From contig NZ_JBBYXK010000005.1 of assembly GCF_039655875.1 (NCBI RefSeq), forward strand, positions 186,001 to 250,000: a stretch of DNA of 64,000 nt, read 5' to 3'. Below, piece after piece: positions 1-64,000 of this stretch; positions within the stretch are counted from its first letter, which is position 1; each line of letters begins with the position of its first letter. The notes under the pieces are model-generated. The model did no database searches. It saw nothing but the letters and a program-made list of their open reading frames with translations, and had not been told where the DNA came from. The position numbers and the translations under genes were made by a program. This stretch comes from Emcibacter sp. SYSU 3D8 (GTDB taxonomy: Bacteria; Pseudomonadota; Alphaproteobacteria; SMXS01).

Positions 1-2
1 TG

Positions 3-293
3 CGTGACATCATCGACAAAAGTATCAATGAGACGCTGACACGCAGCGTCTATACGTCGGCGACCACGCTGCTGGCCATGCTGCCCATGGCGATCTGGGG
101 CGGATCTGCAGTGGAGAGCTTTGCCGTGCCGATGATTTTCGGCATCGTCATCGCGGCCTCGTCCTCGATCTTCATTGCGGCGCCGATCCTGCTGTTCCTG
201 GGCGACTGGCGCATCCGGCGCCAGGCCAAGGAGGCGCTGAACGACGATGAAAACGCGAATGTGGGCGGTGTCGATCCGGCGCGGATGCCCTGA
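3..293 (+). CDS. secF: Protein translocase subunit SecF, C-terminal part (partial)
   Basis: This is the last 96 residues of the inner-membrane SecF subunit of the SecDF complex, which uses the proton motive force to help Sec-exported proteins leave the translocon. The frame is open from base 3 and enters from outside the window. The visible part starts with the INETLTRS motif, followed by a Ser/Thr-Leu-rich membrane segment, GGSAVESF, and the SSIFIAAP motif of the last membrane helix, all typical of SecF. The tail after the last helix is short and acidic. The stop codon TGA overlaps the uppP start as TGATG, so the two genes are probably translationally coupled. Confidence 0.9.
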
Positions 294-1120
294 TGAGCAT
301 GATGCTGCTGGCAGCGGATGGCCGGACCTATATCGAGGCCCTGCTGCTGGGCCTGATCGAGGGCCTGACCGAATTCCTGCCTGTGTCGTCGACCGGCCAC
401 ATCCTGCTGGCCGGTCACTTCATGGGGTTCGAGTCAACCGGCAAGACCTTCGAGGTAGTAATCCAGCTGGGCGCGATCCTTGCCCTGTTGCTGGTCTATG
501 CCCAGCGCCTGCTGGGCGTGGCCGTGGCCGCGCCTGGCGACCCGAAGGCCCGGCGCTTCATCGCCAGCATCCTGATCGCGTTCCTGCCGGCGGCAGTGAT
601 CGGCGCACTGGGCCACGATTACATCAAGGATGTGCTGTTCGAGAGCCCCGGCCTGATCTGCGCCACGCTGATCGGCGGCGGATTCATTCTGCTGGTGGTG
701 GACCGGTTGAAGCTGCCGGTGCGGCATGCCGATGCCATGGCCTATCCGATCCCGATGGCGTTCGGTATCGGTCTTTGCCAGTGCCTCGCCATGGTGCCCG
801 GCGTTTCCCGCTCGGGCGCCACCATCGTCGGCGCGCTGCTGATGGGCGCCGACAAGCGCTCGGCCGCCGAGTTCTCGTTCTTCCTCGCCATGCCGACCAT
901 GGTGGGCGCCGTGGTTTACGACGTCTACAAGAACCGCGACGTGCTCGACTTCAGCGACACGGCGCTGATCGCCGTTGGATTCGTCACGGCATTCATCACT
1001 GCGTTACTGGTGGTGCGGGCGTTGCTCGAATTCGTCAGCCGACGTGGATTTGCAGTGTTCGGCTGGTGGCGTATCGCCGTCGGCGTCGCGGGGCTTGCCG
1101 GGCTATCGCTGCTCGGATGA
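293..1120 (+). CDS. uppP: Undecaprenyl-diphosphatase UppP (BacA)
   Basis: This integral membrane enzyme dephosphorylates undecaprenyl diphosphate to recycle the lipid carrier for peptidoglycan and other envelope polymers; high levels give bacitracin resistance. The 275 residues match the family length. The first signature, [14 protein letters not shown], lies near residues 22-35 and the second, PGVSRSGAT, near residue 170; both carry catalytic residues of the BacA family. Several long hydrophobic segments follow. The start ATG overlaps the secF stop by one base. It ends 4 nt before the convergent tatA. Confidence 0.96.
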
Positions 1121-1124
1121 GCGC

Positions 1125-1340
1125 CTAGGCGCCTTCCTTCCGCGCGGCCTCGGGCGCCGGCCGGGAGGTGTCGAGGGCGGGCGCCGGTTTCATGCTGATC
1201 GTGGCTTCATCGTCGTCTTCCACAAGACCCTTGCGAAAGCTCTTGATTCCCTTTGCCACGTCGCCCATCAGTTCAGAGAACTTGCCCTTGCCAAAGATGA
1301 GCAGCAGGAGCGCGACGAGCAGGAGAATTTTCCAGGCCAT
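1125..1340 (-). CDS. tatA: Twin-arginine translocase subunit TatA
   Basis: This is a small pore-forming subunit of the Tat system, which exports folded proteins with RR signal peptides. The start at 1340 is supported by GGAGG six bases upstream. The 71-residue protein begins MAWKILLLVALLLLIFGKGK: one short N-terminal membrane helix, the conserved FG hinge, then an amphipathic helix (SELMGDVAKGIKSFRKGL) and an acidic, Pro/Ala-rich tail. This is the TatA layout, although TatB or TatE cannot be excluded by sequence alone. No tatB or tatC gene is adjacent, so it is an isolated copy in this window. A Tat-signal SDR at 20349 is a possible client. Confidence 0.88.
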   Translation of the reverse strand: MAWKILLLVALLLLIFGKGKFSELMGDVAKGIKSFRKGLVEDDDEATISMKPAPALDTSRPAPEAARKEGA

Positions 1341-1462
1341 GCGTAACCTCCGAAGCAACCTAACAGCAGGTTGAAGGCCCCCTCATAGACCTTCCCGGCC
1401 AGCGGTTCAAGAGAGGTGCCAAGCGGGTTCCAGCAGCGGCCGGTTACCGGTACCATGCGGTC

Positions 1463-2155
1463 ATGCGAACCCTGCCCGCCCTGATCGGAGTCCTGCTGAT
1501 GCTGTCGATGGTTCAGGCGCATGCCGCGGATGACGCGCTTCCCGAAGGCTTCGTTCGCGCCGACCAGACAGTGCCCGGACTGGTGCTCGACCTGCGCTAT
1601 GCCGGCGCGGACAATTTCGTTGGCCAGCGGATCGACGGATACGAGGCTGTCCATGTCGTACTGACGGCACAGGCTGCCGAGGCACTGGGCAAGGTGCAGG
1701 CCGACCTGCTGCCCTTCGGCCTGGGATTGAAGGTCTTCGACGCCTACCGACCTGCCAGGGCCGTTGCGCATTTCGTCCGCTGGTCGTCCATGCCGGACGA
1801 TCCGGCCACAAAGCGCGCCTATTACCCCGATATCGACAAGCAGAAGCTGTTCGAGGAAGGCTATGTGGCGACCCGCTCGAGCCATAGCCGCGGCAGCACG
1901 CTGGACCTGACGCTGGTCAGCATCGACAGGGACGGCGCGGCACGTGAGCTGGACATGGGCACGCCGTTCGACTTCTTCGGCCCGGAATCATGGCCTGACT
2001 ATGCGGCACTCACCGGCGAGCAACGCTCGAACCGTCTGCTGCTCAAACTGGTGATGGAGCGTCACGGCTTCAAACCGTTCGACAAGGAATGGTGGCACTT
2101 CACGCTCGGGAACGAGCCGTTCCCCGAAACCTATTTCGACTTTCCGATCCGGTAG
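1463..2155 (+). CDS. D-alanyl-D-alanine dipeptidase (VanX/DdpX family), exported
   Basis: This is a zinc peptidase of the M15D family that cleaves D-Ala-D-Ala dipeptides, as in cell-wall turnover or in the van clusters. The 230-residue protein starts with a Sec signal peptide (RTLPALIGVLLMLSMVQAHA), so it should act in the periplasm. The conserved DAYRP, SSHSRG...D and EWWHF motifs carry the expected arginine, zinc-binding His/Asp and catalytic Glu/His residues. No other van or ddp transport genes are nearby, so a housekeeping role in murein dipeptide recycling is more likely than vancomycin resistance. Confidence 0.9.
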   Translation: MRTLPALIGVLLMLSMVQAHAADDALPEGFVRADQTVPGLVLDLRYAGADNFVGQRIDGYEAVHVVLTAQAAEALGKVQADLLPFGLGLKVFDAYRPARAVAHFVRWSSMPDDPATKRAYYPDIDKQKLFEEGYVATRSSHSRGSTLDLTLVSIDRDGAARELDMGTPFDFFGPESWPDYAALTGEQRSNRLLLKLVMERHGFKPFDKEWWHFTLGNEPFPETYFDFPIR

Positions 2156-2199
2156 TGCAGGCGGCGTCCCTATACCTTAGGGATTGCGGCTCCGGGCGG

Positions 2200-2805
2200 T
2201 CAGGCTGACGCACTCGGCCGGGTGGCAAAAGTCTTGCGCCAGCGAACGACATTGGGGAATTCGTCGGCATCCTTCAGGCCCACATAATCCCCGAAATCGA
2301 GGATCGCATAGAGCGTGCAATCGGCAACCGAGGGCCTGTCGCCGGCCACGAAGGGCTTGCCCCCGATTTCCCGGTCCATGACGCCAAGGTTCTTGCGGTA
2401 GCAGTTGACCGCCATCTTGGCGGCATCAGGCGATTGCGGCCCCTTGTCGGCGAAGAACGGCGAGACATGGTGAACATAGTTGGCCAGCTCGACCATCAGG
2501 CCGAATTCCGCGAGCCGGTCCAGTTCGCGGATGCGGGCTCTCTCCAGCGCCGTGCTGCCAAGCATCGGCGGCTCCGGGTACAATTCCTCGAGATATTCGA
2601 TGATGACGAGAGATTCGCGGATCACCGTGCCGTCGTCCAACTCCAGGAAGGGCACCACGGCGAGCGGATTCTTGGCCAGCATTTCGGGCGTGCGGAGCTG
2701 GTGGTTCATGACGTCCACCTGCACCAATTCGAGCGCTATCCCCTTCTCGGCCGCATATATGCGGACCTTCTGCGGATTGGGCGCGGCGAAATTATACAGC
2801 TTCAT
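2200..2805 (-). CDS. Glutathione S-transferase family protein
   Basis: This is a cytosolic GST-fold protein of 201 residues. The N-terminal thioredoxin-like domain (MKLYNFAAPNPQKVRI..., residues 1-80) contains the cis-proline segment NPLAVVPFLELDDG and the ESLVIIEYL glutathione-binding loop. The C-terminal helical domain contains the PSVADCTLYA N-capping region. The substrate is unknown. Such GSTs conjugate or isomerise electrophiles and fit a region rich in oxygenases. AGGGGAG-like sequence just upstream supports the start. The next gene upstream on the same strand is a ferredoxin, 88 nt away, so co-transcription is possible but not shown. Confidence 0.9.
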   Translation of the reverse strand: MKLYNFAAPNPQKVRIYAAEKGIALELVQVDVMNHQLRTPEMLAKNPLAVVPFLELDDGTVIRESLVIIEYLEELYPEPPMLGSTALERARIRELDRLAEFGLMVELANYVHHVSPFFADKGPQSPDAAKMAVNCYRKNLGVMDREIGGKPFVAGDRPSVADCTLYAILDFGDYVGLKDADEFPNVVRWRKTFATRPSASA

Positions 2806-2893
2806 GTGGTCTCCCCTTCCCTTGTCCCGCAGGGAAACACGGATCGACCGCGCGGGGCAACGGTCCGCGCGGCGTCATCGAGGAGCAACCTGA

Positions 2894-3184
2894 TCAGATG
2901 CTGGTGCCGGCTCGTTCGGCGGATTTGGCCCGCGCGGCATCCTTGTCCGTGAAATACAGCGCATTGATTTCAATGAAATCCTTTGCTGCCGGCGGAATCT
3001 CGTGATCGGCGAAAATCGCGCCCACGGGACACGCGGAAACGCAGACGCCACAATCGATGCACTGCTCCGGCTCGATATAGACCATGCGGTCCTCATCTTC
3101 CTGGTAGATGCAGTCTACCGGACAGACCTCGATGCAGGACATGTCCTTCACGTCGATGCAGGCGTTGCTGATTACGTAAGTCAT
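2894..3184 (-). CDS. 7Fe-type ferredoxin ([3Fe-4S][4Fe-4S])
   Basis: This is a 96-residue electron carrier. Cysteines are at positions 9, 17, 21, 25, 42, 45, 48 and 52, in the C-x7-C-x3-CP and CxxCxxC-x3-CP pattern of Azotobacter FdI-like ferredoxins. In that family three cysteines hold a [3Fe-4S] cluster and four hold a [4Fe-4S] cluster. The open frame extends far upstream antisense to the P450 at 3476, but only this part looks like protein. The gene is divergent from that P450, and such ferredoxins often donate electrons to bacterial P450s, so partnership is a reasonable inference. No ferredoxin reductase is in the window. Confidence 0.92.
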   Translation of the reverse strand: MTYVISNACIDVKDMSCIEVCPVDCIYQEDEDRMVYIEPEQCIDCGVCVSACPVGAIFADHEIPPAAKDFIEINALYFTDKDAARAKSAERAGTSI

Positions 3185-3383
3185 TGTTCTCCCGAGCCTC
3201 AAGCTTGCTTGGCCGACCCGGCACGGTCGGCTCGCTATTTCATCTTCCCGCGACCTTATTGTAACACCTAGGCGGCAAAGCCCCAGACCCGAAATTCGCC
3301 CGGTGGCGGCACGCTGAGGCGGTTGCTTCCCCGTACGACGCGGTGTCGTTCCGACGCGCGCATTACGCTCGCGGGACCCGGTC

Positions 3384-3399
3384 AAGTCAAGCATGACTT
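3384..3399. promoter_or_regulatory. Candidate operator of P450 module 1: inverted repeat AGTCA-N4-TGACT
   Basis: The sequence AAGTCA-AGCA-TGACTT is an exact 6-bp inverted repeat with a 4-nt spacer, followed by more T. It lies 77 nt upstream of the first P450 start, in the region divergent with the ferredoxin gene. The same AGTCA-N4-TGACTTT layout recurs upstream of the second module at 6333. That suggests a shared dimeric repressor or activator, which is not visible nearby. Confidence 0.5.
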
Positions 3400-3475
3400 T
3401 ATCCGGCGTTGCTATGGGGCTGGGCAAGATGTAACGTGCGCTTGGGGAAAAGTCAGACATGAACGGGGATTGCAG

Positions 3476-4927
3476 ATGAATACGGAACCCTTTGCGGCGG
3501 TATTCGCGCGCGCGCTTGGCGCCGATGCCGGGGATTTGACGGAAAAGGCAGCGGACGGCGACTTCCAGGATATCTTTCCCCTGATGCCGGTGGGTGAACG
3601 AGTCGACATGGGCTCGGCGCCCGATGGCACCCCGCTGATCGATCCCCGCATTTTCTTCTCGGCAGAGTTCCGCCGCAACCCGTGGCCCTATTACCGGCTG
3701 ATGCGCGATCATTATCCGGTCTACTTCAACCAGCTGAACAACACCTATTACGTCACCCGGTACGACGACATGACCGAGTGCTATTTCGACGACATCGGTT
3801 TCAACACGATACCGAAGGGATCGTCGAACGGCGTGCTGGGCAACGTCACCCATGAACTGAGCGGCGTCGAACATCGCCGCCGGCGCAACCTGTTCGGCCA
3901 GCATCTTGTCGGCAAGGCGCTGGAGAACCGCGTGCCCGCGATCGAGCGCCTGGCGCAGGAGATGATCGACGACTGGGCCAGCGTGGATGCGCCGTGGTGC
4001 ATTACCAACGGCAACGTCCGGACCATCGAACTGGGCCAGGCCTTCGCCGATGCGTTCCCCGTCCGGGTCGTCTGCGACGTGCTGGGCTTTCCCAAGGAAG
4101 CACGCGGCAACTTCGTCTACTGGTACAATTCCATCATGGGCGGTCTCGGCGCCTCGGAAACCCACAAGCAGGGCATGGAAGCGCGCCAGCACCTCGAGGA
4201 TTACGTCGAATCCATCGTCGAGGAACGGCGCGCGCGTCCCACCTTCCTCTACGACAATGACGGCAACAAGCTCGGCAAGGACATCATCTCGAAGCTGTGT
4301 GAAAGCCAGGTGGACGGCGACTTCCTGTCGACCGAGGAAATCACCGCGCTGATCGCGCTGGTGGTCGCCGGCGGCGGCGAGACCACCCGCGGCACGCTGA
4401 TGAACATGTGGTACAGCCTGCTGCAGAAGACGGATCAGGCCGAAGCGGCGCTGGCTGATGAATCCCTGTGGGATGCCGTATTCCATGAGACGCTGCGCCA
4501 CTCGAACCCGATCGGCGGCCAGCCGCGCCACGCCACGTTCGATGTGCAGATCCACGGCATGACGGTGCCGGCGGGCTCGCTGATCGAGATGGTCAACTTC
4601 TCCGGCAGCCATGACGAGCGGATCTTCGCCGATCCGGACAATTTCAACATCTTCCGGGCCGACCTCTACACCGGAAAACTGCTGCGCAGCGGCTTCCGCA
4701 AGGAGGGCAAGTGCAGCCATATGGCGTTTGGCGTCGGCCCGCATATGTGCCCGGGCGCATGGATTTCGCACCAGGAAGCGGTGGTGGGCTCGAAGATCCT
4801 GTCTCGGACCATGAAAAACCCCCGGATCAACCGCGACCGCATGCCCAAGGACATCGACGGCGTCAGCCTGGCGCCGATCGGCATCAACAAGACCCGCGAG
4901 CTTTGGCTCGACTACGATCTGACCTGA
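3476..4927 (+). CDS. Cytochrome P450, module 1 catalytic member
   Basis: This haem-thiolate monooxygenase has 483 residues. ATG 3476 was chosen because a GGGGA ribosome site precedes it and the paralogue at 6424 aligns from there; the frame is open further upstream. The I-helix oxygen-activation motif is AGGGETT, the K-helix ExxR is ETLRH, and the haem loop FGVGPHMCPG places the ligand Cys at residue 425. All key residues are intact. The substrate is unknown. It lies 10 nt upstream of a P450 homologue without the haem cysteine, so the two are almost certainly co-expressed. The 6424 gene is its closest relative in the window. Confidence 0.95.
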   Translation: MNTEPFAAVFARALGADAGDLTEKAADGDFQDIFPLMPVGERVDMGSAPDGTPLIDPRIFFSAEFRRNPWPYYRLMRDHYPVYFNQLNNTYYVTRYDDMTECYFDDIGFNTIPKGSSNGVLGNVTHELSGVEHRRRRNLFGQHLVGKALENRVPAIERLAQEMIDDWASVDAPWCITNGNVRTIELGQAFADAFPVRVVCDVLGFPKEARGNFVYWYNSIMGGLGASETHKQGMEARQHLEDYVESIVEERRARPTFLYDNDGNKLGKDIISKLCESQVDGDFLSTEEITALIALVVAGGGETTRGTLMNMWYSLLQKTDQAEAALADESLWDAVFHETLRHSNPIGGQPRHATFDVQIHGMTVPAGSLIEMVNFSGSHDERIFADPDNFNIFRADLYTGKLLRSGFRKEGKCSHMAFGVGPHMCPGAWISHQEAVVGSKILSRTMKNPRINRDRMPKDIDGVSLAPIGINKTRELWLDYDLT

Positions 4928-4937
4928 GGCAAGCGGC

Positions 4938-6308
4938 ATGAGCACTGATGAGAAGCAGGCGGTCAGGCCGCCGTCCTACGGGGCCGGCGCCCCGGACAAG
5001 GACGCGTTTACCGGCCGCAACGGCGTGCCCCTGTATACGAGGAACGGCAACCAGAACGATTACCGGACCTATGAGGTCTATCAGCGCGAGCGGGTCAAGG
5101 AGGCCACCGACAAGATCCGCCCGATCCAGTTGATATCGCCCGAATTCATCAAGGACCCCTATCCGGTTCTCGAGATCCTGCGCGAGAATTATCCGTTCTA
5201 CCGCGACTGGCTTGGCAACTCGTTCTGGGTCACCCGGTATGATGACGTGACATCGATCTTCACCGACGATGCCAATTTCGAGACACGGCCCAAGCGCTGG
5301 TTCTATGGCATCGAGGACCTCGGGCGCGATCTGGGACAGGAAGTGCCGGTGCTGACGGCGCAGGCCGCCCGGATCGATGCCAATGTGGCGCGCATCGCCG
5401 CCGAGATCGTTGACGGCTTCAGGGCCAATGGCGGCGCCGATCTTGCCATCGACTTCGCCGCGCGCCTGCCGTTGGAGTTGCTCGCCTGCGTGCTCGACCT
5501 GCCGAAGGAGGATTTCCCCACATTCGTCGATCGCTACTGGCGCATGCAGCGCGGCGCCATGTGGGAGCCGAAAAGCCGGCAGGCCGGACTCGGCGCCATC
5601 CAGGAACTGGTCGAGTATTTCCGGCCCATCCTCGCGGCACGGCGCGCCCGCCCGGGAGACGATCTCCTCTCGGCGATCGCCGGCCTCGACCTCGAGGACG
5701 GCCCCGCGACGGCGGAAGACGTGGTTGTGACCCTTCTTGAGCAGGATCACGAGACCCTGCATGGCGGCATCGCCAATATGTGGCTCCAGTTGATGACGCA
5801 TCCGGAGCAACTCGACTTGGTGAAGCGCGAGCGGCGCATGGTGAAGTTTGCCTGGCTGGAAACGCTGCGGCATTCCACGCCGGTCGTGACGGCTAACCGC
5901 TTCTCGAGACACGAAGTCGAACGGTTCGGCCGGCTGATTCCGATCGGCGCCCTGCTGCATTGTTCGGCCGCCGCCGCCAACCGCGATCCGCGCCAATACA
6001 AGGAACCGGACCGGTTCATCGTCGGCCGGAAGGACCTGTGCCAGCGTGAGCCGCGCGGCCAATACCGGGCCGACGGTTTGCCTGCCGGCTTGGCATTCGG
6101 CCTGGGCAAGCCCACCAGGCATCCGGCCGTACCGGAAGACCGTCCGCGCTCCCTTTATGCGCTCTGCCGTGACACCGCGACGACAGCCTCGAACGTGCTC
6201 CTCGAAGCATTGCCGGACCTGCGGCTAAAGCCTGGCGCCACGCCGGCATTGCGCAGCCTGCGGCTTGGCGAGATGCATACGTGCTGGCACCTGCCGGTGG
6301 TGTTCTGA
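4938..6308 (+). CDS. P450-family protein lacking the haem-ligand cysteine, module 1 partner
   Basis: The 456-residue protein has the P450 fold signature but degenerate active-site motifs. The K-helix ETLRH is kept. The haem loop reads FGLGKPTRHPA, so residue 394, where the axial Cys belongs, is Arg, and the preceding His is Pro. The I-helix segment is EQDHETLHGG instead of AGGGETTRG. It therefore should not bind haem in the normal way. A conserved Cys in KDLCQREPRG lies about 29 residues earlier. Known Cys-less P450 homologues such as EryCII and DesVIII act as activator subunits. By analogy this may be a structural or allosteric partner of the P450 just upstream; that is inference. Confidence 0.88.
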   Translation: MSTDEKQAVRPPSYGAGAPDKDAFTGRNGVPLYTRNGNQNDYRTYEVYQRERVKEATDKIRPIQLISPEFIKDPYPVLEILRENYPFYRDWLGNSFWVTRYDDVTSIFTDDANFETRPKRWFYGIEDLGRDLGQEVPVLTAQAARIDANVARIAAEIVDGFRANGGADLAIDFAARLPLELLACVLDLPKEDFPTFVDRYWRMQRGAMWEPKSRQAGLGAIQELVEYFRPILAARRARPGDDLLSAIAGLDLEDGPATAEDVVVTLLEQDHETLHGGIANMWLQLMTHPEQLDLVKRERRMVKFAWLETLRHSTPVVTANRFSRHEVERFGRLIPIGALLHCSAAAANRDPRQYKEPDRFIVGRKDLCQREPRGQYRADGLPAGLAFGLGKPTRHPAVPEDRPRSLYALCRDTATTASNVLLEALPDLRLKPGATPALRSLRLGEMHTCWHLPVVF

Positions 6309-6332
6309 CCGCCGCAAGTCCAGCAATTAACC

Positions 6333-6346
6333 AGTCACGTGTGACT
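6333..6346. promoter_or_regulatory. Candidate operator of P450 module 2: inverted repeat AGTCAC-GT-GTGACT
   Basis: This is an exact 6-bp inverted repeat followed by TTT, 77 nt upstream of the second module's first start codon. It shares the AGTCA-N4-TGACTTT pattern and the same 77-nt distance to the start with the site at 3384. It sits in the 115-nt gap between the modules, so module 2 probably has its own promoter. Confidence 0.5.
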
Positions 6347-6423
6347 TTTGCCTGATTGCCAACCCATCATCGAGGATGTAGGTTGACCGCTCCGGCCCAA
6401 CCTGAACCGAATGAGGCCTCCGA

Positions 6424-7896
6424 ATGGACTCCGTCACCTCTTTTCTCAGCACGATTGTCGAGAACGCCGACAAACCGAATGAGGGCAACGCCCCTTCGTC
6501 CGCGACCCATGCGCCGCGCGCGCAATCGGTGTCGGCCCACGACTTTCCGCTGATGCCCGTGGGCGAGGCGTATGACATGGGCCATGCGCCCGACGGCACG
6601 CCGCTGATCGACCCGCGAATCTTCAATTCCGCCGAGTTCTACCGGAACCCGTACCCGTATTACAAAATCATGCGGGACCATTATCCGGTGTTCTTCGACA
6701 AGCTGCACAATTGCTATTACGTCACCCGCTACGACGACATCACCACCTGCTATTTCGACGACGAAGGCTTCAACACGATCCCGAAGGGGTCGTCGAGCGG
6801 TGTGCTCGGCAACACCCAGCTGGAGTTGAGCGGCGTCGAGCATCGCCGCCGCCGCAACCTCTATGGCCAGCACCTGGTCGGCAAGTCCCTCGACAACCGG
6901 ATGCATGCCATCGAGAGCATCGCGGAAGAGATGATCGCCGATTGGGACAATCTGGATGAAAGCGTCGTGCAGGACCGCAACGGCGTCCGCTCGGTCGCCA
7001 TCGGCAAGGCGTTTGCCAACGAGTTTCCGATCCGGGTCGTCTGCGATGTGCTGGGCTTCCCCAAGGAATCCCGCAAGAACTTCTTCTACTGGTACAATTC
7101 CATGATGTCCGGCCTCGGCGGTTCGGAGACCCATCATCAGGGCCTCGAAGCGCGCCAGGACCTGGAAGATTATGTCGGCACGCTGGTCGAGGAGCGCCGC
7201 GCGCATCCGACCTATCTCTATGACGCGGCCGGCAACCCCATCGGCAAGGACATCATCTCCAAGCTGTGCGAGACCCAGATCGACGGCGATTACCTGTCGA
7301 CCGAGGAGATCACCTCGAACATCGCCCTGGTGGTGGGCGGCGGCGGCGAGACCACCCGCGGCGCCATCCTGAATATGTGGTACCTGCTGCTGCAGCATCC
7401 GCAGCAGCTCGAGGCCGTGCTGGAAGATCCCGAAGCCATGTGGGACGTGGCGTTCCACGAGACGCTGCGGCATTCGACCCCGATCGGCGGCCAGCCGCGC
7501 CACAACTCGTTCGACATCGAACTGCACGGTGTGAAGATCCCGGCCGGCTCACTGGTCAACATGGTCGACTTTTCCGCCAACCACGACGACCGCATCTTCA
7601 ACGATCCGGAAGCGTTCAATATCTTCCGGCCCGACCTGTACAGCGGCAAGCTGCTGCGCAGCGGCTTCCGCAAGGAAGGCAAGTGCAGCCATATGGCGTT
7701 CGGCGTCGGCCCGCATCTGTGCCCCGGCGCGTGGATTTCGCACCAGGAAGCCGTGATCGGCTCGAAGATCCTGCAGCGCCATTTGAAGAACCCGCGCCTG
7801 AACGTGGACAAGATGCCAAAGGACTTCGACGGCAGCCTGATGCCGATTGGCTTGATCTCGGCCAAGGAAGTCTGGATCGACTACGACCTGGAATAG
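6424..7896 (+). CDS. Cytochrome P450, module 2 catalytic member
   Basis: This 490-residue P450 is a close paralogue of the one at 3476. Long blocks are shared, for example DGTPLIDPRIF, ELSGVEHRRRRNL and GKDIISKLCE. The I-helix is GGGGETT, the ExxR motif is ETLRH, and the haem loop FGVGPHLCPG gives Cys 433. The N terminus is longer and Ala/Ser-rich compared with module 1, then converges at FPLMPVGE. It is followed 9 nt later by a Cys-less homologue, repeating the module 1 layout. The substrate is unknown. Tandem duplication of the whole gene pair followed by divergence is the simplest history. Confidence 0.95.
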   Translation: MDSVTSFLSTIVENADKPNEGNAPSSATHAPRAQSVSAHDFPLMPVGEAYDMGHAPDGTPLIDPRIFNSAEFYRNPYPYYKIMRDHYPVFFDKLHNCYYVTRYDDITTCYFDDEGFNTIPKGSSSGVLGNTQLELSGVEHRRRRNLYGQHLVGKSLDNRMHAIESIAEEMIADWDNLDESVVQDRNGVRSVAIGKAFANEFPIRVVCDVLGFPKESRKNFFYWYNSMMSGLGGSETHHQGLEARQDLEDYVGTLVEERRAHPTYLYDAAGNPIGKDIISKLCETQIDGDYLSTEEITSNIALVVGGGGETTRGAILNMWYLLLQHPQQLEAVLEDPEAMWDVAFHETLRHSTPIGGQPRHNSFDIELHGVKIPAGSLVNMVDFSANHDDRIFNDPEAFNIFRPDLYSGKLLRSGFRKEGKCSHMAFGVGPHLCPGAWISHQEAVIGSKILQRHLKNPRLNVDKMPKDFDGSLMPIGLISAKEVWIDYDLE

Positions 7897-7905
7897 GGCC
7901 CGACA

Positions 7906-9279
7906 ATGAGCACCACAGAAGCGACCCGGGCCGCGGCAGGCACCGGCAAACCTCAGGACGCGGCAGCGCCCAAGATCACGTATGGCCGCAACGGCGTGCC
8001 GATCACGCCGGGCGGCGTGAAGGGGCATGGCTTCCGCACCTACGAGATCCATCAGCGCGAGCGGCTCGGCCAGTCCACGGCCAAGATCAAGCCGGCGCAG
8101 CTGATCTCGCCGGACTTCATCCGGGATCCCTATCCGTTCCTGGAAATCCTGCGGGAAAACTATCCCAGTTACCGGGACTGGCTGGAGAATTCCTACTGGA
8201 TCACCCGGTATGACGATGTGACGTCGATCTTCACCGACGACGCCAATTTCGAGACCCGGCCGCGCCGCTGGTTCTACAACATCGCCGATTATGGCCGCGA
8301 CCTGCGCCAGGAGCTGCCGGTGCTGTTCGCCCAGGCCAAGGCCATCGACGGCAACGCCCAGGCGGTCGCCGAGGAAATCGTCAGTGACATCAGGGCCAAG
8401 GGCGGCGCCAATCTTGGCATAGACTTCGCCGCCCGCTTCGCACTGGAATTGCTGGTCCGCCAGCTCGACCTGCCGACGGAAGACGCGCCGAAATTCTGCG
8501 AGCGCTACTGGCGCATGACCCACGGCTTCAACGTCGACCCGGTCGCCGAACAGGACGGCCTCGCCGCGATCCGCGAGCTGACCGAATATTTCCGGCCCCT
8601 GCTCGCCAGCCGCCGCGCCAACCCCGGCGACGACCTGATCTCGGCGGTTGCCGGCCTCGACCTGGACGGTGGTCCCGCTACAGCCGAGGATCTGGTGGTG
8701 ACGCTGCTTGAAGGCGACCACGAAACGCTGCATGGCGGCCTCGCCAACACGCTGTTCCTGCTGCTGACCAACGCCGGCGAGTTCCAGAAGGTGAAGGACG
8801 AGCGCCGCATGGCCAAGTTCGCCTTCCTCGAGGCGCTACGCCACTCGGCGCCGGTGCTGTCGGCCCGCCGCTTCGCACGCCACGAGGTCGAGCGCTTCGG
8901 CAAGCTGATCCCGGAAGGCGGCCTGATGATCTGTTCGGCAGGTGCCGCCAACCGCGACCCGCGTCAGTACAAGGATCCGGAGAAGTTCATCGTTGGCCGC
9001 AAGGACCTGTGCCAGCGCGAGCCGCGCGGCCAGTATCGCGCCGACGGCCTGCCCGCCGGCATCGCCTTCGGGTTCGGCAAGCCGTCCAGGCATCCGGCGA
9101 TACCCGAGGACAGGCCCCGGTCGATGTATGCCATCACCCGCGACACCGCGACGACGGCACTCAACGTGCTGCTCGACAGCTTCCCCGATCTGCATCTGAA
9201 GCCCGGCGCCAAGCCGGAGTTGCGCTCGCTGAAGCTGTGGGACACCCACACCTGCTGGGACCTGCCTGTCGAGTTCTAA
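7906..9279 (+). CDS. P450-family protein lacking the haem-ligand cysteine, module 2 partner
   Basis: This 457-residue paralogue of the 4938 gene has the same replacements. The haem loop is FGFGKPSRHPA with Arg 395 at the ligand position, the I-helix is EGDHETLHGG, and EALRH is kept as ExxR. The block KDLCQREPRGQYRADGLPAG is identical in the two copies. Retention of identical degenerate motifs in both copies, with the rest of the fold under apparent constraint, argues for a selected function rather than decay. N-terminal residues 1-25 are variable and Ala/Thr-rich. A strong terminator follows at 9309, closing the module. Confidence 0.88.
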   Translation: MSTTEATRAAAGTGKPQDAAAPKITYGRNGVPITPGGVKGHGFRTYEIHQRERLGQSTAKIKPAQLISPDFIRDPYPFLEILRENYPSYRDWLENSYWITRYDDVTSIFTDDANFETRPRRWFYNIADYGRDLRQELPVLFAQAKAIDGNAQAVAEEIVSDIRAKGGANLGIDFAARFALELLVRQLDLPTEDAPKFCERYWRMTHGFNVDPVAEQDGLAAIRELTEYFRPLLASRRANPGDDLISAVAGLDLDGGPATAEDLVVTLLEGDHETLHGGLANTLFLLLTNAGEFQKVKDERRMAKFAFLEALRHSAPVLSARRFARHEVERFGKLIPEGGLMICSAGAANRDPRQYKDPEKFIVGRKDLCQREPRGQYRADGLPAGIAFGFGKPSRHPAIPEDRPRSMYAITRDTATTALNVLLDSFPDLHLKPGAKPELRSLKLWDTHTCWDLPVEF

Positions 9280-9308
9280 ATCCGGGCTCCGCATTGGTCA
9301 TAATCGGG

Positions 9309-9333
9309 AACGGCCCTCGTCGAGGGCCGTTTT
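9309..9333 (+). terminator. Rho-independent terminator after P450 module 2
   Basis: A perfect 10-bp stem (AACGGCCCTC / GAGGGCCGTT) with a 3-nt loop is followed by a short T run. It lies 30 nt after the module 2 partner stop and upstream of the Rieske gene, so that gene needs its own promoter. Confidence 0.8.
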
Positions 9334-9423
9334 CCTATGCCATTGGCAATGTCAGCGGCCGTAAACTAGATTGGTCGATATCATTCGGAATACGCCGCTG
9401 GGCGTTCGGAAACGAGGTGGATC

Positions 9424-10617
9424 GTGGCACGGCATGAACTGATCGAGATGGCGCGCGACAATATCGGGCATGCCCAGGCGGGCACCATCGCGCAGGAAGC
9501 GGACGTGTTCAAGGTACCGGCCTCGAACTATTTCGACCCGGACCGCTTCAAGCTGGAAATCGACAAGGTCTTCAAGCGCATCCCGCTGATGCTGGCGGCC
9601 ACGGCCGAGCTGCCGCAGCCGGGCGACTACAAGGCCATGGACGTGGTCGGCCTGCCCGTGCTGATCTCGCGCGGCGGCGACGGCGTCGCCCGGGCGTTCA
9701 TCAATTCGTGCAGCCACCGGGGCGCGCCCATCGTCAAGCCGGGCACCGGCAAGGCGCGGCGCTTCGTCTGCGGCTATCACGCGTGGTCTTTCGACTACAA
9801 GGGCAACCTGGTTGCCGTCGCCGCCAAGGAAGATTTCGGTGAGATCGACATGGCGCAATACGGCCTAGTGCCGTTACCGATCACCGAGCGCGCCGGCCTG
9901 ATCTGGGTCATCCTCGATGCGGATTCCCCGGTCGAGATGGACGCCTTCCTGGCCGGCTACGACGAGATGCTGGGCGCGTTCGGCCTGGAGAACTGGCACC
10001 TGTTCGAGGCCCGCACGCTAAAGGGCCCGAACTGGAAGATCGCCTATGACGGTTATCTGGACCTGTACCACCTGCCCGTCCTGCACCGCGAGACCTTCGG
10101 CGAGCAGATGTCCAACCGGGCGCTGTACTACGCCTGGGGACCGCACCAGCGGGTAACGTCGCCGTCGAAACAGATGATCGGCCTGCTGGAGAAGCCTGAG
10201 GACGAGTGGAGCAGCGATGTCCTGTCGGCCGGCGTCTGGACCATCTTCCCGCACATTTCAATCGCCTCGTTCCGGGGCGGCGGACGCAGCATCATGCTGT
10301 CGCAACTGTTCCCCGGCGAGACGCCCGGCGAATCCTTCACCACCCAGATGTACCTGATGGAGAACGAGCCGACCGACGAGCAGCGGCTCGAGGCACTGCA
10401 GCAGTTCAAGCTGCTGGAATATGTCGTGCAGGAAGAGGATTACGCCATTGGCCTGCGTCAGCAGAAGGCGCTGGAAAGCGGCGCGCGCAAGCACGTGCTG
10501 TTCGGCCGAAACGAAGGCGGCGGACACCGCTTCCACCGCTGGGTGGACCGAATTCTCGAGACCAGCGACCAGGACCTGAACGCGCTGTTCCGCGCGGGCA
10601 CCCCACAGGACACGTAA
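9424..10617 (+). CDS. Rieske [2Fe-2S] aromatic-ring/steroid-type oxygenase, alpha subunit
   Basis: This is a terminal oxygenase subunit of 397 residues with GTG start 9424 preceded by GAGGTGG. The N-terminal Rieske domain has CSHRGAP and CGYHAWSF, the Cys-x-His...Cys-x2-His cluster ligands, near residues 98-120. The C-terminal catalytic domain has the mononuclear iron region DGYLDLYHLPVLH near residue 212, with the bridging Asp and two His. No beta subunit, ferredoxin or reductase is adjacent, so it is probably a homo-oligomeric type that borrows electrons. Dioxygenation, hydroxylation or demethylation are all possible. The P450 modules just upstream suggest a shared catabolic or tailoring pathway, but a terminator separates them. 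Confidence 0.93.
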   Translation: MARHELIEMARDNIGHAQAGTIAQEADVFKVPASNYFDPDRFKLEIDKVFKRIPLMLAATAELPQPGDYKAMDVVGLPVLISRGGDGVARAFINSCSHRGAPIVKPGTGKARRFVCGYHAWSFDYKGNLVAVAAKEDFGEIDMAQYGLVPLPITERAGLIWVILDADSPVEMDAFLAGYDEMLGAFGLENWHLFEARTLKGPNWKIAYDGYLDLYHLPVLHRETFGEQMSNRALYYAWGPHQRVTSPSKQMIGLLEKPEDEWSSDVLSAGVWTIFPHISIASFRGGGRSIMLSQLFPGETPGESFTTQMYLMENEPTDEQRLEALQQFKLLEYVVQEEDYAIGLRQQKALESGARKHVLFGRNEGGGHRFHRWVDRILETSDQDLNALFRAGTPQDT

Positions 10618-10650
10618 TCCCGCCGCCCTCGCTTGCAGGCCGTCCCGGCA

Positions 10651-10676
10651 GGAACAATGACCGCCGGCTTCGCGTT
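10651..10676 (+). promoter_or_regulatory. EcfG-type promoter GGAAC-N17-CGTT
   Basis: The sequence is an exact match to the alphaproteobacterial general-stress consensus. The -10 element ends 39 nt before the start codon at 10716, a normal leader length. Confidence 0.75.
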
Positions 10677-10715
10677 AGCGGATCGACGGCCACTTATGCG
10701 AAGGACGGACTCAAC

Positions 10716-10994
10716 ATGACGACAGATACCCACGAACCCGTCGCCGGCGACGTTTCCGAGCGCTATGCCCATCCTGAAGATATCATTCAGGATCAATCCC
10801 TTACGAGGGATCAGAAGATCGGCTACTTGCAGGAATGGGAGCAGGACCTGCGGCAGTTGATGGTTGCTTCGGAAGAGAACATGCCGGGCACTGTCACCGG
10901 TCAACCCGCCGATTCATTGAAGGCGGTAAGCGAGGCGCTGGAAAAGCTGGGCGCCGATGCAGACAAGAAGGACTCGCCTGCCAAGAGCGGCTAG
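10716..10994 (+). CDS. Small acidic hypothetical protein, likely general-stress regulon
   Basis: This 92-residue protein is soluble and acidic, with no signal peptide or membrane segment. The core HPEDIIQDQSLTRDQKIGYL followed by QEWEQDLRQL resembles a small alphaproteobacterial family with a pattern like P-x-D-V/I-x-x-D-x-x-L-x-x-x-x-K-x-x-x-L-x-x-W-x-x-D, of unknown function. It is predicted to be mostly helical with a disordered Lys/Asp tail. The EcfG-type promoter directly upstream suggests induction by general stress. A convergent hairpin follows. I do not assign a function. Confidence 0.8.
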   Translation: MTTDTHEPVAGDVSERYAHPEDIIQDQSLTRDQKIGYLQEWEQDLRQLMVASEENMPGTVTGQPADSLKAVSEALEKLGADADKKDSPAKSG

Positions 10995-11027
10995 CCGTTC
11001 CGTCCCCGTGACCGAGAATTTTTTTGC

Positions 11028-11058
11028 GAACCGCCCCGCCTGCTGTGCGGGGCGGTTC
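11028..11058. terminator. Perfect 12-bp hairpin between convergent genes
   Basis: The stem is GAACCGCCCCGC / GCGGGGCGGTTC with a 7-nt loop. There is no T run in the proper place on either strand, but its location between the convergent stops of 10716 and 11077 supports a bidirectional terminator role. Confidence 0.65.
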
Positions 11059-11076
11059 TGCATTTGAATGGCACGG

Positions 11077-11265
11077 TCAGAGCCGGGCGGTGGGTTGCGG
11101 CAATTCGCGGTCCGGCATGGTCGGGGGCGGCGTCTCGATTGGAACATCGGCCGGCTCCGGAGGCTGTGGCTCTTCGATCTCCGGCGGCGCTTCGTTGGGC
11201 CGTTCGGGGAACTCCAGTGGCGGCTGGTCCGGGTTCGGCGTGACGGGGTTCGGGGTAGACTGCAT
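11077..11265 (-). CDS. Small proline-rich hypothetical protein
   Basis: This is a 62-residue, Pro/Glu-rich, probably disordered peptide (MQSTPNPVTPNPDQPPLEF...). Similar very short proline-rich proteins are common beside stress genes in Alphaproteobacteria, without a known role. Low sequence complexity makes the coding call uncertain. The exact EcfG-type promoter on the same strand 55 nt upstream supports it being a real stress gene. Confidence 0.6.
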   Translation of the reverse strand: MQSTPNPVTPNPDQPPLEFPERPNEAPPEIEEPQPPEPADVPIETPPPTMPDRELPQPTARL

Positions 11266-11319
11266 GAAGCGGCTCCTGGCTGGTTCCTGTCTTTGCGCCG
11301 CGCCGGCGCACTCTTGTGG

Positions 11320-11344
11320 AACGGGTCACATCAAGGAGTGTTCC
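11320..11344 (-). promoter_or_regulatory. EcfG-type promoter GGAAC-N16-CGTT (minus strand)
   Basis: Read on the minus strand, this is an exact consensus match with 16-nt spacing. It points at the proline-rich gene starting at 11265. It overlaps the 3' flank of the ligD polymerase gene, whose stop is at 11346. Confidence 0.7.
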
Positions 11345-11345
11345 C

Positions 11346-12245
11346 CTAGCCGTTCGCATCGACCCCCAGCGCCCGAAGCGCCGCGACCCCAAGCGACTGC
11401 CGGACGTTGACGTAGTCAGCCCATGGATCCGGTTCCGCCAAATGCGGTACGGCATCGCCGATATGAACCAAGGCGGCGCTGTGCGTGCCGTCAAGGCTTT
11501 CCCAGGTTACCGGCCAGGCCACCGGCGCCCCCTTCCTCGCTCGGGGTGAATATGGTGCAATAGCGGTCGAGCCGCGCTCATTGCGCAGATAATCGATAAA
11601 GATGCGGCCCTTGCGCTTTGCCTTGCTCATGGTGGCCAGATATTTGTCCGGCTGGTCCTCGGACATCCGCAGCGCGAGGGATTTGGCGAATTCCTTGATC
11701 ACCGGCCATTCGTGGCGTCGCCGGATGGGCGTGACCACATGGATACCCTTGCCGCCGGTCAGCAACGGGAAACTGCGCAGGCCCAGCGCATCGAGGATGT
11801 CGCGCACCCGCAAGGCGGCCTGCTTCACGGACTCGAAACTGACGGACGGATCGGGGTCGAGGTCGAAGACGATGCGGTTGGGCTTTTCGATATCGTCGAT
11901 CATGGAGCCCCAGATGTGGAATTCCAGCACGCCCATCTGGGCGGCGCGCACCAGACCGGTTTCGTCGGTCAGGTAAAGGTAGTCGTCTTCGCCGCCATCC
12001 TTCTCGCGCACCGGCAGCGGCTTCAGAGACGGCGCCAGGCCCGCTGTTCCATGCTTCTGGAAAAAGCACTGTTTGGCTGCGCCTTCGGGGCAGCGCACCA
12101 GGCTGACCAGCCGGCGCGAGACATAGGGCAGCATGCGCGGCGACACAGCGTGGAGATACCTGGCGAGATCGAGCTTGGTCACGCCCTGATCGGCATAGAG
12201 CACCTTGTCCGGATGGCTGAGTGTGACGCCCGCGACGGCAACCAT
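11346..12245 (-). CDS. LigD polymerase (primase) domain as a separate protein
   Basis: This is the archaeo-eukaryotic-primase-like polymerase of bacterial non-homologous end joining, which fills gaps and adds ribo- or deoxynucleotides at breaks. The 299 residues cover only the POL domain. They start with the typical LSHPDKVLY region and include the catalytic acidic pair in VFDLDPD near residue 127 and GGKGIHVV near residue 165. In most LigD proteins POL is fused to the ligase. Here it is a stand-alone ORF whose ATG overlaps the stop of the PE-ligase gene by one base (TGATG), so translation is probably coupled. Confidence 0.92.
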   Translation of the reverse strand: MVAVAGVTLSHPDKVLYADQGVTKLDLARYLHAVSPRMLPYVSRRLVSLVRCPEGAAKQCFFQKHGTAGLAPSLKPLPVREKDGGEDDYLYLTDETGLVRAAQMGVLEFHIWGSMIDDIEKPNRIVFDLDPDPSVSFESVKQAALRVRDILDALGLRSFPLLTGGKGIHVVTPIRRRHEWPVIKEFAKSLALRMSEDQPDKYLATMSKAKRKGRIFIDYLRNERGSTAIAPYSPRARKGAPVAWPVTWESLDGTHSAALVHIGDAVPHLAEPDPWADYVNVRQSLGVAALRALGVDANG

Positions 12246-13846
12246 CAGTCGCGCCCCTTTTCCGGCTGCTCGCGTATTACCGCCTGCGCCGGCTTGTCCT
12301 CGCGCAGGCCCAGGAAACGGCCATGCCGGACAAGGCCATCCCTGGTGAACTCGGCGAACGCAATGTTGGCAACCAGCTTCGGCTGCAGCCAGCGCGCCTT
12401 ACGTGCCACATCGGCCGGGACCGGCCCATCGACCGGCCGCGTTTTGCGCGAAAGGCGGCGAAAGCGGCTCGACAGGTCGTCCAGCGCCGCATGGGAGAAC
12501 CCGCTCCCCACCCTGCCCGCATAGCGCAGGACCCCGCCTTCGTTGACAGCCAGCAGGATCGAGGAGAACGGCCGGTTCCTGTCCGAGGGCGACCAGCCGA
12601 CGATGACGAATTCCTGCGATGCCCCGCACTTGATCTTCAGCCAGGCATGGCCACGGCCCGAGACATATTTCGCGCGGGACCGCTTGGCGATCACGCCTTC
12701 GAATCCGCGTCCGCACAGCGCGCCGAGCATGGCCTGGCCGTTGCCCTCGACATGGTCGGTGTAAAATACCGGCCCGGTCTTGCCGACCTTGCCCAGCAGT
12801 TTGCGAAGCATGTCCTTGCGCTCGACCAGCGGCTTCGAACGCAGGCTCTCGCCGCCAAGCGCGAGCACATCGAATACAAAGAAAGACAGGCTGCCGCCTC
12901 CACCCTTCAATTGCGCCTGCAGCGCCCCGAAATCGGATTTCCCTTCCTTGTCGACCACGACAATCTCCCCGTCGAGAAGAGCACCGTCGAGGTTGAGCGA
13001 GGCAAGAGCCTGCGCGATAGCCGGATATTTTGACGTCCAGTCGAGCCCATTCCGGGTGTAGATGCGCACCTCGTCGCCTGAAGCGGCGGCGATCGCGCGG
13101 TAGCCGTCGAACTTGATCTCGAACAGCCAGTCATCGCCTTCAGGTACGTCCTCGACGAGGGTCGCCAGCGCCGGCTTGACGAAGCCTGGCAATGGCGATG
13201 ACCCCGCCCTGCTCGCCGCATTCCTGCGTTGCGGTGTATCGTTCGCCTTGCCTGGTTTCCGGCGCCGCTCGGGATTCTCGGCAATGGCCTTCAATGTGCG
13301 CCCGGTCGCGACGCTCTCCAGTGCCGCTTCGGTAATCTCGACCTCCCGCCGGGCCTCGTCGTCATCGCCCTTGATCAGCAGCCAGTTCTCGCGTTTCTCG
13401 CTGCCGCGGTTTCGCATGCGGATCAGCGCCCAGCGGCCCTTGAGACGTTCGCCGTGGAGCACGAATTCGAGACGTCCATCCTTCAACCCCCGGCGTGCAT
13501 CCTTGATCGGTTCCCACGTTCCCTGATCCCAGAGCAGCACAGTGCCGGCGCCGTAATTGCCGGACGGGATGGTACCTTCGAAGTCGCCATAATCGACGGG
13601 ATGGTCCTCGGTGCGCACCGCAAGGCGCTTTTGCGCCGGATCCAGGCTGGGCCCGCGCGTGATCGCCCAGCTCTTGAGGACGCCGTCGAGCTCCAGCCGA
13701 AGATCGTAATGCAGCCGCGTCGCCGCATGCTTCTGGATCGCATAGAGGTTGCCGGCCCGCGTCGCCTTGCCGCCCTGCGGCTCGGGCGTGCGGTCGAATT
13801 GCCGCTTCGCCCGGTAGGTGCCGAGCTGATCGGAACCGCGCGGCAT
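12245..13846 (-). CDS. ligD: LigD 3'-phosphoesterase-ATP-dependent DNA ligase
   Basis: The protein has 533 residues and two domains. Residues about 30-150 form the phosphoesterase domain (HAATRLHYDLRLELDG, DHPVDYGDFEGTIPSGNYG), which trims 3' ends. Residues about 220-525 form the ATP-dependent DNA ligase with adenylation Lys 245 in EIKFDGYR and the OB-fold C terminus. It lacks the POL domain, which is encoded by the next gene. It seals double-strand breaks together with Ku. It starts 1 nt after the ku stop codon in the same operon. Confidence 0.95.
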   Translation of the reverse strand: MPRGSDQLGTYRAKRQFDRTPEPQGGKATRAGNLYAIQKHAATRLHYDLRLELDGVLKSWAITRGPSLDPAQKRLAVRTEDHPVDYGDFEGTIPSGNYGAGTVLLWDQGTWEPIKDARRGLKDGRLEFVLHGERLKGRWALIRMRNRGSEKRENWLLIKGDDDEARREVEITEAALESVATGRTLKAIAENPERRRKPGKANDTPQRRNAASRAGSSPLPGFVKPALATLVEDVPEGDDWLFEIKFDGYRAIAAASGDEVRIYTRNGLDWTSKYPAIAQALASLNLDGALLDGEIVVVDKEGKSDFGALQAQLKGGGGSLSFFVFDVLALGGESLRSKPLVERKDMLRKLLGKVGKTGPVFYTDHVEGNGQAMLGALCGRGFEGVIAKRSRAKYVSGRGHAWLKIKCGASQEFVIVGWSPSDRNRPFSSILLAVNEGGVLRYAGRVGSGFSHAALDDLSSRFRRLSRKTRPVDGPVPADVARKARWLQPKLVANIAFAEFTRDGLVRHGRFLGLREDKPAQAVIREQPEKGRD

Positions 13847-13847
13847 G

Positions 13848-14765
13848 TCAGCTCGCCTTCTTCCTGCGGGTAGCGGGCGCCGCCGGCTTGCCCGAGTTCT
13901 TGACGCTGCGTTTCAGCGCCTCGACGAGATCGATGACCGTGCCGCCATTGCCCGCCTCTTCTTCAATGGCCACCGGCTTACGGTTCTTGATCTTGGCATC
14001 GATCAGCGCACGGACCGCCTCGCTGTACTTGTCCTTGAACTGGCCCGAATCGAACGGCGCTGTCTTGCGTTCGATCAGCTCCTTGGCGAGATCGAGCAGT
14101 TCCTTGTCGGGTCTGGCATCGTCGATGCCGGCGAAGAATGGTGCAGCACTTCGCACTTCGTCGGAGAACCGCAACGTTTCCAGCAGCATCCCATGGCCGC
14201 AGGGTTTCAGCGCCGCGATATATTCTCGGTTGCGCATCACGAATTGTCCCAGCCCGATCTTGCCGCTTCCCCGAAGCGCGTCGCGCATGACGTTGTAGGC
14301 CTCTTCGGCAAGCTCGCCATCGGCAACCACGTAATAGGGTCGGTCAAACCAGATGGGATCGATCTCTCCCTGTCCGACGAACTGGACCAGATCGAGGGTC
14401 TTTTTCGCTTCGAGCTTGATCGCGTCGATCTCGTCCGGATCGATCAGGACGTACTGGCCCTTCTCCACCTCGTACCCCTTGACGATCTCATCGGTATCGA
14501 CCGGTCCGATGCCGGGCACGACCTTTTCGTAGCGGATGCGCTTGCCGGACGGCTCGTGTACCTGGTGAAACGATATCTGGGCGCCCGATTTGGTCGCCGG
14601 ATAGAGATTGACCGGCACCGACACCAGGGCCAGACGGAGATTGCCGCCCCAGATCGGACGCGCGCCAGAAGGGCGTGCTTCACGAGGCGTCGCTGCGGCC
14701 TTCCTGCGGGAAGGCGCCTTGGCCTTGGCTGTACTGCGCGGCGTGCGGGTGGGTTTCGTGGCCAT
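13848..14765 (-). CDS. ku: Non-homologous end joining protein Ku
   Basis: This is a DNA-end-binding homodimer that recruits LigD to double-strand breaks. ATG 14765 with GGGAG upstream gives 305 residues. A basic Lys/Arg/Ala-rich N-terminal extension of about 35 residues precedes the Ku core, which begins at RPIWGGNLRLALVSVPVNLY. The core includes YEVEKGQYVLIDPDEID, and the C terminus ends in a basic ATRRKKAS tail. Basic extensions in some bacterial Ku proteins affect DNA threading. It follows the PRC-barrel gene by 26 nt and precedes ligD by 1 nt. Confidence 0.95.
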   Translation of the reverse strand: MATKPTRTPRSTAKAKAPSRRKAAATPREARPSGARPIWGGNLRLALVSVPVNLYPATKSGAQISFHQVHEPSGKRIRYEKVVPGIGPVDTDEIVKGYEVEKGQYVLIDPDEIDAIKLEAKKTLDLVQFVGQGEIDPIWFDRPYYVVADGELAEEAYNVMRDALRGSGKIGLGQFVMRNREYIAALKPCGHGMLLETLRFSDEVRSAAPFFAGIDDARPDKELLDLAKELIERKTAPFDSGQFKDKYSEAVRALIDAKIKNRKPVAIEEEAGNGGTVIDLVEALKRSVKNSGKPAAPATRRKKAS

Positions 14766-14791
14766 GTCTTGCTCCCGGCTTTCGCGCCGCG

Positions 14792-15253
14792 TCATGGAGC
14801 GGGCGCGGCGCTGGATTGTTCGTCGGTGAACACGGTGCCCTGCTGTTCGGGCTTGGCGTACTTGTAGTCGGGCTTGTTTTTCAGTTGGTCCGATGAGGCG
14901 TTGACGGCAACCTTTTTGCCGTTGTCCGAGACGACCACATCCTTCCAGTCAATCGCCACCGTCCGGTCGCCCATGCCGGTCACGATGACTTGCTTGACGT
15001 TGCCTTTTCCATCCACATAGACGCTCTCGATTTCGCCGATGAGTTGATCCCGGGCGCTCGTCAGGTCACGGCCGATGAGGTTCTTTCCCTCGATGGTCCC
15101 CATGGGCTGCTGACCGCCGGCAGCGGCAGCAGCTCCGGGGATGATCGCTGCCGGATTGGACGCAAGCGCCTCGTCGGCGCGGGCTGCGGCGCCGCAGAGT
15201 GTGACTGCTGCCAATAGCAGCAGGCATCCACGGATGCTCCGGCCTCGTTTCAT
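14792..15253 (-). CDS. Exported PRC-barrel domain protein
   Basis: The start at 15253 is chosen by the AGGAG site and signal peptide; the frame is open further upstream without coding character. The 153-residue protein has a Sec signal (RGCLLLLAAVTLCGAAARA) and an Ala/Gly linker. A PRC-barrel-like domain follows from about residue 52 (GTIEGKNLIGRDL...IGEIESVYVDGKG), ending in DWKDVVVSDNGKKV. PRC-barrel proteins bind diverse partners and are common in stress regulons of Alphaproteobacteria. It heads the Ku-LigD operon. A near-consensus EcfG promoter lies about 30 nt upstream. Confidence 0.85.
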   Translation of the reverse strand: MKRGRSIRGCLLLLAAVTLCGAAARADEALASNPAAIIPGAAAAAGGQQPMGTIEGKNLIGRDLTSARDQLIGEIESVYVDGKGNVKQVIVTGMGDRTVAIDWKDVVVSDNGKKVAVNASSDQLKNKPDYKYAKPEQQGTVFTDEQSSAAPAP

Positions 15254-15280
15254 GCTGTCCTCTCCTGCCTTCAGCGCACT

Positions 15281-15306
15281 AACACGATCCGGAAGCGAAA
15301 GGTTCC
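15281..15306 (-). promoter_or_regulatory. Imperfect EcfG-type promoter GGAAC-N17-TGTT upstream of the PRC-Ku-LigD operon
   Basis: On the minus strand the -35 is exact and the -10 has one mismatch (T for C). If active, it would place end-joining repair under the general stress response, as is known in Sinorhizobium. The mismatch keeps confidence low. Confidence 0.35.
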
Positions 15307-15346
15307 TGTCCGCGGCGCGGCAGGCCGAGACGCCGCGGCGAATGCT

Positions 15347-15371
15347 GGAACATCCCCTGCTGGACGGAGTT
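15347..15371 (+). promoter_or_regulatory. Imperfect EcfG-type promoter GGAAC-N16-AGTT
   Basis: The -35 is exact and the -10 has one mismatch. It faces the 15424 gene and is divergent from the 15281 site, mirroring the exact divergent pair at 17799-17860. Confidence 0.3.
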
Positions 15372-15423
15372 GAGTCCATGTCGGCGCCCGATTGCGCCGG
15401 CGCAGTTCGAGAGGAGGATACAC

Positions 15424-16131
15424 ATGAACCGAGACCGAGACCGAGAGCGCTACGAAGCTGATCGCCGGTACCGGCAGGAAAACCCGCGGGACGGCGCAGG
15501 CTCGCCGGACTTTCATGAGTCCCATGGCCCACGCAGGGGCGAGCCCGACGAAGCACCCTATGGTGTCGGTGCCGATGCCGCGTATGGCGTGCCCGCCGAC
15601 GACCGCTATTTCGCGCGCCGGTACCGGACGCACCTTCCTGAAGCACCGAGGCCTGGCTACAGGTCATCAGCGCCCGAGGCATGGGACCGCGAGAGCGACC
15701 GGGACATGCAGCGCCGCGGACATTTTCCCAAACCCGGCTATCGAGCGTCGGCCGGTGGCCAGACCACCCAGGGCGGATTCTGGACGGCCGATCTGGACGG
15801 TCCTCAAGGCGGCCCGGTTACCGGCGACGAATTGCGCGGGCACGGCCACTTCCTCGACCATGATTACGTCTCGTGGCGGGAAGACCAGCTGCGCGCCCAC
15901 GACCGCGATTACCACGAATGGCGTGAGGAGCGTCGCCGCGCCTATGACAGCGACTATGAAGGCTGGCGCCGCGAGCGGCAGGAGAGATTCGGCAAGGATT
16001 TCGGAGACTGGCGCACGCAGAAACAAAGCGCCGGCGAACCGGACCCGACCACAACGGAAGGCGCCCAACAGCGCGGTCCGTTGACCGCGTCGCGGCCCAC
16101 CGATGACCAGCGGAAAAAGCAGGACAGTTGA
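15424..16131 (+). CDS. Highly charged hypothetical protein with tandem 15-residue WR repeats
   Basis: This 235-residue protein starts at ATG 15424 behind GAGGAGG. It is extremely rich in Arg, Asp, Tyr and Gly, with no membrane or signal segment. The C-terminal third carries three tandem 15-residue units, DYVSWREDQLRAHDR, DYHEWREERRRAYDS and DYEGWRRERQERFGK, and a partial fourth beginning DFGDWR. Proteins with such D-Y/F-x-x-W-R repeats recur as hypothetical stress proteins in Alphaproteobacteria. It is probably disordered and helical by turns. The function is unknown. Its setting beside Ku/LigD and ecfG suggests a stress role. Confidence 0.8.
   Translation: MNRDRDRERYEADRRYRQENPRDGAGSPDFHESHGPRRGEPDEAPYGVGADAAYGVPADDRYFARRYRTHLPEAPRPGYRSSAPEAWDRESDRDMQRRGHFPKPGYRASAGGQTTQGGFWTADLDGPQGGPVTGDELRGHGHFLDHDYVSWREDQLRAHDRDYHEWREERRRAYDSDYEGWRRERQERFGKDFGDWRTQKQSAGEPDPTTTEGAQQRGPLTASRPTDDQRKKQDS
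15862..16017 (+). repeat. Tandem 45-bp coding repeats (15-residue units)
   Basis: Three full units and one partial unit encode D-Y/F-x-x-W-R followed by a basic, charged stretch. The nucleotide sequences have diverged more than the protein pattern, which implies selection on the repeat. Confidence 0.7.
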
Positions 16132-16192
16132 CATTACGGCGGGAGCCGTTCGCCGCGGCTCCCGTCCCACGCCCTGACATTCCATATGAGTG

Positions 16193-16789
16193 CTATCCAC
16201 CAAGCCGCTCGATGTCGTCCATGAGGTCCTGTACCGGCTGTATCCTGGCTTGCCGGGCGCGCTGCGGCAGGCCGTTGGATAATACCTGCTCCATCTCGGC
16301 GCGCGCCCGGGCCACCCGGCTCTTGATGGTGCCAACCGGGCAGCCGCAAAGATTTGCCGCCTCTTCGTAGGAAAACCCGCCTGCGCCGACGAGGATCAGT
16401 GCATCCCGTCGCGACGGCGGCAGGTGCATCAGTGCGCGCCTGACATCGTCGAGTGACAGGTGGTGGTCTTGCGACGGCGCCGAGGACAGCGCCCTTTCGG
16501 CGAATGTCTCATCCCAGTCCCCGGAAAATCGCGCCCGGCGAACACCCGAAAGAAACAGATTCCGCAGGATCACGAACATCCACGCCTTGAAATTGGTGCC
16601 GGGCCGGAAGCGGGCCCGGGCGCGCCAGGCATTGAACATGGCGTCCTGCACCAGATCGTCCGCCCGGTCGGCGCTGCCGGACAGGCTGCGCGCGAAGGCA
16701 CGCAGATGCGGAATCAGATCGCGAAGCTGATCTTCGAACTCGGCATCCGTAAGAGAGGGCAACGCGTCGGGTACATCCCCGAAGTCCAT
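16193..16789 (-). CDS. ECF sigma factor, EcfG-like (general stress response)
   Basis: The sigma-70 family factor has 198 residues. Region 2 is LIPHLRAFARSLSGSADRAD followed by DLVQDAMFNAW, and region 4 includes GAGGFSYEEAANLCGCPVGT followed by IKSRVARARAEM. The FSYEEAA-x-x-CGC-x-VGT-IKSRV signature is characteristic of EcfG (ECF15), the sigma factor released from NepR by PhyR. Neither phyR nor nepR is in the window. Five exact EcfG-type promoters lie within 8 kb, which supports the assignment. A 180-nt gap separates it from the Crp/Fnr gene on the same strand, and no EcfG site precedes its own start. Confidence 0.88.
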   Translation of the reverse strand: MDFGDVPDALPSLTDAEFEDQLRDLIPHLRAFARSLSGSADRADDLVQDAMFNAWRARARFRPGTNFKAWMFVILRNLFLSGVRRARFSGDWDETFAERALSSAPSQDHHLSLDDVRRALMHLPPSRRDALILVGAGGFSYEEAANLCGCPVGTIKSRVARARAEMEQVLSNGLPQRARQARIQPVQDLMDDIERLGG

Positions 16790-16969
16790 CGATCACATAG
16801 TCCTTTGCATGACAAAAGATCGCGGTGAACCGCGTTTGTCTGGTGGGGCCTGTGACCTCCGTCGGAATGCCCGGGGTCACCCCGTGCCTTGCGCACCGGG
16901 ATTCTCGCTCAGGTTGAGAGTACGGCGGCCGTGACGATCCCGGTTTAACCTGGATCAAGAAGGCCGAGC

Positions 16970-17716
16970 CTATTTGCCGTTGCCGTTGCCGTTCCTGAAC
17001 TTGAGCCGGCGCGGATAGGCATCCAGATGAAGATACGAGGGATCGAAGTCGCATAGCTCAACCAGAGCCTCGATGTCGGTCAACTCGATCCATTGTCCGC
17101 TGCGCCGGATCATGCCTTCGTCGCGGAACCGCTTCAGCGTGCGGTTAACGTGAATCGATGTCAGACCCAGGGCGTCACCAATCAGCGACTGCGTCATCGG
17201 CAGGCGAAATCCGTCGCCGGCACCCTCGTCGACGATCAGCGCCCTGCGGTGCAGTTCCAGCAGGAAATGGGCAGTCCGTTCACCCGCATTGCGGCGGCCG
17301 TTCCGCACAATCTGCTCGCGGAGCATCGCCTCCTCCTGCACCGCCGCCCACCACAGCGCCTGCGCGAGGCGGCCGGACAGATTGAAGATATTGAGCAGGT
17401 CTTCGGCCTTAAAGGTCTTCACCGTCATGTCGGTAATGGCCGTCACCGAATGATCTGCCTCGGCCGCGATGAAGACCTGAAGATCGAAAATATCTCCCGG
17501 CAACAGGACGTTGAGCACCTGACGCCGGCCATCGGACAGCAGGCAGTACCGGATCGCCCAGCCCGTCTCGACGACGAACCCATAGGTCGGCGCATCACCG
17601 GAGACGATGAGGTCGGTCCCGCGCGGCGCCTCCATGATGCGGCCGGGCATATCCAGCAATGGCTTCGCGGTTTCTTCGTCGAGATCGCAGTAGTAACGGA
17701 GTCTCTTCAACAACAT
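16970..17716 (-). CDS. Crp/Fnr-family transcription regulator
   Basis: This is a 248-residue DNA-binding regulator from ATG 17716; the frame continues upstream, but the protein-like part starts at MLLKRLRYYCDLDEE. Residues 20-135 form a cyclic-nucleotide-binding-like beta barrel without the FNR cysteine set. Residues about 150-225 form a helix-turn-helix domain with MTQSLIGDALGLTSIHVNRT as recognition region. It ends in a Gly/Asn/Lys tail. It resembles the alphaproteobacterial Crp/Fnr subgroup that responds to unknown or redox signals. An exact EcfG-type promoter lies 83 nt upstream, so it likely relays the general stress response. Confidence 0.88.
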   Translation of the reverse strand: MLLKRLRYYCDLDEETAKPLLDMPGRIMEAPRGTDLIVSGDAPTYGFVVETGWAIRYCLLSDGRRQVLNVLLPGDIFDLQVFIAAEADHSVTAITDMTVKTFKAEDLLNIFNLSGRLAQALWWAAVQEEAMLREQIVRNGRRNAGERTAHFLLELHRRALIVDEGAGDGFRLPMTQSLIGDALGLTSIHVNRTLKRFRDEGMIRRSGQWIELTDIEALVELCDFDPSYLHLDAYPRRLKFRNGNGNGK

Positions 17717-17798
17717 CACCAGACCATATCTGTTGCAGGAAATCGTCTTTGAATGGCGGTAGCCGTGACGGCCGCTCTGCAAGTGCCGCGCTGTTGCA

Positions 17799-17823
17799 AA
17801 CGAAATCCCTTGTCCTGTGTTCC
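17799..17823 (-). promoter_or_regulatory. EcfG-type promoter GGAAC-N16-CGTT (minus strand)
   Basis: This exact match points to the Crp/Fnr gene. It sits back to back with the plus-strand EcfG promoter at 17835, forming a divergent stress control region. Confidence 0.72.
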
Positions 17824-17834
17824 CCTGATGGGTG

Positions 17835-17860
17835 GAACCCCGCGCCGTCCCCGGCCGTTG
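17835..17860 (+). promoter_or_regulatory. EcfG-type promoter GGAAC-N17-CGTT
   Basis: This exact match ends 32 nt before the 17893 start codon, a fitting leader length. Confidence 0.75.
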
Positions 17861-17892
17861 GCAACCTATCGAACCACCAAAGGAGCGAGCTT

Positions 17893-18117
17893 ATGGACAA
17901 GTGGAAGAACCAGGGTGAAGGCGACAATGAAAGCGCCCGCAAATACAATGAGGAAACCGAGGCCTTCGCCAAATCCGGCAAGGTCGGCGAGGCCGCAAAG
18001 GATGCGGAGCGGGCCCTGGAAGGCGGCGAGCGCGACGAGCTGATCGAGGCCGAACAGGCCGGCAAGGCACGCTCGAAAGGTGAGGATCCGCAACTCGACA
18101 AGAAGGCAAAGGACTAA
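17893..18117 (+). CDS. Small hydrophilic stress-type hypothetical protein
   Basis: This 74-residue protein is rich in Glu, Ala and Lys (MDKWKNQGEGDNESARKYNE...), without hydrophobic segments. It is likely disordered or helical, hydrophilin-like. AAAGGAG precedes the start. It has an exact EcfG-type promoter and is followed 60 nt later by a cupin gene. The EGDNESARKYNE...AFAKSGKVGEAA stretch is shared in my recollection with small alphaproteobacterial proteins of unknown function. I assign no biochemical role. Confidence 0.82.
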   Translation: MDKWKNQGEGDNESARKYNEETEAFAKSGKVGEAAKDAERALEGGERDELIEAEQAGKARSKGEDPQLDKKAKD

Positions 18118-18177
18118 AGCCTTTTCCCTAAAGGCGTATTAGCCGATGTTAGAGGCTAATGACCTGGAGGGATAAGA

Positions 18178-18600
18178 ATGAAGTCTATTTCTGTACTGAT
18201 TGCGGCCGGTGCCGCGATCCTGTTCACCACCGGCGCGCAAGCGCTGGACAAACTCGGTTACCCGGCCCGGGAACTCCTGGTAACCAGCACCGATGTGCTG
18301 GGACAGCCTCTGGTCTTCCCGACCGGGACCGTGAAGATCACGTCGGCGATCATTACGATCCAGCCCGGCGGCGCAGGCCAGCTTCACCGGCACGATGTGC
18401 CCATGTACGCCTATATCCTGCAGGGCGAAATAACGGTGGATTACGGGCCGCATGGCACCAAGGTGTACCGTCAGGGCGAGGCGATCATGGAGGCCGAACA
18501 TGTGCCGCACAAAGGCATGAACACGGGCGATGAGGCCGCTTCGCTGCTCGTCGTCTATATGGGCGTGGATGGCATTGCCAACGCAACGCCGGTCAAGTAA
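18178..18600 (+). CDS. Exported single-domain cupin protein
   Basis: The protein has 140 residues with a Sec signal peptide (SVLIAAGAAILFTTGAQA). A cupin beta barrel follows, with the first motif GQLHRHDVPMYAYILQGE (metal-type His pair and Glu) near residues 77-94 and the second motif around EAEHVPHKGMNTG. Such periplasmic cupins usually bind a metal and a small ligand; the activity is unknown. It may be read from the EcfG promoter of the gene before it. A perfect hairpin follows and ends the unit. Confidence 0.88.
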   Translation: MKSISVLIAAGAAILFTTGAQALDKLGYPARELLVTSTDVLGQPLVFPTGTVKITSAIITIQPGGAGQLHRHDVPMYAYILQGEITVDYGPHGTKVYRQGEAIMEAEHVPHKGMNTGDEAASLLVVYMGVDGIANATPVK

Positions 18601-18603
18601 GCG

Positions 18604-18635
18604 GAAACCGGCGGCGGCTAGCCGCCGCCGGTTTC
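18604..18635. terminator. Perfect 15-bp hairpin between convergent cupin and ferredoxin genes
   Basis: The stem GAAACCGGCGGCGGC pairs exactly with its complement across a 2-nt loop. There is no long T run. Its location 4 nt after the cupin stop and before the convergent ferredoxin stop suits a bidirectional terminator. Confidence 0.65.
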
Positions 18636-18638
18636 GCC

Positions 18639-18833
18639 CTACTCCTCGACGGTAATTGCCCCGGTGGGGCAGACTTCGATGGCTTCCATGGCCTCGTGAC
18701 GCAGCGCGTCCGTGGTCAGATCCTCGACAAGGATCTTCGGAAAACCGTTATCGGTTCGCTCGAAAAGCGCCGTGTGATTGTAATAGCACTCGCCCGCCTT
18801 TTCGCATTTCTTGTAGTCGACCCTGAGTTTCAT
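18639..18833 (-). CDS. Small [3Fe-4S]/[4Fe-4S] ferredoxin, P450-associated type
   Basis: This 64-residue ferredoxin has only three cluster cysteines in the usual positions (C10-x5-C16 ... C55-P). That is the pattern of the [3Fe-4S] ferredoxins that serve bacterial P450s. It starts 5 nt after the stop of the P450 at 18839 on the same strand, so it is very likely the dedicated electron donor of that P450. No reductase is adjacent. It differs from the eight-cysteine ferredoxin at 2894. Confidence 0.92.
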   Translation of the reverse strand: MKLRVDYKKCEKAGECYYNHTALFERTDNGFPKILVEDLTTDALRHEAMEAIEVCPTGAITVEE

Positions 18834-18838
18834 GGCGG

Positions 18839-20134
18839 TCACTCGGGATCGAATTCCAGCCACAACTCGGGCGGTGAGCGGAAGCCTCCGGAATCGATGT
18901 TCGGCGAGTAGATGCCCGCATGTTCCTTGAACTTGGGCCGCAGATTCTTCAGGGACTTGGCGAAATAGGCGCACGCCAGAACCGCCTCCTGCCGCGCCAT
19001 GGCATAGCCCATGCAGAAGTGCTGCCCCATGCCGAAACCGAGATGGCCGGGCTTGCCGTCCTTGTAGCGGCCCGAGCGGTTTTCACGGCCCATATGCAGA
19101 TCGTCACGGAATGCATCGAACGTATCCGGGTCCTTGAACACCCGCTCGTCCCGGTTGCCTGCGCCAAGATAGATCAGCACCATGGCGCCCTTCGGGATCA
19201 CCTCGTCATACAGCGCCATCTCATTGACGGTGCGGCGTCCCTGGGTATGCACGACCGGGTCGTAACGCATCATCTCGGTGAACACGTTCTCCCAAAGCTC
19301 GGGATTCGCCTTCACCTGGTCGAACTGGTCCGGCCGTGTATACATCATGTGATACATCATGTTGGCGATGGCCTTGTCGGTGGTGTCGCCACCGGCGGCG
19401 AGCAACAGGGCGACGAAGCCCTTGATCTCGTCCATGTCCATCTTCACGCCATCGAGTTCGGCCGCGATGATCCGCGACAGCAGATCCTCGCCCGGGGTCT
19501 TGCGCCGTTCGTTGATCAGCGGCTCCAGATACTCCCACATCTCGTTGCGGGCGGCGATGCCGCGCGCCAGATGCTCGCCGCCGAAGCCGAGGCCGGCGAT
19601 CAGCGCCTGATACCAGCCGACGAACATGTTCTCGTCCTCGCGCGGCAGGCCCAGCATGTTGGAGATGACCCGGATCGGGAACTGGTGGCTGAACTGGGTC
19701 ACCACCTCGACTTCGCCATCCTTGCGGAACTTGTCGATCAACTCGCGGGCGATCATGTCGATCACCGGCAGGAAGTCGTTCAGCTTCTGGCCGACGAACT
19801 GGCCGGCGATGACGTTGCGCAACCAGCGATGCCGGTCGCCGCGGCCATATTCCAGGATGTTCGGGCCGAACACATGGCGCGAGCCAAACTTGTAGGGACC
19901 ATCTTCCTCATAGATGCCGCGGGTATAGGCTTCGCTGTTCTGGAACACGGCGTCTACGTCCCAGTAGCGGCTGATCACCCATCTGTTGTGAAAACGGTCG
20001 TGGTAAATCGGGTGATGATCGCGCAGGCGCTTGTACAGCGGGAACGGATCATGCTGGAAACCAGGCGCATCGAATTCACGAGGGTCGATCTCGTTCTTCA
20101 AGCGGTCCTTGATCATTTCTTCGACGGCCGACAT
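18839..20134 (-). CDS. Cytochrome P450 (ferredoxin-linked)
   Basis: This canonical P450 has 431 residues from ATG 20134; the frame extends upstream without support. It has the I-helix AAGGDTT, ExxR in the EMMRYDPVV segment, and the haem loop GFGMGQHFCMG with Cys near residue 373. Unlike the two modules at 3476-9279 it has no degenerate partner, but it does have its own ferredoxin 5 nt downstream. Its sequence type is not close to the module P450s. The substrate is unknown. The divergent SDR and SnoaL-like genes at 20349-21656 hint at an isoprenoid, steroid or cyclic substrate. Confidence 0.95.
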   Translation of the reverse strand: MSAVEEMIKDRLKNEIDPREFDAPGFQHDPFPLYKRLRDHHPIYHDRFHNRWVISRYWDVDAVFQNSEAYTRGIYEEDGPYKFGSRHVFGPNILEYGRGDRHRWLRNVIAGQFVGQKLNDFLPVIDMIARELIDKFRKDGEVEVVTQFSHQFPIRVISNMLGLPREDENMFVGWYQALIAGLGFGGEHLARGIAARNEMWEYLEPLINERRKTPGEDLLSRIIAAELDGVKMDMDEIKGFVALLLAAGGDTTDKAIANMMYHMMYTRPDQFDQVKANPELWENVFTEMMRYDPVVHTQGRRTVNEMALYDEVIPKGAMVLIYLGAGNRDERVFKDPDTFDAFRDDLHMGRENRSGRYKDGKPGHLGFGMGQHFCMGYAMARQEAVLACAYFAKSLKNLRPKFKEHAGIYSPNIDSGGFRSPPELWLEFDPE

Positions 20135-20348
20135 GTGCTCTCCCCAGCCACATTGCGTCACACCCCATGGGCGACGCCTGACGTAAGCAAATGCTAACGC
20201 AACGCCCGCCGGCCTTACAAGCACGTATGAAGGTGAATAATACGAATCAAAATTCAGGCGTGATTGTCTGTATGGAGCAACGGCTGTGGCGGCGCGTGCG
20301 GATGCCCCCTATCATCGCCCGCAACGGACGCAAACGGGGAGATGCGGG

Positions 20349-21185
20349 ATGAGTAACAACGGAATGGGACGCCGTGACCTGCTGAAGGGAGCGGCGATCG
20401 CGGCGGCGGCGACCGCCACGCTGGCGACGGGCACGGCCAGGGCCGCCACTGCCGGACGCTTCGAGGGCAAGACCGTGCTGATTACCGGCGGCACCTCGGG
20501 CATCGGTGCAGCAACGGCAAAGGCCTTCGCCGCCGAGGGCGCCAAAGTGGTGATCTGCGGCCGGCGGGAGACGCTGGGCAAGAAGACCGAGGCAGCGATT
20601 CGTGCCGCGGGCGGCAATTGCACCTACATTCAGGCCGACATACGCGAGGAGCCGCAGGTGGCGGGCCTGGTGGATGCGACCGTGAAGCTGCATGGCGGCA
20701 TCGACATCGTCCACAACAATGCGGGTATCGAAGGTCCGTTCCGGTCTTTCACCGAGTCACCGCTGGACGGCACCATGGGGTATCACGACACCATCCGCAC
20801 CAATCTGGACGGCGTGTTCTATGGCATCCGCCACGCGTTGCGGGTGATGCTGCCGAAGAAGGCCGGCGTGATCGTCAACACCGCCTCGATTGCCGGCAGC
20901 AACAGCCTGGCCGGCAATCCTACCTACGCCGCCAGCAAGCATGGCGTGATCGGCCTGACCAGATCGGCGGCGAAGGCCCACACGAAAGACGGCATTCGAG
21001 TCGTCTCGGTCTCGCCGGGCGCAGTGGATACGCCGCTGCTGCGGCGCGCCCTGGGCGGGAATATGCCTGCCGGCCGCATCGGCAAACCGGAAGAGATCGC
21101 CGCCCTGGTGCTCAATCTGGCAGCGCCGGAATCCGCCTATATCAGCGGCGCGGACTTTACCATCGACGGCGGCGCGACCGCCTAA
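20349..21185 (+). CDS. Short-chain dehydrogenase/reductase with twin-arginine signal
   Basis: This is a classical SDR of 278 residues preceded by a Tat-like signal: MGRRDLLKGAA followed by an Ala/Thr-rich hydrophobic stretch to about residue 33. The Rossmann motif TGGTSGIG, NNAG, the catalytic Ser in NTASIAGS and YAASK are all intact, and the C terminus is GADFTIDGGATA. The signal predicts export of a folded enzyme, which is unusual for a nicotinamide-dependent SDR. ATG 20349 with GGGGAG upstream is chosen. It is divergent from the P450 at 20134 and followed 12 nt later by a SnoaL-like gene, so the three probably act together. Confidence 0.9.
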   Translation: MSNNGMGRRDLLKGAAIAAAATATLATGTARAATAGRFEGKTVLITGGTSGIGAATAKAFAAEGAKVVICGRRETLGKKTEAAIRAAGGNCTYIQADIREEPQVAGLVDATVKLHGGIDIVHNNAGIEGPFRSFTESPLDGTMGYHDTIRTNLDGVFYGIRHALRVMLPKKAGVIVNTASIAGSNSLAGNPTYAASKHGVIGLTRSAAKAHTKDGIRVVSVSPGAVDTPLLRRALGGNMPAGRIGKPEEIAALVLNLAAPESAYISGADFTIDGGATA

Positions 21186-21197
21186 GGGAGACCAGTC

Positions 21198-21656
21198 ATG
21201 ACCGATATCGAGACGCTGCTTGCCATCGAGGAAATCAAACAGCTCAAGGCGCGGTATTTCCGCTCGATCGACACCAAGGAGTTCGACACCCTGCGCACCG
21301 TGTTCGCGCCGGACGCCACCTTCGATTTCCGCGAGGCGCTGCGCGACCCGGTCCTGGGGACGCCAGAGGGTGTCACCGAGCATGAGCCGGTCTCGGGACT
21401 GGAAAACATTGTCAGCTATATCGGCGGCGCCCTCGCCACCGCACAGAGCGCCCATCACGGTCATACGCCCGAGATCGAGCTGCTGTCCGACACGACCGCG
21501 CGGGGTATCCATCCCATGGAGGACACCGTACTGAACGGTTCGTTCTTCTTCCGCGGATACGGTCATTACCGCGAGACCTATGTGAAGCTTGCCGATGGCT
21601 GGCGCATCCATACCTCGCAGCTCACCCGCCTGCTGGTCAGGGTCGAGAGCCGCTGA
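21198..21656 (+). CDS. SnoaL-like / NTF2-fold protein
   Basis: This 152-residue protein has an alpha+beta cone fold pattern (IEEIKQLKARYFRSIDTKEF then DTLRTVFAPDATFDF), typical of the SnoaL_4 group that includes cyclases, dehydratases and isomerases acting on polyketides or steroids. The buried Tyr/Asp/His residues usual in the group are present in part. It is in an operon with the Tat-signal SDR. The exact reaction cannot be told from sequence. Confidence 0.88.
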   Translation: MTDIETLLAIEEIKQLKARYFRSIDTKEFDTLRTVFAPDATFDFREALRDPVLGTPEGVTEHEPVSGLENIVSYIGGALATAQSAHHGHTPEIELLSDTTARGIHPMEDTVLNGSFFFRGYGHYRETYVKLADGWRIHTSQLTRLLVRVESR

Positions 21657-21826
21657 CAGCACGTCAGGCTAGGCGCGAGACCGGCGGGTCAACGTGACAA
21701 CCCTCGGAATCCGGCGTATCCTCAATCCGTTAATTGCTCGAGGTTCTGACGGTTCGTCAGCCATTTGGGGCAGCGGTTGACGGCATCGTCCTCCTCGTTC
21801 GCGTGTACGAAATGGGGAACGGAACG

Positions 21827-22618
21827 ATGATGGACATGACCAGCACGGCCGCCGACTACGACGCGCCTGGCATCAACAAGATTACCTTCAGGGATCTGAA
21901 GGACGCGCTTGCCGAGGGCTACGCGGACTATACCGACAACCGCACAGACGTTCTTTTCCTGTGCCTGATCTATCCGCTGATCATGTATGTGGCAGTGCGC
22001 ATGGCGTTCGGTTATGGCGTGCTACCGCTGATCTATCCGGTTTTTACCGGCGCGGCGCTGCTGGGACCGGTTGTTGCGGTCGGCCTCTATCATGTGAGCT
22101 GGCGGCGCGAGCAGGGTCTCGAAACCCACTGGCGCGATGCGTTCAGGGTATTCCAGCACCATTCCATCGGCAGCATCGGCCTGATGACCTTGATCCTGGT
22201 GGGCCTGTACTGCGCCTGGCTGATGGCCGCCATCACCATCTATGAATTCACCCTTGGCAAAGGCGCGGTCTGGTACCTGTCGCCAGCGGAATTCGTCCGC
22301 GAAGTGCTGACCACATCGCAGGGCTGGACGCTGATCGTGGTGGGCAACACCGTGGGCCTGATATTCGCCCTCATTGCCTTGTGCATCAGCATGGTGTCGT
22401 TCCCCATGCTGGTCGACAAGAATGTCGGTCCCATCAACGCTGTCGTCACATCGGTCCGCGCGGCATTTGCAAACCCCGGCCCCACCCTGGCATGGGGCCT
22501 GATCGTCGCATTGTTGCTGTTCCTGGGGTCGCTGCCGTTCTTCCTGGGGCTGGCCGTGGTGATGCCCGTACTGGGCCACGCGACCTGGCACCTTTACCGC
22601 AAAATGGTCCGGCACTGA
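21827..22618 (+). CDS. DUF2189 integral membrane protein
   Basis: This 263-residue protein has about six hydrophobic segments. The motif pattern GYGVLPLIYPVFTGAALLGP, then YHVSWRREQGLETHWRDAF, matches the DUF2189 family of unknown function, often annotated as a cytochrome-c-oxidase-like subunit. ATG 21827 is preceded by GGGGAA; in-frame alternatives are 21734 and 21812. It stands alone between the SnoaL gene and a convergent CVNH gene. Confidence 0.85.
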   Translation: MMDMTSTAADYDAPGINKITFRDLKDALAEGYADYTDNRTDVLFLCLIYPLIMYVAVRMAFGYGVLPLIYPVFTGAALLGPVVAVGLYHVSWRREQGLETHWRDAFRVFQHHSIGSIGLMTLILVGLYCAWLMAAITIYEFTLGKGAVWYLSPAEFVREVLTTSQGWTLIVVGNTVGLIFALIALCISMVSFPMLVDKNVGPINAVVTSVRAAFANPGPTLAWGLIVALLLFLGSLPFFLGLAVVMPVLGHATWHLYRKMVRH

Positions 22619-22757
22619 CGCGGGAGCCGTCCAAGGCCATAGACGGTCAACTGAGGCGAAAGCCGTCAGCGGCTTCGCGATATTGCCCAGCCTTGGCCCA
22701 AATACAGCCATAGGTTGCGGCGATATTCCCTCCTGTTGGCCTCGTCAGCCCGGTCGT

Positions 22758-22794
22758 GTGTTCGGATTTCAGCCCCCAAGCCCTCTCCGAACAC
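22758..22794. terminator. Possible hairpin between convergent DUF2189 and CVNH genes
   Basis: A 9-bp exact stem, GTGTTCGGA / TCCGAACAC, encloses a long loop of about 19 nt, with no T run. It is weak, but it lies in the 200-nt convergent gap, which holds nothing else that I can see. Confidence 0.3.
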
Positions 22795-22818
22795 GCGGCC
22801 GGGCACTTCGAACGAGAG

Positions 22819-23418
22819 CTAGCGCCACCTGAATTCCAGAATCACCCCGGCGCGCGAATCGCAGCGGAACGGCATGTCGTGCGACTTGCGGCTTTCGCGG
22901 TGCTCACTGGCCAGAACGATCCCCTTTACCTTGATCCGGCCTGCATCCTTGCGGTCGATATCCTCGATCCGCAGCAGCCTGGCATAGCCCGCGCCGCCAC
23001 GATAGGCTTCGCGCACCGCCCGCTCGATGCAGACATCGACGGCGACATCCTTGGGCCGGCTGCCGGGAATGCCCCCGTGACCGGCCACAGCCTGGCCGGC
23101 CGGCTGGGTGGCCCGCTGATCATAGCCTGCGCCGGCAAATCCCGGACCGCCGTGGCTCTGGTCGGCGACGCAGACCAGTTCGCCATCGATATTGGCGAGT
23201 TCCCCCCAGCAACGGTCCAGCTCGAATGACGTCCTGCGCCACTCACCCTGGCCGTCGAGGCACCGGGCCTGGATTCGGACAGAATCGCTGTCCCGGTCCT
23301 TCAGCTTGATGTCCTTGCAGCTGTCCCGATAGCTGCCGATGGGAATTGCCCCGGCTGGCGCGGCCAGCCCGAGACACAACAATGCGCACCAGATCCCTGG
23401 CAGGTACTTGAATGGCAT
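22819..23418 (-). CDS. Exported CVNH (cyanovirin-N homology) domain protein
   Basis: This 199-residue protein has a signal peptide (YLPGIWCALLCLGLAAPAGA). A CVNH-like domain follows at residues 26-85: GSYRDSCKDIKLKDR, ARCLDGQGEWRRTSFELDRC, then ANIDGELVC, with the paired cysteines of that family. CVNH domains often bind carbohydrates. The C-terminal half has further Cys residues (VDVCIERAV, MPFRCDSRAG) and no family I recognise. It stands alone with its own leader. Confidence 0.8.
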   Translation of the reverse strand: MPFKYLPGIWCALLCLGLAAPAGAIPIGSYRDSCKDIKLKDRDSDSVRIQARCLDGQGEWRRTSFELDRCWGELANIDGELVCVADQSHGGPGFAGAGYDQRATQPAGQAVAGHGGIPGSRPKDVAVDVCIERAVREAYRGGAGYARLLRIEDIDRKDAGRIKVKGIVLASEHRESRKSHDMPFRCDSRAGVILEFRWR

Positions 23419-23558
23419 GAGACCCCTTCCCCTCACTCTTCTTAGGAAATTGCGGTTACGCGGCGCCGCGCAAGCAAATTCGGCCTGAAAATCGAGGACG
23501 TTGCCCGAGGGCGCTTCAAGTGGAGCGACAAATACGCGCGGATTCCCGGGGATTTCAG

Positions 23559-23583
23559 GGAACTGAACAGCCACCGGGCCGTT
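23559..23583 (+). promoter_or_regulatory. EcfG-type promoter GGAAC-N16-CGTT
   Basis: This exact match lies 43 nt upstream of the csbD-like start codon. Confidence 0.78.
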
Positions 23584-23626
23584 GAAGAAGGACTAACTCC
23601 TCCCCACCCCGCGAAAGGAACGTTCT

Positions 23627-23812
23627 ATGGGTAGCACCGCTGACAAGGTCAAAGGCACCGCCAACGAAGCCGCCGGCAAGGCGCGCCAGGCCGCTGGCCG
23701 CGCAACGAATTCGCCGAAGACGGAAGCCAAGGGTGTCGCACAGGAAGCCAAGGGCAAGACCCAGAAGGCTGTGGGCGAGACCAAGGATGCCATCAAGAAG
23801 GCCACCAAGTAG
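23627..23812 (+). CDS. CsbD-family stress protein
   Basis: This 61-residue, Lys/Ala/Gly-rich helical protein has the CsbD pattern (DKVKGTANEAAGKARQAAG...EAKGKTQKAVG). In Bacillus CsbD is sigma-B dependent; in Alphaproteobacteria the family is commonly in the general stress regulon. The exact EcfG promoter upstream and the clean terminator downstream make this a monocistronic stress gene. The molecular role is unknown. Confidence 0.93.
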   Translation: MGSTADKVKGTANEAAGKARQAAGRATNSPKTEAKGVAQEAKGKTQKAVGETKDAIKKATK

Positions 23813-23849
23813 CGGCCTGTCGCTGGCTGCTTGATGCGCCTCAGAGAAG

Positions 23850-23879
23850 CGGTCCCCTGACCCCCGGGGGGCCGTTTTT
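23850..23879 (+). terminator. Rho-independent terminator of csbD-like gene
   Basis: The stem CGGTCCCC / GGGGGCCG includes one G-T pair, has a short C-rich loop and is followed by TTTTT. The 190 nt from here to the DUF6481 stop hold no gene I can support. Confidence 0.78.
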
Positions 23880-24071
23880 CGTATGAAAAGGATAGCCGGC
23901 CCTCACGCGGACACAGCGATGCGGGGTTCTGTCCGGCCGCATGCATGGGCATCCGACCTCACGGTCGCCCCACGCATCGTCAACCAACCGGATGGCCTTT
24001 CCGGGGTAGCCAATCTCGCATCGCCGCCGAATTCCCCGCACGAAGGCGATCGGCGGCAGAAGAATGCGCCC

Positions 24072-24452
24072 TTACCTCTTGCGCGCCTTGCGAGCGGCAT
24101 AACGCGCGTCGCGCTTGGCTTTGCGCTCAACCTCCATCTCGGCTTCGCGGGCAGCCTTCTCGACCAGTTCGCGTTCCTTGCGGGCGATCTCGGCGAGATG
24201 CGCCGCTTCGCGCTCGGCGGCATTGCGCTTGGCCTCGGCCTCGCGGCGTTCCTTGTCGGCGGCGCGCTTGGCGCGCTTCTCCGCTTCGCGCTTCTCGCGC
24301 TCCTCGGCCGCAACCTTCCTGGCAGCCTGCCGTTCGGCGAATGCCGGATCGTTCACCGGATTCTTGGCTTTCGCCCGTTCGAGCAGCGCCTGCTTTGCCT
24401 TGGCCTGTTCGCTCAACCGGTCATTGAAACTACCGGTTTCCTTACCCTTCAT
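24072..24452 (-). CDS. DUF6481-type charged coiled-coil protein
   Basis: This 126-residue protein is almost entirely Ala/Glu/Lys/Arg and predicted to be one long helix or coiled coil from about residue 15. The N terminus SFNDRLSEQAKAKQALLERA and the basic end RDARYAARKARKR match the pattern of the DUF6481 family of Alphaproteobacteria, of unknown function. Low complexity lowers certainty of homology, but the reading frame and RBS (AGGTTC) look real. Confidence 0.75.
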   Translation of the reverse strand: MKGKETGSFNDRLSEQAKAKQALLERAKAKNPVNDPAFAERQAARKVAAEEREKREAEKRAKRAADKERREAEAKRNAAEREAAHLAEIARKERELVEKAAREAEMEVERKAKRDARYAARKARKR

Positions 24453-24576
24453 GTATCTGAACCTTCACTACCGTGCGCCGTGATGGACGCCCTGCCTGTA
24501 TAGAACAGGGTGTTTACGACCGAATCGATGGCCGAGTCCAGATTCCAGGTGGGTTGGCGCGGCGTTTTCGGCGAAA

Positions 24577-24900
24577 TCAGGCCAGCGCCGCATCCAGTGT
24601 GGGGTGCATATCGATGATCTTGGAGAAGCCGCTGACCGTGAAAACCTCCTGCACGCCCTGGGTCAGCGAGCACAACACGATCTTGCCACCCTTGGCCTTG
24701 GCGGCCTTGGCAGCGCTGAGAAAAACGCGCAAACCCGCCGACGACACATAGGTCAGCTTCGCACAATCGATAACGACCACGGTGCTCTGGTCGACAAGCG
24801 GCAACAGCGCGCTCTCGAAAGCCGGAGACGTCATGCTGTCGATCCGGCCTTCCGGGCGGACGACCAGCTTATCGCCAATGGTTTCGTGGGTGATTTCCAT
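24577..24900 (-). CDS. STAS-domain anti-anti-sigma factor antagonist (RsbV/SpoIIAA-like)
   Basis: This 107-residue single STAS domain has the phosphoacceptor region LTYVSSAGLRVFL near residues 49-61. Such proteins are phosphorylated on that Ser by RsbW-like kinases and dephosphorylated by PP2C phosphatases. Both partner types occur in the divergent operon: the HATPase at 28227 and the receiver-PP2C at 36813. The GPP34 gene is upstream on the same strand, 33 nt away. I infer that this is the switch component of the chemosensory output. Confidence 0.93.
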   Translation of the reverse strand: MEITHETIGDKLVVRPEGRIDSMTSPAFESALLPLVDQSTVVVIDCAKLTYVSSAGLRVFLSAAKAAKAKGGKIVLCSLTQGVQEVFTVSGFSKIIDMHPTLDAALA

Positions 24901-24933
24901 GATGTTCCCCTTGAATTCAGACTCGTGCAGTGA

Positions 24934-25587
24934 TCAGAGCGGCGCCATGAACAGGATCGGCGACGCAGTCCGGATGTCGGAGATCACGGCGGATACGGCC
25001 TGGGCGATCAATTCGAGGTTGCCAACTTCCTGGATGCGTGCGGAAAGCCGTTCGATTTCGGCCGGCGACATGAACAATTCCAGGATGCGTGTCTCGTAGG
25101 CCAGACTGATCAGCGCCACATCCTCGGAACTGGGAATGTCGTCGCTCATCAGCACGGAAAGAATTCGCAGCTTCGCTTCCTGCTGGATGACGCTGCTGAG
25201 CGGCGGATAGCGGCGACTCTTCAGCACCCACAGGAAGGATTCATCCTTCTTGGCCAGAATGCCCTTGTCGACGAGGCTCTGGAGGGCGGCGGCGTGAACC
25301 TCCCGCGCCACTTCCATCACATCATAGACAGCCGTCTGGATAGGCATCTTCTCGCCCTTGCCGGCGAGGTATTTGAGCGCCATGTCGAGATGCGCCTCGC
25401 CGGTCGGCTCCTTGTTGACAATAAAGAGTTCGCTGACGTCGTTGTCGATGCGGCTGCGAAACGCAAGGTCGATAAGGCTGGCGCCCGCGACGGCGGCGCG
25501 CACCGCCAGCTCCTCGCTCCAGCGCAGCAGCTTCCCCTCATCGTTCACAGTCAGAAGGATGATCTCTTCGCATACAGTAATGGACAT
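24934..25587 (-). CDS. GPP34/GOLPH3-domain protein
   Basis: This 217-residue protein has the GPP34 fold pattern (CEEIILLTVNDEGKL at the N terminus, LVDKGILAKKDESFLWVLKS in the middle). The eukaryotic members bind phosphatidylinositol-4-phosphate at Golgi membranes. Bacterial and actinobacterial homologues have unknown roles, mostly peripheral membrane. It is co-directional with the STAS gene, 33 nt downstream, and divergent from the chemosensory operon. That makes it a candidate membrane-associated partner of the switch. ATG 25587 is chosen because homology starts there. Confidence 0.82.
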   Translation of the reverse strand: MSITVCEEIILLTVNDEGKLLRWSEELAVRAAVAGASLIDLAFRSRIDNDVSELFIVNKEPTGEAHLDMALKYLAGKGEKMPIQTAVYDVMEVAREVHAAALQSLVDKGILAKKDESFLWVLKSRRYPPLSSVIQQEAKLRILSVLMSDDIPSSEDVALISLAYETRILELFMSPAEIERLSARIQEVGNLELIAQAVSAVISDIRTASPILFMAPL

Positions 25588-25921
25588 GGACCGCCCCTGA
25601 ATCAGAAATGCTTCAGGCAGATCGAATGCCGAAAGCGCATGCTGGACTCCCCGCCCGGCGGCTTGTTTCACCGCCAGCCAGACACCGGAAGACGTTAGCC
25701 GCTTTTGCCCGTAAAGAGAACCGGGCTTTTGGCCACGAGCGGTCGACCGGCGCAGGTCTGCCGTCCCGGCGACAGGCGACATAAATTCGTTGTTATAAAA
25801 AGTCTTGGGGCACTACCCTTACCTGTTGCCTGAAGCATGCATGTTGTCATTGGGAAAACCGGCGATGTCCGGGGACCGGAGGGGCGGGCCCGTTGGAACC
25901 GGAAGCAGGGGGGAAACCAGC
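25588..25921. other. 334-nt divergent control region of the partner switch and chemosensory operon
   Basis: This region separates GPP34-STAS (minus) from the Wsp-like operon (plus). Frames read into it on both strands but lack coding character. It contains an AT-rich patch around 25788-25807 (TTCGTTGTTATAAAA), which is the likeliest promoter area. I find no EcfG-type site, long inverted repeat or small gene in it. Confidence 0.5.
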
Positions 25922-26626
25922 ATGAGCGTCCACGCATCCCAGTCGCCGGCATTGCGGGCGCGCCTCCGGCGGAGCCTGATCCAGCTAGGCAGTCTGCTTG
26001 CGATCGCTCTTGTCGTGGTGGGCGTCTTCGCCATGTTCTCGGTGTGGTCGCTCAACCGTGCTCATCTCGCCAATGAGGCCGTGGCGTCCCAGTTCCTGTT
26101 TGCGCTCGATGACGGACGCTCGGCCCAGACCCATTTCAAAATCCAGGTGCAGGAGTGGAAGAACATCCTGCTGCGTGGTTCGCAGGAGCAGGACTACACG
26201 CACCACTTCGATGCATTCGAACACGAAGAGTCCGAGGTCCAGACTCGCCTCGCCAGCCTAGAAGAGCGAGCCCGGGGAGTCGATCTGCCGCAACTCGCCT
26301 CGACCGCGCAAGACCTGGCCGATGAGCATCGATCGCTCGGCGAAACCTACCGCAATGCGCTGGAACGCGGCAGGCGTATGGCGTGGGATCCTTTTGCCAT
26401 CGACCAGCAAGTCCGCGGAATCGACCGCAGCCTGAATGATGGCCTGGACCAGGTGGCCGAAGCGCTGCTGTCGGCGACGGCCGAAAGGCGCACAAACGCC
26501 GCACGGCAGGAACGGGGCCGCTACCACGCGCTGCGCGACTTCATGGGCTGGAGCGTCGCCGGCGCCATCGCCATGGTCGGGCTGGTGCTGTGGACCGCGC
26601 TGCGCCGGAGAACGGGGCAGGCATGA
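25922..26626 (+). CDS. Two-helix membrane protein with 4-helix-bundle sensor-like periplasmic domain
   Basis: This 235-residue protein starts at ATG 25922 behind GGGGGGAA. One membrane helix (LGSLLAIALVVVGVFAMFSV) lies near residues 20-40. An acidic helical domain of about 165 residues follows, with KIQVQEWKNILLRG as the typical MCP-sensor helix. A second membrane helix lies near residues 208-226, and then only a short basic tail. It looks like the sensory half of a chemoreceptor without HAMP or signalling parts. Its stop overlaps the next gene by ATGA. It may present a signal to the receptor at 28654 or to the transporter. Confidence 0.82.
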   Translation: MSVHASQSPALRARLRRSLIQLGSLLAIALVVVGVFAMFSVWSLNRAHLANEAVASQFLFALDDGRSAQTHFKIQVQEWKNILLRGSQEQDYTHHFDAFEHEESEVQTRLASLEERARGVDLPQLASTAQDLADEHRSLGETYRNALERGRRMAWDPFAIDQQVRGIDRSLNDGLDQVAEALLSATAERRTNAARQERGRYHALRDFMGWSVAGAIAMVGLVLWTALRRRTGQA

Positions 26627-28230
26627 GCGCCGCCCCCTCGATCATCGCCGGCTTCGGCCTGTTCTTCGTCGGCATTCGGCTGATCGGCGACCACATGCAG
26701 CAAATGGCGACCCGGCGGGTACGCCAGTATCTGGGCAAGGCGATGCTGAGGCCGGGCGTGGCCCCGCTTGCCGGATTCGGTCTTGGCGCCCTGGTCCAGA
26801 GCACCACCGGGGTGACGTTCATCGTCATGAGCCTGCTGGCGTCGGGATTGCTGGCCATGGCCCCTGCCATGTCGGTGTTGGCATGGTCGAATGTGGGCAC
26901 ATCGGTGCTGGTCGTCCTGTCCACCTTCAACCTCAAGACGATGGCGCTTTACCTGCTCGGACTGATCGGCCTGTCCTACTTTCAGGGCTACGACAAGGCG
27001 CCGCGCACCAAGCATCTGGTCACCGCCGCGCTGGGCGTCGCGCTGCTCTTCCTGGGGCTTTCCCTGGTCAAGGACGGCGTCGAGGGTGTGCGCGGCGATC
27101 CGTGGGTCGAGGAATTCGTGCTCTTCGCCGGCGAGAGCGGCACCATCGCGCTGCTCGTCGGGCTGGTGCTGGCGGTGGCGGCACAATCGTCGGCAACCGT
27201 GACCATCCTGGGCCTGCCGTTGGTCAGCGCCGGTATTCTGGACGAGCCCCAGATGATCCTGATCGTCTACGGCGCCAGTGTCGGCTCGGGCCTTGGAGTC
27301 ATGCTGCTGTCGTCGAACCTGGACGGCACCGCACGGCAACTGGCGCTATTCCAGTCTTGCCTGAAGCTGCTGGCGGCAGCGGTGTTCGTGCCGCTGCATC
27401 TGATCGAGCAGGCTTGGCATGTCCCGCTGGTGCAGGCTGGCGCCCAGGCTCTCTCGTCCTCATCCGACACACGCATCGCGCTGGTCTATGTCCTGTTCCA
27501 GATCGGCGCCGCGCTGCTGGGATGGATATTCCGGGCGCCGCTGGCCCGGATGCTCGCCGCGCTGTCGCCGCCGACCGAACAGGAAACCCTGATGCGCCCC
27601 CAGTTCCTGTTCGACGAGGCCATCGGCGATCCGGACACGGCACTGGCGCTGGTCGACCGCGAGCAGGCACGGTTGCTGTCATTCCTGCCGGCCTATCTCG
27701 ACGGCGCCCGCCCGGAAAGCGAGCGCTCGGCGGACGCCCTGCCGCTTGCCACAAGGCACGGCGCCAGCACGGCGGTGGCGGACGAAACCGACATATTCCT
27801 GTCCGAGGTGCTGGCGGCCAATCCGGGCTATGACGGCGTGGACCGCGTATTCGAGGCGCGATCGCGGCTGCATACCCTGCAATCACTCCAGACCTGCCTC
27901 CACGATTTCGCCCGTCATGCGACCGGCCTGTCAGTCGGCAGCGACCATTCCCTGGGCACCAGTCTCGTGGAATCACTGCACTTGCTGCTGACGATGGTGG
28001 CCGAAATCAGCCAAACCGGCGATAGTGTCGACCGGGCGCTACTGGACGAACTCACCTCGGATCGGTCGGACATGATGGACGGGATCAGGAAACAGCTTCT
28101 GGGGGAAGCCTCCACCGCCTCGGTCCGCGAGGCGTTCCTGGTCGCGACCATGCTGTTCGAGCGTGCGGTCTGGCTGGTGCGCGAGTTACGGCTGGCGACT
28201 GCCGAAGACGTGGCGGAGCCGGCGCGATGA
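26623..28230 (+). CDS. Na/Pi-cotransporter family protein with PhoU-like C-terminal domain
   Basis: This 535-residue membrane protein carries two inverted Na_Pi_cotrans repeats, each with the QS-S/T-T motif region (LVQSTTGVTF near residue 58 and AQSSATVTILG near residue 188). The C-terminal 200 residues form helical PhoU-like repeats. The family moves phosphate or acts as a phosphate-linked regulator (YjbB/NptA type). The gene overlaps the genes on both sides by 4 nt and is embedded in a chemosensory operon, which is unusual. It suggests that phosphate or ion flux is the sensed or controlled quantity. Confidence 0.9.
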   Translation: MSAAPSIIAGFGLFFVGIRLIGDHMQQMATRRVRQYLGKAMLRPGVAPLAGFGLGALVQSTTGVTFIVMSLLASGLLAMAPAMSVLAWSNVGTSVLVVLSTFNLKTMALYLLGLIGLSYFQGYDKAPRTKHLVTAALGVALLFLGLSLVKDGVEGVRGDPWVEEFVLFAGESGTIALLVGLVLAVAAQSSATVTILGLPLVSAGILDEPQMILIVYGASVGSGLGVMLLSSNLDGTARQLALFQSCLKLLAAAVFVPLHLIEQAWHVPLVQAGAQALSSSSDTRIALVYVLFQIGAALLGWIFRAPLARMLAALSPPTEQETLMRPQFLFDEAIGDPDTALALVDREQARLLSFLPAYLDGARPESERSADALPLATRHGASTAVADETDIFLSEVLAANPGYDGVDRVFEARSRLHTLQSLQTCLHDFARHATGLSVGSDHSLGTSLVESLHLLLTMVAEISQTGDSVDRALLDELTSDRSDMMDGIRKQLLGEASTASVREAFLVATMLFERAVWLVRELRLATAEDVAEPAR

Positions 28231-28670
28231 GCCTGGAATTTTCAACGACAATGGCCAACGACATGGCGGATCTGGGGCGGCTGCCGCCCGAGATCGAAGC
28301 ATTCGCCGAACGGGCCGATCTGCCGGCGGACGTGGCCATGCATATCGACCTCGTCCTCGACGAGTTGCTCGTGAACACCATCAGCTATGGCTTTCCGGAT
28401 GGGCGCCCCGGCAAGATCACGGTACGGATGCGCGTGGAAGACGATGTCGTCATCGTCATCGAGGACGATGGCGATGCCTTCGATCCGCTCGGCGCACCGC
28501 CGCCCGACGTCGAGAGCGACCTGGAGAACCGGCCCGTCGGAGGGCTGGGCGTCCATCTCGTCCGCACCATGATGGATTCGGTCGACTATCAGCGCATCGA
28601 CGGTATCAACCGCCTTACACTCACCAAACAGCTTCCAAGGTCAGGCCAGCACCATGCAAGCAATACCTGA
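28227..28670 (+). CDS. RsbW-like anti-sigma/serine kinase (HATPase_c_2)
   Basis: This 147-residue GHKL ATPase domain has the N box DELLVNTISYGF near residue 46, the G1 box DDGDAFDP and the G2 box GGLGVHLVR. This is the form found in anti-sigma factor kinases that phosphorylate STAS antagonists. There is no receiver or transmembrane part. It overlaps the Na/Pi gene by 4 nt and the MCP gene by 17 nt. The natural substrate is the STAS protein at 24577. The target it inhibits when free (sigma factor, FlgM-like or cyclase) is not visible. Confidence 0.9.
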   Translation: MSLEFSTTMANDMADLGRLPPEIEAFAERADLPADVAMHIDLVLDELLVNTISYGFPDGRPGKITVRMRVEDDVVIVIEDDGDAFDPLGAPPPDVESDLENRPVGGLGVHLVRTMMDSVDYQRIDGINRLTLTKQLPRSGQHHASNT

Positions 28671-30789
28671 GACGCCACGCAAAGGACCCCGCTGGGATTG
28701 GCTCGGCCGCCTGGGAATCAGGGGCAGACTGGCGTTGATGGGCCTACTGCCGATGTCGCTCCTGCTGACGCTGCTGGTGGTGGTGCAAGGCTGGATGCTG
28801 TTCGAGGCCTACCGCAAGGGCGGCGAGGATTTGCTCAGGCTGGAAGTACACGAAGTGTCGATGATCTATGACGGCTACGCGCAGGTCGCCAACACGGTGC
28901 CTCATGTGCTGGCGCTGGCGCAGGAGAACGGCCTGTTCGGCAGGCGGCGTGAGTCCCTGCAATTGCACCGGGCGGTTGTCGCAGCATTTCCCGATTTCGT
29001 CGGCAGCGCGCTGTCCTATGAACCCGATGCCGACAATCAGGATGCCGCCTTCCTGGCATCCGCCTCGGACCTCGAGAAGCGGGCGCTCGACGAGAACGGG
29101 CGGCTTATCGCCTATTGGTATCACGACGCACGGGACGGCGACGCGATCAAGCTGGCGCCGCTGAGCGGATTGGACACCAGCTACTATTACCGCGGCGTGA
29201 AGAACCGCTTCGACAACCTTCCCGAATCCTCGGGTGTCGCCATCGACGGCGGATTGAGCAAGCTGTGGCGTGATCCGGTGCCCGGCGGCACCAGCCCGAT
29301 CCGCCCGATGATCACCGAGCCCTACATGTACGAGGGCAAGCTGATGGTGGAGCACATTTTCCCTATCACCCGCGACGGCAATTTCCTGGGTGTCGCCACG
29401 GCCGACCGGTCACTGGACTGGATCGAGGGAGACCTGAAGAAGCAACGGCGGTACGAAGGCGGCGAGTTCATCGTGATCAGTGAACGGGGCCGTATCATCG
29501 CCGATACGTCAAATTCGACGTTGCGCACGCAGAAGATCGAAGACACGCCCCGCGCCCGAATCCTGGAAGCGGTTTATGCGGGCAAGGACCGGTATCTCAG
29601 CGTCGACCAGGACCCCGTGACCGGAGAGAGCGCCTATTTCGCCGCGGCCAGGATTCCAAGCAATGGCTGGCGCCTCGTCATGGTCGTGCCGCAGTCCGAG
29701 GTGCTTGCACCCGCCTGGCACGGCGTCCGCATCTCAATGCTGATCGCCGGTCTGGGCGCCGTTGCGCTGATCTTGCTGGTGGCCAGCCTGATCAACAATG
29801 TGGCGAGGCGGATGGGTGTCGCGGCCGCCGCCGCCGAGCGCGTGGCCCAGGGCGACCTGACGGTTGCCGTGCAAGCCGGAGGAAACGATGAATCCGGGCG
29901 GCTGCTGACGGCGGTGGGCACCATGGTGTCATCGCTCACCAGTCTGGTGCAGCGGATCAAGCTGGCCAGCGTGCAACTGGTATCGACGGCAACCGGCGTC
30001 GCGGCCATCTCGCGGGAGCAGGAAGGCAATGTGACCGATCTGGGCGCATCCTCGAGCCAGATCGCTGCGGCCGTACGCGAGATCGGCGCCACGTCGGTCG
30101 AGCTGTCGAAGACCATGGGCGAGATAACCGATGCCACGGAAGCAACGGCAAGTCTTGCCGGCCAGGGCCAATCGTCGCTGGCGAGCATGGAGCAAGCCAT
30201 GGGCGGCCTGGGTCAGGCAACCTCGACGATCTCGGAAAAGCTGTCGGTGATCAGCGACCGCGCCACCAATATCGGCAGCGTGGTCACCACCATCACCAAG
30301 GTGGCGGACCAGACCAACCTGCTGTCGCTGAACGCCGCCATCGAGGCCGAGAAGGCCGGCGAGGCAGGCCGTGGCTTTGCCGTCGTCGCCCGCGAGATCA
30401 GGCGGCTCGCCGACCAGACCGCCGTCGCGACCCTGGATATCGACAATCTGGTGCGCGAGATGCAGTCCGCGGTCTCGAGCGGCGTCATGGAAATGGACCG
30501 CTTCACCGAGGAGGTGCGCCGAAGCGTGGCGGATGCGGGCGCGGTAGGCGAGCAGTTCGCCGCCATCCTGGAGCAGATCCAGACATTGTCGCCCCGGCTT
30601 GCGGCCCTGCATGACGGCATGCAGAGCCAGAATGTGGGCGAGCAGCAGATCAACGAGGCCATGCTGCAGCTCGTCGACATCGCGCGCCGGTCGGCGGATT
30701 CACTGCAGGATTTCCACCAGTCGGCCGATCAACTCAACGCTGCCGTCGCGTCGCTGGAATCCGAGCTGGGGCGGTTCAAGACAGAGTAG
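28654..30789 (+). CDS. Methyl-accepting chemotaxis protein, WspA-like
   Basis: This 711-residue receptor has a transmembrane helix near residues 28-52, a large periplasmic dCache-type domain to about residue 355, a second membrane helix (LIAGLGAVALILLVASLI), HAMP, and a cytoplasmic signalling domain. The hairpin tip region DQTNLLSLNAAIEAEKAGEA and the following RRLADQTAVAT are very like WspA of Pseudomonas. The C-terminal part QNVGEQQINEAMLQLVDI is also WspA-like. It heads the signalling half of the operon. The ligand is unknown, and surface contact or envelope stress is the signal class for WspA. Confidence 0.95.
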   Translation: MQAIPETPRKGPRWDWLGRLGIRGRLALMGLLPMSLLLTLLVVVQGWMLFEAYRKGGEDLLRLEVHEVSMIYDGYAQVANTVPHVLALAQENGLFGRRRESLQLHRAVVAAFPDFVGSALSYEPDADNQDAAFLASASDLEKRALDENGRLIAYWYHDARDGDAIKLAPLSGLDTSYYYRGVKNRFDNLPESSGVAIDGGLSKLWRDPVPGGTSPIRPMITEPYMYEGKLMVEHIFPITRDGNFLGVATADRSLDWIEGDLKKQRRYEGGEFIVISERGRIIADTSNSTLRTQKIEDTPRARILEAVYAGKDRYLSVDQDPVTGESAYFAAARIPSNGWRLVMVVPQSEVLAPAWHGVRISMLIAGLGAVALILLVASLINNVARRMGVAAAAAERVAQGDLTVAVQAGGNDESGRLLTAVGTMVSSLTSLVQRIKLASVQLVSTATGVAAISREQEGNVTDLGASSSQIAAAVREIGATSVELSKTMGEITDATEATASLAGQGQSSLASMEQAMGGLGQATSTISEKLSVISDRATNIGSVVTTITKVADQTNLLSLNAAIEAEKAGEAGRGFAVVAREIRRLADQTAVATLDIDNLVREMQSAVSSGVMEMDRFTEEVRRSVADAGAVGEQFAAILEQIQTLSPRLAALHDGMQSQNVGEQQINEAMLQLVDIARRSADSLQDFHQSADQLNAAVASLESELGRFKTE

Positions 30790-30793
30790 GCAC

Positions 30794-31249
30794 ATGCTGG
30801 CGCTGCTATTCCGATTGGGAACCGAGCAATTCGCGCTGGATCTGGCGGGGCTGACCGCCATCCTGCCGAATTCACGGATCAACCCGATCCCCTATGCGCC
30901 ACCGGAGATCTGCGGCGAGTTCAACTGGCGCGGCCGCATGGTGCCGGTGATCGACCTGCGCCAGATGTTCTTCGGCGAGTTTTGCGAATGGCACCTGACA
31001 ACACGGCTGATCGTGTTCCGCTGGCAGGGCAAGACCCATCGCGGCAACGTGGCGCTGCGCGCCGAAGGCATCACCGACACCATCGAATATCGTCCATCCG
31101 ACCTGCAAAAGCCCTCGGTCGCCCATCCCGAACGGCCCGGCGTGCTGGGCACGTTGATTGCCAACGGCAAGGTGGTCCGGTTGATCGAACCGCAGGCGCT
31201 GGTGTGGGATTCATTCCACGACGTGCTGTTCCGCGAGACCACCTCATGA
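30794..31249 (+). CDS. CheW-like adaptor, WspB-like
   Basis: This 151-residue CheW domain (LLFRLGTEQFALDLAGLTAI at the N terminus, FNWRGRMVPVIDLRQMF in the middle) couples the receptor to the CheA-type kinase. It starts 4 nt after the MCP stop and overlaps the methyltransferase by ATGA. By order and type it equals WspB. Confidence 0.93.
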   Translation: MLALLFRLGTEQFALDLAGLTAILPNSRINPIPYAPPEICGEFNWRGRMVPVIDLRQMFFGEFCEWHLTTRLIVFRWQGKTHRGNVALRAEGITDTIEYRPSDLQKPSVAHPERPGVLGTLIANGKVVRLIEPQALVWDSFHDVLFRETTS

Positions 31250-32412
31250 CTGCCTCCCGCGATGCCGAGGTGCTGGGAACCGTACGCACGCTGCTGCACG
31301 ACACGGCAGGCCTGGATGCGCAGGTGATGACCGAAAGCTGGCTCGGGTCGATCATCGACCACCGGCTGCGCCAGCGCGGCATGGACTGCGCGCCGTGGCT
31401 GGCAAGCCTGGGCACGGACAGGGCCGAGCAGGCCGCGCTGGTCGAGCGGGCGCTGGTCCACGAAACCTGGTTCTTCCGCGACGTGACGCCGTTCGATTAT
31501 CTGATGGATATGGCCCGCAAACACTGGCTTCGGCGCAGCGCCGCCAATCCGGTGCGGATCCTGAGCGCCCCCTGTGCCAGCGGCGAGGAAGCCTGGTCCA
31601 TCGCCGCCGCGCTGCTGGCGGCGGGCATGGCGCCCGGAACCATCGCCGTGGAGGCCATTGATCTGAGCGGCGCCATGGTGCAGACGGCGCGCACGGGCGT
31701 CTATGGCCCGCGCAGCCAGCGCAATCACCACGCCGGTATGCTGCAGCCCTACACAGAGAGCCTGCCCGGCGGCGGCGTGCGCATGGGCCGGCTGATCCGC
31801 GGCTGCGTGAAATTTTCGCCGATGAACCTGCTGCATCTGCCGCAAGGCAGGACATACGATGCCGTCTTCTGCCGCAACGCCCTGATGTACATGCACGAGG
31901 CGGCGCGGCGGCGCATTGTCGCATCGATCAGCGCCTCGCTGGCGCCCGGCGCACCCCTGTTTGTCGGCCATGCCGAGGCGGCCATGCTCATGGGCATGGG
32001 ATTTCGGGCGACCGGACCTAGCCGCGCGTTCTGCGTGACGGCGCCAAACGGCGCGGCGGCCCCGGTCCCCTGCGTGCCGCCGCGCGCTGCCGCAAAGCCC
32101 GCCGCCGCACCGGCAAGGAGGCCGGCGCCAAGGCCGGATGAACCGAGACCGGAACCCGATCTCGCGTCCCTGCTCGATGAGGCAAAAAAACTGGCCGACA
32201 GCGGCGCGCTTGCCGAGGCCATGATCCCATTGCAGCGCCTGCTCGGGACCAATCCCATGTGCGCGCAGGGTCATGCCCTTGCCGGCCTGATCCTTGCCGC
32301 CCGCGGCGACAAGACCGGCGCGGTCCGGCACTTGCGCAAGGCGCTGTTTCTCGACGCCACGGACGAGGCCAGCCGGGTCAGCCTCGACCACCTGCTGGGC
32401 GGCCGATCATGA
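31246..32412 (+). CDS. CheR-type methyltransferase with C-terminal TPR, WspC-like
   Basis: This 388-residue protein is an SAM-dependent receptor methyltransferase. Catalytic features include HETWFFRD near residue 70, LSAPCASGEEAWS (SAM loop) near 105, EAIDLSG, and YDAVFCRNALMYM. A Pro/Ala-rich linker from about residue 265 leads to a TPR-like helical C terminus (residues 305-385) typical of WspC. It balances the CheB at 35797. It overlaps its neighbours by 4 nt on both sides. Confidence 0.93.
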   Translation: MTASRDAEVLGTVRTLLHDTAGLDAQVMTESWLGSIIDHRLRQRGMDCAPWLASLGTDRAEQAALVERALVHETWFFRDVTPFDYLMDMARKHWLRRSAANPVRILSAPCASGEEAWSIAAALLAAGMAPGTIAVEAIDLSGAMVQTARTGVYGPRSQRNHHAGMLQPYTESLPGGGVRMGRLIRGCVKFSPMNLLHLPQGRTYDAVFCRNALMYMHEAARRRIVASISASLAPGAPLFVGHAEAAMLMGMGFRATGPSRAFCVTAPNGAAAPVPCVPPRAAAKPAAAPARRPAPRPDEPRPEPDLASLLDEAKKLADSGALAEAMIPLQRLLGTNPMCAQGHALAGLILAARGDKTGAVRHLRKALFLDATDEASRVSLDHLLGGRS

Positions 32413-33053
32413 GCGTGCCCTGCTGGCGGGATATCGGGATCGAGGGCGACCGCTCCTGCCCGGAGCTGAAACTGCACATCCATTGCCGCAATTGCCTGAC
32501 CTTCGTCGACGCCGCCCGCGAGTTTCTCAACCGGGCGCCGGAAGAGGACTACATCGACGAAGTCACCGGCCTGAACACCAACATGTCAAGCGGTGCGCTC
32601 CGTGACGATGGCGTGCCGATCATGACGTTCCGGCTGGGGTCCGAATGGCATGGACTGCCGGTGCGGGTAATCGAGCAGATCCATCCGGTCGCCCCGATCC
32701 GGCGGGTGCCGCACCGGAGCAATCCCGGATTCCTGGGCCTGACCTCCATCGAGGGACAAATCGAGGTCTGCATGTCGATGCATGCGGTGCTGGGGGTCGA
32801 GGGCGACGCTGCGCCCGCCACGGGCATCCGGCGCTGGCTGATGCTGAAGCTGGGCGGTGAACGCTGGGTGGCGCCGGTGGATGAGATCATGGGGGTGGTG
32901 CGGGTCGACCGGAAAAGCATCCAGCCGCTTCCCGCCACGCTGGAGCGCTCGCCCGATCCGGCCAGCTCGGGCGGCTTCGCCTTGGACGACCTGCGCGTCT
33001 CGCTGCTGGCGCCCGATCCGCTGCTGCGCCGGTTCAAGGCCAGCCTGGCATGA
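32409..33053 (+). CDS. CheW-domain adaptor with N-terminal Cys motif, WspD-like
   Basis: This 214-residue protein begins with the motif CWRDIGIEGDRSCPEL...HCRNC (Cys at 5, 17, 26 and 29), a hallmark of WspD. A CheW domain follows (FRLGSEWHGLPVRVIEQIHP, then PGFLGLTSIEGQIEVCMSM). Having two different CheW proteins is normal for Wsp systems. The cysteines could bind a metal, but this is not proven. It overlaps cheR and cheA genes by 4 nt. Confidence 0.92.
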   Translation: MSVPCWRDIGIEGDRSCPELKLHIHCRNCLTFVDAAREFLNRAPEEDYIDEVTGLNTNMSSGALRDDGVPIMTFRLGSEWHGLPVRVIEQIHPVAPIRRVPHRSNPGFLGLTSIEGQIEVCMSMHAVLGVEGDAAPATGIRRWLMLKLGGERWVAPVDEIMGVVRVDRKSIQPLPATLERSPDPASSGGFALDDLRVSLLAPDPLLRRFKASLA

Positions 33054-35800
33054 GCATCGAGGTCGACACAGAATTGCTCGACATGTTCCGCGCCGAAGTG
33101 GAGGAGCAGATCGCCGTCCTGCAGGACGCCATCGTCGCCCTGGACGCGGGCGGCGATGCGGCGCAGCACCTGGGCACCTGCATGCGTGCGGCCCATTCGC
33201 TGAAGGGCGCGGCCCGGATCGTCGGAATCGATCCAGGGGTTCAAATCGCCCATGCCATGGAAGATGCATTCGAGGGCGCCCGCAAGGGCCATCTGGTGCT
33301 GAACGCGGATCATATCGACCGGCTGCTGGCGGCGGGCGACTACCTTGCCCATCTGGGCAAGATCGACATTGCTGCCCTGCCCGCCTGGCTGGATGCCGAA
33401 GGCGATGCCATTGCCGCACTGGTCGGCGAACTTGAGGCCATCGGCGGCACCGGCGATGCCGCGCCCGAGCCAGTCCCACAGCCGCGGCCGCAACCGCCGC
33501 CGCAGCCGGTAGAGGAGCCGGCATCCGCTCCCGCTATACAGGTCGATGTGGAATTGCTCGAGATGTTCCGGGCCGAGGTAGAGGAGCAGATCGCCGTCCT
33601 GCAGGATTCGGTTGTGGCGCTCGACGCCGGCGGCGACACGGCCCAGCACCTCACGTCCTGCATGCGGGCGGCCCACTCACTGAAAGGCGCCGCGCGCATC
33701 GTCGGCATCGATCATGGCGTCCGGCTCGCCCATGCCATGGAAGACGCCTTCGAAGGCGCGCGCCAGAATCGCCTGGTACTGGATGGCGACCATATCGACC
33801 GGTTGCTGGCGGCCGGTGATTATATCGCGCATCTGGGCAAGATCGACCTGGCAGCCCTACCCGCCTGGCTGATCACCGAAGGAGACGCCATCGCTGCCTT
33901 GATCGGCGAGTTGGAGATGCTCGGCAAGGGCGGGCAACCGGCGCCTGCTTCCGCGCAGCCGGAAACGCCGCAACCGACGGCAACGGCCGAGCCGGCGCCA
34001 ATCCAGCCGGCGGTACCGCTCCAGACCGATACCAGGCCGGTGGCCGACGCCAGCAACGCCGAAGCACGGGCCATGCAGTCGGTGAAGGTGAGCACCGAGA
34101 CGCTCGCCAAGTTCATGGGTGTGTCGGCACAGGTGCTGATCGACGCCAAGCGGCTCCAGAGCACCGTGGACTCACTGCAACAGGTGCGCCGCCGCCTTGC
34201 TGGGCTGGAGCGGGCGCTGGGCAGCGATTCCGGCACGGGAATCAACCGGACTTCGGCCAGCGATCTGGTGCGCCAGGAACTGGCGGCACTGCGCGACGAC
34301 TTTGCCGAGCGCATCGATGAATTCGAGACCCAGACTGGCCGGTCGCTGGTCAATGCCGACCTGCTTTATGGCGAAGTGCTCCGCAGCCGCATGCGGCCCT
34401 TTTCCGACGTGGTGGGCGGCTTCCCCAGGCTGGTGCGGGACGTGGCGCGGCAACTCGACAAGAAGGCGACTCTGGAGATCGTCGGCCGCAATACCGAGAT
34501 GGACCGCGATATCGCGGGCGCACTGGATGCGCCGCTGGGCCATTTGCTGCGCAACGCCGTCGACCACGGCCTCGAGATGCCCGACATCCGCCGCGCTGCA
34601 GGCAAGTCGGAAGAAGGCACCATCTTCCTGGAAGCCAGGCACCGCGGCGGCGCGCTGGTCGTGACCGTCAGGGATGACGGCAGGGGAATCGATGTCGAAC
34701 GGCTGCGGGTCAAGATCGTCGAGAAAGGGCTGGTGGATGCCGAAACCTCACGCACGCTGAGCGACGCGGAAACGCTGGAATTCCTCTTCCTGCCCGGCTT
34801 CAGTACCGCGGCGCAGGTTACCGATGTCTCGGGACGCGGGGTCGGACTGGACGTGGTCCAGTCCACCGTCCAGCGAGCGGGCGGCATGGTCCACGTCACC
34901 TCGGTACTGGGTCAGGGCACCACGTTCGAGTTGCAGATGCCGGTGGCGCGCTCGGTGGTGCGCGCCCTGCTGGTCACGATCGGCGGCGCTCCCTGGGCGC
35001 TGCCGCTGGCCCGGATCGACGAGATCCGGGAGGTGGATGCCGCCGGCGTGCGCATGATCGAAGGCCGGCGGGTGATCGACGTGGAAGGCGCCGATGTGGG
35101 CGTGGTGTCGCTGGCGGAGGTGCTGGAGCTGGACGCCGCCGATACGCGCCTCGACACGATGACGCTGGTGATGATCCGCGAACAGGGACAGCGCTTCGGG
35201 CTGGAGGTAGAGGGCGTGGTCGGCGAACAGGAACTGGTCGTGCGCCCGCTCGACCCGCGACTGGGCAAGGTGCCGGACGTGCTGGCCTCATCGTTGCTCG
35301 ACAACGGCACGGCGGTGCTGATCCTCGACCTCGAGGACCTGGTGCGCTCGGTGGACAGCCTGCTGGCCCAGGGCAGGCTGCGCGGCAGCCGCCGCAGCCT
35401 GGCCGACGCGACGCGGCGCGCGCGGCACATCCTGGTGGTGGATGATTCCCTCACCGTGCGCGAGACCGAACGCAAGCTGCTGGAGCGGGCCGGCTATCTG
35501 GTCGATGTGGCGGTGGACGGTGTTGCCGGCTGGAACACGCTCCGGCTGGGCAATTACGACCTGCTGCTGACCGACGTGGACATGCCCCGCATGACCGGGA
35601 TCGACCTGACACGGGCCGTGCGCGACGACGCGAGACTGCGTGACCTGCCCGTCATGATCGTATCCTACAAGGAGCGCGAGGAGGATCGCCGCGCTGGTTT
35701 CGAGGCCGGCGCCGACCGTTACATCACCAAGGCGAGCTTCCGCGACGACAGCCTGCTCAAGGCCGTCGAGGAATTGATCGGCGGGCCGTGGGCCGAATGA
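33050..35800 (+). CDS. Hybrid CheA kinase with two tandem Hpt domains and C-terminal receiver, WspE-like
   Basis: The protein has 916 residues. Hpt1 (residues 1-135, phospho-His 49) and Hpt2 (161-295, phospho-His 209) are near-identical copies exactly 160 residues apart, separated by a Pro-rich linker. A dimerisation region follows, then a HATPase with HLLRNAVDHGLE, DDGRGID and GRGVGLDVV, a CheW-like regulatory domain, and a receiver with Asp in LLTDVDMPRMTG. Apart from the extra Hpt this is WspE. The likely phospho-targets are the CheB and the REC-PP2C encoded next. Confidence 0.95.
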   Translation: MSIEVDTELLDMFRAEVEEQIAVLQDAIVALDAGGDAAQHLGTCMRAAHSLKGAARIVGIDPGVQIAHAMEDAFEGARKGHLVLNADHIDRLLAAGDYLAHLGKIDIAALPAWLDAEGDAIAALVGELEAIGGTGDAAPEPVPQPRPQPPPQPVEEPASAPAIQVDVELLEMFRAEVEEQIAVLQDSVVALDAGGDTAQHLTSCMRAAHSLKGAARIVGIDHGVRLAHAMEDAFEGARQNRLVLDGDHIDRLLAAGDYIAHLGKIDLAALPAWLITEGDAIAALIGELEMLGKGGQPAPASAQPETPQPTATAEPAPIQPAVPLQTDTRPVADASNAEARAMQSVKVSTETLAKFMGVSAQVLIDAKRLQSTVDSLQQVRRRLAGLERALGSDSGTGINRTSASDLVRQELAALRDDFAERIDEFETQTGRSLVNADLLYGEVLRSRMRPFSDVVGGFPRLVRDVARQLDKKATLEIVGRNTEMDRDIAGALDAPLGHLLRNAVDHGLEMPDIRRAAGKSEEGTIFLEARHRGGALVVTVRDDGRGIDVERLRVKIVEKGLVDAETSRTLSDAETLEFLFLPGFSTAAQVTDVSGRGVGLDVVQSTVQRAGGMVHVTSVLGQGTTFELQMPVARSVVRALLVTIGGAPWALPLARIDEIREVDAAGVRMIEGRRVIDVEGADVGVVSLAEVLELDAADTRLDTMTLVMIREQGQRFGLEVEGVVGEQELVVRPLDPRLGKVPDVLASSLLDNGTAVLILDLEDLVRSVDSLLAQGRLRGSRRSLADATRRARHILVVDDSLTVRETERKLLERAGYLVDVAVDGVAGWNTLRLGNYDLLLTDVDMPRMTGIDLTRAVRDDARLRDLPVMIVSYKEREEDRRAGFEAGADRYITKASFRDDSLLKAVEELIGGPWAE
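33065..33922 (+). repeat. Internal duplication of the Hpt domain in cheA
   Basis: Codons 6-131 and 166-291 encode copies that differ at only about 22 of 126 positions by my count, with exact 480-bp spacing. Both keep the RAAHSLKGAARIVG phosphotransfer motif. This is a recent tandem duplication. Confidence 0.92.
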
Positions 35801-36816
35801 GGATCGGGATCGTCAACGATGTCATGATGGCGACCGCCGCGCTGCGCCGGGTGGTCACGGCGACGCCCGGCTGTACTGCCGCGTGGACCGCGGCCAATGG
35901 CGCCGACGCGGTACAGAAGGCGGCCGCGGATCCGGTCGACCTGATCCTGATGGACCTGATCATGCCGGTCATGGACGGTGTCGAGGCAACCCGACGGATC
36001 ATGAAGGAATCGCCCTGCGCCATTCTGGTCGTCACCTCCACGGTGACCGGCCACCTGGACATGGTCTATGACGCCATGTCGCATGGCGCGCTCGATGCCA
36101 TCCAGACGCCGGTCCTGGGCCTGTCCGGCGCCATCGACGGCGCGCGGCCGCTGCAGGACAAGATCGCCATCGTCGGCAAGCTGCTGCGCAAGCCCGCCCC
36201 CAGCGCCGTCTCACAAGGCGTGGCGCAGGCCGCGTTGCCCGGAGAGCCGCCGCTGATCGCAATCGGCGCCTCGACCGGCGGGCCGCACGCGGTGTCGGAG
36301 ATATTGCAGGCCTTCCCGGCCGTCTTCGCCGCCTCGGTGGTCATCGTCCAGCATGTGGACGAACATTTCGCGGCGGGACTTGCCGAGTGGCTGACAAGGC
36401 GCTGCAATCGGGCGGTTCGACCCGCCGTGGAGGGCGACCGGCTGAGCGCCGGGCAGATCGTCATCGCCGCCGGGCCGGAACATCTGGTGATCGGCCCAGG
36501 CGGCCGGCTGAGCTACACGCCCGAGCCGCGCGATTCTTCGTACAAGCCATCGGTCGATGCGTTCTTCCGCAGCGCGGCGCGGCGGCGCGGTTTGCGCGGC
36601 TGCGGCGTGCTGCTGACCGGCATGGGCCGCGACGGCGCCGAGGGCCTGCTGGCCATGCGCAAGGCTGGCTTCCACACCATCGCCCAGGATCGCCAGACGT
36701 CGGTGGTATGGGGCATGCCCAAGGCCGCCGCCGAGAACGGCGCGGCCGCCGACGTCCTTGCCCTTCCCGCCATCGGTCCGCGTGCCGTGGCCGTCATAAA
36801 GGAACTGAGCCCATGA
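35797..36816 (+). CDS. CheB-type methylesterase with receiver, WspF-like
   Basis: This 339-residue protein has a receiver domain (residues 1-120, Asp in LILMDLIMPVMDG) with the WspF-type start RIGIVNDVMMATAALRR. It is joined to a methylesterase domain with catalytic Ser in GASTGGPHAV, His in VQHVDEH and Asp in LTGMGRDGAEG. It removes methyl groups from the receptor when phosphorylated. It overlaps cheA and the output gene by 4 nt each. Confidence 0.94.
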   Translation: MRIGIVNDVMMATAALRRVVTATPGCTAAWTAANGADAVQKAAADPVDLILMDLIMPVMDGVEATRRIMKESPCAILVVTSTVTGHLDMVYDAMSHGALDAIQTPVLGLSGAIDGARPLQDKIAIVGKLLRKPAPSAVSQGVAQAALPGEPPLIAIGASTGGPHAVSEILQAFPAVFAASVVIVQHVDEHFAAGLAEWLTRRCNRAVRPAVEGDRLSAGQIVIAAGPEHLVIGPGGRLSYTPEPRDSSYKPSVDAFFRSAARRRGLRGCGVLLTGMGRDGAEGLLAMRKAGFHTIAQDRQTSVVWGMPKAAAENGAAADVLALPAIGPRAVAVIKELSP

Positions 36817-37958
36817 GCGACCCGATCCGGGTGCTTCTCGTCGACGACCAGCGACTGGTCAACGCGGCCGTCGCCTCCATGCTGCGACCCGAAGGCGACA
36901 TGGAGCTGAAATGGTGCGGCGAAGGCGCCAGGGCGCTTGAGACGGCGCGGGAATTCAAGCCGCATGTAATCCTGCAGGACCTGGTGATGCCGGATGCGGA
37001 CGGGCTGGACATCGTCACCGCCCTGCGCGCCGACCCCGAGTTGCTGGACATTCCGCTGGTGGTGCTGTCGGCCAATGACGACGCAGCGATGAAGGCCGAG
37101 GCGTTCACCCGAGGCGCCAACGATTACCTGGTGAAGCTGCCGGCCGCCGTCGAACTGGTCGCGCGCATCCGCTATCACGCCCGCGGCTATCTGGCGCTGC
37201 TGGAGCGGAACGCGGCCTATTCGCGCCTGCACGCGGAACTGCAGGAGGCGGCGGCCTATGTGCGCTCGATCCTGCCGCCGCCGATCACCACGCCGATGGC
37301 GACCGGCTGGACCTTCGTGCCGTCGAGCTCGCTGGGCGGCGACGCGTTCTCGTATCACTGGCTGGACAACGACCATTTCGCGCTCTATGTGCTCGACGTC
37401 TGCGGCCACGGCGTCGGCTCGGCGCTGCTGAGCGTATCGGCGCTGAACGCGCTGAGTGCCCAGGCGCTGCCCGGCATCGACTTCCTGGCGCCCGATCGGG
37501 TGCTGGAGGCGCTGAACGATGCCTTTCCCATGGAGCGCCAAAACAACCTGTATTTCACCATCTGGTACGGCGTGTACGAGGTCTCGACCCGGACCCTGAG
37601 CTATGCCGCCGCCGGTCACCCGCCCCCCATCCTGCTGGCCCCGGGCGAGCCGCCCAAGCAGCTGCAGGGCGTCGGTCTGCCGATCGGCACGTTCGAGGGC
37701 CTGGACTACGACAATTTCTCGACCACGGTGCCGCCGGGCTCGAAGCTCTACCTCTACAGCGACGGCGTGTTCGAAGTGGAGAAGAAGGACAATGCCGGCA
37801 TGCTTCCCTTCGAGGAGTTCATCGCCATCCTCACCAGCCTGACCCACGACAGTTGCCAACAGAGGGTCGATTGCATCATCGAAACGGTGCAGGAGATACA
37901 GGGCAAGCTGGCGTTCGACGACGATTGTTCGCTGGTGGAGTTCGTGTTCGAGGGTTGA
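36813..37958 (+). CDS. Response regulator: WspR-like receiver fused to SpoIIE/PP2C phosphatase
   Basis: This 381-residue protein has an N-terminal receiver (residues 1-130, Asp 56). It carries the WspR-type landmarks VILQDLVMP, RGANDYLVKLP and ELVARIRYHARGYLALLERN. In place of the GGDEF domain of WspR, residues about 160-380 form a SpoIIE-type PP2C phosphatase with metal motifs SLGGDAFSY, LDVCGHGVGS, YLYSDGVFE and FDDDCSLVEF. It should dephosphorylate a STAS antagonist; the STAS protein at 24577 is the obvious substrate. It is the last gene of the operon. Confidence 0.94.
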   Translation: MSDPIRVLLVDDQRLVNAAVASMLRPEGDMELKWCGEGARALETAREFKPHVILQDLVMPDADGLDIVTALRADPELLDIPLVVLSANDDAAMKAEAFTRGANDYLVKLPAAVELVARIRYHARGYLALLERNAAYSRLHAELQEAAAYVRSILPPPITTPMATGWTFVPSSSLGGDAFSYHWLDNDHFALYVLDVCGHGVGSALLSVSALNALSAQALPGIDFLAPDRVLEALNDAFPMERQNNLYFTIWYGVYEVSTRTLSYAAAGHPPPILLAPGEPPKQLQGVGLPIGTFEGLDYDNFSTTVPPGSKLYLYSDGVFEVEKKDNAGMLPFEEFIAILTSLTHDSCQQRVDCIIETVQEIQGKLAFDDDCSLVEFVFEG

Positions 37959-38006
37959 AACCCATAGTCGTCATGCCGCCCTTCGCCGGGATGACGGCTG
38001 TGGGTT
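37959..38006. repeat. 48-bp imperfect palindrome at operon end (REP-like)
   Basis: The arms AACCCA-TAGTCGTCAT and ATGACGGCTG-TGGGTT pair with few mismatches around CCGCCCTTCGCCGGG. It starts right after the stop codon of the phosphatase gene, so it may also end transcription. Its GTCGTCAT...ATGACG core is shared with the element at 50798. Confidence 0.7.
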
Positions 38007-38027
38007 GGAGCAGTGCCGCGACGCGCT

Positions 38028-38480
38028 TTACAACTTGAGCTTGTAGCCCTCATGCGTGGCCTCGAATCCGAGCCGCTCGTAGAACCTGTGGGCATCGCGC
38101 CGGGACTTGTCGGTCGTGAGCTGAACGATCCGGCAGCCCTTTTCCCGGCAGCGGCCGATTGCCCATTCGATCATCGTCCCGCCCAGACCGGCATCGCGGT
38201 GGTCCTGGCGGATGCGGACCGACTCGATCTGGCCGCGCCAGGCGCCCGTCAGGGCCAAGCCGGGAATGAAGGACAGGTGCAGTGTGCCGACAACCGACTG
38301 GTCGAGCAAGGCGACGGCAAGGAACTGGTTCTGGTCGGCGCTGATCGCGTTGAAAGCCGCGATATAGGCGGGATTCAGAGGCTCGGACGCATCCTCCCGC
38401 GTGCTGCCGATCGGATCGTTGGCGAGCATCGCCACGATGTCGGCAAGATGATGCCTTTTTGCCTTTTCGACCCTGATCAT
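38028..38480 (-). CDS. GNAT-family N-acetyltransferase
   Basis: This 150-residue enzyme transfers an acetyl group from acetyl-CoA to an unknown amine. The CoA loop is in RIRQDHRDAGLGGTMIEWAI near residues 90-110, and the C-terminal beta-strand motif is AHRFYERLGFEATHEGYKLKL. It lies 21 nt downstream of the Hsp70 gene on the same strand, so the two may be co-transcribed. Confidence 0.92.
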   Translation of the reverse strand: MIRVEKAKRHHLADIVAMLANDPIGSTREDASEPLNPAYIAAFNAISADQNQFLAVALLDQSVVGTLHLSFIPGLALTGAWRGQIESVRIRQDHRDAGLGGTMIEWAIGRCREKGCRIVQLTTDKSRRDAHRFYERLGFEATHEGYKLKL

Positions 38481-38501
38481 GCGGCGTGATCCTGCCTGGG
38501 G

Positions 38502-39818
38502 TTAGGTTTCGAGATCGACAATCCGGTCGGTCATCAGCGCGGCGCCGTCGTCATCCTGCCCGATCAGCGCCAGGCCCTTGGCGATGGAGACCAGCTGGTC
38601 GCTGCTCTGGATCGCGGCGCCGCCAAAGCGATGCTCGAACAGTGCACGGACGGCCGGCACGAACGAGGTGCCACCGGTGAGAAACACGATGTCGACGGCC
38701 GCCGCGTCCAGGTTGGCCTGCTGCAGCGTCTGGTCGATCAGGGCGTCGAGCTTCGTCATGTCCCGGTCGATCCAGGACTCGAACGCGCGCCGCGTGACAC
38801 TGGATTCGACACGGGTGCCATCGAAGCGCAGCTGAAACATGGCTTCCTCCTGCGAGGACAGGTCGCGCTTGGTCTTCGCGATGGCGTCATGGAGATCGAC
38901 GGCGGCTTCCGAATCGATGAACCGGATGAGTTTGTCGATCCGGTCCGGCGCATGGCTGTAGCGCTTCAGGTCGACGATCTCCCGGTATGTCTTGTTGGCG
39001 CGCAGACTGTAGATCTCGTTCCAGCGCGCGAGCCTTGTGTAATAGCTGATGGGAAACGGCAGGGTTTTTCCCAGGCTGTCATAGTCCGACCCCTTGCCCA
39101 GCGCGGGCGAGACGATCCTGTCGATGATCCGGTAGTCGAACCGGTCGCCCGCGATATCGAGGCCGCAGGATGCCAGCGGCTCCATGGCCATCCCGTTGCC
39201 GCGGGGCGCCAGCCGGATGATCGAGAAATCGCTGGTGCCGCCGCCCAGATCGGCGACGAAGACGTTGGCTGTCTCGGTGAGGTCGCGGACGAAATAATAG
39301 GCGGCCGCCAGCGGCTCGAAGACGGTGCGCATCTCGGAAAAGCCCAGCGCCTTGAGGGCGGCGCCATACCGCTTGATCGCCAGATCGTCGCTGGCATTCA
39401 GCCCGGCGAAGCGGATCGGCCGCCCGATGACGATGCGTTTTGTGTCCCATGAACCAGCCGCATCGCCATGGGCGCGCATGGACGACAGGAAGGCGCGCAT
39501 CAGGTCTTCGAAGCCATATTGTGCGCCGTAGACCTGGGTATTTGAAAAATGCGGATTGCCGGCGAAGGTCTTGATCGACTTCAGGAAGCGGCAGTCCGGT
39601 TCGTTCTGGGTGAAGGCATCGATGGCCCATTGGCCGCCCTCGACGAGAGTTTGCGCCCTGCCCCGTCCGCTCTCTTCCTGCCAGAAGGTCAGCAGGGACG
39701 GGAAAATCCGTTCCTCGCCCTCGGGCCGGTCGAACGACACGGTGTGGATGCCGCCATCCTCGCGCAGCACGCAGGCGACGGAATTGGTGGTGCCGAAATC
39801 GAGGCCGATCGATTGCAT
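38502..39818 (-). CDS. Hsp70-family protein, YegD-like
   Basis: This 438-residue actin-like ATPase has the phosphate-1 motif GLDFGTTNS at the N terminus, phosphate-2 VADLGGGTSDFS near residue 192 and adenosine motif FLTGGTSFVPAVRALF near residue 390. It contains the nucleotide-binding part and an internal insertion, but no classical substrate-binding domain, which matches the YegD type and not DnaK. The client is unknown. Confidence 0.92.
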   Translation of the reverse strand: MQSIGLDFGTTNSVACVLREDGGIHTVSFDRPEGEERIFPSLLTFWQEESGRGRAQTLVEGGQWAIDAFTQNEPDCRFLKSIKTFAGNPHFSNTQVYGAQYGFEDLMRAFLSSMRAHGDAAGSWDTKRIVIGRPIRFAGLNASDDLAIKRYGAALKALGFSEMRTVFEPLAAAYYFVRDLTETANVFVADLGGGTSDFSIIRLAPRGNGMAMEPLASCGLDIAGDRFDYRIIDRIVSPALGKGSDYDSLGKTLPFPISYYTRLARWNEIYSLRANKTYREIVDLKRYSHAPDRIDKLIRFIDSEAAVDLHDAIAKTKRDLSSQEEAMFQLRFDGTRVESSVTRRAFESWIDRDMTKLDALIDQTLQQANLDAAAVDIVFLTGGTSFVPAVRALFEHRFGGAAIQSSDQLVSIAKGLALIGQDDDGAALMTDRIVDLET

Positions 39819-39873
39819 TGCCGGTGACGCGCTTCTGAGTGGGCGCCTTCAATAGCAGCGCCGGCGGCAAAGG

Positions 39874-41073
<1,200 letters not shown>

Positions 41074-41267
41074 GCTTATCCTCCCCACGATGTTACCGCG
41101 CGGGACCATAATAGAACGCTCTGGCGCAAGCACGCGTGAATTTTCCACCCGGTTCAGCCAATGCTGAACACACCAGGATTTTTGCCGCGGCTTGCGGGCG
41201 CCAAGGCGATTCCGCCTTGGCTGAAAGCGCACTAGAGTGTGGCCAATTCGAATCCCGGGAGCCCATC

Positions 41268-42227
41268 ATGACCCTTATCATCGCCCATCACCTGCCTGAC
41301 GGGATCGTCCGGCAGCTGGAACCCAAGCTGCCCGAGGGCGTCGCTCTCGCCGGTACGCCGCAAAAACCCGATCACTGGCAGGTGCCGGGCGAGGCGACGG
41401 CCATGATCCTGCTGCCGCCCCATGGCGGCGTCTACTATCCGCCGGAAAAGCCTGCGGGCTGGCCGTTCGGCCTGCGCTGGGTGCAGGCCGTGTCGACCGG
41501 CGTGGACGACTATCCCAAATGGGTGTGGGAGGTGGAGAGCGCCACCTGCGGCCGCGGCACCCAGTCCAACGCCATCGCCGAGTTCGCCGTCGCCAGCATC
41601 CTGGCGCTGGAGAAGCGCTTCCCCGAGGTGTGGATCGACCAGGGTGACGATTGGCATCAGATGCAGAACAATCCGCTCGGCACGATCGAGGGCAAGACGG
41701 TGGGCATCATCGGCTTCGGCACGATCGGCCAGGCGATTGCCCGGCGCGCCGCACCGTTCGGCGCCAATGTACTGGCAACCAGCCGCAGCGGCACGCTGCC
41801 AGCAGGTTCAGCCGCGCAGTTTGCGACGCTCGATGACGTCCTGGCCCAGTCGGACCATCTGGTGCTGGCCGCGCCGCTGACGCCCGAGACGCGCGGGATG
41901 ATGCACCGCGCGGCCTTCGCCAGAATGAAGAAAGACGCGCATTTCGTGAACATCGCCCGTGGCCAGATGGTCGACCAGGACGCGCTGCTGGAGGCCCTGA
42001 ACAATGGCCATTTGCGCATGGCGACACTGGACGTGACCGATCCCGAGCCGCTGCCCAACGGCCATCCGTTCTACAGCCACCCCAAGGTACGGCTGACGCC
42101 GCACATGTCGTGGGGCAAGGGCGGTAACCCGTTCGATGCGATCGGCGGGCTGATCGTGGAGAACATCCGGCGATTCCAGAATGGGCAGGTGCTGCTCAAC
42201 CCGATCGACCGGAACGCCGGATACTAA
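41268..42227 (+). CDS. D-isomer-specific 2-hydroxyacid dehydrogenase
   Basis: This 319-residue NAD(P)-dependent 2-ketoacid/2-hydroxyacid oxidoreductase has the dinucleotide motif GFGTIGQAIARR near residue 147. Catalytic Arg lies in NIARGQMVDQ, Glu in DVTDPEPLP and His in LTPHMSW. ATG 41268 follows GGGAG. It is divergent from the acyl-CoA dehydrogenase. The C-terminal segment GKGGNPFDAIGGL is unusual, and the substrate is unknown. Confidence 0.92.
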   Translation: MTLIIAHHLPDGIVRQLEPKLPEGVALAGTPQKPDHWQVPGEATAMILLPPHGGVYYPPEKPAGWPFGLRWVQAVSTGVDDYPKWVWEVESATCGRGTQSNAIAEFAVASILALEKRFPEVWIDQGDDWHQMQNNPLGTIEGKTVGIIGFGTIGQAIARRAAPFGANVLATSRSGTLPAGSAAQFATLDDVLAQSDHLVLAAPLTPETRGMMHRAAFARMKKDAHFVNIARGQMVDQDALLEALNNGHLRMATLDVTDPEPLPNGHPFYSHPKVRLTPHMSWGKGGNPFDAIGGLIVENIRRFQNGQVLLNPIDRNAGY

Positions 42228-42265
42228 AAAAGGGCCCGCGCGGTTGCAGCGCAATCGCGCGGGCC
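42226..42265 (-). terminator. Rho-independent terminator of hmp (minus strand)
   Basis: A perfect 10-bp stem, GGCCCGCGCG / CGCGCGGGCC, is followed by C and six T when read on the minus strand. It lies 8 nt after the hmp stop and also covers the convergent end of the 41268 gene. Confidence 0.88.
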
Positions 42266-42272
42266 GTTGGTG

Positions 42273-43481
42273 TCAGGCCGCCAGAAGTTCGTCGGCGGGG
42301 CCGAAGAATTCATAGTGGATGCGGTCGGCCGGAACACCTGCCTGCGACAGTGCCGATACGAAGGTCCGCAGGAAGGGTTTGGGGCCGCACAGATAATAAT
42401 CGGCCTCCCCGATCTGCGTGTTCTCCTTCAGCCAATCGGAGGTGATCAGCCCGGCATGGTCGTAGTCCTCGCCCTGCCGGTCGTCGGCGGCAGGCTCCAG
42501 GTAAAAGACGCTCGACCGCCGGTGCCCCCCCACGGCGAGCGAGCGGACCTCCTGCTTCATGGCATGGGTCGAGCCATCCAGCGTGCCGTGGACATAATGA
42601 ACGTCCAGCGACGGATGGGCGATGACCGCCGCCTCCAGCATGCTGACCATGGGCGTGAGGCCCACACCGCCGCTGAGCAGCACCACCGGCCGCTCCGGAT
42701 TGGCCGGCAGGAAGAATTCACCGGCAGGCGGCGCCACCTTGAGGATAGTCCCCACCACCGCATGGTCGTGCAGCCAGCCCGATGCCAGCCCCTGCGGCTC
42801 GCGCTTGACCGAGATCCGGTAATCGCGCGTGCTGGGGGCGCTGGAAATCGAGTAGTTGCGCTTGACCGGCGCCTGCCCGGGGATGTCGAGCCAGAAGGTC
42901 AGGTACTGGCCGGGCAGGTGCGGCATGACCGGCTTGCCATCCACCGGCGCCAGCACGAAGGATGTGATGATCCCGCTTTCCGTGCGCCGGTCGGCGATGC
43001 GGAACTCACGCCATCCATGCCAGCCGCCGGGTGCGGTCTCGATATCGTGATAGATCTGCTTCTCGCGGCCGATCAGGATGTTTGCAAGGAACCAGTATGC
43101 CTCGCCCCAGGCGGCCAGAATTTCATCCGTGGCGGCCTCGCCCAGCACGTCCTTGATGGCGCCAAGAAGCGCTTCACCGACATAGGGGTAGTGCTCGGGC
43201 AGGATCTGCAACCCGACGTGCTTTTGTGCAATGCGCTCGACGGCCGGCGCGAGCGCAGCCAGCTGGTCGATGTTGCGCGCATAGGCCAGGATGGCCGTGG
43301 CCAAGGCCCTGGGCTGGGCGCCCTCGCCACCATGATGTGACTGGTTGAACATGTCGCGGATCGCCTCGTTCTGGAACATCCGCTCATACATGCGGCGGAC
43401 GATATCGAGGCCGTGGGCTTCAATCGCAGGCGTGGTCGCTTTGACGATATCGATGGTATGGGGGCTCAGAGAGTCGGTCAC
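42273..43481 (-). CDS. hmp: Flavohaemoprotein / nitric oxide dioxygenase Hmp
   Basis: This cytosolic enzyme oxidises NO to nitrate with NAD(P)H and O2. The 402 residues match the family. The globin domain covers residues 1-140 with proximal His in QKHVGLQI. The FAD domain has RNYSISSAPS, and the NAD domain has LLSGGVGLTPMVSM and YYLCGPKPF, ending YEFFGPADEL. The start is GTG at 43481, since the nearby ATG runs into a stop. It lies 56 nt downstream of the globin-DUF1971 gene, in one NO-responsive operon. Confidence 0.96.
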   Translation of the reverse strand: MTDSLSPHTIDIVKATTPAIEAHGLDIVRRMYERMFQNEAIRDMFNQSHHGGEGAQPRALATAILAYARNIDQLAALAPAVERIAQKHVGLQILPEHYPYVGEALLGAIKDVLGEAATDEILAAWGEAYWFLANILIGREKQIYHDIETAPGGWHGWREFRIADRRTESGIITSFVLAPVDGKPVMPHLPGQYLTFWLDIPGQAPVKRNYSISSAPSTRDYRISVKREPQGLASGWLHDHAVVGTILKVAPPAGEFFLPANPERPVVLLSGGVGLTPMVSMLEAAVIAHPSLDVHYVHGTLDGSTHAMKQEVRSLAVGGHRRSSVFYLEPAADDRQGEDYDHAGLITSDWLKENTQIGEADYYLCGPKPFLRTFVSALSQAGVPADRIHYEFFGPADELLAA

Positions 43482-43537
43482 GGTGTCATGCTCCGTATTA
43501 GGGGATCAGGGATCCTGGTCGATGAAATGCGGGTTGG

Positions 43538-44221
43538 TCAGAGAACCGGCGGGCTGGCGTGGAAATCCACCTGCAGGCGCATGGGACCGAGGGGCTCGAC
43601 CCAATGCACCTGTTCGGGCTCGACGATGCCGGGCTCGTTCTGCGACAAGGTACGTTCGCCGCCCGCCGCGAGATGCAGGCGGGCTTTGCCGGACAGCACC
43701 CGGATAACGCCCCAGGTGCCGGCCTTGGTGCTGTGCTCGCGCCGGAGCGCCTGGGGCAGCGTGTCCTGGTCGAATATGGCTGTCGAACGATAGGGCTTGC
43801 TTGCGCCGCCGGGCCGGGCGCGGCTGCCGGGCTCGGCCACGATGGGTTGCCCGAGATGGAACTTGATGGCGCTTTTCAGGCTTTCCGCGATCCGTGATGC
43901 CATGCGCTGCAGTTCCAAGGCGTGTGCCGGCGGCAGCAATTCGGTCGTGGTCTGCGTCCACAATGCAAGCCAGCGGTCGAACATTTCCGGGGTGATCGTG
44001 CCGGCGTGCTTGATGTGCTCCGCCGCCGGATTGCCGCTGTAGGTGCCGCTCCGCAGCATCACCGACGACCAGAACCGCGTCAGCTTCTCCAGATGGTCCG
44101 GCCAGTTGCCAACCGCATTGTTGAACACCGGGCCGATCAGTTCGTCAGCGCGAACCCGGGCATAGAACCGGTCAACCAGTTCGCCCAATTGCCGTGTCGT
44201 GAGGGGACTTTGCGATGTCAT
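43538..44221 (-). CDS. Group III truncated haemoglobin fused to DUF1971 (cupin-like) domain
   Basis: The protein has 227 residues. The N-terminal 130 are a group III truncated globin: TTRQLGELVDRFYARVRADE, then FWSSVMLRSGTYSGNP, with proximal His in AEHIKHAG. The C-terminal 90 (YRSTAIFDQDTLPQALRREH ... GIVEPEQVHWVEPL) match the DUF1971/COG3615 domain. That domain is normally a separate protein or linked to tellurite-resistance-type proteins. The pair of domains joined by a Pro/Ser/Gly linker suggests one NO- or redox-related function. It is first in the operon controlled by the divergent NsrR. Confidence 0.9.
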   Translation of the reverse strand: MTSQSPLTTRQLGELVDRFYARVRADELIGPVFNNAVGNWPDHLEKLTRFWSSVMLRSGTYSGNPAAEHIKHAGTITPEMFDRWLALWTQTTTELLPPAHALELQRMASRIAESLKSAIKFHLGQPIVAEPGSRARPGGASKPYRSTAIFDQDTLPQALRREHSTKAGTWGVIRVLSGKARLHLAAGGERTLSQNEPGIVEPEQVHWVEPLGPMRLQVDFHASPPVL

Positions 44222-44234
44222 GATGCAGACTCAA

Positions 44235-44257
44235 AAGATGTATTACAGATACATTAT
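44235..44257. promoter_or_regulatory. Candidate NsrR binding site in the divergent region
   Basis: This is an imperfect 11-1-11 palindrome with the core ATGTAT-N5-ATACAT, resembling the known NsrR consensus of two AAGATGCATTT-like halves. It overlaps the leader of the globin gene and lies upstream of the nsrR start. Confidence 0.6.
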
Positions 44258-44290
44258 ATGAAGCGATATAACATGCAACCAAAATATATG

Positions 44291-44296
44291 TATAAT
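44291..44296 (+). promoter_or_regulatory. Possible -10 box TATAAT of nsrR
   Basis: This exact TATAAT lies 20 nt before the nsrR start, and the spacer contains the AAGGAAG ribosome site. No good -35 is seen, so the leader would be very short. Confidence 0.4.
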
Positions 44297-44315
44297 GGAG
44301 AAAGAAGGAAGATGG

Positions 44316-44759
44316 ATGCGCCTGACCCTCTACACCGATTATGCACTGCGCGTGCTGATCCACCTCGCCCTGCACGAAGATCGGCTGTGTTCGATCAGCG
44401 AGGTTTCGCGCGCCTATGACGCCTCGCACAATCACCTGATGAAGGTGGTGAACAAGCTGGCGCACGACGGCTTCGTCGAGACGGTCCGTGGACGTTCGGG
44501 CGGCATGCGCCTCGCGCGGCCGGCCGAGCAGATCACCGTGGGCGACGTGGTCCGGCACACCGAGGATGGCTTCAGTCTCGCTGACTGCTCGGGCTGCGTG
44601 CTGTCGCCCGCCTGCGGTCTCAGCGGGGTGCTGGCGCAAGGCGTGGCCGCCATGCTGAAGGTCTTCGACGGCTACACGATTGCGGACCTGCTGGCCGACA
44701 AGACAACCATGCGGCGGCTCATCGCCCGGCAATCGCCATTGGGTATCGGCACCGTTTGA
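44316..44759 (+). CDS. nsrR: Rrf2-family NO-sensing repressor NsrR
   Basis: This 147-residue regulator has the N-terminal winged helix RLTLYTDYALRVLIHLALHE, recognition region DASHNHLMKVVNKLAHDG, and the Cys cluster ADCSGCVLSPACGL near residues 91-102. Those cysteines would hold a [4Fe-4S] cluster that reacts with NO. The spacing C-x2-C-x5-C is shorter than in NsrR of enterobacteria, so an IscR- or RirA-like identity should be kept in mind. The divergence from globin and hmp genes makes NsrR by far the best call. Confidence 0.88.
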   Translation: MRLTLYTDYALRVLIHLALHEDRLCSISEVSRAYDASHNHLMKVVNKLAHDGFVETVRGRSGGMRLARPAEQITVGDVVRHTEDGFSLADCSGCVLSPACGLSGVLAQGVAAMLKVFDGYTIADLLADKTTMRRLIARQSPLGIGTV

Positions 44760-44853
44760 CGGGCGGGCCGCCGCAAGAGAGCCAAACTTTTCGCGCGCCC
44801 CTTTCGCGTACCAATGCTAGCGTCGGCAGCGAGCGCGATAACGGGGAAAGACC

Positions 44854-45435
44854 ATGACTTCACTGATTTGCGGCATTCATCACGTGGGCGTCAATGTGCC
44901 CGACCTGGAAGCCGGACGAAAATTCTATGAGGACGTCTTCGGCTTCGAGGTGATCGGCGTCGACAATTGGGACGAAGGCAACGCCGATGTGAATGCCTAT
45001 GTGGGCATGGACGAGTCCTCGGCCGACAGCTACATGCTGCGCGGCGCCAACACCTACCTGGAAATCTGGAAGTACCGCACGCCTGCGTCGAACGGTTTCG
45101 CCAGCGACCGGCGGGCGAGCGATCACGGCTATACCCATCTGGCGTTCCAGGTCACCGACTTCGATACGGTGCTGGCGCGGTTCCTGGCGGCGGGCGGCTC
45201 GGTGATCAAGCCGCTAACCAACGCGCGGCCCGGCGGCGCCAAGATCCATTATTGCCGCGACCCGTTCGGTAACATCATCGAATTGCTGGAAATGCCCGAC
45301 GCCTCGCGCACCCGGCTGGCCAACTTGCCGGGCATCGCCGCCGAGGGCGCGTTCGCACCGCCCGGCAGCAAGTATTACGTACTGGAGAACGGCCAGTTCG
45401 CCGGCCTGCGCGACAAGGCCGATTTGCCGAAGTAA
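44854..45435 (+). CDS. VOC-superfamily (glyoxalase/dioxygenase-like) protein
   Basis: This 193-residue protein has one VOC module. It starts ICGIHHVGVNVPDLEAGRKF and has metal-type residues in HHVG, YLEIWKY, YTHLAFQV and NIIELLEM. Members include epimerases, isomerases, lyases and extradiol enzymes, and the specific reaction is unclear. It is 4 nt upstream of an acyl-CoA synthetase, so it may act on the related CoA ester or acid. Confidence 0.88.
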   Translation: MTSLICGIHHVGVNVPDLEAGRKFYEDVFGFEVIGVDNWDEGNADVNAYVGMDESSADSYMLRGANTYLEIWKYRTPASNGFASDRRASDHGYTHLAFQVTDFDTVLARFLAAGGSVIKPLTNARPGGAKIHYCRDPFGNIIELLEMPDASRTRLANLPGIAAEGAFAPPGSKYYVLENGQFAGLRDKADLPK

Positions 45436-45439
45436 CGCC

Positions 45440-47032
45440 ATGTATGACGGCCCTTCCACCATCGACGCCATCCTGTCGGCGCGGGCAGGTCAAAGCCCCG
45501 ACCGGCGGCTGATCCGCTTCCAGGATGAGAGCGCGCTGACCTATGGCGAACTCGACCGGGACGCGACCCGGCTGGCCGATGCGCTGCTGGCGCTTGGCCT
45601 TCAGCCCGGCGAGAAGGTGGCGGTGATGCTGGCCAACGGACCGGATTACCTGCGCTGCTGGATGGCGCTGACACGGGCCGCGCTGATCGAGGTGCCGCTC
45701 AACACCGGCCTGAAAGGCGACCTGCTGGCGCACCAGCTCCGGCTGGCCGAATGCCGCGCCGTGGTGACCGCGCCCGAATGGCTCGAGCGGATCGAGGCGG
45801 TGGCCGGCGAACAGCTGCCGCTGCTGGCCCATGTGGTGCTGACCGGCGCTGGCGCGCCATCGATTCCGGGGCTCGCCGGGCACCGCCTGGACGATCTGCT
45901 CGCATCGGGCCGCGAGGTGCGACCGGCCAGAAGCCAGGGTCCGAACGATCCAACGGTGATCCTGTTCACCTCGGGCACGACGGGACCGTCAAAGGGCGCG
46001 GTGCTGAGTCACCATTCCCATTTCGAGATGGCGAAGATCTGCGTGCGGGCCATGGCGTACGGGCCGGACGACGTGCTGTTCAGCGCCTTCCCGCTGTTCC
46101 ACGCCAATGCCCGCTATCTGACCGTGCTGGCTGCCATGCTGGCGGACGCCGAGGCGGTGCTGCATGCGCGGTTTTCTGCGTCGGGCTTCTGGGACATCTG
46201 CCGGCGCGAGGGCGTGACGGCATTCAATTATATGGGCGCATTGCTGATGATGCTGCACAAGCAGCCACAGCGCCCGGACGATACCGACAATCTGGTGCGC
46301 CGGGCCTATGGCGCGCCGGCACCCGCGACCATCTGCCGGGAGTTCGAGGCGCGCTTCGGCCTGCGGCTGATCGAGGTCTACGGCTCGACCGAACTGGGTA
46401 CCGTGACCCTGAACGATGTGGAAGGCTTCCGGCTGGGATCGTGCGGCAAGCCCGTGCCGCTTTACGAGGTGCAGATCCAGGACGAAGACGGCCGCCCCTG
46501 CCCGCCCGGCGTAGCCGGTGAGATCGTCGCCAGACCGCGCGAGCCGGATGCCATGTTCCAGGAATATTACCGGATGCCCGAGGCAACGGTGAAGGCCTTC
46601 CGCAATCTGTGGTTTCACACCGGCGACCGGGGCCGCACCGACGAGGACGGCTATTTCTACTATGTCGACCGGATGAAGGATGCGATCCGCCGGCGCGGCG
46701 AGAATATCTCGTCGTGGGAAGTGGAGAAGGTCATCGACCGGATCGACGGCGTACAGGAATCGGCCGTGTTCGGCGTACCGTCGGAGCTGTCCGAGGAAGA
46801 CGTGATGGCGGTGATCGTCCCCAAGTCCGGGGCATCGCTGCGGCCCGATACGATCCTCGACGGATTGCAGGAGCGCCTGCCCTGGTTCGCGGTGCCGCGC
46901 TACGTGCGGTTCGCCGCCGCCCTGCCCAAGAATACCTCTGAGCGCATCGAGAAGTACAAGCTGCGAGCGGACGGCGTGACCGCCGACACCTGGGACCGGG
47001 ACAAGGCCGGATACACGGTCAGGCGGGGCTAA
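45440..47032 (+). CDS. AMP-dependent acyl-CoA synthetase/ligase
   Basis: This 530-residue enzyme activates an acid to its CoA thioester through an acyl-adenylate. Motifs are the P-loop LFTSGTTGPSKGA near residue 174, the A5 EVYGSTELG, the A7 HTGDRGRTDEDGYF, and the A10 lysine in PKNTSERIEKYKL. It belongs to the CaiC/crotonobetaine or fatty-acyl ligase-like group. It is in tandem with the VOC gene and tail-to-tail with the glycosyltransferase, overlapping by 4 nt. Confidence 0.93.
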   Translation: MYDGPSTIDAILSARAGQSPDRRLIRFQDESALTYGELDRDATRLADALLALGLQPGEKVAVMLANGPDYLRCWMALTRAALIEVPLNTGLKGDLLAHQLRLAECRAVVTAPEWLERIEAVAGEQLPLLAHVVLTGAGAPSIPGLAGHRLDDLLASGREVRPARSQGPNDPTVILFTSGTTGPSKGAVLSHHSHFEMAKICVRAMAYGPDDVLFSAFPLFHANARYLTVLAAMLADAEAVLHARFSASGFWDICRREGVTAFNYMGALLMMLHKQPQRPDDTDNLVRRAYGAPAPATICREFEARFGLRLIEVYGSTELGTVTLNDVEGFRLGSCGKPVPLYEVQIQDEDGRPCPPGVAGEIVARPREPDAMFQEYYRMPEATVKAFRNLWFHTGDRGRTDEDGYFYYVDRMKDAIRRRGENISSWEVEKVIDRIDGVQESAVFGVPSELSEEDVMAVIVPKSGASLRPDTILDGLQERLPWFAVPRYVRFAAALPKNTSERIEKYKLRADGVTADTWDRDKAGYTVRRG

Positions 47033-48150
47033 AGCGGCACCAGCGCATCGCGGAATTGCTGCGCGACCGGTCCCCATCCGTACAGCCTGCGTGCATGATT
47101 GCCGATGGCTGCGCTGGCCTCTGCGCGCTTCGTGGGCGAGGCAAGCAAATCGACGATCAGCCGGGCCATGGCAGGCGCGTCGTCGCCGATGCCGATCAGC
47201 GACCGGCCTGCCTCATCGAGCGCTTCGGCGCCGAGCGGGTTGCTGACCACGGGCATGCCGGCCGCCATGGCTTCGAGCAGCTTGTTCTTCACGCCCGAGC
47301 CCGTCGTCATCGGTGCGACATAGACATCGCAGCGCGACATGAAATCGTGCAGATCCTCGACATAGCCCAGAAACCGGACACCGGGCAGTTCGGACAGTCT
47401 GCGTGTGGATGGCGTCAGCGGGCCGCCGGCGATGTGGAATTCGGCGTCGGGGACCACCTGCCGCACCAGCGGCAGGACCTCGCGGCATACCAGTTCGATG
47501 GCGGTGAGGTTGGGGTGCCAATGGATGTTGCCGTGGAACCCAAGCACCCGTCCCCGGTCGCGGGACCGGTATGCCGGCGGCGCCTCCGTCCAGTCCGTGC
47601 CATTACCGATTGCCACGGCATCGGCGCCGCCACCCGCGAATGAGTCGCGGTCGGCCGCGCCGGTCAGGATGCACCGCGCGGCGACTGCGGCAAGCCGGGT
47701 TTCCGCGGCCAGCCACTGGCGATGACGGATGAAAGCAGCACCCTTTTTCACCGGGTGCCGCAGGGGAGACAAGGATGCGGCCAGGCGACGATAGGCAAGC
47801 GAACGACAGTCGACATAATGAGCATTGAAGGGGTGGGAGATGTCCCGCAGCCACGCCACGTGGTCCAGCCGCCCATGTATGAAAACGATCAGGTGAGACG
47901 GCTTCAGGCGCTCGACCGCCCGGCTGGTCGCCGCTGCCCACCCCGCCGGCCCCAAGCGCTCGACAGTAACGGATCGCCACGGCAGGGGGTCCGATATCAG
48001 ACCGCGCACCGGCTCCACGGTCGGCCGGCCAAAGCACAACACGTCGGCCTGCCCGCCGCCAAGCAGATGCCATATCCGGAGATCGCCGCCATGCAGCCTA
48101 TGTATCGGCGCCTTGTACGCCACCAGCAGCGGTCCACCGGAATCGATCAT
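47029..48150 (-). CDS. Glycosyltransferase, GT-B fold (group 1/GT4-like)
   Basis: This 373-residue protein has a GT-B fold. The C-terminal donor-binding domain includes GFHGNIHWHPNLTAIELV, VRFLGYVEDLHDFMSRCDVY, then GVKNKLLEAMAAGMPVVSNP with the E-x7-E-like motif. The N-terminal acceptor domain is divergent. It stands alone without polysaccharide genes nearby, so acceptor and sugar are unknown. Confidence 0.88.
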   Translation of the reverse strand: MIDSGGPLLVAYKAPIHRLHGGDLRIWHLLGGGQADVLCFGRPTVEPVRGLISDPLPWRSVTVERLGPAGWAAATSRAVERLKPSHLIVFIHGRLDHVAWLRDISHPFNAHYVDCRSLAYRRLAASLSPLRHPVKKGAAFIRHRQWLAAETRLAAVAARCILTGAADRDSFAGGGADAVAIGNGTDWTEAPPAYRSRDRGRVLGFHGNIHWHPNLTAIELVCREVLPLVRQVVPDAEFHIAGGPLTPSTRRLSELPGVRFLGYVEDLHDFMSRCDVYVAPMTTGSGVKNKLLEAMAAGMPVVSNPLGAEALDEAGRSLIGIGDDAPAMARLIVDLLASPTKRAEASAAIGNHARRLYGWGPVAQQFRDALVPL

Positions 48151-48299
48151 GCCCTTGGAGCCCCCTTAAGCTGGGGCGAGAATAGGAGGATATGCGACCT
48201 GCAGCAAACGCGGCCTCTGCGCCAGCCGCCTCGCCGTGGACAATTTAGTACATGTGCGTATTATCTGCTGCCTATCGGCGCCAACCTGGGGAGGAACAC

Positions 48300-49211
48300 A
48301 TGGCAAAGCTGCTTGATGGACGCGTGGTCATCGTTACCGGCGCCGGCGGCGCCATCGGCTCGAACATCGCCAGGCTTGCTGCCAGCCACGGCGCGAAAGT
48401 CGTCGTGAACGATCTGGGCGGCAGCGCCGCCGGAGAAGGCGCCGATGCGCGGGCGGCGCAGATTGTCGCCGATGAGATCAACGCCTCGGGCGGTACGGCG
48501 CTGGCCAATTTCGGCAGCGTGGCCAATTGGGACGACGCCAATGCGCTTGTCCAGCAGGCGCTCGACGCCTGGGGCCGGATCGACGTGGTGGTGAACAATG
48601 CTGGCATCCTGCGCGACACCATCTTCCACAAGATGGAGCTGAAGGACTGGCAATTGGTCGAGCAGGTCAATCTGACCGGCACATTCAACGTCTCACGCGC
48701 CGCCGCGCCCCATTTCAAGGAACAGGGCAGCGGGTGCTTCGTGCACATGACCTCGACCAGCGGCCTGATCGGCAACATCGCCCAGGTGAATTACGGTGCG
48801 GCCAAACTGGGGGTCGCCGGCCTCTCGAAGTGCATCGCCATCGACATGGAGCGTTTCGGGGTGCGCTCGAACTGCATCGCGCCGTTCGCCTATACGCGCA
48901 TGGTGGCGACGATCCCGCAGACCGACGCCAACGAGGAGCGGCTGCGCATCGTCAAGCAGATGGGTCCGGAGAAAATCGCCCCCTTCGTGGTGTCGCTGAT
49001 GACCGACGAGGCCAGCGACGTGACCGCGCAGATCTTCGGCGTGCGCAAGAACGAGATCGTGCTGTTCAGCCAGCCGCGGCCGATCCGCAGCGTCCACACC
49101 AACGAGGGCTGGACGGTGGAATCGTGCCTGAAGACCGCGCTGCCTGCACTGCGGCCCAGCCTCTACAAGCTGGAGCGTTCGCCGGACGTGTTCAACTGGG
49201 ATCCGATTTAA
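48300..49211 (+). CDS. Short-chain dehydrogenase (multifunctional hydroxyacyl-CoA dehydrogenase-like)
   Basis: This 303-residue SDR starts at ATG 48300 behind GGGGAGG. Rossmann motif TGAGGAIGSNIARL, NDLGG, NNAGILRD, and catalytic YGAAKLGV are intact; SDRs with NAGILRD-type motifs resemble the dehydrogenase part of peroxisomal MFE-2 (17-beta-HSD4). It likely oxidises 3-hydroxyacyl-CoA in beta-oxidation of a bulky substrate. It is followed 1 nt later by a CoA ligase. Confidence 0.92.
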   Translation: MAKLLDGRVVIVTGAGGAIGSNIARLAASHGAKVVVNDLGGSAAGEGADARAAQIVADEINASGGTALANFGSVANWDDANALVQQALDAWGRIDVVVNNAGILRDTIFHKMELKDWQLVEQVNLTGTFNVSRAAAPHFKEQGSGCFVHMTSTSGLIGNIAQVNYGAAKLGVAGLSKCIAIDMERFGVRSNCIAPFAYTRMVATIPQTDANEERLRIVKQMGPEKIAPFVVSLMTDEASDVTAQIFGVRKNEIVLFSQPRPIRSVHTNEGWTVESCLKTALPALRPSLYKLERSPDVFNWDPI

Positions 49212-49212
49212 C

Positions 49213-50787
49213 ATGTTCCATCCGCGCCATCACGCGGCGGCGCATCCGGACAAGCCCGCCATCGTCATGGCGTCAACCGGCGAGACGGTTTCCTATGCCG
49301 CGCTGGCAGACGGCGCGGCGCGGTGCGCACAGCTATTCCGGTGGCTGGGGCTGAAGCGCGGCGACGGCGTCGCCATGCTGATCGAGAACCATCCGCGCTT
49401 CTTCGAGGTGGCCTGGGGCGCGCAGAGCGCCGGCCTCTACTTCACGCCGATCAGCACGCTGCTGACCGCCGAGGAAGCCGCCTATGTGATCGGCGACAGC
49501 GGCGCGTCGGCACTGATGACGACGGCGCGGCAGGCGGAGAAGGCAGCCGCGCTGCTGGCGATGACACCCGGCATCCGTCACCGACTGATGCTGGACGGCA
49601 CGGCGCCGGGATACGCATCCTACGAGACGGAGGTGGCGCAGTGCCCGGCCGATCCGGTCGAGACGACCCAGGGCGCGCCGATGCTCTATTCGTCGGGCAC
49701 GACCGGGCGGCCGAAGGGCGTGCGGCCCAGGCTGCCCGAAGGCCCGGTCGATTCCGAGACGCCGCTGGCGGCGGCGCTGACGCGGCTCTACGGATTCTCG
49801 TCGCAGACCGTGTACCTGTCGACCGCGCCGCTCTATCACGCCGCGCCGCTGAAGTTCAACATGGCGGTCCAGGCGCTGGGCGGCACCTCGGTGATCCTGG
49901 AAAAATTCGACGCCGAGGCGGCGCTGGCAGCGATCGAGCGCTACCGGGTCACCCATGCGCAATGGGTGCCGACCATGTTCATCCGGCTGCTAAAGCTGCC
50001 GGACGAGACGCGGGCGAAATACGATGTGTCATCGATGCAGAAGGCGATCCATGCCGCCGCGCCCTGCCCGGTCGACATCAAGCGGCGGATGATCGACTGG
50101 TGGGGGCCGGTGATCCACGAATATTACAGCGGCACCGAAAGCAATGGCCTGTGCGCCATCGGGCCGGAGGAGTGGCTGGCCCATCCCGGCTCGGTCGGAC
50201 GGCCGGCGCGCGGCGAGCTGCACATCATGGACGAGACCGGCGAGGTGGAGCTGCCGCCGGGCGAGGCCGGGCTGATCTTCTTCGGCGGCGGCAGCACGTT
50301 CGAATACCACAACGACCCGGACAAGACGGCGCGGTCGCGCAATTCCCGGGGCTGGACCACCATCGGCGACATCGGGTTCGTGGATGGGGACGGCTACCTG
50401 TACCTGAGCGACCGGCGCGACAACGTCATCGTGTCGGGCGGCGTGAACATCTATCCGCAGGAGGCCGAGAACCTGCTGGTCACCCATCCGAAGGTGGCGG
50501 ACGCGGCGGTGTTCGGCGTGCCCAATGCCGAGTTCGGCGAGGAAGTGAAGGCTGTTGTGCAGCCATTGCCGGACGTGGCGCCGGACGCAGCGCTGGCGCA
50601 GGAGCTGCTGGCGTTCTGCCGGGTGAGCCTGGCGCACTACAAATGCCCGCGATCAATCGATTTCGATGCCGAGCTGCCGCGGCATCCGACGGGAAAGCTT
50701 TACAAACGGCTGATCCGCGACCGGTACTGGCCAAAGACGGACGGGCCGGTGTCGCTGGCGGAGAGGTTGTCGGGCGTTAGTGGGTAA
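49213..50787 (+). CDS. AMP-dependent acyl-CoA synthetase
   Basis: This 524-residue ligase has the P-loop MLYSSGTTGRPKGV near residue 157, EYYSGTESNG (A5), TIGDIGFVDGDGYLYLSDRR (A7/A8), and the C-terminal Lys in HPTGKLYKRLI. The short segment RPRLPEGPVDSETPLAAALT after the P-loop is typical of a ligase group found in steroid or bile-acid and long-chain clusters. It is coupled with the SDR at 48300. Confidence 0.93.
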   Translation: MFHPRHHAAAHPDKPAIVMASTGETVSYAALADGAARCAQLFRWLGLKRGDGVAMLIENHPRFFEVAWGAQSAGLYFTPISTLLTAEEAAYVIGDSGASALMTTARQAEKAAALLAMTPGIRHRLMLDGTAPGYASYETEVAQCPADPVETTQGAPMLYSSGTTGRPKGVRPRLPEGPVDSETPLAAALTRLYGFSSQTVYLSTAPLYHAAPLKFNMAVQALGGTSVILEKFDAEAALAAIERYRVTHAQWVPTMFIRLLKLPDETRAKYDVSSMQKAIHAAAPCPVDIKRRMIDWWGPVIHEYYSGTESNGLCAIGPEEWLAHPGSVGRPARGELHIMDETGEVELPPGEAGLIFFGGGSTFEYHNDPDKTARSRNSRGWTTIGDIGFVDGDGYLYLSDRRDNVIVSGGVNIYPQEAENLLVTHPKVADAAVFGVPNAEFGEEVKAVVQPLPDVAPDAALAQELLAFCRVSLAHYKCPRSIDFDAELPRHPTGKLYKRLIRDRYWPKTDGPVSLAERLSGVSG

Positions 50788-50797
50788 GCATTCGATC

Positions 50798-50905
50798 CAG
50801 TCGTCATTCCGGCGAAGGCCGGAACCCAGACCTCCCTTACGAACAACGCGCGCAAAGCGCGCACTCGCCAAGCCTGGATACCGCCCTTCGGCGGTATGAC
50901 GACTG
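50798..50905. repeat. 108-bp intergenic palindromic repeat element
   Basis: The element begins CAGTCGTCATTCCGGCGAAG and ends in the inverted equivalent (ATACCGCC...TATGACGACTG). The middle contains a GCGCGC-AAA-GCGCGC hairpin. It sits between the ligase stop and the collapsed SDR remnant. The core relates to the 37959 palindrome, so it is a dispersed repeat family in this genome. Confidence 0.75.
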
Positions 50906-50909
50906 AAGT

Positions 50910-51008
50910 TTAACCCGCCATGGTCAGGCCCCCGGAGACGCTGATCACCTGGCCGATGTCGCTGGCGCCGCCGGTGACGATGGCGCGCCTGCCGTCGAGG
51001 CCTCTCAT
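50910..51008 (-). pseudogene. Collapsed SDR gene: N- and C-terminal ends joined by in-frame internal deletion
   Basis: A 32-codon frame reads as the start of an SDR (MRGLDGRRAIVTGGAS) joined directly to a typical SDR end (GQVISVSGGLTMAG-stop). About 200 central residues, including NNAG and the YxxxK site, are missing. Its ATG overlaps the stop of the CitE-like gene as ATGA, the normal operon arrangement, so the ancestor was the third gene of the MaoC-CitE operon. The junction lies in similar GGAS/ASDIG coding sequence, which suggests deletion between short repeats. Confidence 0.72.
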
Positions 51009-51871
51009 CCGGCTCCCGCCATGTCAAGCACGCGGCGCGCCTGCTTCAGGTGCGGCATGTCGAGCATCTGGCCGTCGAGGCCGACGACACCCGAGCCGCC
51101 CACGCTGTCGAAGGCGGCGACGACGCGTCGCGCATGGGCAATCTCGTCGGCCGTGGGCGTGAATGCCTCGTTGATGACGGCGACCTGGTCCGGATGGATG
51201 GCGATCATGCCGGTGAAGCCTTCCCGCCGTCCGGCGGCGCAGGCGGCGGCGAGGCCGTCCAGGTCGCGGAAATTGGTGTAGAGCCGCTCGATGGGCGCGA
51301 TCCCGGCCGAGGCGGCGGTGGCGAGGCACAGGGCCCGGTTGATCTCGTGGATCGGCAGGTAGTTGCCGGCCGGATCGCGGTTGGTGCTGGCGCCGACGGC
51401 GGCGGCGAGGTCCTCGGGACCTGGTGTCATGCCGCACAGGCGCGGGCCGGTGTTCACGAAGCTCGCATAGTTGAGCAGAATCTCCGCGGTCTCGGCCACC
51501 ACCAGGATCTTCGTGTTGCCGCGCGCGATGCCCTCGCGGGCTTCCAGCGCGTCGAGATAGCTGCCGAGCAGCACCACATCCTGGCCGGTGCGCGCCTTGG
51601 GCAAGAAAATACCGTCCGGCGCGCCCTGCATGACCGCCGCGAGATCATCCAGCGCGAAGGGCGTGTCGAGCGGGTTGATGCGCACGAACAGCCCGGCCTT
51701 CGACGGGCGGGCCTTCAGGAAGTCGCGGATCATGTCGCGCGCCAGCGGCAGCCGCTCCTGCGACACCGCGTCCTCCAGGTCCAGCAGCAGCACATCGGCG
51801 GCCACAGAAGACGCCTTCTCCATCTTGCGGTCGCTGTCGCCCGGGACGAACAGCAGGGAGCGCATGGCCAT
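51005..51871 (-). CDS. HpcH/HpaI aldolase / citrate lyase beta (CitE)-like protein
   Basis: This 288-residue TIM-barrel lyase acts on malyl-, citramalyl- or similar CoA esters. Motifs are RSLLFVPGDSDRKM, the metal/CoA region LLDLEDAV, RINPLDT, PGPEDLAAAVGAS and AIHPDQVAVINEAF. ATG 51871 or 51865 are both possible. It lies 2 nt after the MaoC stop and overlaps the SDR remnant by 4 nt. Confidence 0.92.
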   Translation of the reverse strand: MAMRSLLFVPGDSDRKMEKASSVAADVLLLDLEDAVSQERLPLARDMIRDFLKARPSKAGLFVRINPLDTPFALDDLAAVMQGAPDGIFLPKARTGQDVVLLGSYLDALEAREGIARGNTKILVVAETAEILLNYASFVNTGPRLCGMTPGPEDLAAAVGASTNRDPAGNYLPIHEINRALCLATAASAGIAPIERLYTNFRDLDGLAAACAAGRREGFTGMIAIHPDQVAVINEAFTPTADEIAHARRVVAAFDSVGGSGVVGLDGQMLDMPHLKQARRVLDMAGAG

Positions 51872-51873
51872 GG

Positions 51874-52329
51874 TCAGCTCTTGTCCTTGCGAAACATCAG
51901 CGCCGAGCGTTCGCAACTACCGATCAGCTCGTCGCGCTGGTTGAATCCCCTGTGCTCGAAGATGACAATGCCGGCCTCGGGCCGCGACTTGCTGTCGCGC
52001 TTCTCCAGCACGGCGGTCTCGGCATGGAGCGTGTCGCCGACGAATACGGGATTGGGGAAGCGCACCTTGTCCCAGCCCAGATTGGCGATGGTGGTGCCAA
52101 GCGTTGTCTCTCCGACCGAGACGCCGACCATGAAGCCCAGGGTAAACACGCTGTTTACCAGCGGCTTTCCGTAGGGCGAATTCTTTGCATATTCGTGGTC
52201 GAGATGGATGGCGGCCGGGTTGTGGGTCAGCGCCGAGAACAGCAGATTGTCGGTCTCGGTGACGGTGCGCCTGATGTCGTGTTCGAAGCGCTGGCCGATC
52301 CGGAATTCCTCGAAATACAGTCCCGCCAA
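51874..52329 (-). CDS. MaoC-family dehydratase (hot-dog fold)
   Basis: This enoyl-CoA hydratase-type protein of about 151 residues has the catalytic pattern around DNLLFSALTHNPAAIHLDHE and SPYGKPLVNSVFTLGF. No ATG is available before the conserved part. TTG 52329 is chosen because GGGAGG precedes it and homologues begin with a similar AGLYFEEF sequence. It and the CitE-like lyase resemble mesaconyl/methylmalyl-type CoA pairs, consistent with branched or C4-C5 dicarboxylic acyl-CoA breakdown. Confidence 0.85.
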   Translation of the reverse strand: MAGLYFEEFRIGQRFEHDIRRTVTETDNLLFSALTHNPAAIHLDHEYAKNSPYGKPLVNSVFTLGFMVGVSVGETTLGTTIANLGWDKVRFPNPVFVGDTLHAETAVLEKRDSKSRPEAGIVIFEHRGFNQRDELIGSCERSALMFRKDKS

Positions 52330-52376
52330 TCCCGCCTCCCGCGCTTCCAATGAGTATGTGGCCAACCGGTAAACAT

Positions 52377-52388
52377 GTATACTAATAC
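52377..52388. promoter_or_regulatory. Possible MarR operator GTAT-ACTA-ATAC
   Basis: This short exact inverted repeat lies in the 67-nt region between the divergent MaoC and MarR genes, 8 nt before the marR-like start. It could be an autoregulatory site, but the repeat is short. Confidence 0.3.
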
Positions 52389-52396
52389 CAGCCCAG

Positions 52397-52876
52397 ATGG
52401 GAGCACCCTTGCCCAAGACCGCCCAGAAATACGATGAGTTGCCCGAGGCGGAACTGGAGGATCTGCGGCTGAGCTTCCTGATCCACGACGTGTCGCGCAT
52501 GCGCCGTACGGCGTTCGACCTGTACATGAAGCCGCACGGCGTCACCCGGTCGCAATGGTGGGTGCTGTCCAACCTGTCGCGCCACGATGGCATGATGCAG
52601 ACCGAGCTGGCCGCCATCCTCGACGTGGGCAAGGTGACCGTCGGTGGACTGGTCGAGCGGCTGGAGCAAGCGGGCTGGGTAGAGCGGCGGCCGGACACGG
52701 CGGACCGACGCGCCAAGCGCGTCCACCTGACGGCAAAGGCCCGCCAGTTGCTGGACGGTATCCGGCAGGCCGGCCACAAGATGAACGAGCTGGCGTTCGA
52801 CGGCCTGTCGCGCCAGAACCGGCGCGATCTGTTCCAGTTGCTCAGCCGGATCAAGGATAACCTCAAGTCCCTTTAG
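52397..52876 (+). CDS. MarR-family transcriptional regulator
   Basis: This 159-residue winged-helix regulator has the recognition helix region MQTELAAILDVGKVTVGGLV and the wing DTADRRAKRVHLTAKA. It likely controls the divergent MaoC-lyase operon in response to an acyl-CoA or aromatic ligand. The ligand is not known. Confidence 0.92.
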   Translation: MGAPLPKTAQKYDELPEAELEDLRLSFLIHDVSRMRRTAFDLYMKPHGVTRSQWWVLSNLSRHDGMMQTELAAILDVGKVTVGGLVERLEQAGWVERRPDTADRRAKRVHLTAKARQLLDGIRQAGHKMNELAFDGLSRQNRRDLFQLLSRIKDNLKSL

Positions 52877-53025
52877 CGGCCCGGGACGCGGCTCGTGCGG
52901 CGCGGCGAACTTTCGACGCGGCGCCGCGTGCATTTGTTTGACCGGCGCGCGGGGATGAATAATGTATTCAGCACGGATGACGTTTTTGAAATGCCCTGTG
53001 GGCGATGAACCGGAGAGAACCCAAT

Positions 53026-53616
53026 ATGTCGAAGGCTGAAGACCACGAAGTGGTGTCGATCTATCCGCACAGCGAGGAGCAGATCGACAAGATGATGACC
53101 CTGGCGCCGGAATGCGTGCTGAACTGGGCCACCAAGGACGGCTGGCCGGTGGGCGTGATGCATGCCTTCGTCTGGGACAAGGGCCATGTCTGGCTGACCT
53201 TCTCGTCGCACCGCCACCGGGCCGCAGCGATCCGGCGCGACCCGCGCGTCTCCATCGTGGTGAGCGGCACGTCGAGCCGCGATCCCGAGTGCCCGCGCGG
53301 CGCCATCACCATCAAGGGACGCGCCGTATTCCACGACGACGAAGCGACCAAGAAGGCATTCTACCGCAAGCTGGCGCACAAGGTGAGCCCGACCAACAAG
53401 GCCGGCGAAGATGACTTCTACGATCTGCTGGATTCGCCGCTGCGTACGGTGATCGAGGTCACGCCGGAGAAGTGGATCACCTTCGACGCGGAAAAGTCGC
53501 ACAAGCACCGCCAGGGCACGCTGGACGAATCCGAACTGGGCAAGCCGCTGAGCGGCGACACCGAGCGGATGAACGCCGAACGCGCCAAGCGCGGTCTGCC
53601 GCCGCGGGAACTCTGA
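53026..53616 (+). CDS. Pyridoxamine 5'-phosphate oxidase-family (flavin split-barrel) protein
   Basis: This 196-residue protein has the split-barrel pattern LNWATKDGWPVGVMHAFVWD, HRHRAAAIRRDPRVSIVVSG, then AITIKGRAVFHDDE. Such proteins bind FMN or F420 and reduce diverse substrates. ATG 53026 is preferred over 53005. It is monocistronic, with a perfect hairpin after it. Confidence 0.88.
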   Translation: MSKAEDHEVVSIYPHSEEQIDKMMTLAPECVLNWATKDGWPVGVMHAFVWDKGHVWLTFSSHRHRAAAIRRDPRVSIVVSGTSSRDPECPRGAITIKGRAVFHDDEATKKAFYRKLAHKVSPTNKAGEDDFYDLLDSPLRTVIEVTPEKWITFDAEKSHKHRQGTLDESELGKPLSGDTERMNAERAKRGLPPREL

Positions 53617-53627
53617 CTGTCGCAACA

Positions 53628-53651
53628 GGCGGCTGGGCGATCCCAGCCGCC
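53628..53651. terminator. Perfect 10-bp hairpin between convergent genes
   Basis: The stem GGCGGCTGGG / CCCAGCCGCC has loop CGAT and no T run. It lies between the convergent stops at 53616 and 53681. Confidence 0.6.
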
Positions 53652-53680
53652 GCCCGCGTCCCCGGCGCCCCGCTATCGGC

Positions 53681-54346
53681 CTAGGACTGCTGCGCCGGAG
53701 GGGGTCTCTTGCGGCTGACGCCGACCGGCAGATCGACGAGCCGTTTCATTTCAGCGCTCTCGAACAGGCCCGGACGCTCCAGATATTCCCGCGCCATCGG
53801 CAGCGAATCGAAGCCCCAGAACAATTCATTGTCCACCACCAGGGTCGGGACCCCGAAGACGCCCCGCGCGATGGCTGCGCCGGTATTTTCGCGCAAGGTT
53901 GCACCGGCATCAGACGCAGCGATGAGCGCCGGTACGTCCGGGACTCCCAGTTTCCGGCCAATGTCCGCGAGCACACCGGGTGACGCCACGTCCAGCCCTA
54001 CCGCGAAAATCGCGTCGAAGACCGTGGTGATGGCGGCTTCCGCGTTATCCAGGGCTGCGATCAGGCGCAGGCTTTCCAGCGACCGGAACGGGTGGGCGGG
54101 TGGAAAGCGAAAGGGAATGTTCTCGCGCGCCGCAAGCCACTGGCACTGCCGATAGGTGTGCAGCCGCTTGGCGCCGACCTCCGCCGGCCCCAACTGGCCC
54201 CAATGGGCAAGGATCGCACCAAAAACCACGGGAACCGGCCGTATCTGACGGCCGAAGGGCAACCGCTGAAGCGCCGCCCACATCAGATACGCGTAAGGCG
54301 ACACCGTATCGAAGTAGAAGGTCGCGCTAGTCTCATCCTGGGGCAT
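53681..54346 (-). CDS. 2-hydroxychromene-2-carboxylate isomerase / DsbA-like (kappa-GST) protein
   Basis: This 221-residue thioredoxin-fold protein has Ser in place of cysteine in TVSPYAYLMW near residue 16, as in the glutathione-dependent HCCA isomerases of naphthalene-type pathways. The cis-Pro motif is GVFGVPTLVVDNELFWG near residue 180. An isomerase role in cyclic compound degradation is likely, but the exact substrate is not shown. It lies 49 nt downstream of the hydrolase of the ligase-ACP cassette, on the same strand. Confidence 0.88.
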   Translation of the reverse strand: MPQDETSATFYFDTVSPYAYLMWAALQRLPFGRQIRPVPVVFGAILAHWGQLGPAEVGAKRLHTYRQCQWLAARENIPFRFPPAHPFRSLESLRLIAALDNAEAAITTVFDAIFAVGLDVASPGVLADIGRKLGVPDVPALIAASDAGATLRENTGAAIARGVFGVPTLVVDNELFWGFDSLPMAREYLERPGLFESAEMKRLVDLPVGVSRKRPPPAQQS

Positions 54347-54395
54347 GGAGGCCGTTTCTCCGGTCAAGAGAGTCCGTGTCAGTCGGTTGGAATCC

Positions 54396-55394
54396 TCAGG
54401 CACCGCCCGGGGCATGCTGTTCGCCCACGGCGGCCGTGCCGGGACGCCCGCCCGGCTGGTCGAAGCTGTCGAGTTCCACTGTCCGCTGTCCAGCCGGAGG
54501 AACGATCTTACCCAGGTCACCTGTCAGGTAATAGTCCAGGAACGTCGCCAGCCGGCGGCGCTCCACGATGGTGCCCATGAGATTGTGCGTGTCGATTCCC
54601 CGGAACCCGATTCCAACGGCGCCAACCATCTGCTCGAACGCTTCGGCACCTTCCCGGTCATCCCTATAGTCAGCGCCAAAAAACGCGAGCAACCGGGTAG
54701 AAGGGTCGGGAATACTGTCGAACAGCTGTTGAAAGACCCCGAACCCGGCGTTGTCCTTGTCGAGTGAGTAGCCCTGCTTCTCCCACATTCGCGCGAGCCG
54801 GAACGTAAGCCCTGGCGGCTTTCCGGACATGGAAATGGCGCGGTCCGCGCCAAGCAGGCTTCCCAGGATGAACGACGCCCAGCCGCCGCCGCTCGTTCCC
54901 AGGCTGCAGACCGACCGGTATGCGTCCAGATTGACGTCCCGGCGGATACGCTCGGCGACGAGGCGCAAGTCGGACCCGTAGTCCGGCACGCCTTGCAGGT
55001 AGATACGCCTGGTGGGATCCCTCACCAGAAGCACGTCGAAACGCCGGCCATCCAGATGCTGCAGGACGACGGAGATCGGAACCTGCAATCGATCCACGAG
55101 GCCGCAGCAGGCCAGGATCAGGTCCCGCGGTTCATCCGGTGCCTGCCGGGTGGTGAAGAATGCGACGTGGCTCGACACCAGCGTCCTTCGGAACGGCTGC
55201 ACAATATCGGCCTGCGCGAACATGAGTGCCCGGGTTCTTTCAGCCCATTCGAGCGATTCCTTCGGGAGCCTGTCCATGTGACGGAACAGCACGGCCATGT
55301 CCGACGGCACGGCATTGCATTCGGCCATGATCGCAAGACGGTAATAGTCGGCCTGCGTGCGGCAGGCCAGGATGTGGTCAAGCAACTGGTTCAT
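54396..55394 (-). CDS. Alpha/beta hydrolase-like protein, ACP cassette
   Basis: This 332-residue protein of uncertain family has a nucleophile-elbow-like motif, SLGTSGGGWASFILGSLLGA, near residue 168, with Ser in G-T-S-G-G. A possible Asp lies in LLAFFGADYRDDREGAEAF near 245, and the terminal His may be the one in IDTHNLMG near 270; the order Ser-Asp-His fits an alpha/beta hydrolase. The N-terminal 80 residues are helical and unfamiliar. It overlaps the ACP gene by 4 nt, so it likely hydrolyses or transfers an acyl group from that carrier. Confidence 0.78.
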   Translation of the reverse strand: MNQLLDHILACRTQADYYRLAIMAECNAVPSDMAVLFRHMDRLPKESLEWAERTRALMFAQADIVQPFRRTLVSSHVAFFTTRQAPDEPRDLILACCGLVDRLQVPISVVLQHLDGRRFDVLLVRDPTRRIYLQGVPDYGSDLRLVAERIRRDVNLDAYRSVCSLGTSGGGWASFILGSLLGADRAISMSGKPPGLTFRLARMWEKQGYSLDKDNAGFGVFQQLFDSIPDPSTRLLAFFGADYRDDREGAEAFEQMVGAVGIGFRGIDTHNLMGTIVERRRLATFLDYYLTGDLGKIVPPAGQRTVELDSFDQPGGRPGTAAVGEQHAPGGA

Positions 55395-55672
55395 CGGCCC
55401 CGGCCCGTCTCGACGAGACGGACGGCCATGGCGTTGATGGCTGCAGCCGCCTCCACATCGCCGCTGGTCACGGCGATGCCGAATTCCGTCTCGAGGAAGA
55501 TGCAGAACTCCATTCGCGCGAGTGAATCGAACCCCAGTTCCTCGAACGTGCAGTCCTGACCGGGATCATTGATTCGATCGAGCATCGCTTGGGATTCCGG
55601 ACCGGCGACCGGATTGGACATGATTGCAGCCACGACCCGCTCACGCATGGCAAGGAACTCAGACGAGGTCAC
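55391..55672 (-). CDS. Acyl carrier protein
   Basis: This 93-residue carrier has the phosphopantetheine site ELGFDSLARMEFCIFLE with Ser near residue 50. Helices before and after fit the four-helix ACP fold, though the first loop is longer than in the fatty-acid ACP. The start is GTG at 55672, overlapping the ligase stop as GTGA. This ACP is specialised, not the housekeeping AcpP. Confidence 0.9.
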   Translation of the reverse strand: MTSSEFLAMRERVVAAIMSNPVAGPESQAMLDRINDPGQDCTFEELGFDSLARMEFCIFLETEFGIAVTSGDVEAAAAINAMAVRLVETGRGR

Positions 55673-57120
55673 CGGAACTCTCCTTTGGCGGCGCGCGCCG
55701 ATAGTTCGCGCCGCACGACCTTACCCTGCGGATTGCGGGGTATCTCGTTTAGTCTGACCAGCTTCCTGGGCGCCCTGATACCCAATCGCTCCCGGCAATA
55801 CGACAACAGCGCACGCAGGTCGCAGCCTTCGGCACTCACCACGGCCAGGATGGGTATTTCGCCATGCATGGACGAGTGCAGGGGAAACGCGGCGCAATCG
55901 ATCACGCCGGGAAACCCTTCAGCCACCTTCTCGATCTCGGTCGGAAAGATATTGATCGAATTCAAGATCATCATGTCGTCGGCACGGCCACCGAAAACCA
56001 GGATTCCATCCCGGGTCAACGCGCCCCGGTCGCCGCCCTGGTACCACCCGTCGGGGAACATCTTCGCCGTCAGTTCCGCGTCATCCAGATAACCGCTGAC
56101 CATACCGGGCGTGCGGATGCGGATCAGCCCCTCCACATCCGGCGGCAGCACACGGCCGCCGTCGTCGACGATTTCCAGCCGCACCCCCGGAAGCGGCCGG
56201 CCTACGCCGTCAGGATAACGTTCGTGCATCTCGGGACCCGCAACCGAGATATTGCCGCATTCGGTGGCGCCATACTCGACGTAGAGGGAGGGCACCTGCC
56301 GGTCGCGAAAGGCGGCGCGCGTGGGTCCGGGTATTCGCGACCCGCCCACATAGACCGCGATATCGTCAGGAAGACGCTTGTCGGCCGCATCGAGGTCGAT
56401 CAGCGACTGCGCCTGACCGAGCGAGAGCCGCAGAAAATCCACTCCGAAGCGGCGACAGAGCTGCGGCACCTCTGAGTGCTCGGCCCGCTGAAGCAGGCTG
56501 GTGTACCCCGTGACGGCACTGCGGATTCGGTGTTTCTTGGGGTAAAGGAACTCCACCGGCGATGGAATATACTCAACGCCGGACGAAGCCGTCACGGCGC
56601 GATTGATGGCCTGCAAGGTCATTGCCCGGTGGGACACGGGAATGACCTTGAACCTGCCGGTCGTGCCCGACCCGGTCAGCATCATGGCGATATTCTCATC
56701 GCCCGGCATCGGCACCGGTTCATGTGCCGGAAAGCGCGGCGAAAACGCAGCGTCCAGATCGGGCACGATGACCGGCACGCCGTCGTCCGCCGCATCGCCG
56801 TCGCCCACAACAGTCACCACCCGGCATTTTGCGATCAACTCGCTCCGCTGGGAAGGCGCATCGTGGCTCGCCAGCGTAACCTGGGGACAACCCAGTCGCA
56901 GCAGCGCCAGGCTGGCCAGCAGGTGACTGCGCTCCTCGCGGATCGATATCCCGACGACGTCACCCTGGCGCAATCCCTGCAGGCCCAGCCATGAGGCCAG
57001 GCGCTCAACCTGTTCGCCCAGCTCTGCGAATGTAATGGCGCCTTGCGCATCCATGATCGCCGGTCTCGCCGCGCTGGTGGCACAAGTTGACCGGAAGGTG
57101 GCGATGAGGCTGCTGTCCAT
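55669..57120 (-). CDS. AMP-dependent ligase (stand-alone adenylation domain)
   Basis: This 483-residue ANL-superfamily enzyme has the P-loop LTGSGTTGRFKVIPVSHRAM near residue 152, LYVEYGATECGNISV (A5), WYQGGDRGALTRDGILVFGG (A7/A8), and the C-terminal Lys in NPQGKVVRREL. The P-loop has Arg-Phe where Pro is usual. The overlap with an ACP gene implies that it loads an acid onto that ACP. It is not close to the CoA ligases elsewhere in the window. Confidence 0.9.
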   Translation of the reverse strand: MDSSLIATFRSTCATSAARPAIMDAQGAITFAELGEQVERLASWLGLQGLRQGDVVGISIREERSHLLASLALLRLGCPQVTLASHDAPSQRSELIAKCRVVTVVGDGDAADDGVPVIVPDLDAAFSPRFPAHEPVPMPGDENIAMMLTGSGTTGRFKVIPVSHRAMTLQAINRAVTASSGVEYIPSPVEFLYPKKHRIRSAVTGYTSLLQRAEHSEVPQLCRRFGVDFLRLSLGQAQSLIDLDAADKRLPDDIAVYVGGSRIPGPTRAAFRDRQVPSLYVEYGATECGNISVAGPEMHERYPDGVGRPLPGVRLEIVDDGGRVLPPDVEGLIRIRTPGMVSGYLDDAELTAKMFPDGWYQGGDRGALTRDGILVFGGRADDMMILNSINIFPTEIEKVAEGFPGVIDCAAFPLHSSMHGEIPILAVVSAEGCDLRALLSYCRERLGIRAPRKLVRLNEIPRNPQGKVVRRELSARAAKGEFR

Positions 57121-57181
57121 GACTGGAAACTATCATCGCGCTCAAGATGTTACACCTTCGAAACAGAGGTGACCTTTGTGT

Positions 57182-59143
57182 TCAGGTCGCCAGTTCGGGC
57201 CGATCGCGGAATTCTTCCAGCGCTTCGGGATTGGCGAGTGCTTCCTGGTTCTTCACCGGGCGCCCATGCACCAGTTCGCGCACCGCCAGCTCGACGATCT
57301 TGCCGCTCTTGGTGCGGGGGATGTCGCCGACCTGCAGGATGTGGGAAGGCACGTGACGCGGCGTGGTGTTGGAGCGGATCTGAGTCCTGATCCGCTTTTC
57401 CAGCGCCGCATCGAGTACCAGCCCGTCGCGCAGGCGGACAAACAGGACAATGCGGGTATCGTTGTCCCACTCCTGCCCGATCACCAGGGATTCGACGACG
57501 TCGTCGATCTGTTCCACCTGGCGGTAGATCTCGGCCGTGCCGATGCGGACGCCGCCGGCATTCAAGGTGGCGTCGGAGCGGCCATAGATGACGTAGCCGC
57601 CATGCTCCGTTCGGGCGATGAAATCGCCGTGGCACCAGATGCCGGGAAATTTCTCGAAATAGGCCGCCAGATAACGGGCATCATCCTGATCCTCCCAGAA
57701 GCCCAGCGGCATGGACGGCCAGGGCTTCAGGCAGGTGAGTTCGCCCTTTTGTCCATCGGGTACGGGCATGCCCGTCTCGTCGAGAATGGCCACGGCCATG
57801 CCCAGGCCCGGGGCCTGGATCTCGCCGCGCCAGACCGGCAGGATCGGGCTGCACAGCACGAAGCAGCTCAGCAGGTCGGTCCCGCCCGAAATCGAGGCGA
57901 GATGCACGTCGGCCTTTATCTTCTCGTAAACGTAATCGTAGCTCTCGGCCACCAGCGGCGACCCGGTCGAGCCGATCATGCGGACAGTGGCGAGACTATG
58001 GGTTTTGGCCGGCTCGATCCCCGCCTTGTGGCAGGCATCGATGAACTTGGCCGAAGTCCCGAACAGGGTCATGCCGGCCTCGTCGGCGAAATCCCACAGG
58101 ACATTGCCGTCCGGATGAAAGGGCGAGCCGTCATAAAGCAGCAGCGTCGCCTCGCAGGCCAGCGCCGACACCAGCCAGTTCCACATCATCCAGCCACAGG
58201 TGGTGAACCAGAACGCCCGGTCGCCCGCCCGCAGATCGCCGTTGAGGCGATGCTCCTTGAGCTGCTGCAGCAGGGTGCCGCCCTGCCCATGGACAATGCA
58301 TTTGGGTACGCCCGTCGTGCCCGACGAGAACATGATGTAGAGCGGGTGATTGAAGGGCAGCTGGGCGAACTCGATCTCGCCGGGCCTGTAAGACGCCAGG
58401 AACGTGTCGAGGCGCGCCGCCCGAGCGATCGGCGGCATGGCGGCGTCGATATAGGGCACGACGACGGCCATCTCGATGCTCGGCATGCGCGCAAGGATCT
58501 CGGGCAGCTTGTCGAGACATAAGACGGTTTTTCCGCCGTAATAGTAGCCGTCCGCGAGCAACAGCAGCCTGGGCTCGATCTGACCGAACCGGTCGACGAC
58601 GCCCTGCACGCCGAAGTCGGGGGACGCCGACGAGAAGATCGCACCGATGCTGTTGGCGGCGAGCATCGCGATGACGGTTTCGGGCATGTTGGGCATATAG
58701 GCGGCGACACGGTCACCCTCGACGATGCCCATGGCCCGCATGGCCTGCGCCATGCGCGACACCTGATCATGCAGGTCGGCCCAGGAAACCTGCCGCTTGA
58801 GCTTGTCCTCGCCTCGAAAGATCAGTGCCGGCGAGGCATCTCGCCGGCGCAGCAGATTCTGGGCGAAACTGAGGCGTGCGTCGGGAAAGAAGGTCGCGCC
58901 GGGCATCGCCGCGCCATCGGCAATAACGCGCTTGCCCCTGGTCTCGGCGATGACACCGCAGAAATCCCAGACCAGCGTCCAGAACTGCTCGGGACACTCG
59001 ACCGACCAGCGCCACAGTGCCTCATAATCCGGCAGGCTCAGGGACCAGCGTGTCTCGGCCTGTCGCATGAACGCGGCGATGTTGCTGCCCGCCACGCGTT
59101 CGGGGGACGGCTGCCAGAGCGGTGCGGTGTCGGCTACCTGCAC
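57182..59143 (-). CDS. Acetoacetyl-CoA synthetase
   Basis: This 653-residue ligase activates acetoacetate to acetoacetyl-CoA, feeding ketone-body or PHB carbon into metabolism. Start GTG 59143 follows AGGAG; the open frame upstream is antisense-free noise over the bdh gene. Motifs are [48 protein letters not shown] and [20 protein letters not shown], plus the C-terminal [16 protein letters not shown]. The length and TTCGWMMWN motif are diagnostic for AacS. It is in one operon with 3-hydroxybutyrate dehydrogenase, 8 nt away. Confidence 0.95.
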
Positions 59144-59151
59144 GGTGTCTC

Positions 59152-59934
59152 CTATTCCATGAACCAGCCATGGCTGACGATCAGCGACTGGCCTGTCAGC
59201 GCGTTGGAGGGGAAGGCCGCGAAGAACAACGCGACCTCGGCCACATCCTCGGCCGTCGTGAACTGCTTGTCGACGGTGTTGCCGAGCATGATACGACCGA
59301 CCACCTCGTCCTCGGAAATGCCCAGTTCCTTTGCCTGTTCGGGAATCTGCTTGTCGACGAGCGGGGTGCGAACGAAGCCGGGGCAGATCACATTGGCCCG
59401 GACACCATGCTCGGCGCCGTCCTTGGCAATGACCCGGGCAAGGCCGAGCAGCCCGTGCTTGGCAGTGACATAAGCAGCCTTCAGCGGAGAGGCTTCCTTG
59501 GAATGGACCGATCCCATGAAGATCACCGACCCGCCACCGCGCGCATACATATGCGGCAAACACGCCCTGGACGTGAGAAACGCCCCGTCCAGATGAATGG
59601 CGAGCATCTTCTTCCAGTCCGCAAACGGGAAGTCTTCGATCTTGTGAACGATCTGGATACCGGCGTTGGACACCAGCACATCGATGCCGCCCCATTGCGC
59701 CACGATCTGGGCGATGCCGTCGTTGACGACTGTCTCGCTGACTACGTCCATGACGAGGCCCATGGCCTCGCCCGGTCCCATGGCGGTGAGTTGCCGCGCG
59801 GTTACGTTGGCGGACGCCAGATCAAGGTCCGCGATGGCGACCCTGGCGCCCTCCTGCACATAACGCCTGGCGATCGCCTCTCCGATGCCGCGCGCGGCGC
59901 CGGTGACGACACAGACCTTGTCCTTCAGCTGCAC
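59152..59934 (-). CDS. 3-hydroxybutyrate dehydrogenase (SDR)
   Basis: This 260-residue SDR converts 3-hydroxybutyrate to acetoacetate. GTG 59934 with AGGAG 5-6 nt before it is preferred over the upstream [31 protein letters not shown], catalytic YVTAKHG, and the C-terminal [15 protein letters not shown] are typical of BdhA. With the patatin gene upstream and AacS downstream, this forms a PHB-breakdown operon. Confidence 0.93.
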
Positions 59935-59972
59935 GTGTGTCTCCTGCAATGCATGGATACGATGACCATCGT

Positions 59973-61103
59973 TCAGGTTCCGCTCCGCGTCAGGTCGAGC
60001 ACCGTGACGCCCTGCTTCGGTTTGCTGCGTTCGTGCCAGGCCGGGTTGTTGAAGGTACGGCAGACGTCGTCAGCACCGGCCCGCCAGTTTTCCTCGACGG
60101 TAAAGCGCGAGAAATCGACATCCTTCGACCGGGTAAAGTAGTTTTTCCGGCGGTTGATCAGATGGACGATGGTGATCGCCGCGTCACAGCTCAGATCGCT
60201 GAGCAGTCTGGCGTCGGGATCGTCCCGCAGCGGCGGCGGCAGCTTGGCCAGCAACCGGTGGGCGGCGCGGCGAAACTCCTGCCGCGAGGTCGCGACATCC
60301 GTGTTGAGGCGGGTGCGGCTGGAGTAGCGGATGTCCTTCTCGCGCTCGGCCGCATCCAGCAGGGTTTCGGGAATCGGACCCGTGGCGCTGAACAGATCGA
60401 CCTGGAAGATCAGCATGTCTTCGCGCAGATCGTGTTCCAGCACATACTCCAGGGGTGTGTTCGAGACCAGACCACCATCCCAGTAGAGTTCACCTTCGAT
60501 TTCGACCGGCGGAAAGCCGGGCGGCAGCGCGCCACTGGCCATGATGTGTTCCGGCCCGATCCGCTGACGGGCCGTGTCGAAATAGGCGAAATTTGCCGTG
60601 CGGACATTGACCGCCCCAACACTGAGCCGCATCTCGCCGGCATTGAGCAGGTCGAAGTCCACGAGTTTTTCCAGGGTCGCGCGTAACGGGGCCGTGTCAT
60701 AGACGCTCAGCGCCTCAGGTGCGCCCGCCGGATAGACCGCAAAGGGCGGAAACCGCGGCTTGAAGAAACCAGGCAGCCCGAACAGCGCGGCCCAGGCCGC
60801 AGCAGCGTCGTTGAAGATGGTCCTGGCCTTTACGCCCGGCGCGACCGGTTCGGCCAGCAGCTGGCTGGAGGCCATGTCCCAGAACGTCTTCAGCCGCTCG
60901 ACACGCCGCTCCGGCGGGTTGCCGGCGATCAGTGCCGCATTGATTGCGCCGATGGAGATGCCGGCAAGCCAGGCCGGTGCGCAGCCGCTTTCGGCCAGTT
61001 TTTCAAATACACCGGCCTGGTAGGCGCCCAGCGCCCCGCCACCCTGAAGCACAAGAACCGTCTTTTCTTCAGGTACCGGTTTCCTGCCTTGGTTCATGGT
61101 CAT
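59973..61103 (-). CDS. Patatin-like phospholipase/lipase
   Basis: This 376-residue serine hydrolase has an oxyanion glycine loop [14 protein letters not shown], nucleophile Ser in [11 protein letters not shown] (GxSxG) near residue 51, and the catalytic Asp in [13 protein letters not shown] (DGG) near residue 205. A DUF3734 C-terminal region follows. Patatins of this kind are common next to bdhA in Alphaproteobacteria and may act on PHB granule lipids or polymer. It is the first gene of the PHB operon. Confidence 0.92.
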
Positions 61104-61283
61104 TAGGTCGGTTGGCCCTTTCCCCTGTGCCAGTCGATTGTGTGCGCTGCAGTATTCCGGCAACCCTGCAAAAAAGGAACGGCTGAGGCGTGGAATTGGC
61201 CGCACGGAATTCCAGGGAGCGGGAAGATCGCTGGCGCCGCGGACGCAGCGATGCTACCCGCATGTCCTGCAGGAGCATGTTCA

Positions 61284-62504
61284 GTGAACGATGGACGACA
61301 ACATCATGTGGCGGTAATCGGCGCGGGTCCGGCGGGACTCATGGCGGCCGACATACTGAGCGACGCCGGCATGGCCGTTACGATCTACGACCGGATGCCG
61401 TCTCCCGGGCGCAAGCTGCTGATGGCGGGCCGCGGCGGGCTCAACCTTACCCATTCGGAGCCGTTCGATACGTTCGCAACGCGCTATGGCGCGGCCTCCG
61501 GCCGGTTGCGGCCGATCCTCGAGGCATTGCCGCCACCAGCGCTGGTTGCCTGGGCCGAGGGGCTGGGCGAGACGACATTTACCGGATCGAGCGGCCGGGT
61601 CTTTCCAACGGCCATGAAGGCATCGCCCCTGCTGCGCGCCTTGTTGCGGCGACTTGGCGAGCAGGGCGTGACCCTGCGGACGCGGCACGATTGGCTGGGA
61701 TGGGATCCATCGGGTGCCCTGCTGTTCCAGACCGGCCAGGCCAAGGTCGCGGTCACGCCCGATGCGACCGTGCTGGCGCTGGGCGGCGCAAGCTGGCCCA
61801 AATTAGGCTCGGATGGTGGCTGGGCATCCATGCTTGCCGCACGGAACGTGGCGCTGACGCCGTTCGCACCGTCCAATTGCGGGTACGATGTCGACTGGAG
61901 CGAACCTTTCCGGACACGCTTCGCCGGCGCACCGTTGAAAGGCATTGCCATTACCTATGGCGATCACACCGTACGCGGCGAGGCCATCATTACCGCGTAT
62001 GGCATCGAGGGCGGCGCGGTCTACGCGCTGGGTCCAGGGCCGCGCGATGCCCTGTCCGCGGGCCGCGATGTAATGCTGCAAATCGATCTGCGACCGGACA
62101 TGACCGCCGACCGGTTGAGGGACAGGCTGGCGCGTCCGGCCGGCAGCCAGTCGCTGTCCAATTTCCTGCGCAAGGCAGTCAAGCTGTCGCCCCTTGCCAT
62201 CAACCTGATGCGCGAAGCCGGGCCCCTGCCCACCGGACCGGCTTCGCTTGCCGCGCTGATCAAGGCCGTGCCGGTGACCTTGAGCGGGACACAACCCATC
62301 GACCGGGCGATCTCCACCGCGGGCGGCATTCGGCTCGACGCGCTGGACGACACGATGATGCTCCGCGCCCTGCCCGGCGTGTTCGCGGCCGGCGAGATGC
62401 TGGACTGGGAGGCGCCGACCGGCGGCTACCTGTTGCAGGCTTGCTTCGCCACCGGCGCCGCAGCCGCCAAGGGTGTACAGGCATGGATCGCCGGCCAGTC
62501 CTGA
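61284..62504 (+). CDS. NAD(P)/FAD-dependent oxidoreductase, HI0933/BaiN-like flavoprotein
   Basis: This 406-residue flavoprotein has the N-terminal FAD motif VAVIGAGPAGLMAADILSDA, PGRKLLMAGRGGLNLTHSE, the middle ALGGASWPKLGSDGGW, and the C-terminal FAAGEMLDWEAPTGGYLLQA. This order is diagnostic of the HI0933 family. Start GTG 61284 behind AGGAG is preferred over ATG 61251. The physiological substrate is unknown; some members are 3-dehydro bile-acid reductases. Confidence 0.92.
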   Translation: MNDGRQHHVAVIGAGPAGLMAADILSDAGMAVTIYDRMPSPGRKLLMAGRGGLNLTHSEPFDTFATRYGAASGRLRPILEALPPPALVAWAEGLGETTFTGSSGRVFPTAMKASPLLRALLRRLGEQGVTLRTRHDWLGWDPSGALLFQTGQAKVAVTPDATVLALGGASWPKLGSDGGWASMLAARNVALTPFAPSNCGYDVDWSEPFRTRFAGAPLKGIAITYGDHTVRGEAIITAYGIEGGAVYALGPGPRDALSAGRDVMLQIDLRPDMTADRLRDRLARPAGSQSLSNFLRKAVKLSPLAINLMREAGPLPTGPASLAALIKAVPVTLSGTQPIDRAISTAGGIRLDALDDTMMLRALPGVFAAGEMLDWEAPTGGYLLQACFATGAAAAKGVQAWIAGQS

Positions 62505-62608
62505 TCCACCGCTGCAGCAGCGGTTCGAACCCAGTCATTTGATTTGGCGGGCCGCCGAAGCTCGGGCATGATTCGGGCACACTCAAGCGGGAGGTATCGC
62601 GGACAGAC

Positions 62609-63358
62609 ATGGCCGAAAACCAAACGCAGCGGCTCAGCCTCGCTGTCCTCATCGATGCGGAAAACGCCTCGCCCAAGATCGCCAACGGGCTGTTCGAGGA
62701 AATCGCCAGGATCGGCGATGCCAATGTGCGGCGCATTTACGGCGACTTTTCTCACCCGGGAACGAGCGGCTGGAGAGAAATCCTGTCCAAGCATGCGATC
62801 AGCCCCCGGCAGAATTTCCCCAGCACCAAGGGAAAGAATTCCAGCGACATCGAGCTGGTCATCGACGCGATGGACCTGCTGCACAGCGGCCGGGTTGACG
62901 GATTCTGCCTGGTTTCGTCCGACAGTGACTTCACCGGACTGGCCAAGCGTATCCGGGAACAGGGACAGCAGGTAATCGGCTTTGGCGAGCAGAAGACGCC
63001 GGAAAGCCTGCGTCAGGCATGCCACCGATTCATCTACACGGAAAATCTGGGCGCCACGGCGGAGACCACTGGCGGAACGGACGCGCCCTCGCCGACACCA
63101 ATGCAATCCCAGAAAGCCAGCGCGCTGTTGAGGAACGTGGTCTCGCAGATCGAGAGCGAGGACGGCTGGGTGCATCTTGGCCAGCTGGGTAACGTGCTAC
63201 GCAGCATCCATCCGGATTTCGACGAACGCAGTTACGGCTTTCGCAAGCTCAGCGACCTGCTCAAGTCGACGGGACAGTTCGACATCGAACAACCCGATGG
63301 CGGCGGATGGCGCGTCCGCATCAAACCGGCCGGCAAGACTCGCAGAAAAGCCAAATAA
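62609..63358 (+). CDS. NYN-domain protein with LOTUS/OST-HTH C terminus
   Basis: This 249-residue protein has a PIN-like NYN nuclease domain (residues 8-140) with acidic residues in AVLIDAENAS, NSSDIELVIDAMDLL and LVSSDSDFTGLAKRI, which can bind metal for RNA cleavage. A short linker leads to an OST-HTH/LOTUS domain (about residues 172-240), a likely RNA-binding part. This LabA/DUF88 architecture is widely conserved; the RNA target is unknown. Confidence 0.9.
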   Translation: MAENQTQRLSLAVLIDAENASPKIANGLFEEIARIGDANVRRIYGDFSHPGTSGWREILSKHAISPRQNFPSTKGKNSSDIELVIDAMDLLHSGRVDGFCLVSSDSDFTGLAKRIREQGQQVIGFGEQKTPESLRQACHRFIYTENLGATAETTGGTDAPSPTPMQSQKASALLRNVVSQIESEDGWVHLGQLGNVLRSIHPDFDERSYGFRKLSDLLKSTGQFDIEQPDGGGWRVRIKPAGKTRRKAK

Positions 63359-63362
63359 GCGG

Positions 63363-64000
63363 CTAACCGCGGGCCTGGGCGTCCTTGTTGATTACCCGCA
63401 CCGGCCGTCCCGCCGCGAATGCCGCGATCGCCTCCGGCATGTCACCGTAGAACGCCGCCAGGGTCTCACGGGTCACGTAACCCAGATGCGGCGTGACGGT
63501 GACATTGTCCATGCCCCGGAAGGGATGGTCGGCCGGCGGCGGCTCGCGGTCGAAGACATCGAGGCCGGCACCGGCGATGCGGCGGTTATTCAGTACATCG
63601 ATCAACGCCGACTGATCGACGATCGGCCCCCGCGAGGTGTTGATGAGATAGGCGCCAGGCTTCATCAGGCCCAACTCGCGGGCGCTGACCAGGCCACGGG
63701 TGCGCTCGCTGAGCTGAACGTGGATGGAAACGATGTCGGCGCGCCGGAAAAGTTCGTCTTTCCCGACCCGGGACGCGCCGCAGGCCGCAGCAGTCTCGTC
63801 TGTCAGGTTCTGGCTCCAGGCGATGACCGGCATGTCGAACGCGCGGGCATAGTGCGCCATGCGCTTGCCGACGCGGCCAAGGCCCAGCAAACCCAGTGTG
63901 CGCCCTGCCAGGATGATGCCTGCGGTCGACTGCCAGCCGCCGTCATGCATGGTGCGTGATTCGCGCGTCATGTGCCGGACGGTCGCGATCATCAGGCCCC
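63363..64000 (-). CDS. D-2-hydroxyacid dehydrogenase, C-terminal part (partial)
   Basis: This is the C-terminal 212 residues of an NAD(P)-dependent 2-hydroxyacid dehydrogenase; the gene continues past the right end of the window. GLLGLGRVGKRMAHYAR is the dinucleotide motif. Catalytic Arg lies in INTSRGPIVDQ, Glu in DVFDREPPP and His in TPHLGYV. It is a different type from the one at 41268. Confidence 0.9.
   Translation of the reverse strand, partial: GLMIATVRHMTRESRTMHDGGWQSTAGIILAGRTLGLLGLGRVGKRMAHYARAFDMPVIAWSQNLTDETAAACGASRVGKDELFRRADIVSIHVQLSERTRGLVSARELGLMKPGAYLINTSRGPIVDQSALIDVLNNRRIAGAGLDVFDREPPPADHPFRGMDNVTVTPHLGYVTRETLAAFYGDMPEAIAAFAAGRPVRVINKDAQARG

Follow-up and report, generated by a model that had tools for sequence, protein, structure and literature searches.

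Two paralogous cytochrome P450 modules lie in tandem in the window, the 64-kb stretch of DNA analysed here, and both are preceded by the same short inverted repeat, which raises the question of which regulator reads this repeat and where it is encoded. Module A (3476-6308) comprises A1 (3476..4927, plus strand), a cytochrome P450 with the haem cysteine (FGVGPHMCPGAW; PF00067, 2.1e-25), and A2 (4938..6308, plus strand), a P450-fold partner without the haem-thiolate cysteine. Module B (6424-9279) is built in the same way from B1 (6424..7896, plus strand), which has the haem cysteine, and B2 (7906..9279, plus strand), which lacks it; A2, B1 and B2 were assigned by family search, and A1 and B1 are 72% identical. 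Operator A (O1; 3383..3400, no strand assigned) reads CAAGTCAAGCATGACTTT, with its AGTCA-N4-TGACT core, AGTCAAGCATGACT, at 3385-3398 and followed by TTA. Operator B (6331..6348, no strand assigned) reads CCAGTCACGTGTGACTTT, with the core AGTCACGTGTGACT at 6333-6346 followed by TTTT. The sequence confirmed the inverted repeat, the four-nucleotide spacer and the trailing Ts that a preliminary description of this DNA had attributed to both sites; the span of 3384-3399 given there for the first site does contain the palindrome, the core being 3385-3398 with an extra paired A...T at the ends. A divergent ferredoxin gene (Fer4; 2894..3184, minus strand) starts about 200 bp from operator A.

Exact-pattern counts in the present genome (G000, 4.07 Mb) were compared with those of a reversed control pattern. 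In the whole-genome scan proposed in the preliminary description, exact AGTCA-N4-TGACT occurred only at sites A and B, before the two P450 modules (reversed control, 0), and not as the common and randomly placed motif that had been named as evidence against an operator. When up to one mismatch was allowed, the window contained two matches against 0.68 expected, but 15 of 100 shuffles reached that number, and the window count alone therefore lacks significance. Likewise, the one-mismatch count for the whole genome (22 for the motif and 26 for the reversed control) was at background, so that the exact sites, and not their loose relatives, stand out. The weight of the observation thus comes from position and conservation and not from counts.

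Conservation was examined in five genomes of the same genus, namely that of the window (G000), L003 (G005), L004 (G003), L005 (G002) and L069 (G004). AGTCA-N4-TGACTTT is kept in all ten module promoters of these genomes. When the A and B promoters were compared with each other in the five genomes, the ten half-site bases were identical throughout (10/10), whereas the 40 bases upstream matched at only 4-11 positions and the 40 bases downstream at 5-19. This bears out the earlier proposals that the half-sites have been selected while their flanks diverged and that the two modules share an operator. The spacers do differ between the copies, as had been stated, but they are not random, since the pattern M-G-Y-R is found in 10/10 promoters. 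Similarly, the common distance of 77 nt from operator to ATG (at 3476 and 6424) holds for both modules of the window, while among the relatives the gap is 77-78 nt in nine of ten module promoters and 66 nt in L005A. AGTCAMGYRTGACTTT was present in exactly two copies in each of the five same-genus genomes and in none of the remaining five family genomes, and among 385 evenly sampled genomes of the class only three, all members of this genus, matched it.

Among 27 module or P450 upstream stretches examined, 13 carried the exact palindrome: the ten same-genus module promoters, G001:C28 (without the T run), L011 and L012. The last two are records labelled Gammaproteobacteria, whose P450 is 66% identical to A1 and has kept the operator. 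The exact palindrome was missing from the other 14 stretches, which belong to G008, G009 (two), G001:C5, L007, the single P450s of G005, G006 and G007, and the loci labelled gammaproteobacterial and Acidimicrobiia (L008, L009, L010, L013, L020 and L023). In addition, a third related P450 in G002 (38% identical) is preceded by AGTCACCCCTGACTTTTT, some 69 nt from its ATG, and six other homologs examined alongside it had no exact site.

The statement that no regulator lies beside the modules was upheld. The regulator genes recognised in the window encode a MarR protein (at 52397), an Rrf2 protein (44295), a CRP-like protein (16970) and an ECF sigma factor (16193); all are at least 6.9 kb from the modules and unlinked to the sites. 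No such palindrome was seen by eye upstream of the MarR gene, and window scans with up to one or two mismatches found no site directly before the other three. Since one site was found between a P450 and a MarR gene (L147, L190), MarR was weighed as the binder, and it was set aside when no MarR link to either P450 module was found.

A candidate was reached by reading the genes around one-mismatch motif sites across genomes. Among these genes was a TetR gene of G004 with AGTCACTCATGACT 38 nt upstream, and an ortholog of this gene is present in 10/10 family genomes. The G000 copy (85% identical to that of G004), designated TetR-1, lies at G000:C1:1134229-1134870 on the minus strand, on another contig than the P450 modules; it is divergent to another P450, with a receptor gene and an MFS-like gene nearby. 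The fuller palindrome AAGTC-N6-GACTT occurs at only two places in G000, one being operator A and the other lying 38 nt upstream of TetR-1. The reversed control of this pattern gave six matches against these two, and therefore significance lies in the locations and not in the count. Of the seven same-genus genomes, six have the palindrome at the TetR-1 promoter; in G000, G003 and G004 it lies some 38-39 nt ahead of the start. The spacers of the six copies mostly differ, and G004 has both a changed spacer and changed flanks. It is absent from the TetR-1 promoters of G002 and of three genomes of other genera (G008, G009 and G001), an observation that counts against TetR-1 as the binder, as do the 14 upstream stretches without an exact site. 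G002 has kept both P450 sites, yet its TetR-1 promoter lacks the palindrome, and the genes that flank TetR-1 on that side are different ones.

With a matrix built from six TetR-1 promoters and including no P450 site, the two highest scores in the 64-kb window fell on operator A (24.8) and operator B (17.5), the next position scoring 12.5. The half-site and spacing of the TetR-1 promoter are thus found again at sites A and B, with the left half of operator B reading CAGTC where AAGTC would be expected from the TetR-1 promoter palindrome. The reverse matrix, made from 11 P450 operators and run over 30 TetR loci, gave scores of 14.2-20.4 to the six TetR-1 promoters and to the TetR-2 promoter of G001 (L204); the next of the 30 loci scored 7.9, and the null maximum over 200 random 3-kb stretches was 11.4. 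This test is not fully independent because the copies of G004, G000 and G003 had been met through motif hits; those of G005, G006 and G007 played no part in finding the gene.

TetR-1 has an N-terminal TetR_N helix-turn-helix (PF00440, 5.1e-11, 42.6 bits against a cut-off of 24). Its AlphaFold2 model consists entirely of helices (pLDDT 83.4, pTM 0.76), and the 50 PDB matches listed for the model are TetR-type or putative transcriptional regulators, with TM values of about 0.4-0.6. None of the named NCBIfam TetR equivalogs (BetI, RutR, AcrR, KstR, FadR and others) exceeded its cut-off, the best score being that of BetI (45.9 bits against 201.3). Orthologs are rare, as they were detected in one of 398 sampled genomes of the phylum at E<=1e-45 with up to six candidates scored per genome.

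Direct linkage of such a regulator to a P450 module was observed in L011. Here, a TetR gene (4685-5449) whose product is 56-59% identical to TetR-1 and 44% identical to the paralog TetR-2 lies between a TonB-receptor/ABM gene pair and a ferredoxin/P450 module that carries AGTCAAGCGTGACTTTT. L011 further contains TCAAGC(A/G)TGA cores at 793 and at 3923, and the second of these separates the receptor gene from the ABM gene; the names TonB receptor and ABM come from reading the sequences. The counterpart of this receptor/ABM pair in G000 (55% and up to 59% identical) is unlinked there and carries TCACGCGTGACTTT at the same intergenic place as the L011 core. The expectation that control comes from elsewhere is therefore supported both by a TetR-1 gene on another contig whose promoter carries the palindrome as well and by its ortholog adjoining a P450 module in L011.

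Considering these data together, we think it probable that A and B are operators of the distant repressor TetR-1, which would be released by a ligand so that the P450 operons are transcribed. According to this proposal, a TetR-1 dimer would bind AAGTC-N6-GACTT-like palindromes before both P450 modules and would also bind the palindrome of its own promoter, leading to autoregulation. A substrate or product, probably lipophilic, would fill the ligand domain of TetR-1, upon which TetR-1 would let go and the P450 operons would be transcribed. A sigma-70 consensus scan found no promoter match behind either operator, and both promoters are therefore inferred from aligned conserved blocks. The putative promoter of module A would consist of TTGCTA, 17 nt and TAACGT (3409..3437, plus strand), and that of module B, a predicted internal promoter between A2 and B1, of TTGCCA, 17 nt and TAGGTT (6356..6384, plus strand). 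Given these promoters, the operator centre would be near -52. Module A has a second, imperfect site (O2; 3449..3462), which reads TCATGTCTGACTTT on the minus strand, lies 66 bp downstream of O1 and past the putative -10, and is kept with an altered spacer in four of the five genomes, being absent in L005A. O1 and O2 would therefore bracket the putative promoter of module A, an arrangement that would fit repression, whereas module B would have one site just upstream of its putative -35. A position upstream of the -35 is unusual for a simple blocking repressor and counts against the TetR-1 reading.

Because the main sites would lie upstream of the -35, an activator bound about 52 bp upstream of the putative start, beside poor -35 and -10 boxes, has also to be weighed. 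In modules A and B, as well as at the third P450 of G002, the operator keeps a constant distance of 30-33 bp from the putative -10, which would suit an activator, as would the negative consensus promoter scan. However, the site at the TetR-1 promoter is downstream of the putative -10, that is, in a repressing position, and the second site of module A falls between the -10 and the ATG. TetR proteins are mostly repressors. Activation is consequently regarded as unlikely, though as a reading that deserves to be kept in mind beside repression by TetR-1.

Another regulator with the same half-site might bind the modules instead, for example TetR-2 (G000:C5:103260-103835) or several TetR paralogs with a common code, and this we regard as slightly less likely still. 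The recognition helix of TetR-2 is nearly the same as that of TetR-1, the segment TRGAVQ[HY]YFPTT being common to both and TRGAVQ-YFPTT invariant in 16 TetR-1 and TetR-2 sequences, so that TetR-2 could take the place of TetR-1. Moreover, TetR-2 of G001 has CCGGTCATGCGTGACTGT upstream, and a third TetR group (L159, L171 and L149) has TCACGCATGACTTT in the intergenic region. Several TetR paralogs may therefore share the operator code, and the many operons preceded by a looser motif fit such sharing. Across seven family genomes, that motif, TCA-N4-TGACTTT (TCANNNNTGACTTT), gave 69 matches and the reversed control 7; in 94 genomes of the class outside the family it was counted 393 times against 165, a ratio that shows the control to be lenient and leaves a wider regulon of catabolic operons moderately supported. 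In G000, nine of its ten sites are intergenic according to a crude gene caller, and L094 could not be placed. The sites often recur at corresponding places in several genomes, and their neighbours, most of them named from reading the sequences, include P450, Rieske oxygenase, enoyl-CoA hydratase, SDR, TonB receptor, RidA, gltX/comEC, TetR and MarR genes. Against TetR-2, on the other hand, stand the fuller palindrome, which G000 has at TetR-1 and not at TetR-2, and the L011 TetR, which is closer to TetR-1 (56%) than to TetR-2 (44%).

An RNA stem-loop, such as an intrinsic terminator after A2, is very improbable. Site B, with its inverted repeat and T run at 6333-6350, lies 24 nt past the A2 stop, and site A, as RNA, gives a better fold (-7.4 kcal/mol) than its shuffles (z -2.63). 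However, the fold of site B does not stand out from its shuffles (z -0.45; 55 of 200 were as good), the terminator scan found a GC-rich stem with a T run at neither site, site A has divergent genes on its two sides and so is not a place where a transcript ends, and the TetR-1 copy is in a leader; the hairpin was rejected on these grounds. Equally improbable is a functionless leftover of module duplication or chance, for which the 72% identity of A1 and B1, implying a common ancestral promoter sequence, and the insignificant window count could be cited, but against which stand flanks at background identity beside half-sites matching 10/10 in all five genomes and the same palindrome in an unrelated TetR promoter.

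With respect to known systems, TetR-1 is closest by sequence to AcrR/TtgR/SmeT-type repressors, which control efflux pumps; the match (about 33-46 bits) is largely limited to the helix-turn-helix with its TRGA(V/I) recognition segment. The operators of PsrA-type TetR proteins have five-base half-sites around four bases, as sites A and B do, but their half-site sequence differs (GAAAC-N4-GTTTC). Rv0078/EthR2 of Mycobacterium tuberculosis is among the nearest solved folds in the PDB matches listed for the TetR-1 model; the two proteins are about 20% identical, and the likeness concerns the fold. Rv0078/EthR2 is reported to act through a single palindromic region, where it represses a divergent gene and probably also its own, with two dimers on a 21-bp site (PMC6016246). 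A further comparison is provided by EdcR of Caenibius tardaugens, a TetR repressor of estradiol degradation. Its description proposes a palindrome, TnnCnnTACnAnTnGTAnnGnnA, that overlaps the -10 box, with action before catabolic operons and less strongly at its own promoter, the regulator gene being in the cluster (PMC8700777). The system proposed here would resemble that of EdcR as a one-component TetR repressor with a palindrome before catabolic operons in the same bacterial class, but would differ in its AAGTC-N6-GACTT palindrome and in a candidate regulator on another contig (PMC8700777). The EdcR operator given there does not agree with sites A and B (PMC8700777). By the features tested, therefore, the system would belong to a known kind, a TetR repressor with a palindromic operator. 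No description recognised as this operator was found among the open-access papers searched for the motif with TetR or P450.

In conclusion, the orphan palindrome becomes a testable regulator-operator pair, which could serve as an inducible expression system and which offers a handle on the inducer, and hence on the substrate of a P450 that is coupled to a cysteine-less partner. We tentatively suggest that a single operator code, read by a rare lineage of TetR proteins, may hold together a scattered regulon. This regulon would link uptake across the outer membrane with a TetR/P450 locus and with the duplicated two-part P450 modules, where every canonical P450 has a conserved partner without the haem-thiolate cysteine. 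In L011, the TonB receptors, an ABM protein, the regulator, ferredoxin and the P450 pair adjoin one another; in the present genome they are dispersed, but would be joined by the operator. In this way, catabolic genes that lie scattered in an uncharacterised lineage rich in P450s would be tied into one predicted unit.

Each of the two modules in the window carries, directly after its canonical cytochrome P450, a P450-fold paralog without the haem-thiolate Cys (A2, 4938-6308; B2, 7906-9279), in which an FGxGxPSxHPAxPED-like motif replaces FGxGxxxCPG. The Cys was likewise missing in all 30 partner copies shown, which shared at least 45% identity with A2, did not include the window's own A2 and B2, and came from 26 loci besides the window in records labelled Alphaproteobacteria, Gammaproteobacteria and Acidimicrobiia. 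The likeness of the partners to P450-derived glycosyltransferase activators was far under the cut-off. One compared record, CALQFM020000009.1 (L003), is titled Candidatus Kuenenia stuttgartiensis; because its contig holds the P450 cluster at 94% identity and agrees with the same-genus genome G005, this title appears to be wrong, and the record looks like a mislabelled bin.

A looser form of the operator palindrome was also found before other genes. It lies between a P450 gene and a divergent MarR gene at G000:C2:350502 (L147; G000 is the genome containing the window) and G002:C19:61322 (L190), with the P450 start 12 nt downstream of the site. Another TetR group, approximately 35% identical to TetR-1, the candidate regulator of the operators, contains TCACGCATGACTTT in its own intergenic region (G003:C3:35382, L171; G005:C47:7631, L159; G007:C24:14641, L149) and is adjoined by an SDR-like gene. 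A site with TCACGCGTGACTTT or a close variant of it was located at G000:C1:378384-378397 between genes reading as gltX and comEC, and this intergenic position holds such a site in six genomes (orthologous sites L154, L142, L166, L169, L170 and L188); the location is an odd target for a catabolic regulator.

The canonical P450 of the first module, A1, matches 43 places in G000 at E<=0.001, and this genome is strikingly rich in P450s.

Follow-up and report, generated by a model that had tools for sequence, protein, structure and literature searches.

Gene layout of the tandem modules

The stretch of DNA analysed here (the window) consists of 64,000 nucleotides of contig NZ_JBBYXK010000005.1 of Emcibacter sp. 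SYSU 3D8 (positions 186,001–250,000). Between positions 3476 and 9279, a check of the open reading frames shows four plus-strand genes in line. They form two tandem modules, each made up of a canonical P450 gene followed by the gene of a P450-fold partner protein that does not have the haem cysteine. P450 A (3476–4927, plus strand) contains the haem loop FGVGPHMCPG, with the codon of Cys425 at 4748–4750, and partner A (4938–6308, plus strand) starts 10 nucleotides after it. P450 B (6424–7896, plus strand; haem loop FGVGPHLCPG, codon of Cys433 at 7720–7722) is followed after 9 nucleotides by partner B (7906–9279, plus strand), which is in frame with it, a single TAG and three codons lying between them. 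The two partners are 67–69% identical. Their pseudo-haem loops are FGLGKPTRHPA in partner A and FGFGKPSRHPA in partner B (9067–9099, plus strand), and both have the I-helix sequence ExDHETLHGG (8710–8736, plus strand, in partner B). The first-pass annotation had described modules of a P450 and a Cys-less partner with gaps of 9–10 nucleotides, and all four reading frames, the loops and the I-helices are as it gave them.

In partner A, the N-terminal helix (residues 39–57, YRTYEVYQRERV; 5052–5108, plus strand) was delimited from the model and from conservation. At the altered I-helix, EQDHETLHG (residues 268–276; 5739–5765, plus strand), the helix is broken in the model. Residues 364–412 (6027–6173, plus strand) comprise RKDLCQREPRGQYRADGLPAG, followed by the FGLGKPTRHPA loop and an insertion of about nine residues, VPEDRPRS.

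A ferredoxin of 96 amino acids (Pfam Fer4; 2894–3184, minus strand) is encoded divergently from P450 A. A divergent homologue of this ferredoxin is located at most 900 bp upstream in 32 of the 70 testable loci, and in 45 loci overall; the loci that contain it are mostly proteobacterial, with nearly none among the actinobacterial ones. Only two such ferredoxins are present in the genome of the window, the other paralogue being 49% identical. The divergent ferredoxin is the probable electron donor of the module, likelier in this role than the partner. Neither the ferredoxin nor the conserved N-terminal helix of the partner figured in the first-pass annotation.

The alpha subunit of a Rieske ring-hydroxylating oxygenase (9424–10617, plus strand; Pfam Rieske and Ring_hydroxyl_A) starts 145 nucleotides 3' of partner B, has close relatives in six other loci and probably belongs to the same catabolic operon as the modules. 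Across the loci, module neighbours include SDRs, further P450s, Rieske oxygenases, the ferredoxin, ThuA, TetR and CoA-transferases; the clustering of neighbours also caught antisense reading frames, and only families confirmed by Pfam were used. These neighbours suggest a catabolic setting. A third P450, recognised by the loop FG[IM]G[QP]HFCMG, is present with 25 of 82 pairs, lies directly downstream in 12 of 76, and possibly carries out the next step of the same pathway. Its member in the window (loop FGMGQHFCMG) is located at 18839–20224 on the minus strand. Three other minus-strand reading frames of the window (11346–14795) resemble, as far as sequence goes, a bacterial NHEJ set made up of two LigD-like parts and a Ku-like protein.

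The P450s and their Cys-less partners

P450 A and P450 B have, judging from their sequences, the haem-thiolate cysteine, the ExxR motif and the acid-Thr pair of the I-helix that characterise cytochromes P450, and score 89.9 and 91.5 bits, respectively, with the Pfam model PF00067. The cysteine is invariant in 65 paired and four solo P450 relatives, and both it and GGGETTRG are invariant or nearly so across the 65 paired proteins. A search of the window's own genome (4.07 Mb) with the partner returned the two partners and 36 other P450-fold genes, which are P450 A, P450 B and 34 more. All 34 keep the cysteine; 33 match the loop pattern and the remaining one (L172) has the loop FTEGIHKCLG. For a proteobacterium, about 38 P450-fold genes in 4.07 Mb are very many.

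In four loci, a P450 of this family that is 65–68% identical to P450 B occurs without a partner (L134, 4198–5688; L139, 5979–7925; L140, 7531–8997; L141, 2075–3547, in the numbering of each locus), so not all P450s of the family require one. Three of the four are from relatives within the window's own genus. Two of these three relatives (G001 and G005) contain no partner at all, and the third (G004) additionally has two normal pairs. At 14 positions where the 65 paired P450s show almost no variation, the solo proteins have other residues, and their loops are FGVGPHFCPG or FGAGAHFCPG, compared with FGVGPH[LM]CPG in the paired P450s; a ferredoxin of the module type was not found in the four solo loci. 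They provide a natural contrast set for locating the interface. Broad scans with a P450 query at phylum and order level each found only one genome, too narrow a sample for an unbiased count of unpaired P450s.

Profile-search scores set the partners apart as a discrete, unnamed family: full-length partners reach about 450 bits or more and one fragment at a contig edge has 259, while no other protein exceeds about 225. With PF00067, partners A and B score 20.1 and 22.4 bits, both below the gathering score of 22.8, and some of their relatives score better with this model (best E-value 2.5e-9). An AlphaFold2 model of the partner, calculated with 81 sequences, has a pLDDT of 88.5 and a pTM of 0.85 and can be superposed onto CYP134A1 (PDB entry 3nc3) with a Z-score of 39.7 and an r.m.s.d. 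of 2.5 over 371 residues; according to this confident model, the full P450 fold is retained. Between close relatives, dN/dS of the partner is 0.08–0.16, so it is a functional gene under purifying selection, as the first-pass annotation had argued from the motifs shared by the two copies. These values, together with the wide conservation, rule out a degenerating pseudogene.

The model contains an N-terminal helix at residues 39–54, in which R43, E46, Q49, R50 and R52 lie; these five are invariant in 90 partners. The helix is kept even in divergent partners, as are RxWxxNxxW, EVERFG, RxDxxxREPRGxYRADGL and, in the pseudo-haem loop, the core PA.P. This pattern suggests that the conserved regions are contact or structural regions, rather than the old catalytic pocket.

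In an ungapped alignment of the 90 partners, the position aligned with the cysteine is Lys in 38, Ile in 18, Arg in 17, Val in 9 and another residue in the others, and never Cys; the Arg that had been reported as conserved at this place is thus a feature of a minority. The next residue is His in 64, Tyr in 14, Phe in 8, Trp in 2 and Asn in 1, and a profile alignment sets His, Tyr or Phe, not Arg, opposite the cysteine. No Cys is found at or beside the haem site in the 90 partners, nor is any position conserved as an iron ligand. In P450s, the basic motif of the C-helix holds the haem propionates. The profile alignment shows that the partner is without a 22-residue segment, SSsGVLGNTQLELSGiEHRRRR, which corresponds to the C-helix region with the basic motif, and its model shows no C-helix. 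Because the cysteine, a conserved ligand and the C-helix are all missing, the partner should not be a haem enzyme.

The partner might nevertheless bind haem through a Lys, His or Tyr near the old cysteine, and so be an electron-transfer or second catalytic haem subunit. In 78 of the 90 members residue 395 is His or Tyr, and the ExxR of the K-helix is retained, both of which would fit; but Phe, Trp and Asn also occur at this position, 27 members have Ile or Val at residue 394, and the EHRRRR segment is deleted. We consider this very improbable, and haem held by another ligand was rejected as a family feature, as the ligand positions vary over the 90 members. The electron-transfer role proposed for the partner in the first-pass annotation finds no support either, since there is no conserved iron ligand and no C-helix.

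The I-helix bears on a different alternative, in which the partner is an enzyme of its own that acts on the substrate or product of the P450 in the vacated haem pocket, for instance as an isomerase, a hydrolase or through a DHExxH metal site, with the two proteins performing consecutive steps and forming no complex. Across 81 partners, the I-helix sequence EDHETLHG has the look of a signature, with E268, D270 and H275 invariant there, and many conserved Arg and acidic residues precede the pseudo-haem loop, both of which would suit an active site. However, in the most divergent partners, which are still paired, the I-helix reads GFEARTLHG, FDIDQETLIG or LDIDQDAFIG, and these residues are lost. 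The DHExxH metal site was rejected on this ground, and the altered I-helix cannot serve as the hallmark of the family that it had been taken for.

Pairing, co-diversification and the predicted complex

In and near the group to which the window belongs, a close relative of the partner was found in 8 of the 96 genomes searched, all eight in one family. Scanning 84,980 species genomes with an alignment of 15 partner sequences yielded 79 loci, every record being a MAG. Their record titles, which span at least two phyla, name Alpha- and Gammaproteobacteria, Acidimicrobiia/Actinomycetota and, once, Acidobacteria, although some of these titles (e.g. Bifidobacterium, Kuenenia) look wrong. In the 79 loci, 81 of 82 partner genes are located directly 3' of a same-strand P450 gene from one tight family, a count that includes one locus (L099) scored by eye, its overlapping reading frames having been missed by the script. 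In the exception (L098), the partner starts at a contig edge, and another contig edge in the same genome truncates a P450 of the family. In a second search, run with a profile on one order and one family, 52 of 52 partners proved to be paired, the most divergent ones included; this search overlaps the first in part of the genomes, and four of its 52 cases stand on repeat stretches of previously counted loci. The gap between the two genes is −25 to +37 nucleotides in 72 of 80 pairs, with 14 overlaps of four nucleotides, as measured from start codons chosen by the script. Genomes with two modules carry both as whole pairs. In the gammaproteobacterial genome G490, two separate modules are present (L133, 5612–8473, and L036), as in the family of the window.

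The pairing is far above chance, and the consistent adjacency to P450 genes, on which the original proposal had been staked beforehand, is what both searches found. Neighbours in a pathway should sometimes separate, and the almost invariable adjacency and order of the two genes speak against an independent enzyme; with the fused prediction described below, which favours a defined complex, we regard a partner that catalyses a step of its own as unlikely.

In a mirror-tree comparison of 78 pairs, the distance matrices of P450 and partner correlate with r = 0.65, while the best of 2000 permutations reached 0.18. In a quick tree, P450 A and partner A each group with the corresponding protein of the pair at locus L027. 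Part of this co-diversification is shared descent. The same tree unites the partners in a single clade (support 100) with a long stem; the larger group that encloses this clade, also with support 100, takes in the paired P450s, the solo P450s and two more P450s from the window's own genome. A recent duplication of its own P450 was considered as the origin of the partner and rejected, the quick tree showing a long separate branch within the same larger clade.

Because P450 B and partner B share a frame and are separated by one TAG, translating the natural DNA through this TAG yields a single chain of 951 residues. The fused alignment contained 24 paired rows and 52 rows with a single half; solo P450s were excluded since the aligner misplaced them. 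The AlphaFold2 prediction of this chain, about 10% of which is disordered, has a pLDDT of 82.5 and a pTM of 0.79, obtained for the cognate pair alone. By our own estimate from the definition of pTM (d0 about 10.3, a domain fraction of 0.45 for each half), a value of about 0.46 would be expected if the halves, with 10% disorder, were placed independently of each other; the position of P450 B relative to partner B is therefore predicted with confidence. The conserved N-terminal helix is of low confidence in the fused prediction. A physical heterodimer, as the first-pass annotation had proposed, is thus likely on the strength of this model, and is the most likely physical basis of the pairing.

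The strict pairing and the shared fold would fit a dedicated assembly factor (a chaperone or haem-loading protein for the P450, outside the working enzyme) as well as they fit a stable subunit. The correlated divergence over a wide phylogenetic distance and the high fused pTM suggest a lasting interface; a transient one is still compatible with them, and we consider an assembly factor improbable.

A proposed two-subunit P450 and its comparison with known systems

The explanation that best accounts for the gene pairing, the purifying selection, the loss of haem features and the correlated divergence, and for the confidently modelled partner fold, is a two-subunit P450 with a non-catalytic partner that stabilises or tunes it; we put its probability at about two in three. 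The first gene of each module would encode the catalytic, haem-thiolate subunit. The second would encode a non-catalytic P450-fold subunit without the Cys ligand and the C-helix, and with the conserved N-terminal helix. Both subunits would be made from one transcript and are predicted to bind each other. The partner may stabilise or allosterically tune the catalytic subunit, or shape the substrate entrance, and electrons would be supplied by the separate ferredoxin. The enzyme would probably perform one oxidation in a catabolic pathway with the Rieske oxygenase, short-chain dehydrogenases and further P450s.

To our knowledge, what distinguishes the known classes of P450 is their redox partners, and all of them have just one catalytic unit of the P450 fold. 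If real, an obligate pseudo-P450 subunit would add a new means of controlling or shaping P450 catalysis, and a two-subunit enzyme would account for a strictly conserved, unnamed gene family. We lean slightly towards a new class of P450 system in which a catalytic P450 and a haem-less protein of the same fold form an obligate heterodimer, many members having a ferredoxin of their own. Such a class would extend over Alpha- and Gammaproteobacteria, Acidimicrobiia and perhaps Acidobacteria, within lineages that are represented here by MAGs only. Paired P450s may look inactive when expressed alone. Among open-licence papers on heterodimeric, haem-free, auxiliary or pseudo-P450s, no matching description was found, in keeping with the earlier view that the system is undescribed.

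CYP134A1 (CypX), considered here together with the TIGR04538 P450s, is the nearest solved fold to the partner and the nearest solved sequence to P450 A. It is an active, single-subunit P450, and the partner is only about 23% identical to it. The split, inactive P450 EutEFG of a terpenoid cluster, thought to aid EutC (PMC11574762), is similar in being an inactive P450 for which a structural role has been proposed. Unlike the partner, it is a fragmented single case, and its proposed client, EutC, is not a P450.

The closest likeness is to EryCII and DesVIII, glycosyltransferase activators derived from P450s (TIGR04515), whose genes accompany that of their client enzyme and on which this enzyme depends; in EryCII, the C-helices are absent and an added N-terminal helix grips the client enzyme (PMC3391682). 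The partner shares with them the P450 fold, the absence of the haem Cys and of the C-helix, and the extra N-terminal helix. These resemblances would also suit an activator of a glycosyltransferase that stands beside a P450 by chance. However, with the model TIGR04515 the two partners score 90.6 and 82.6 bits (86 and 79 in a second scoring), far below the cut-off of 343 and below many ordinary P450s of their own genome, which reach up to 163. No glycosyltransferase is present among the 25 commonest of 76 Pfam neighbour families in 28 sampled loci, and the partner always adjoins a P450. An activator of the TIGR04515 type was ruled out by the low score and these neighbour families, and the chance-neighbour explanation has a negligible probability. 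Since the partners score below many ordinary P450s, the likeness to EryCII looks like parallel loss rather than shared membership; the partner clade groups with P450s of its own genomes in a tree that contains no EryCII sequence. The partner is most likely an obligate, non-catalytic, EryCII-like subunit, and differs from EryCII and DesVIII in that its client gene encodes an active-looking P450 instead of a glycosyltransferase. If so, the route taken by EryCII, from loss of haem to regulator, would have been taken once more, in this case with a P450 as client.
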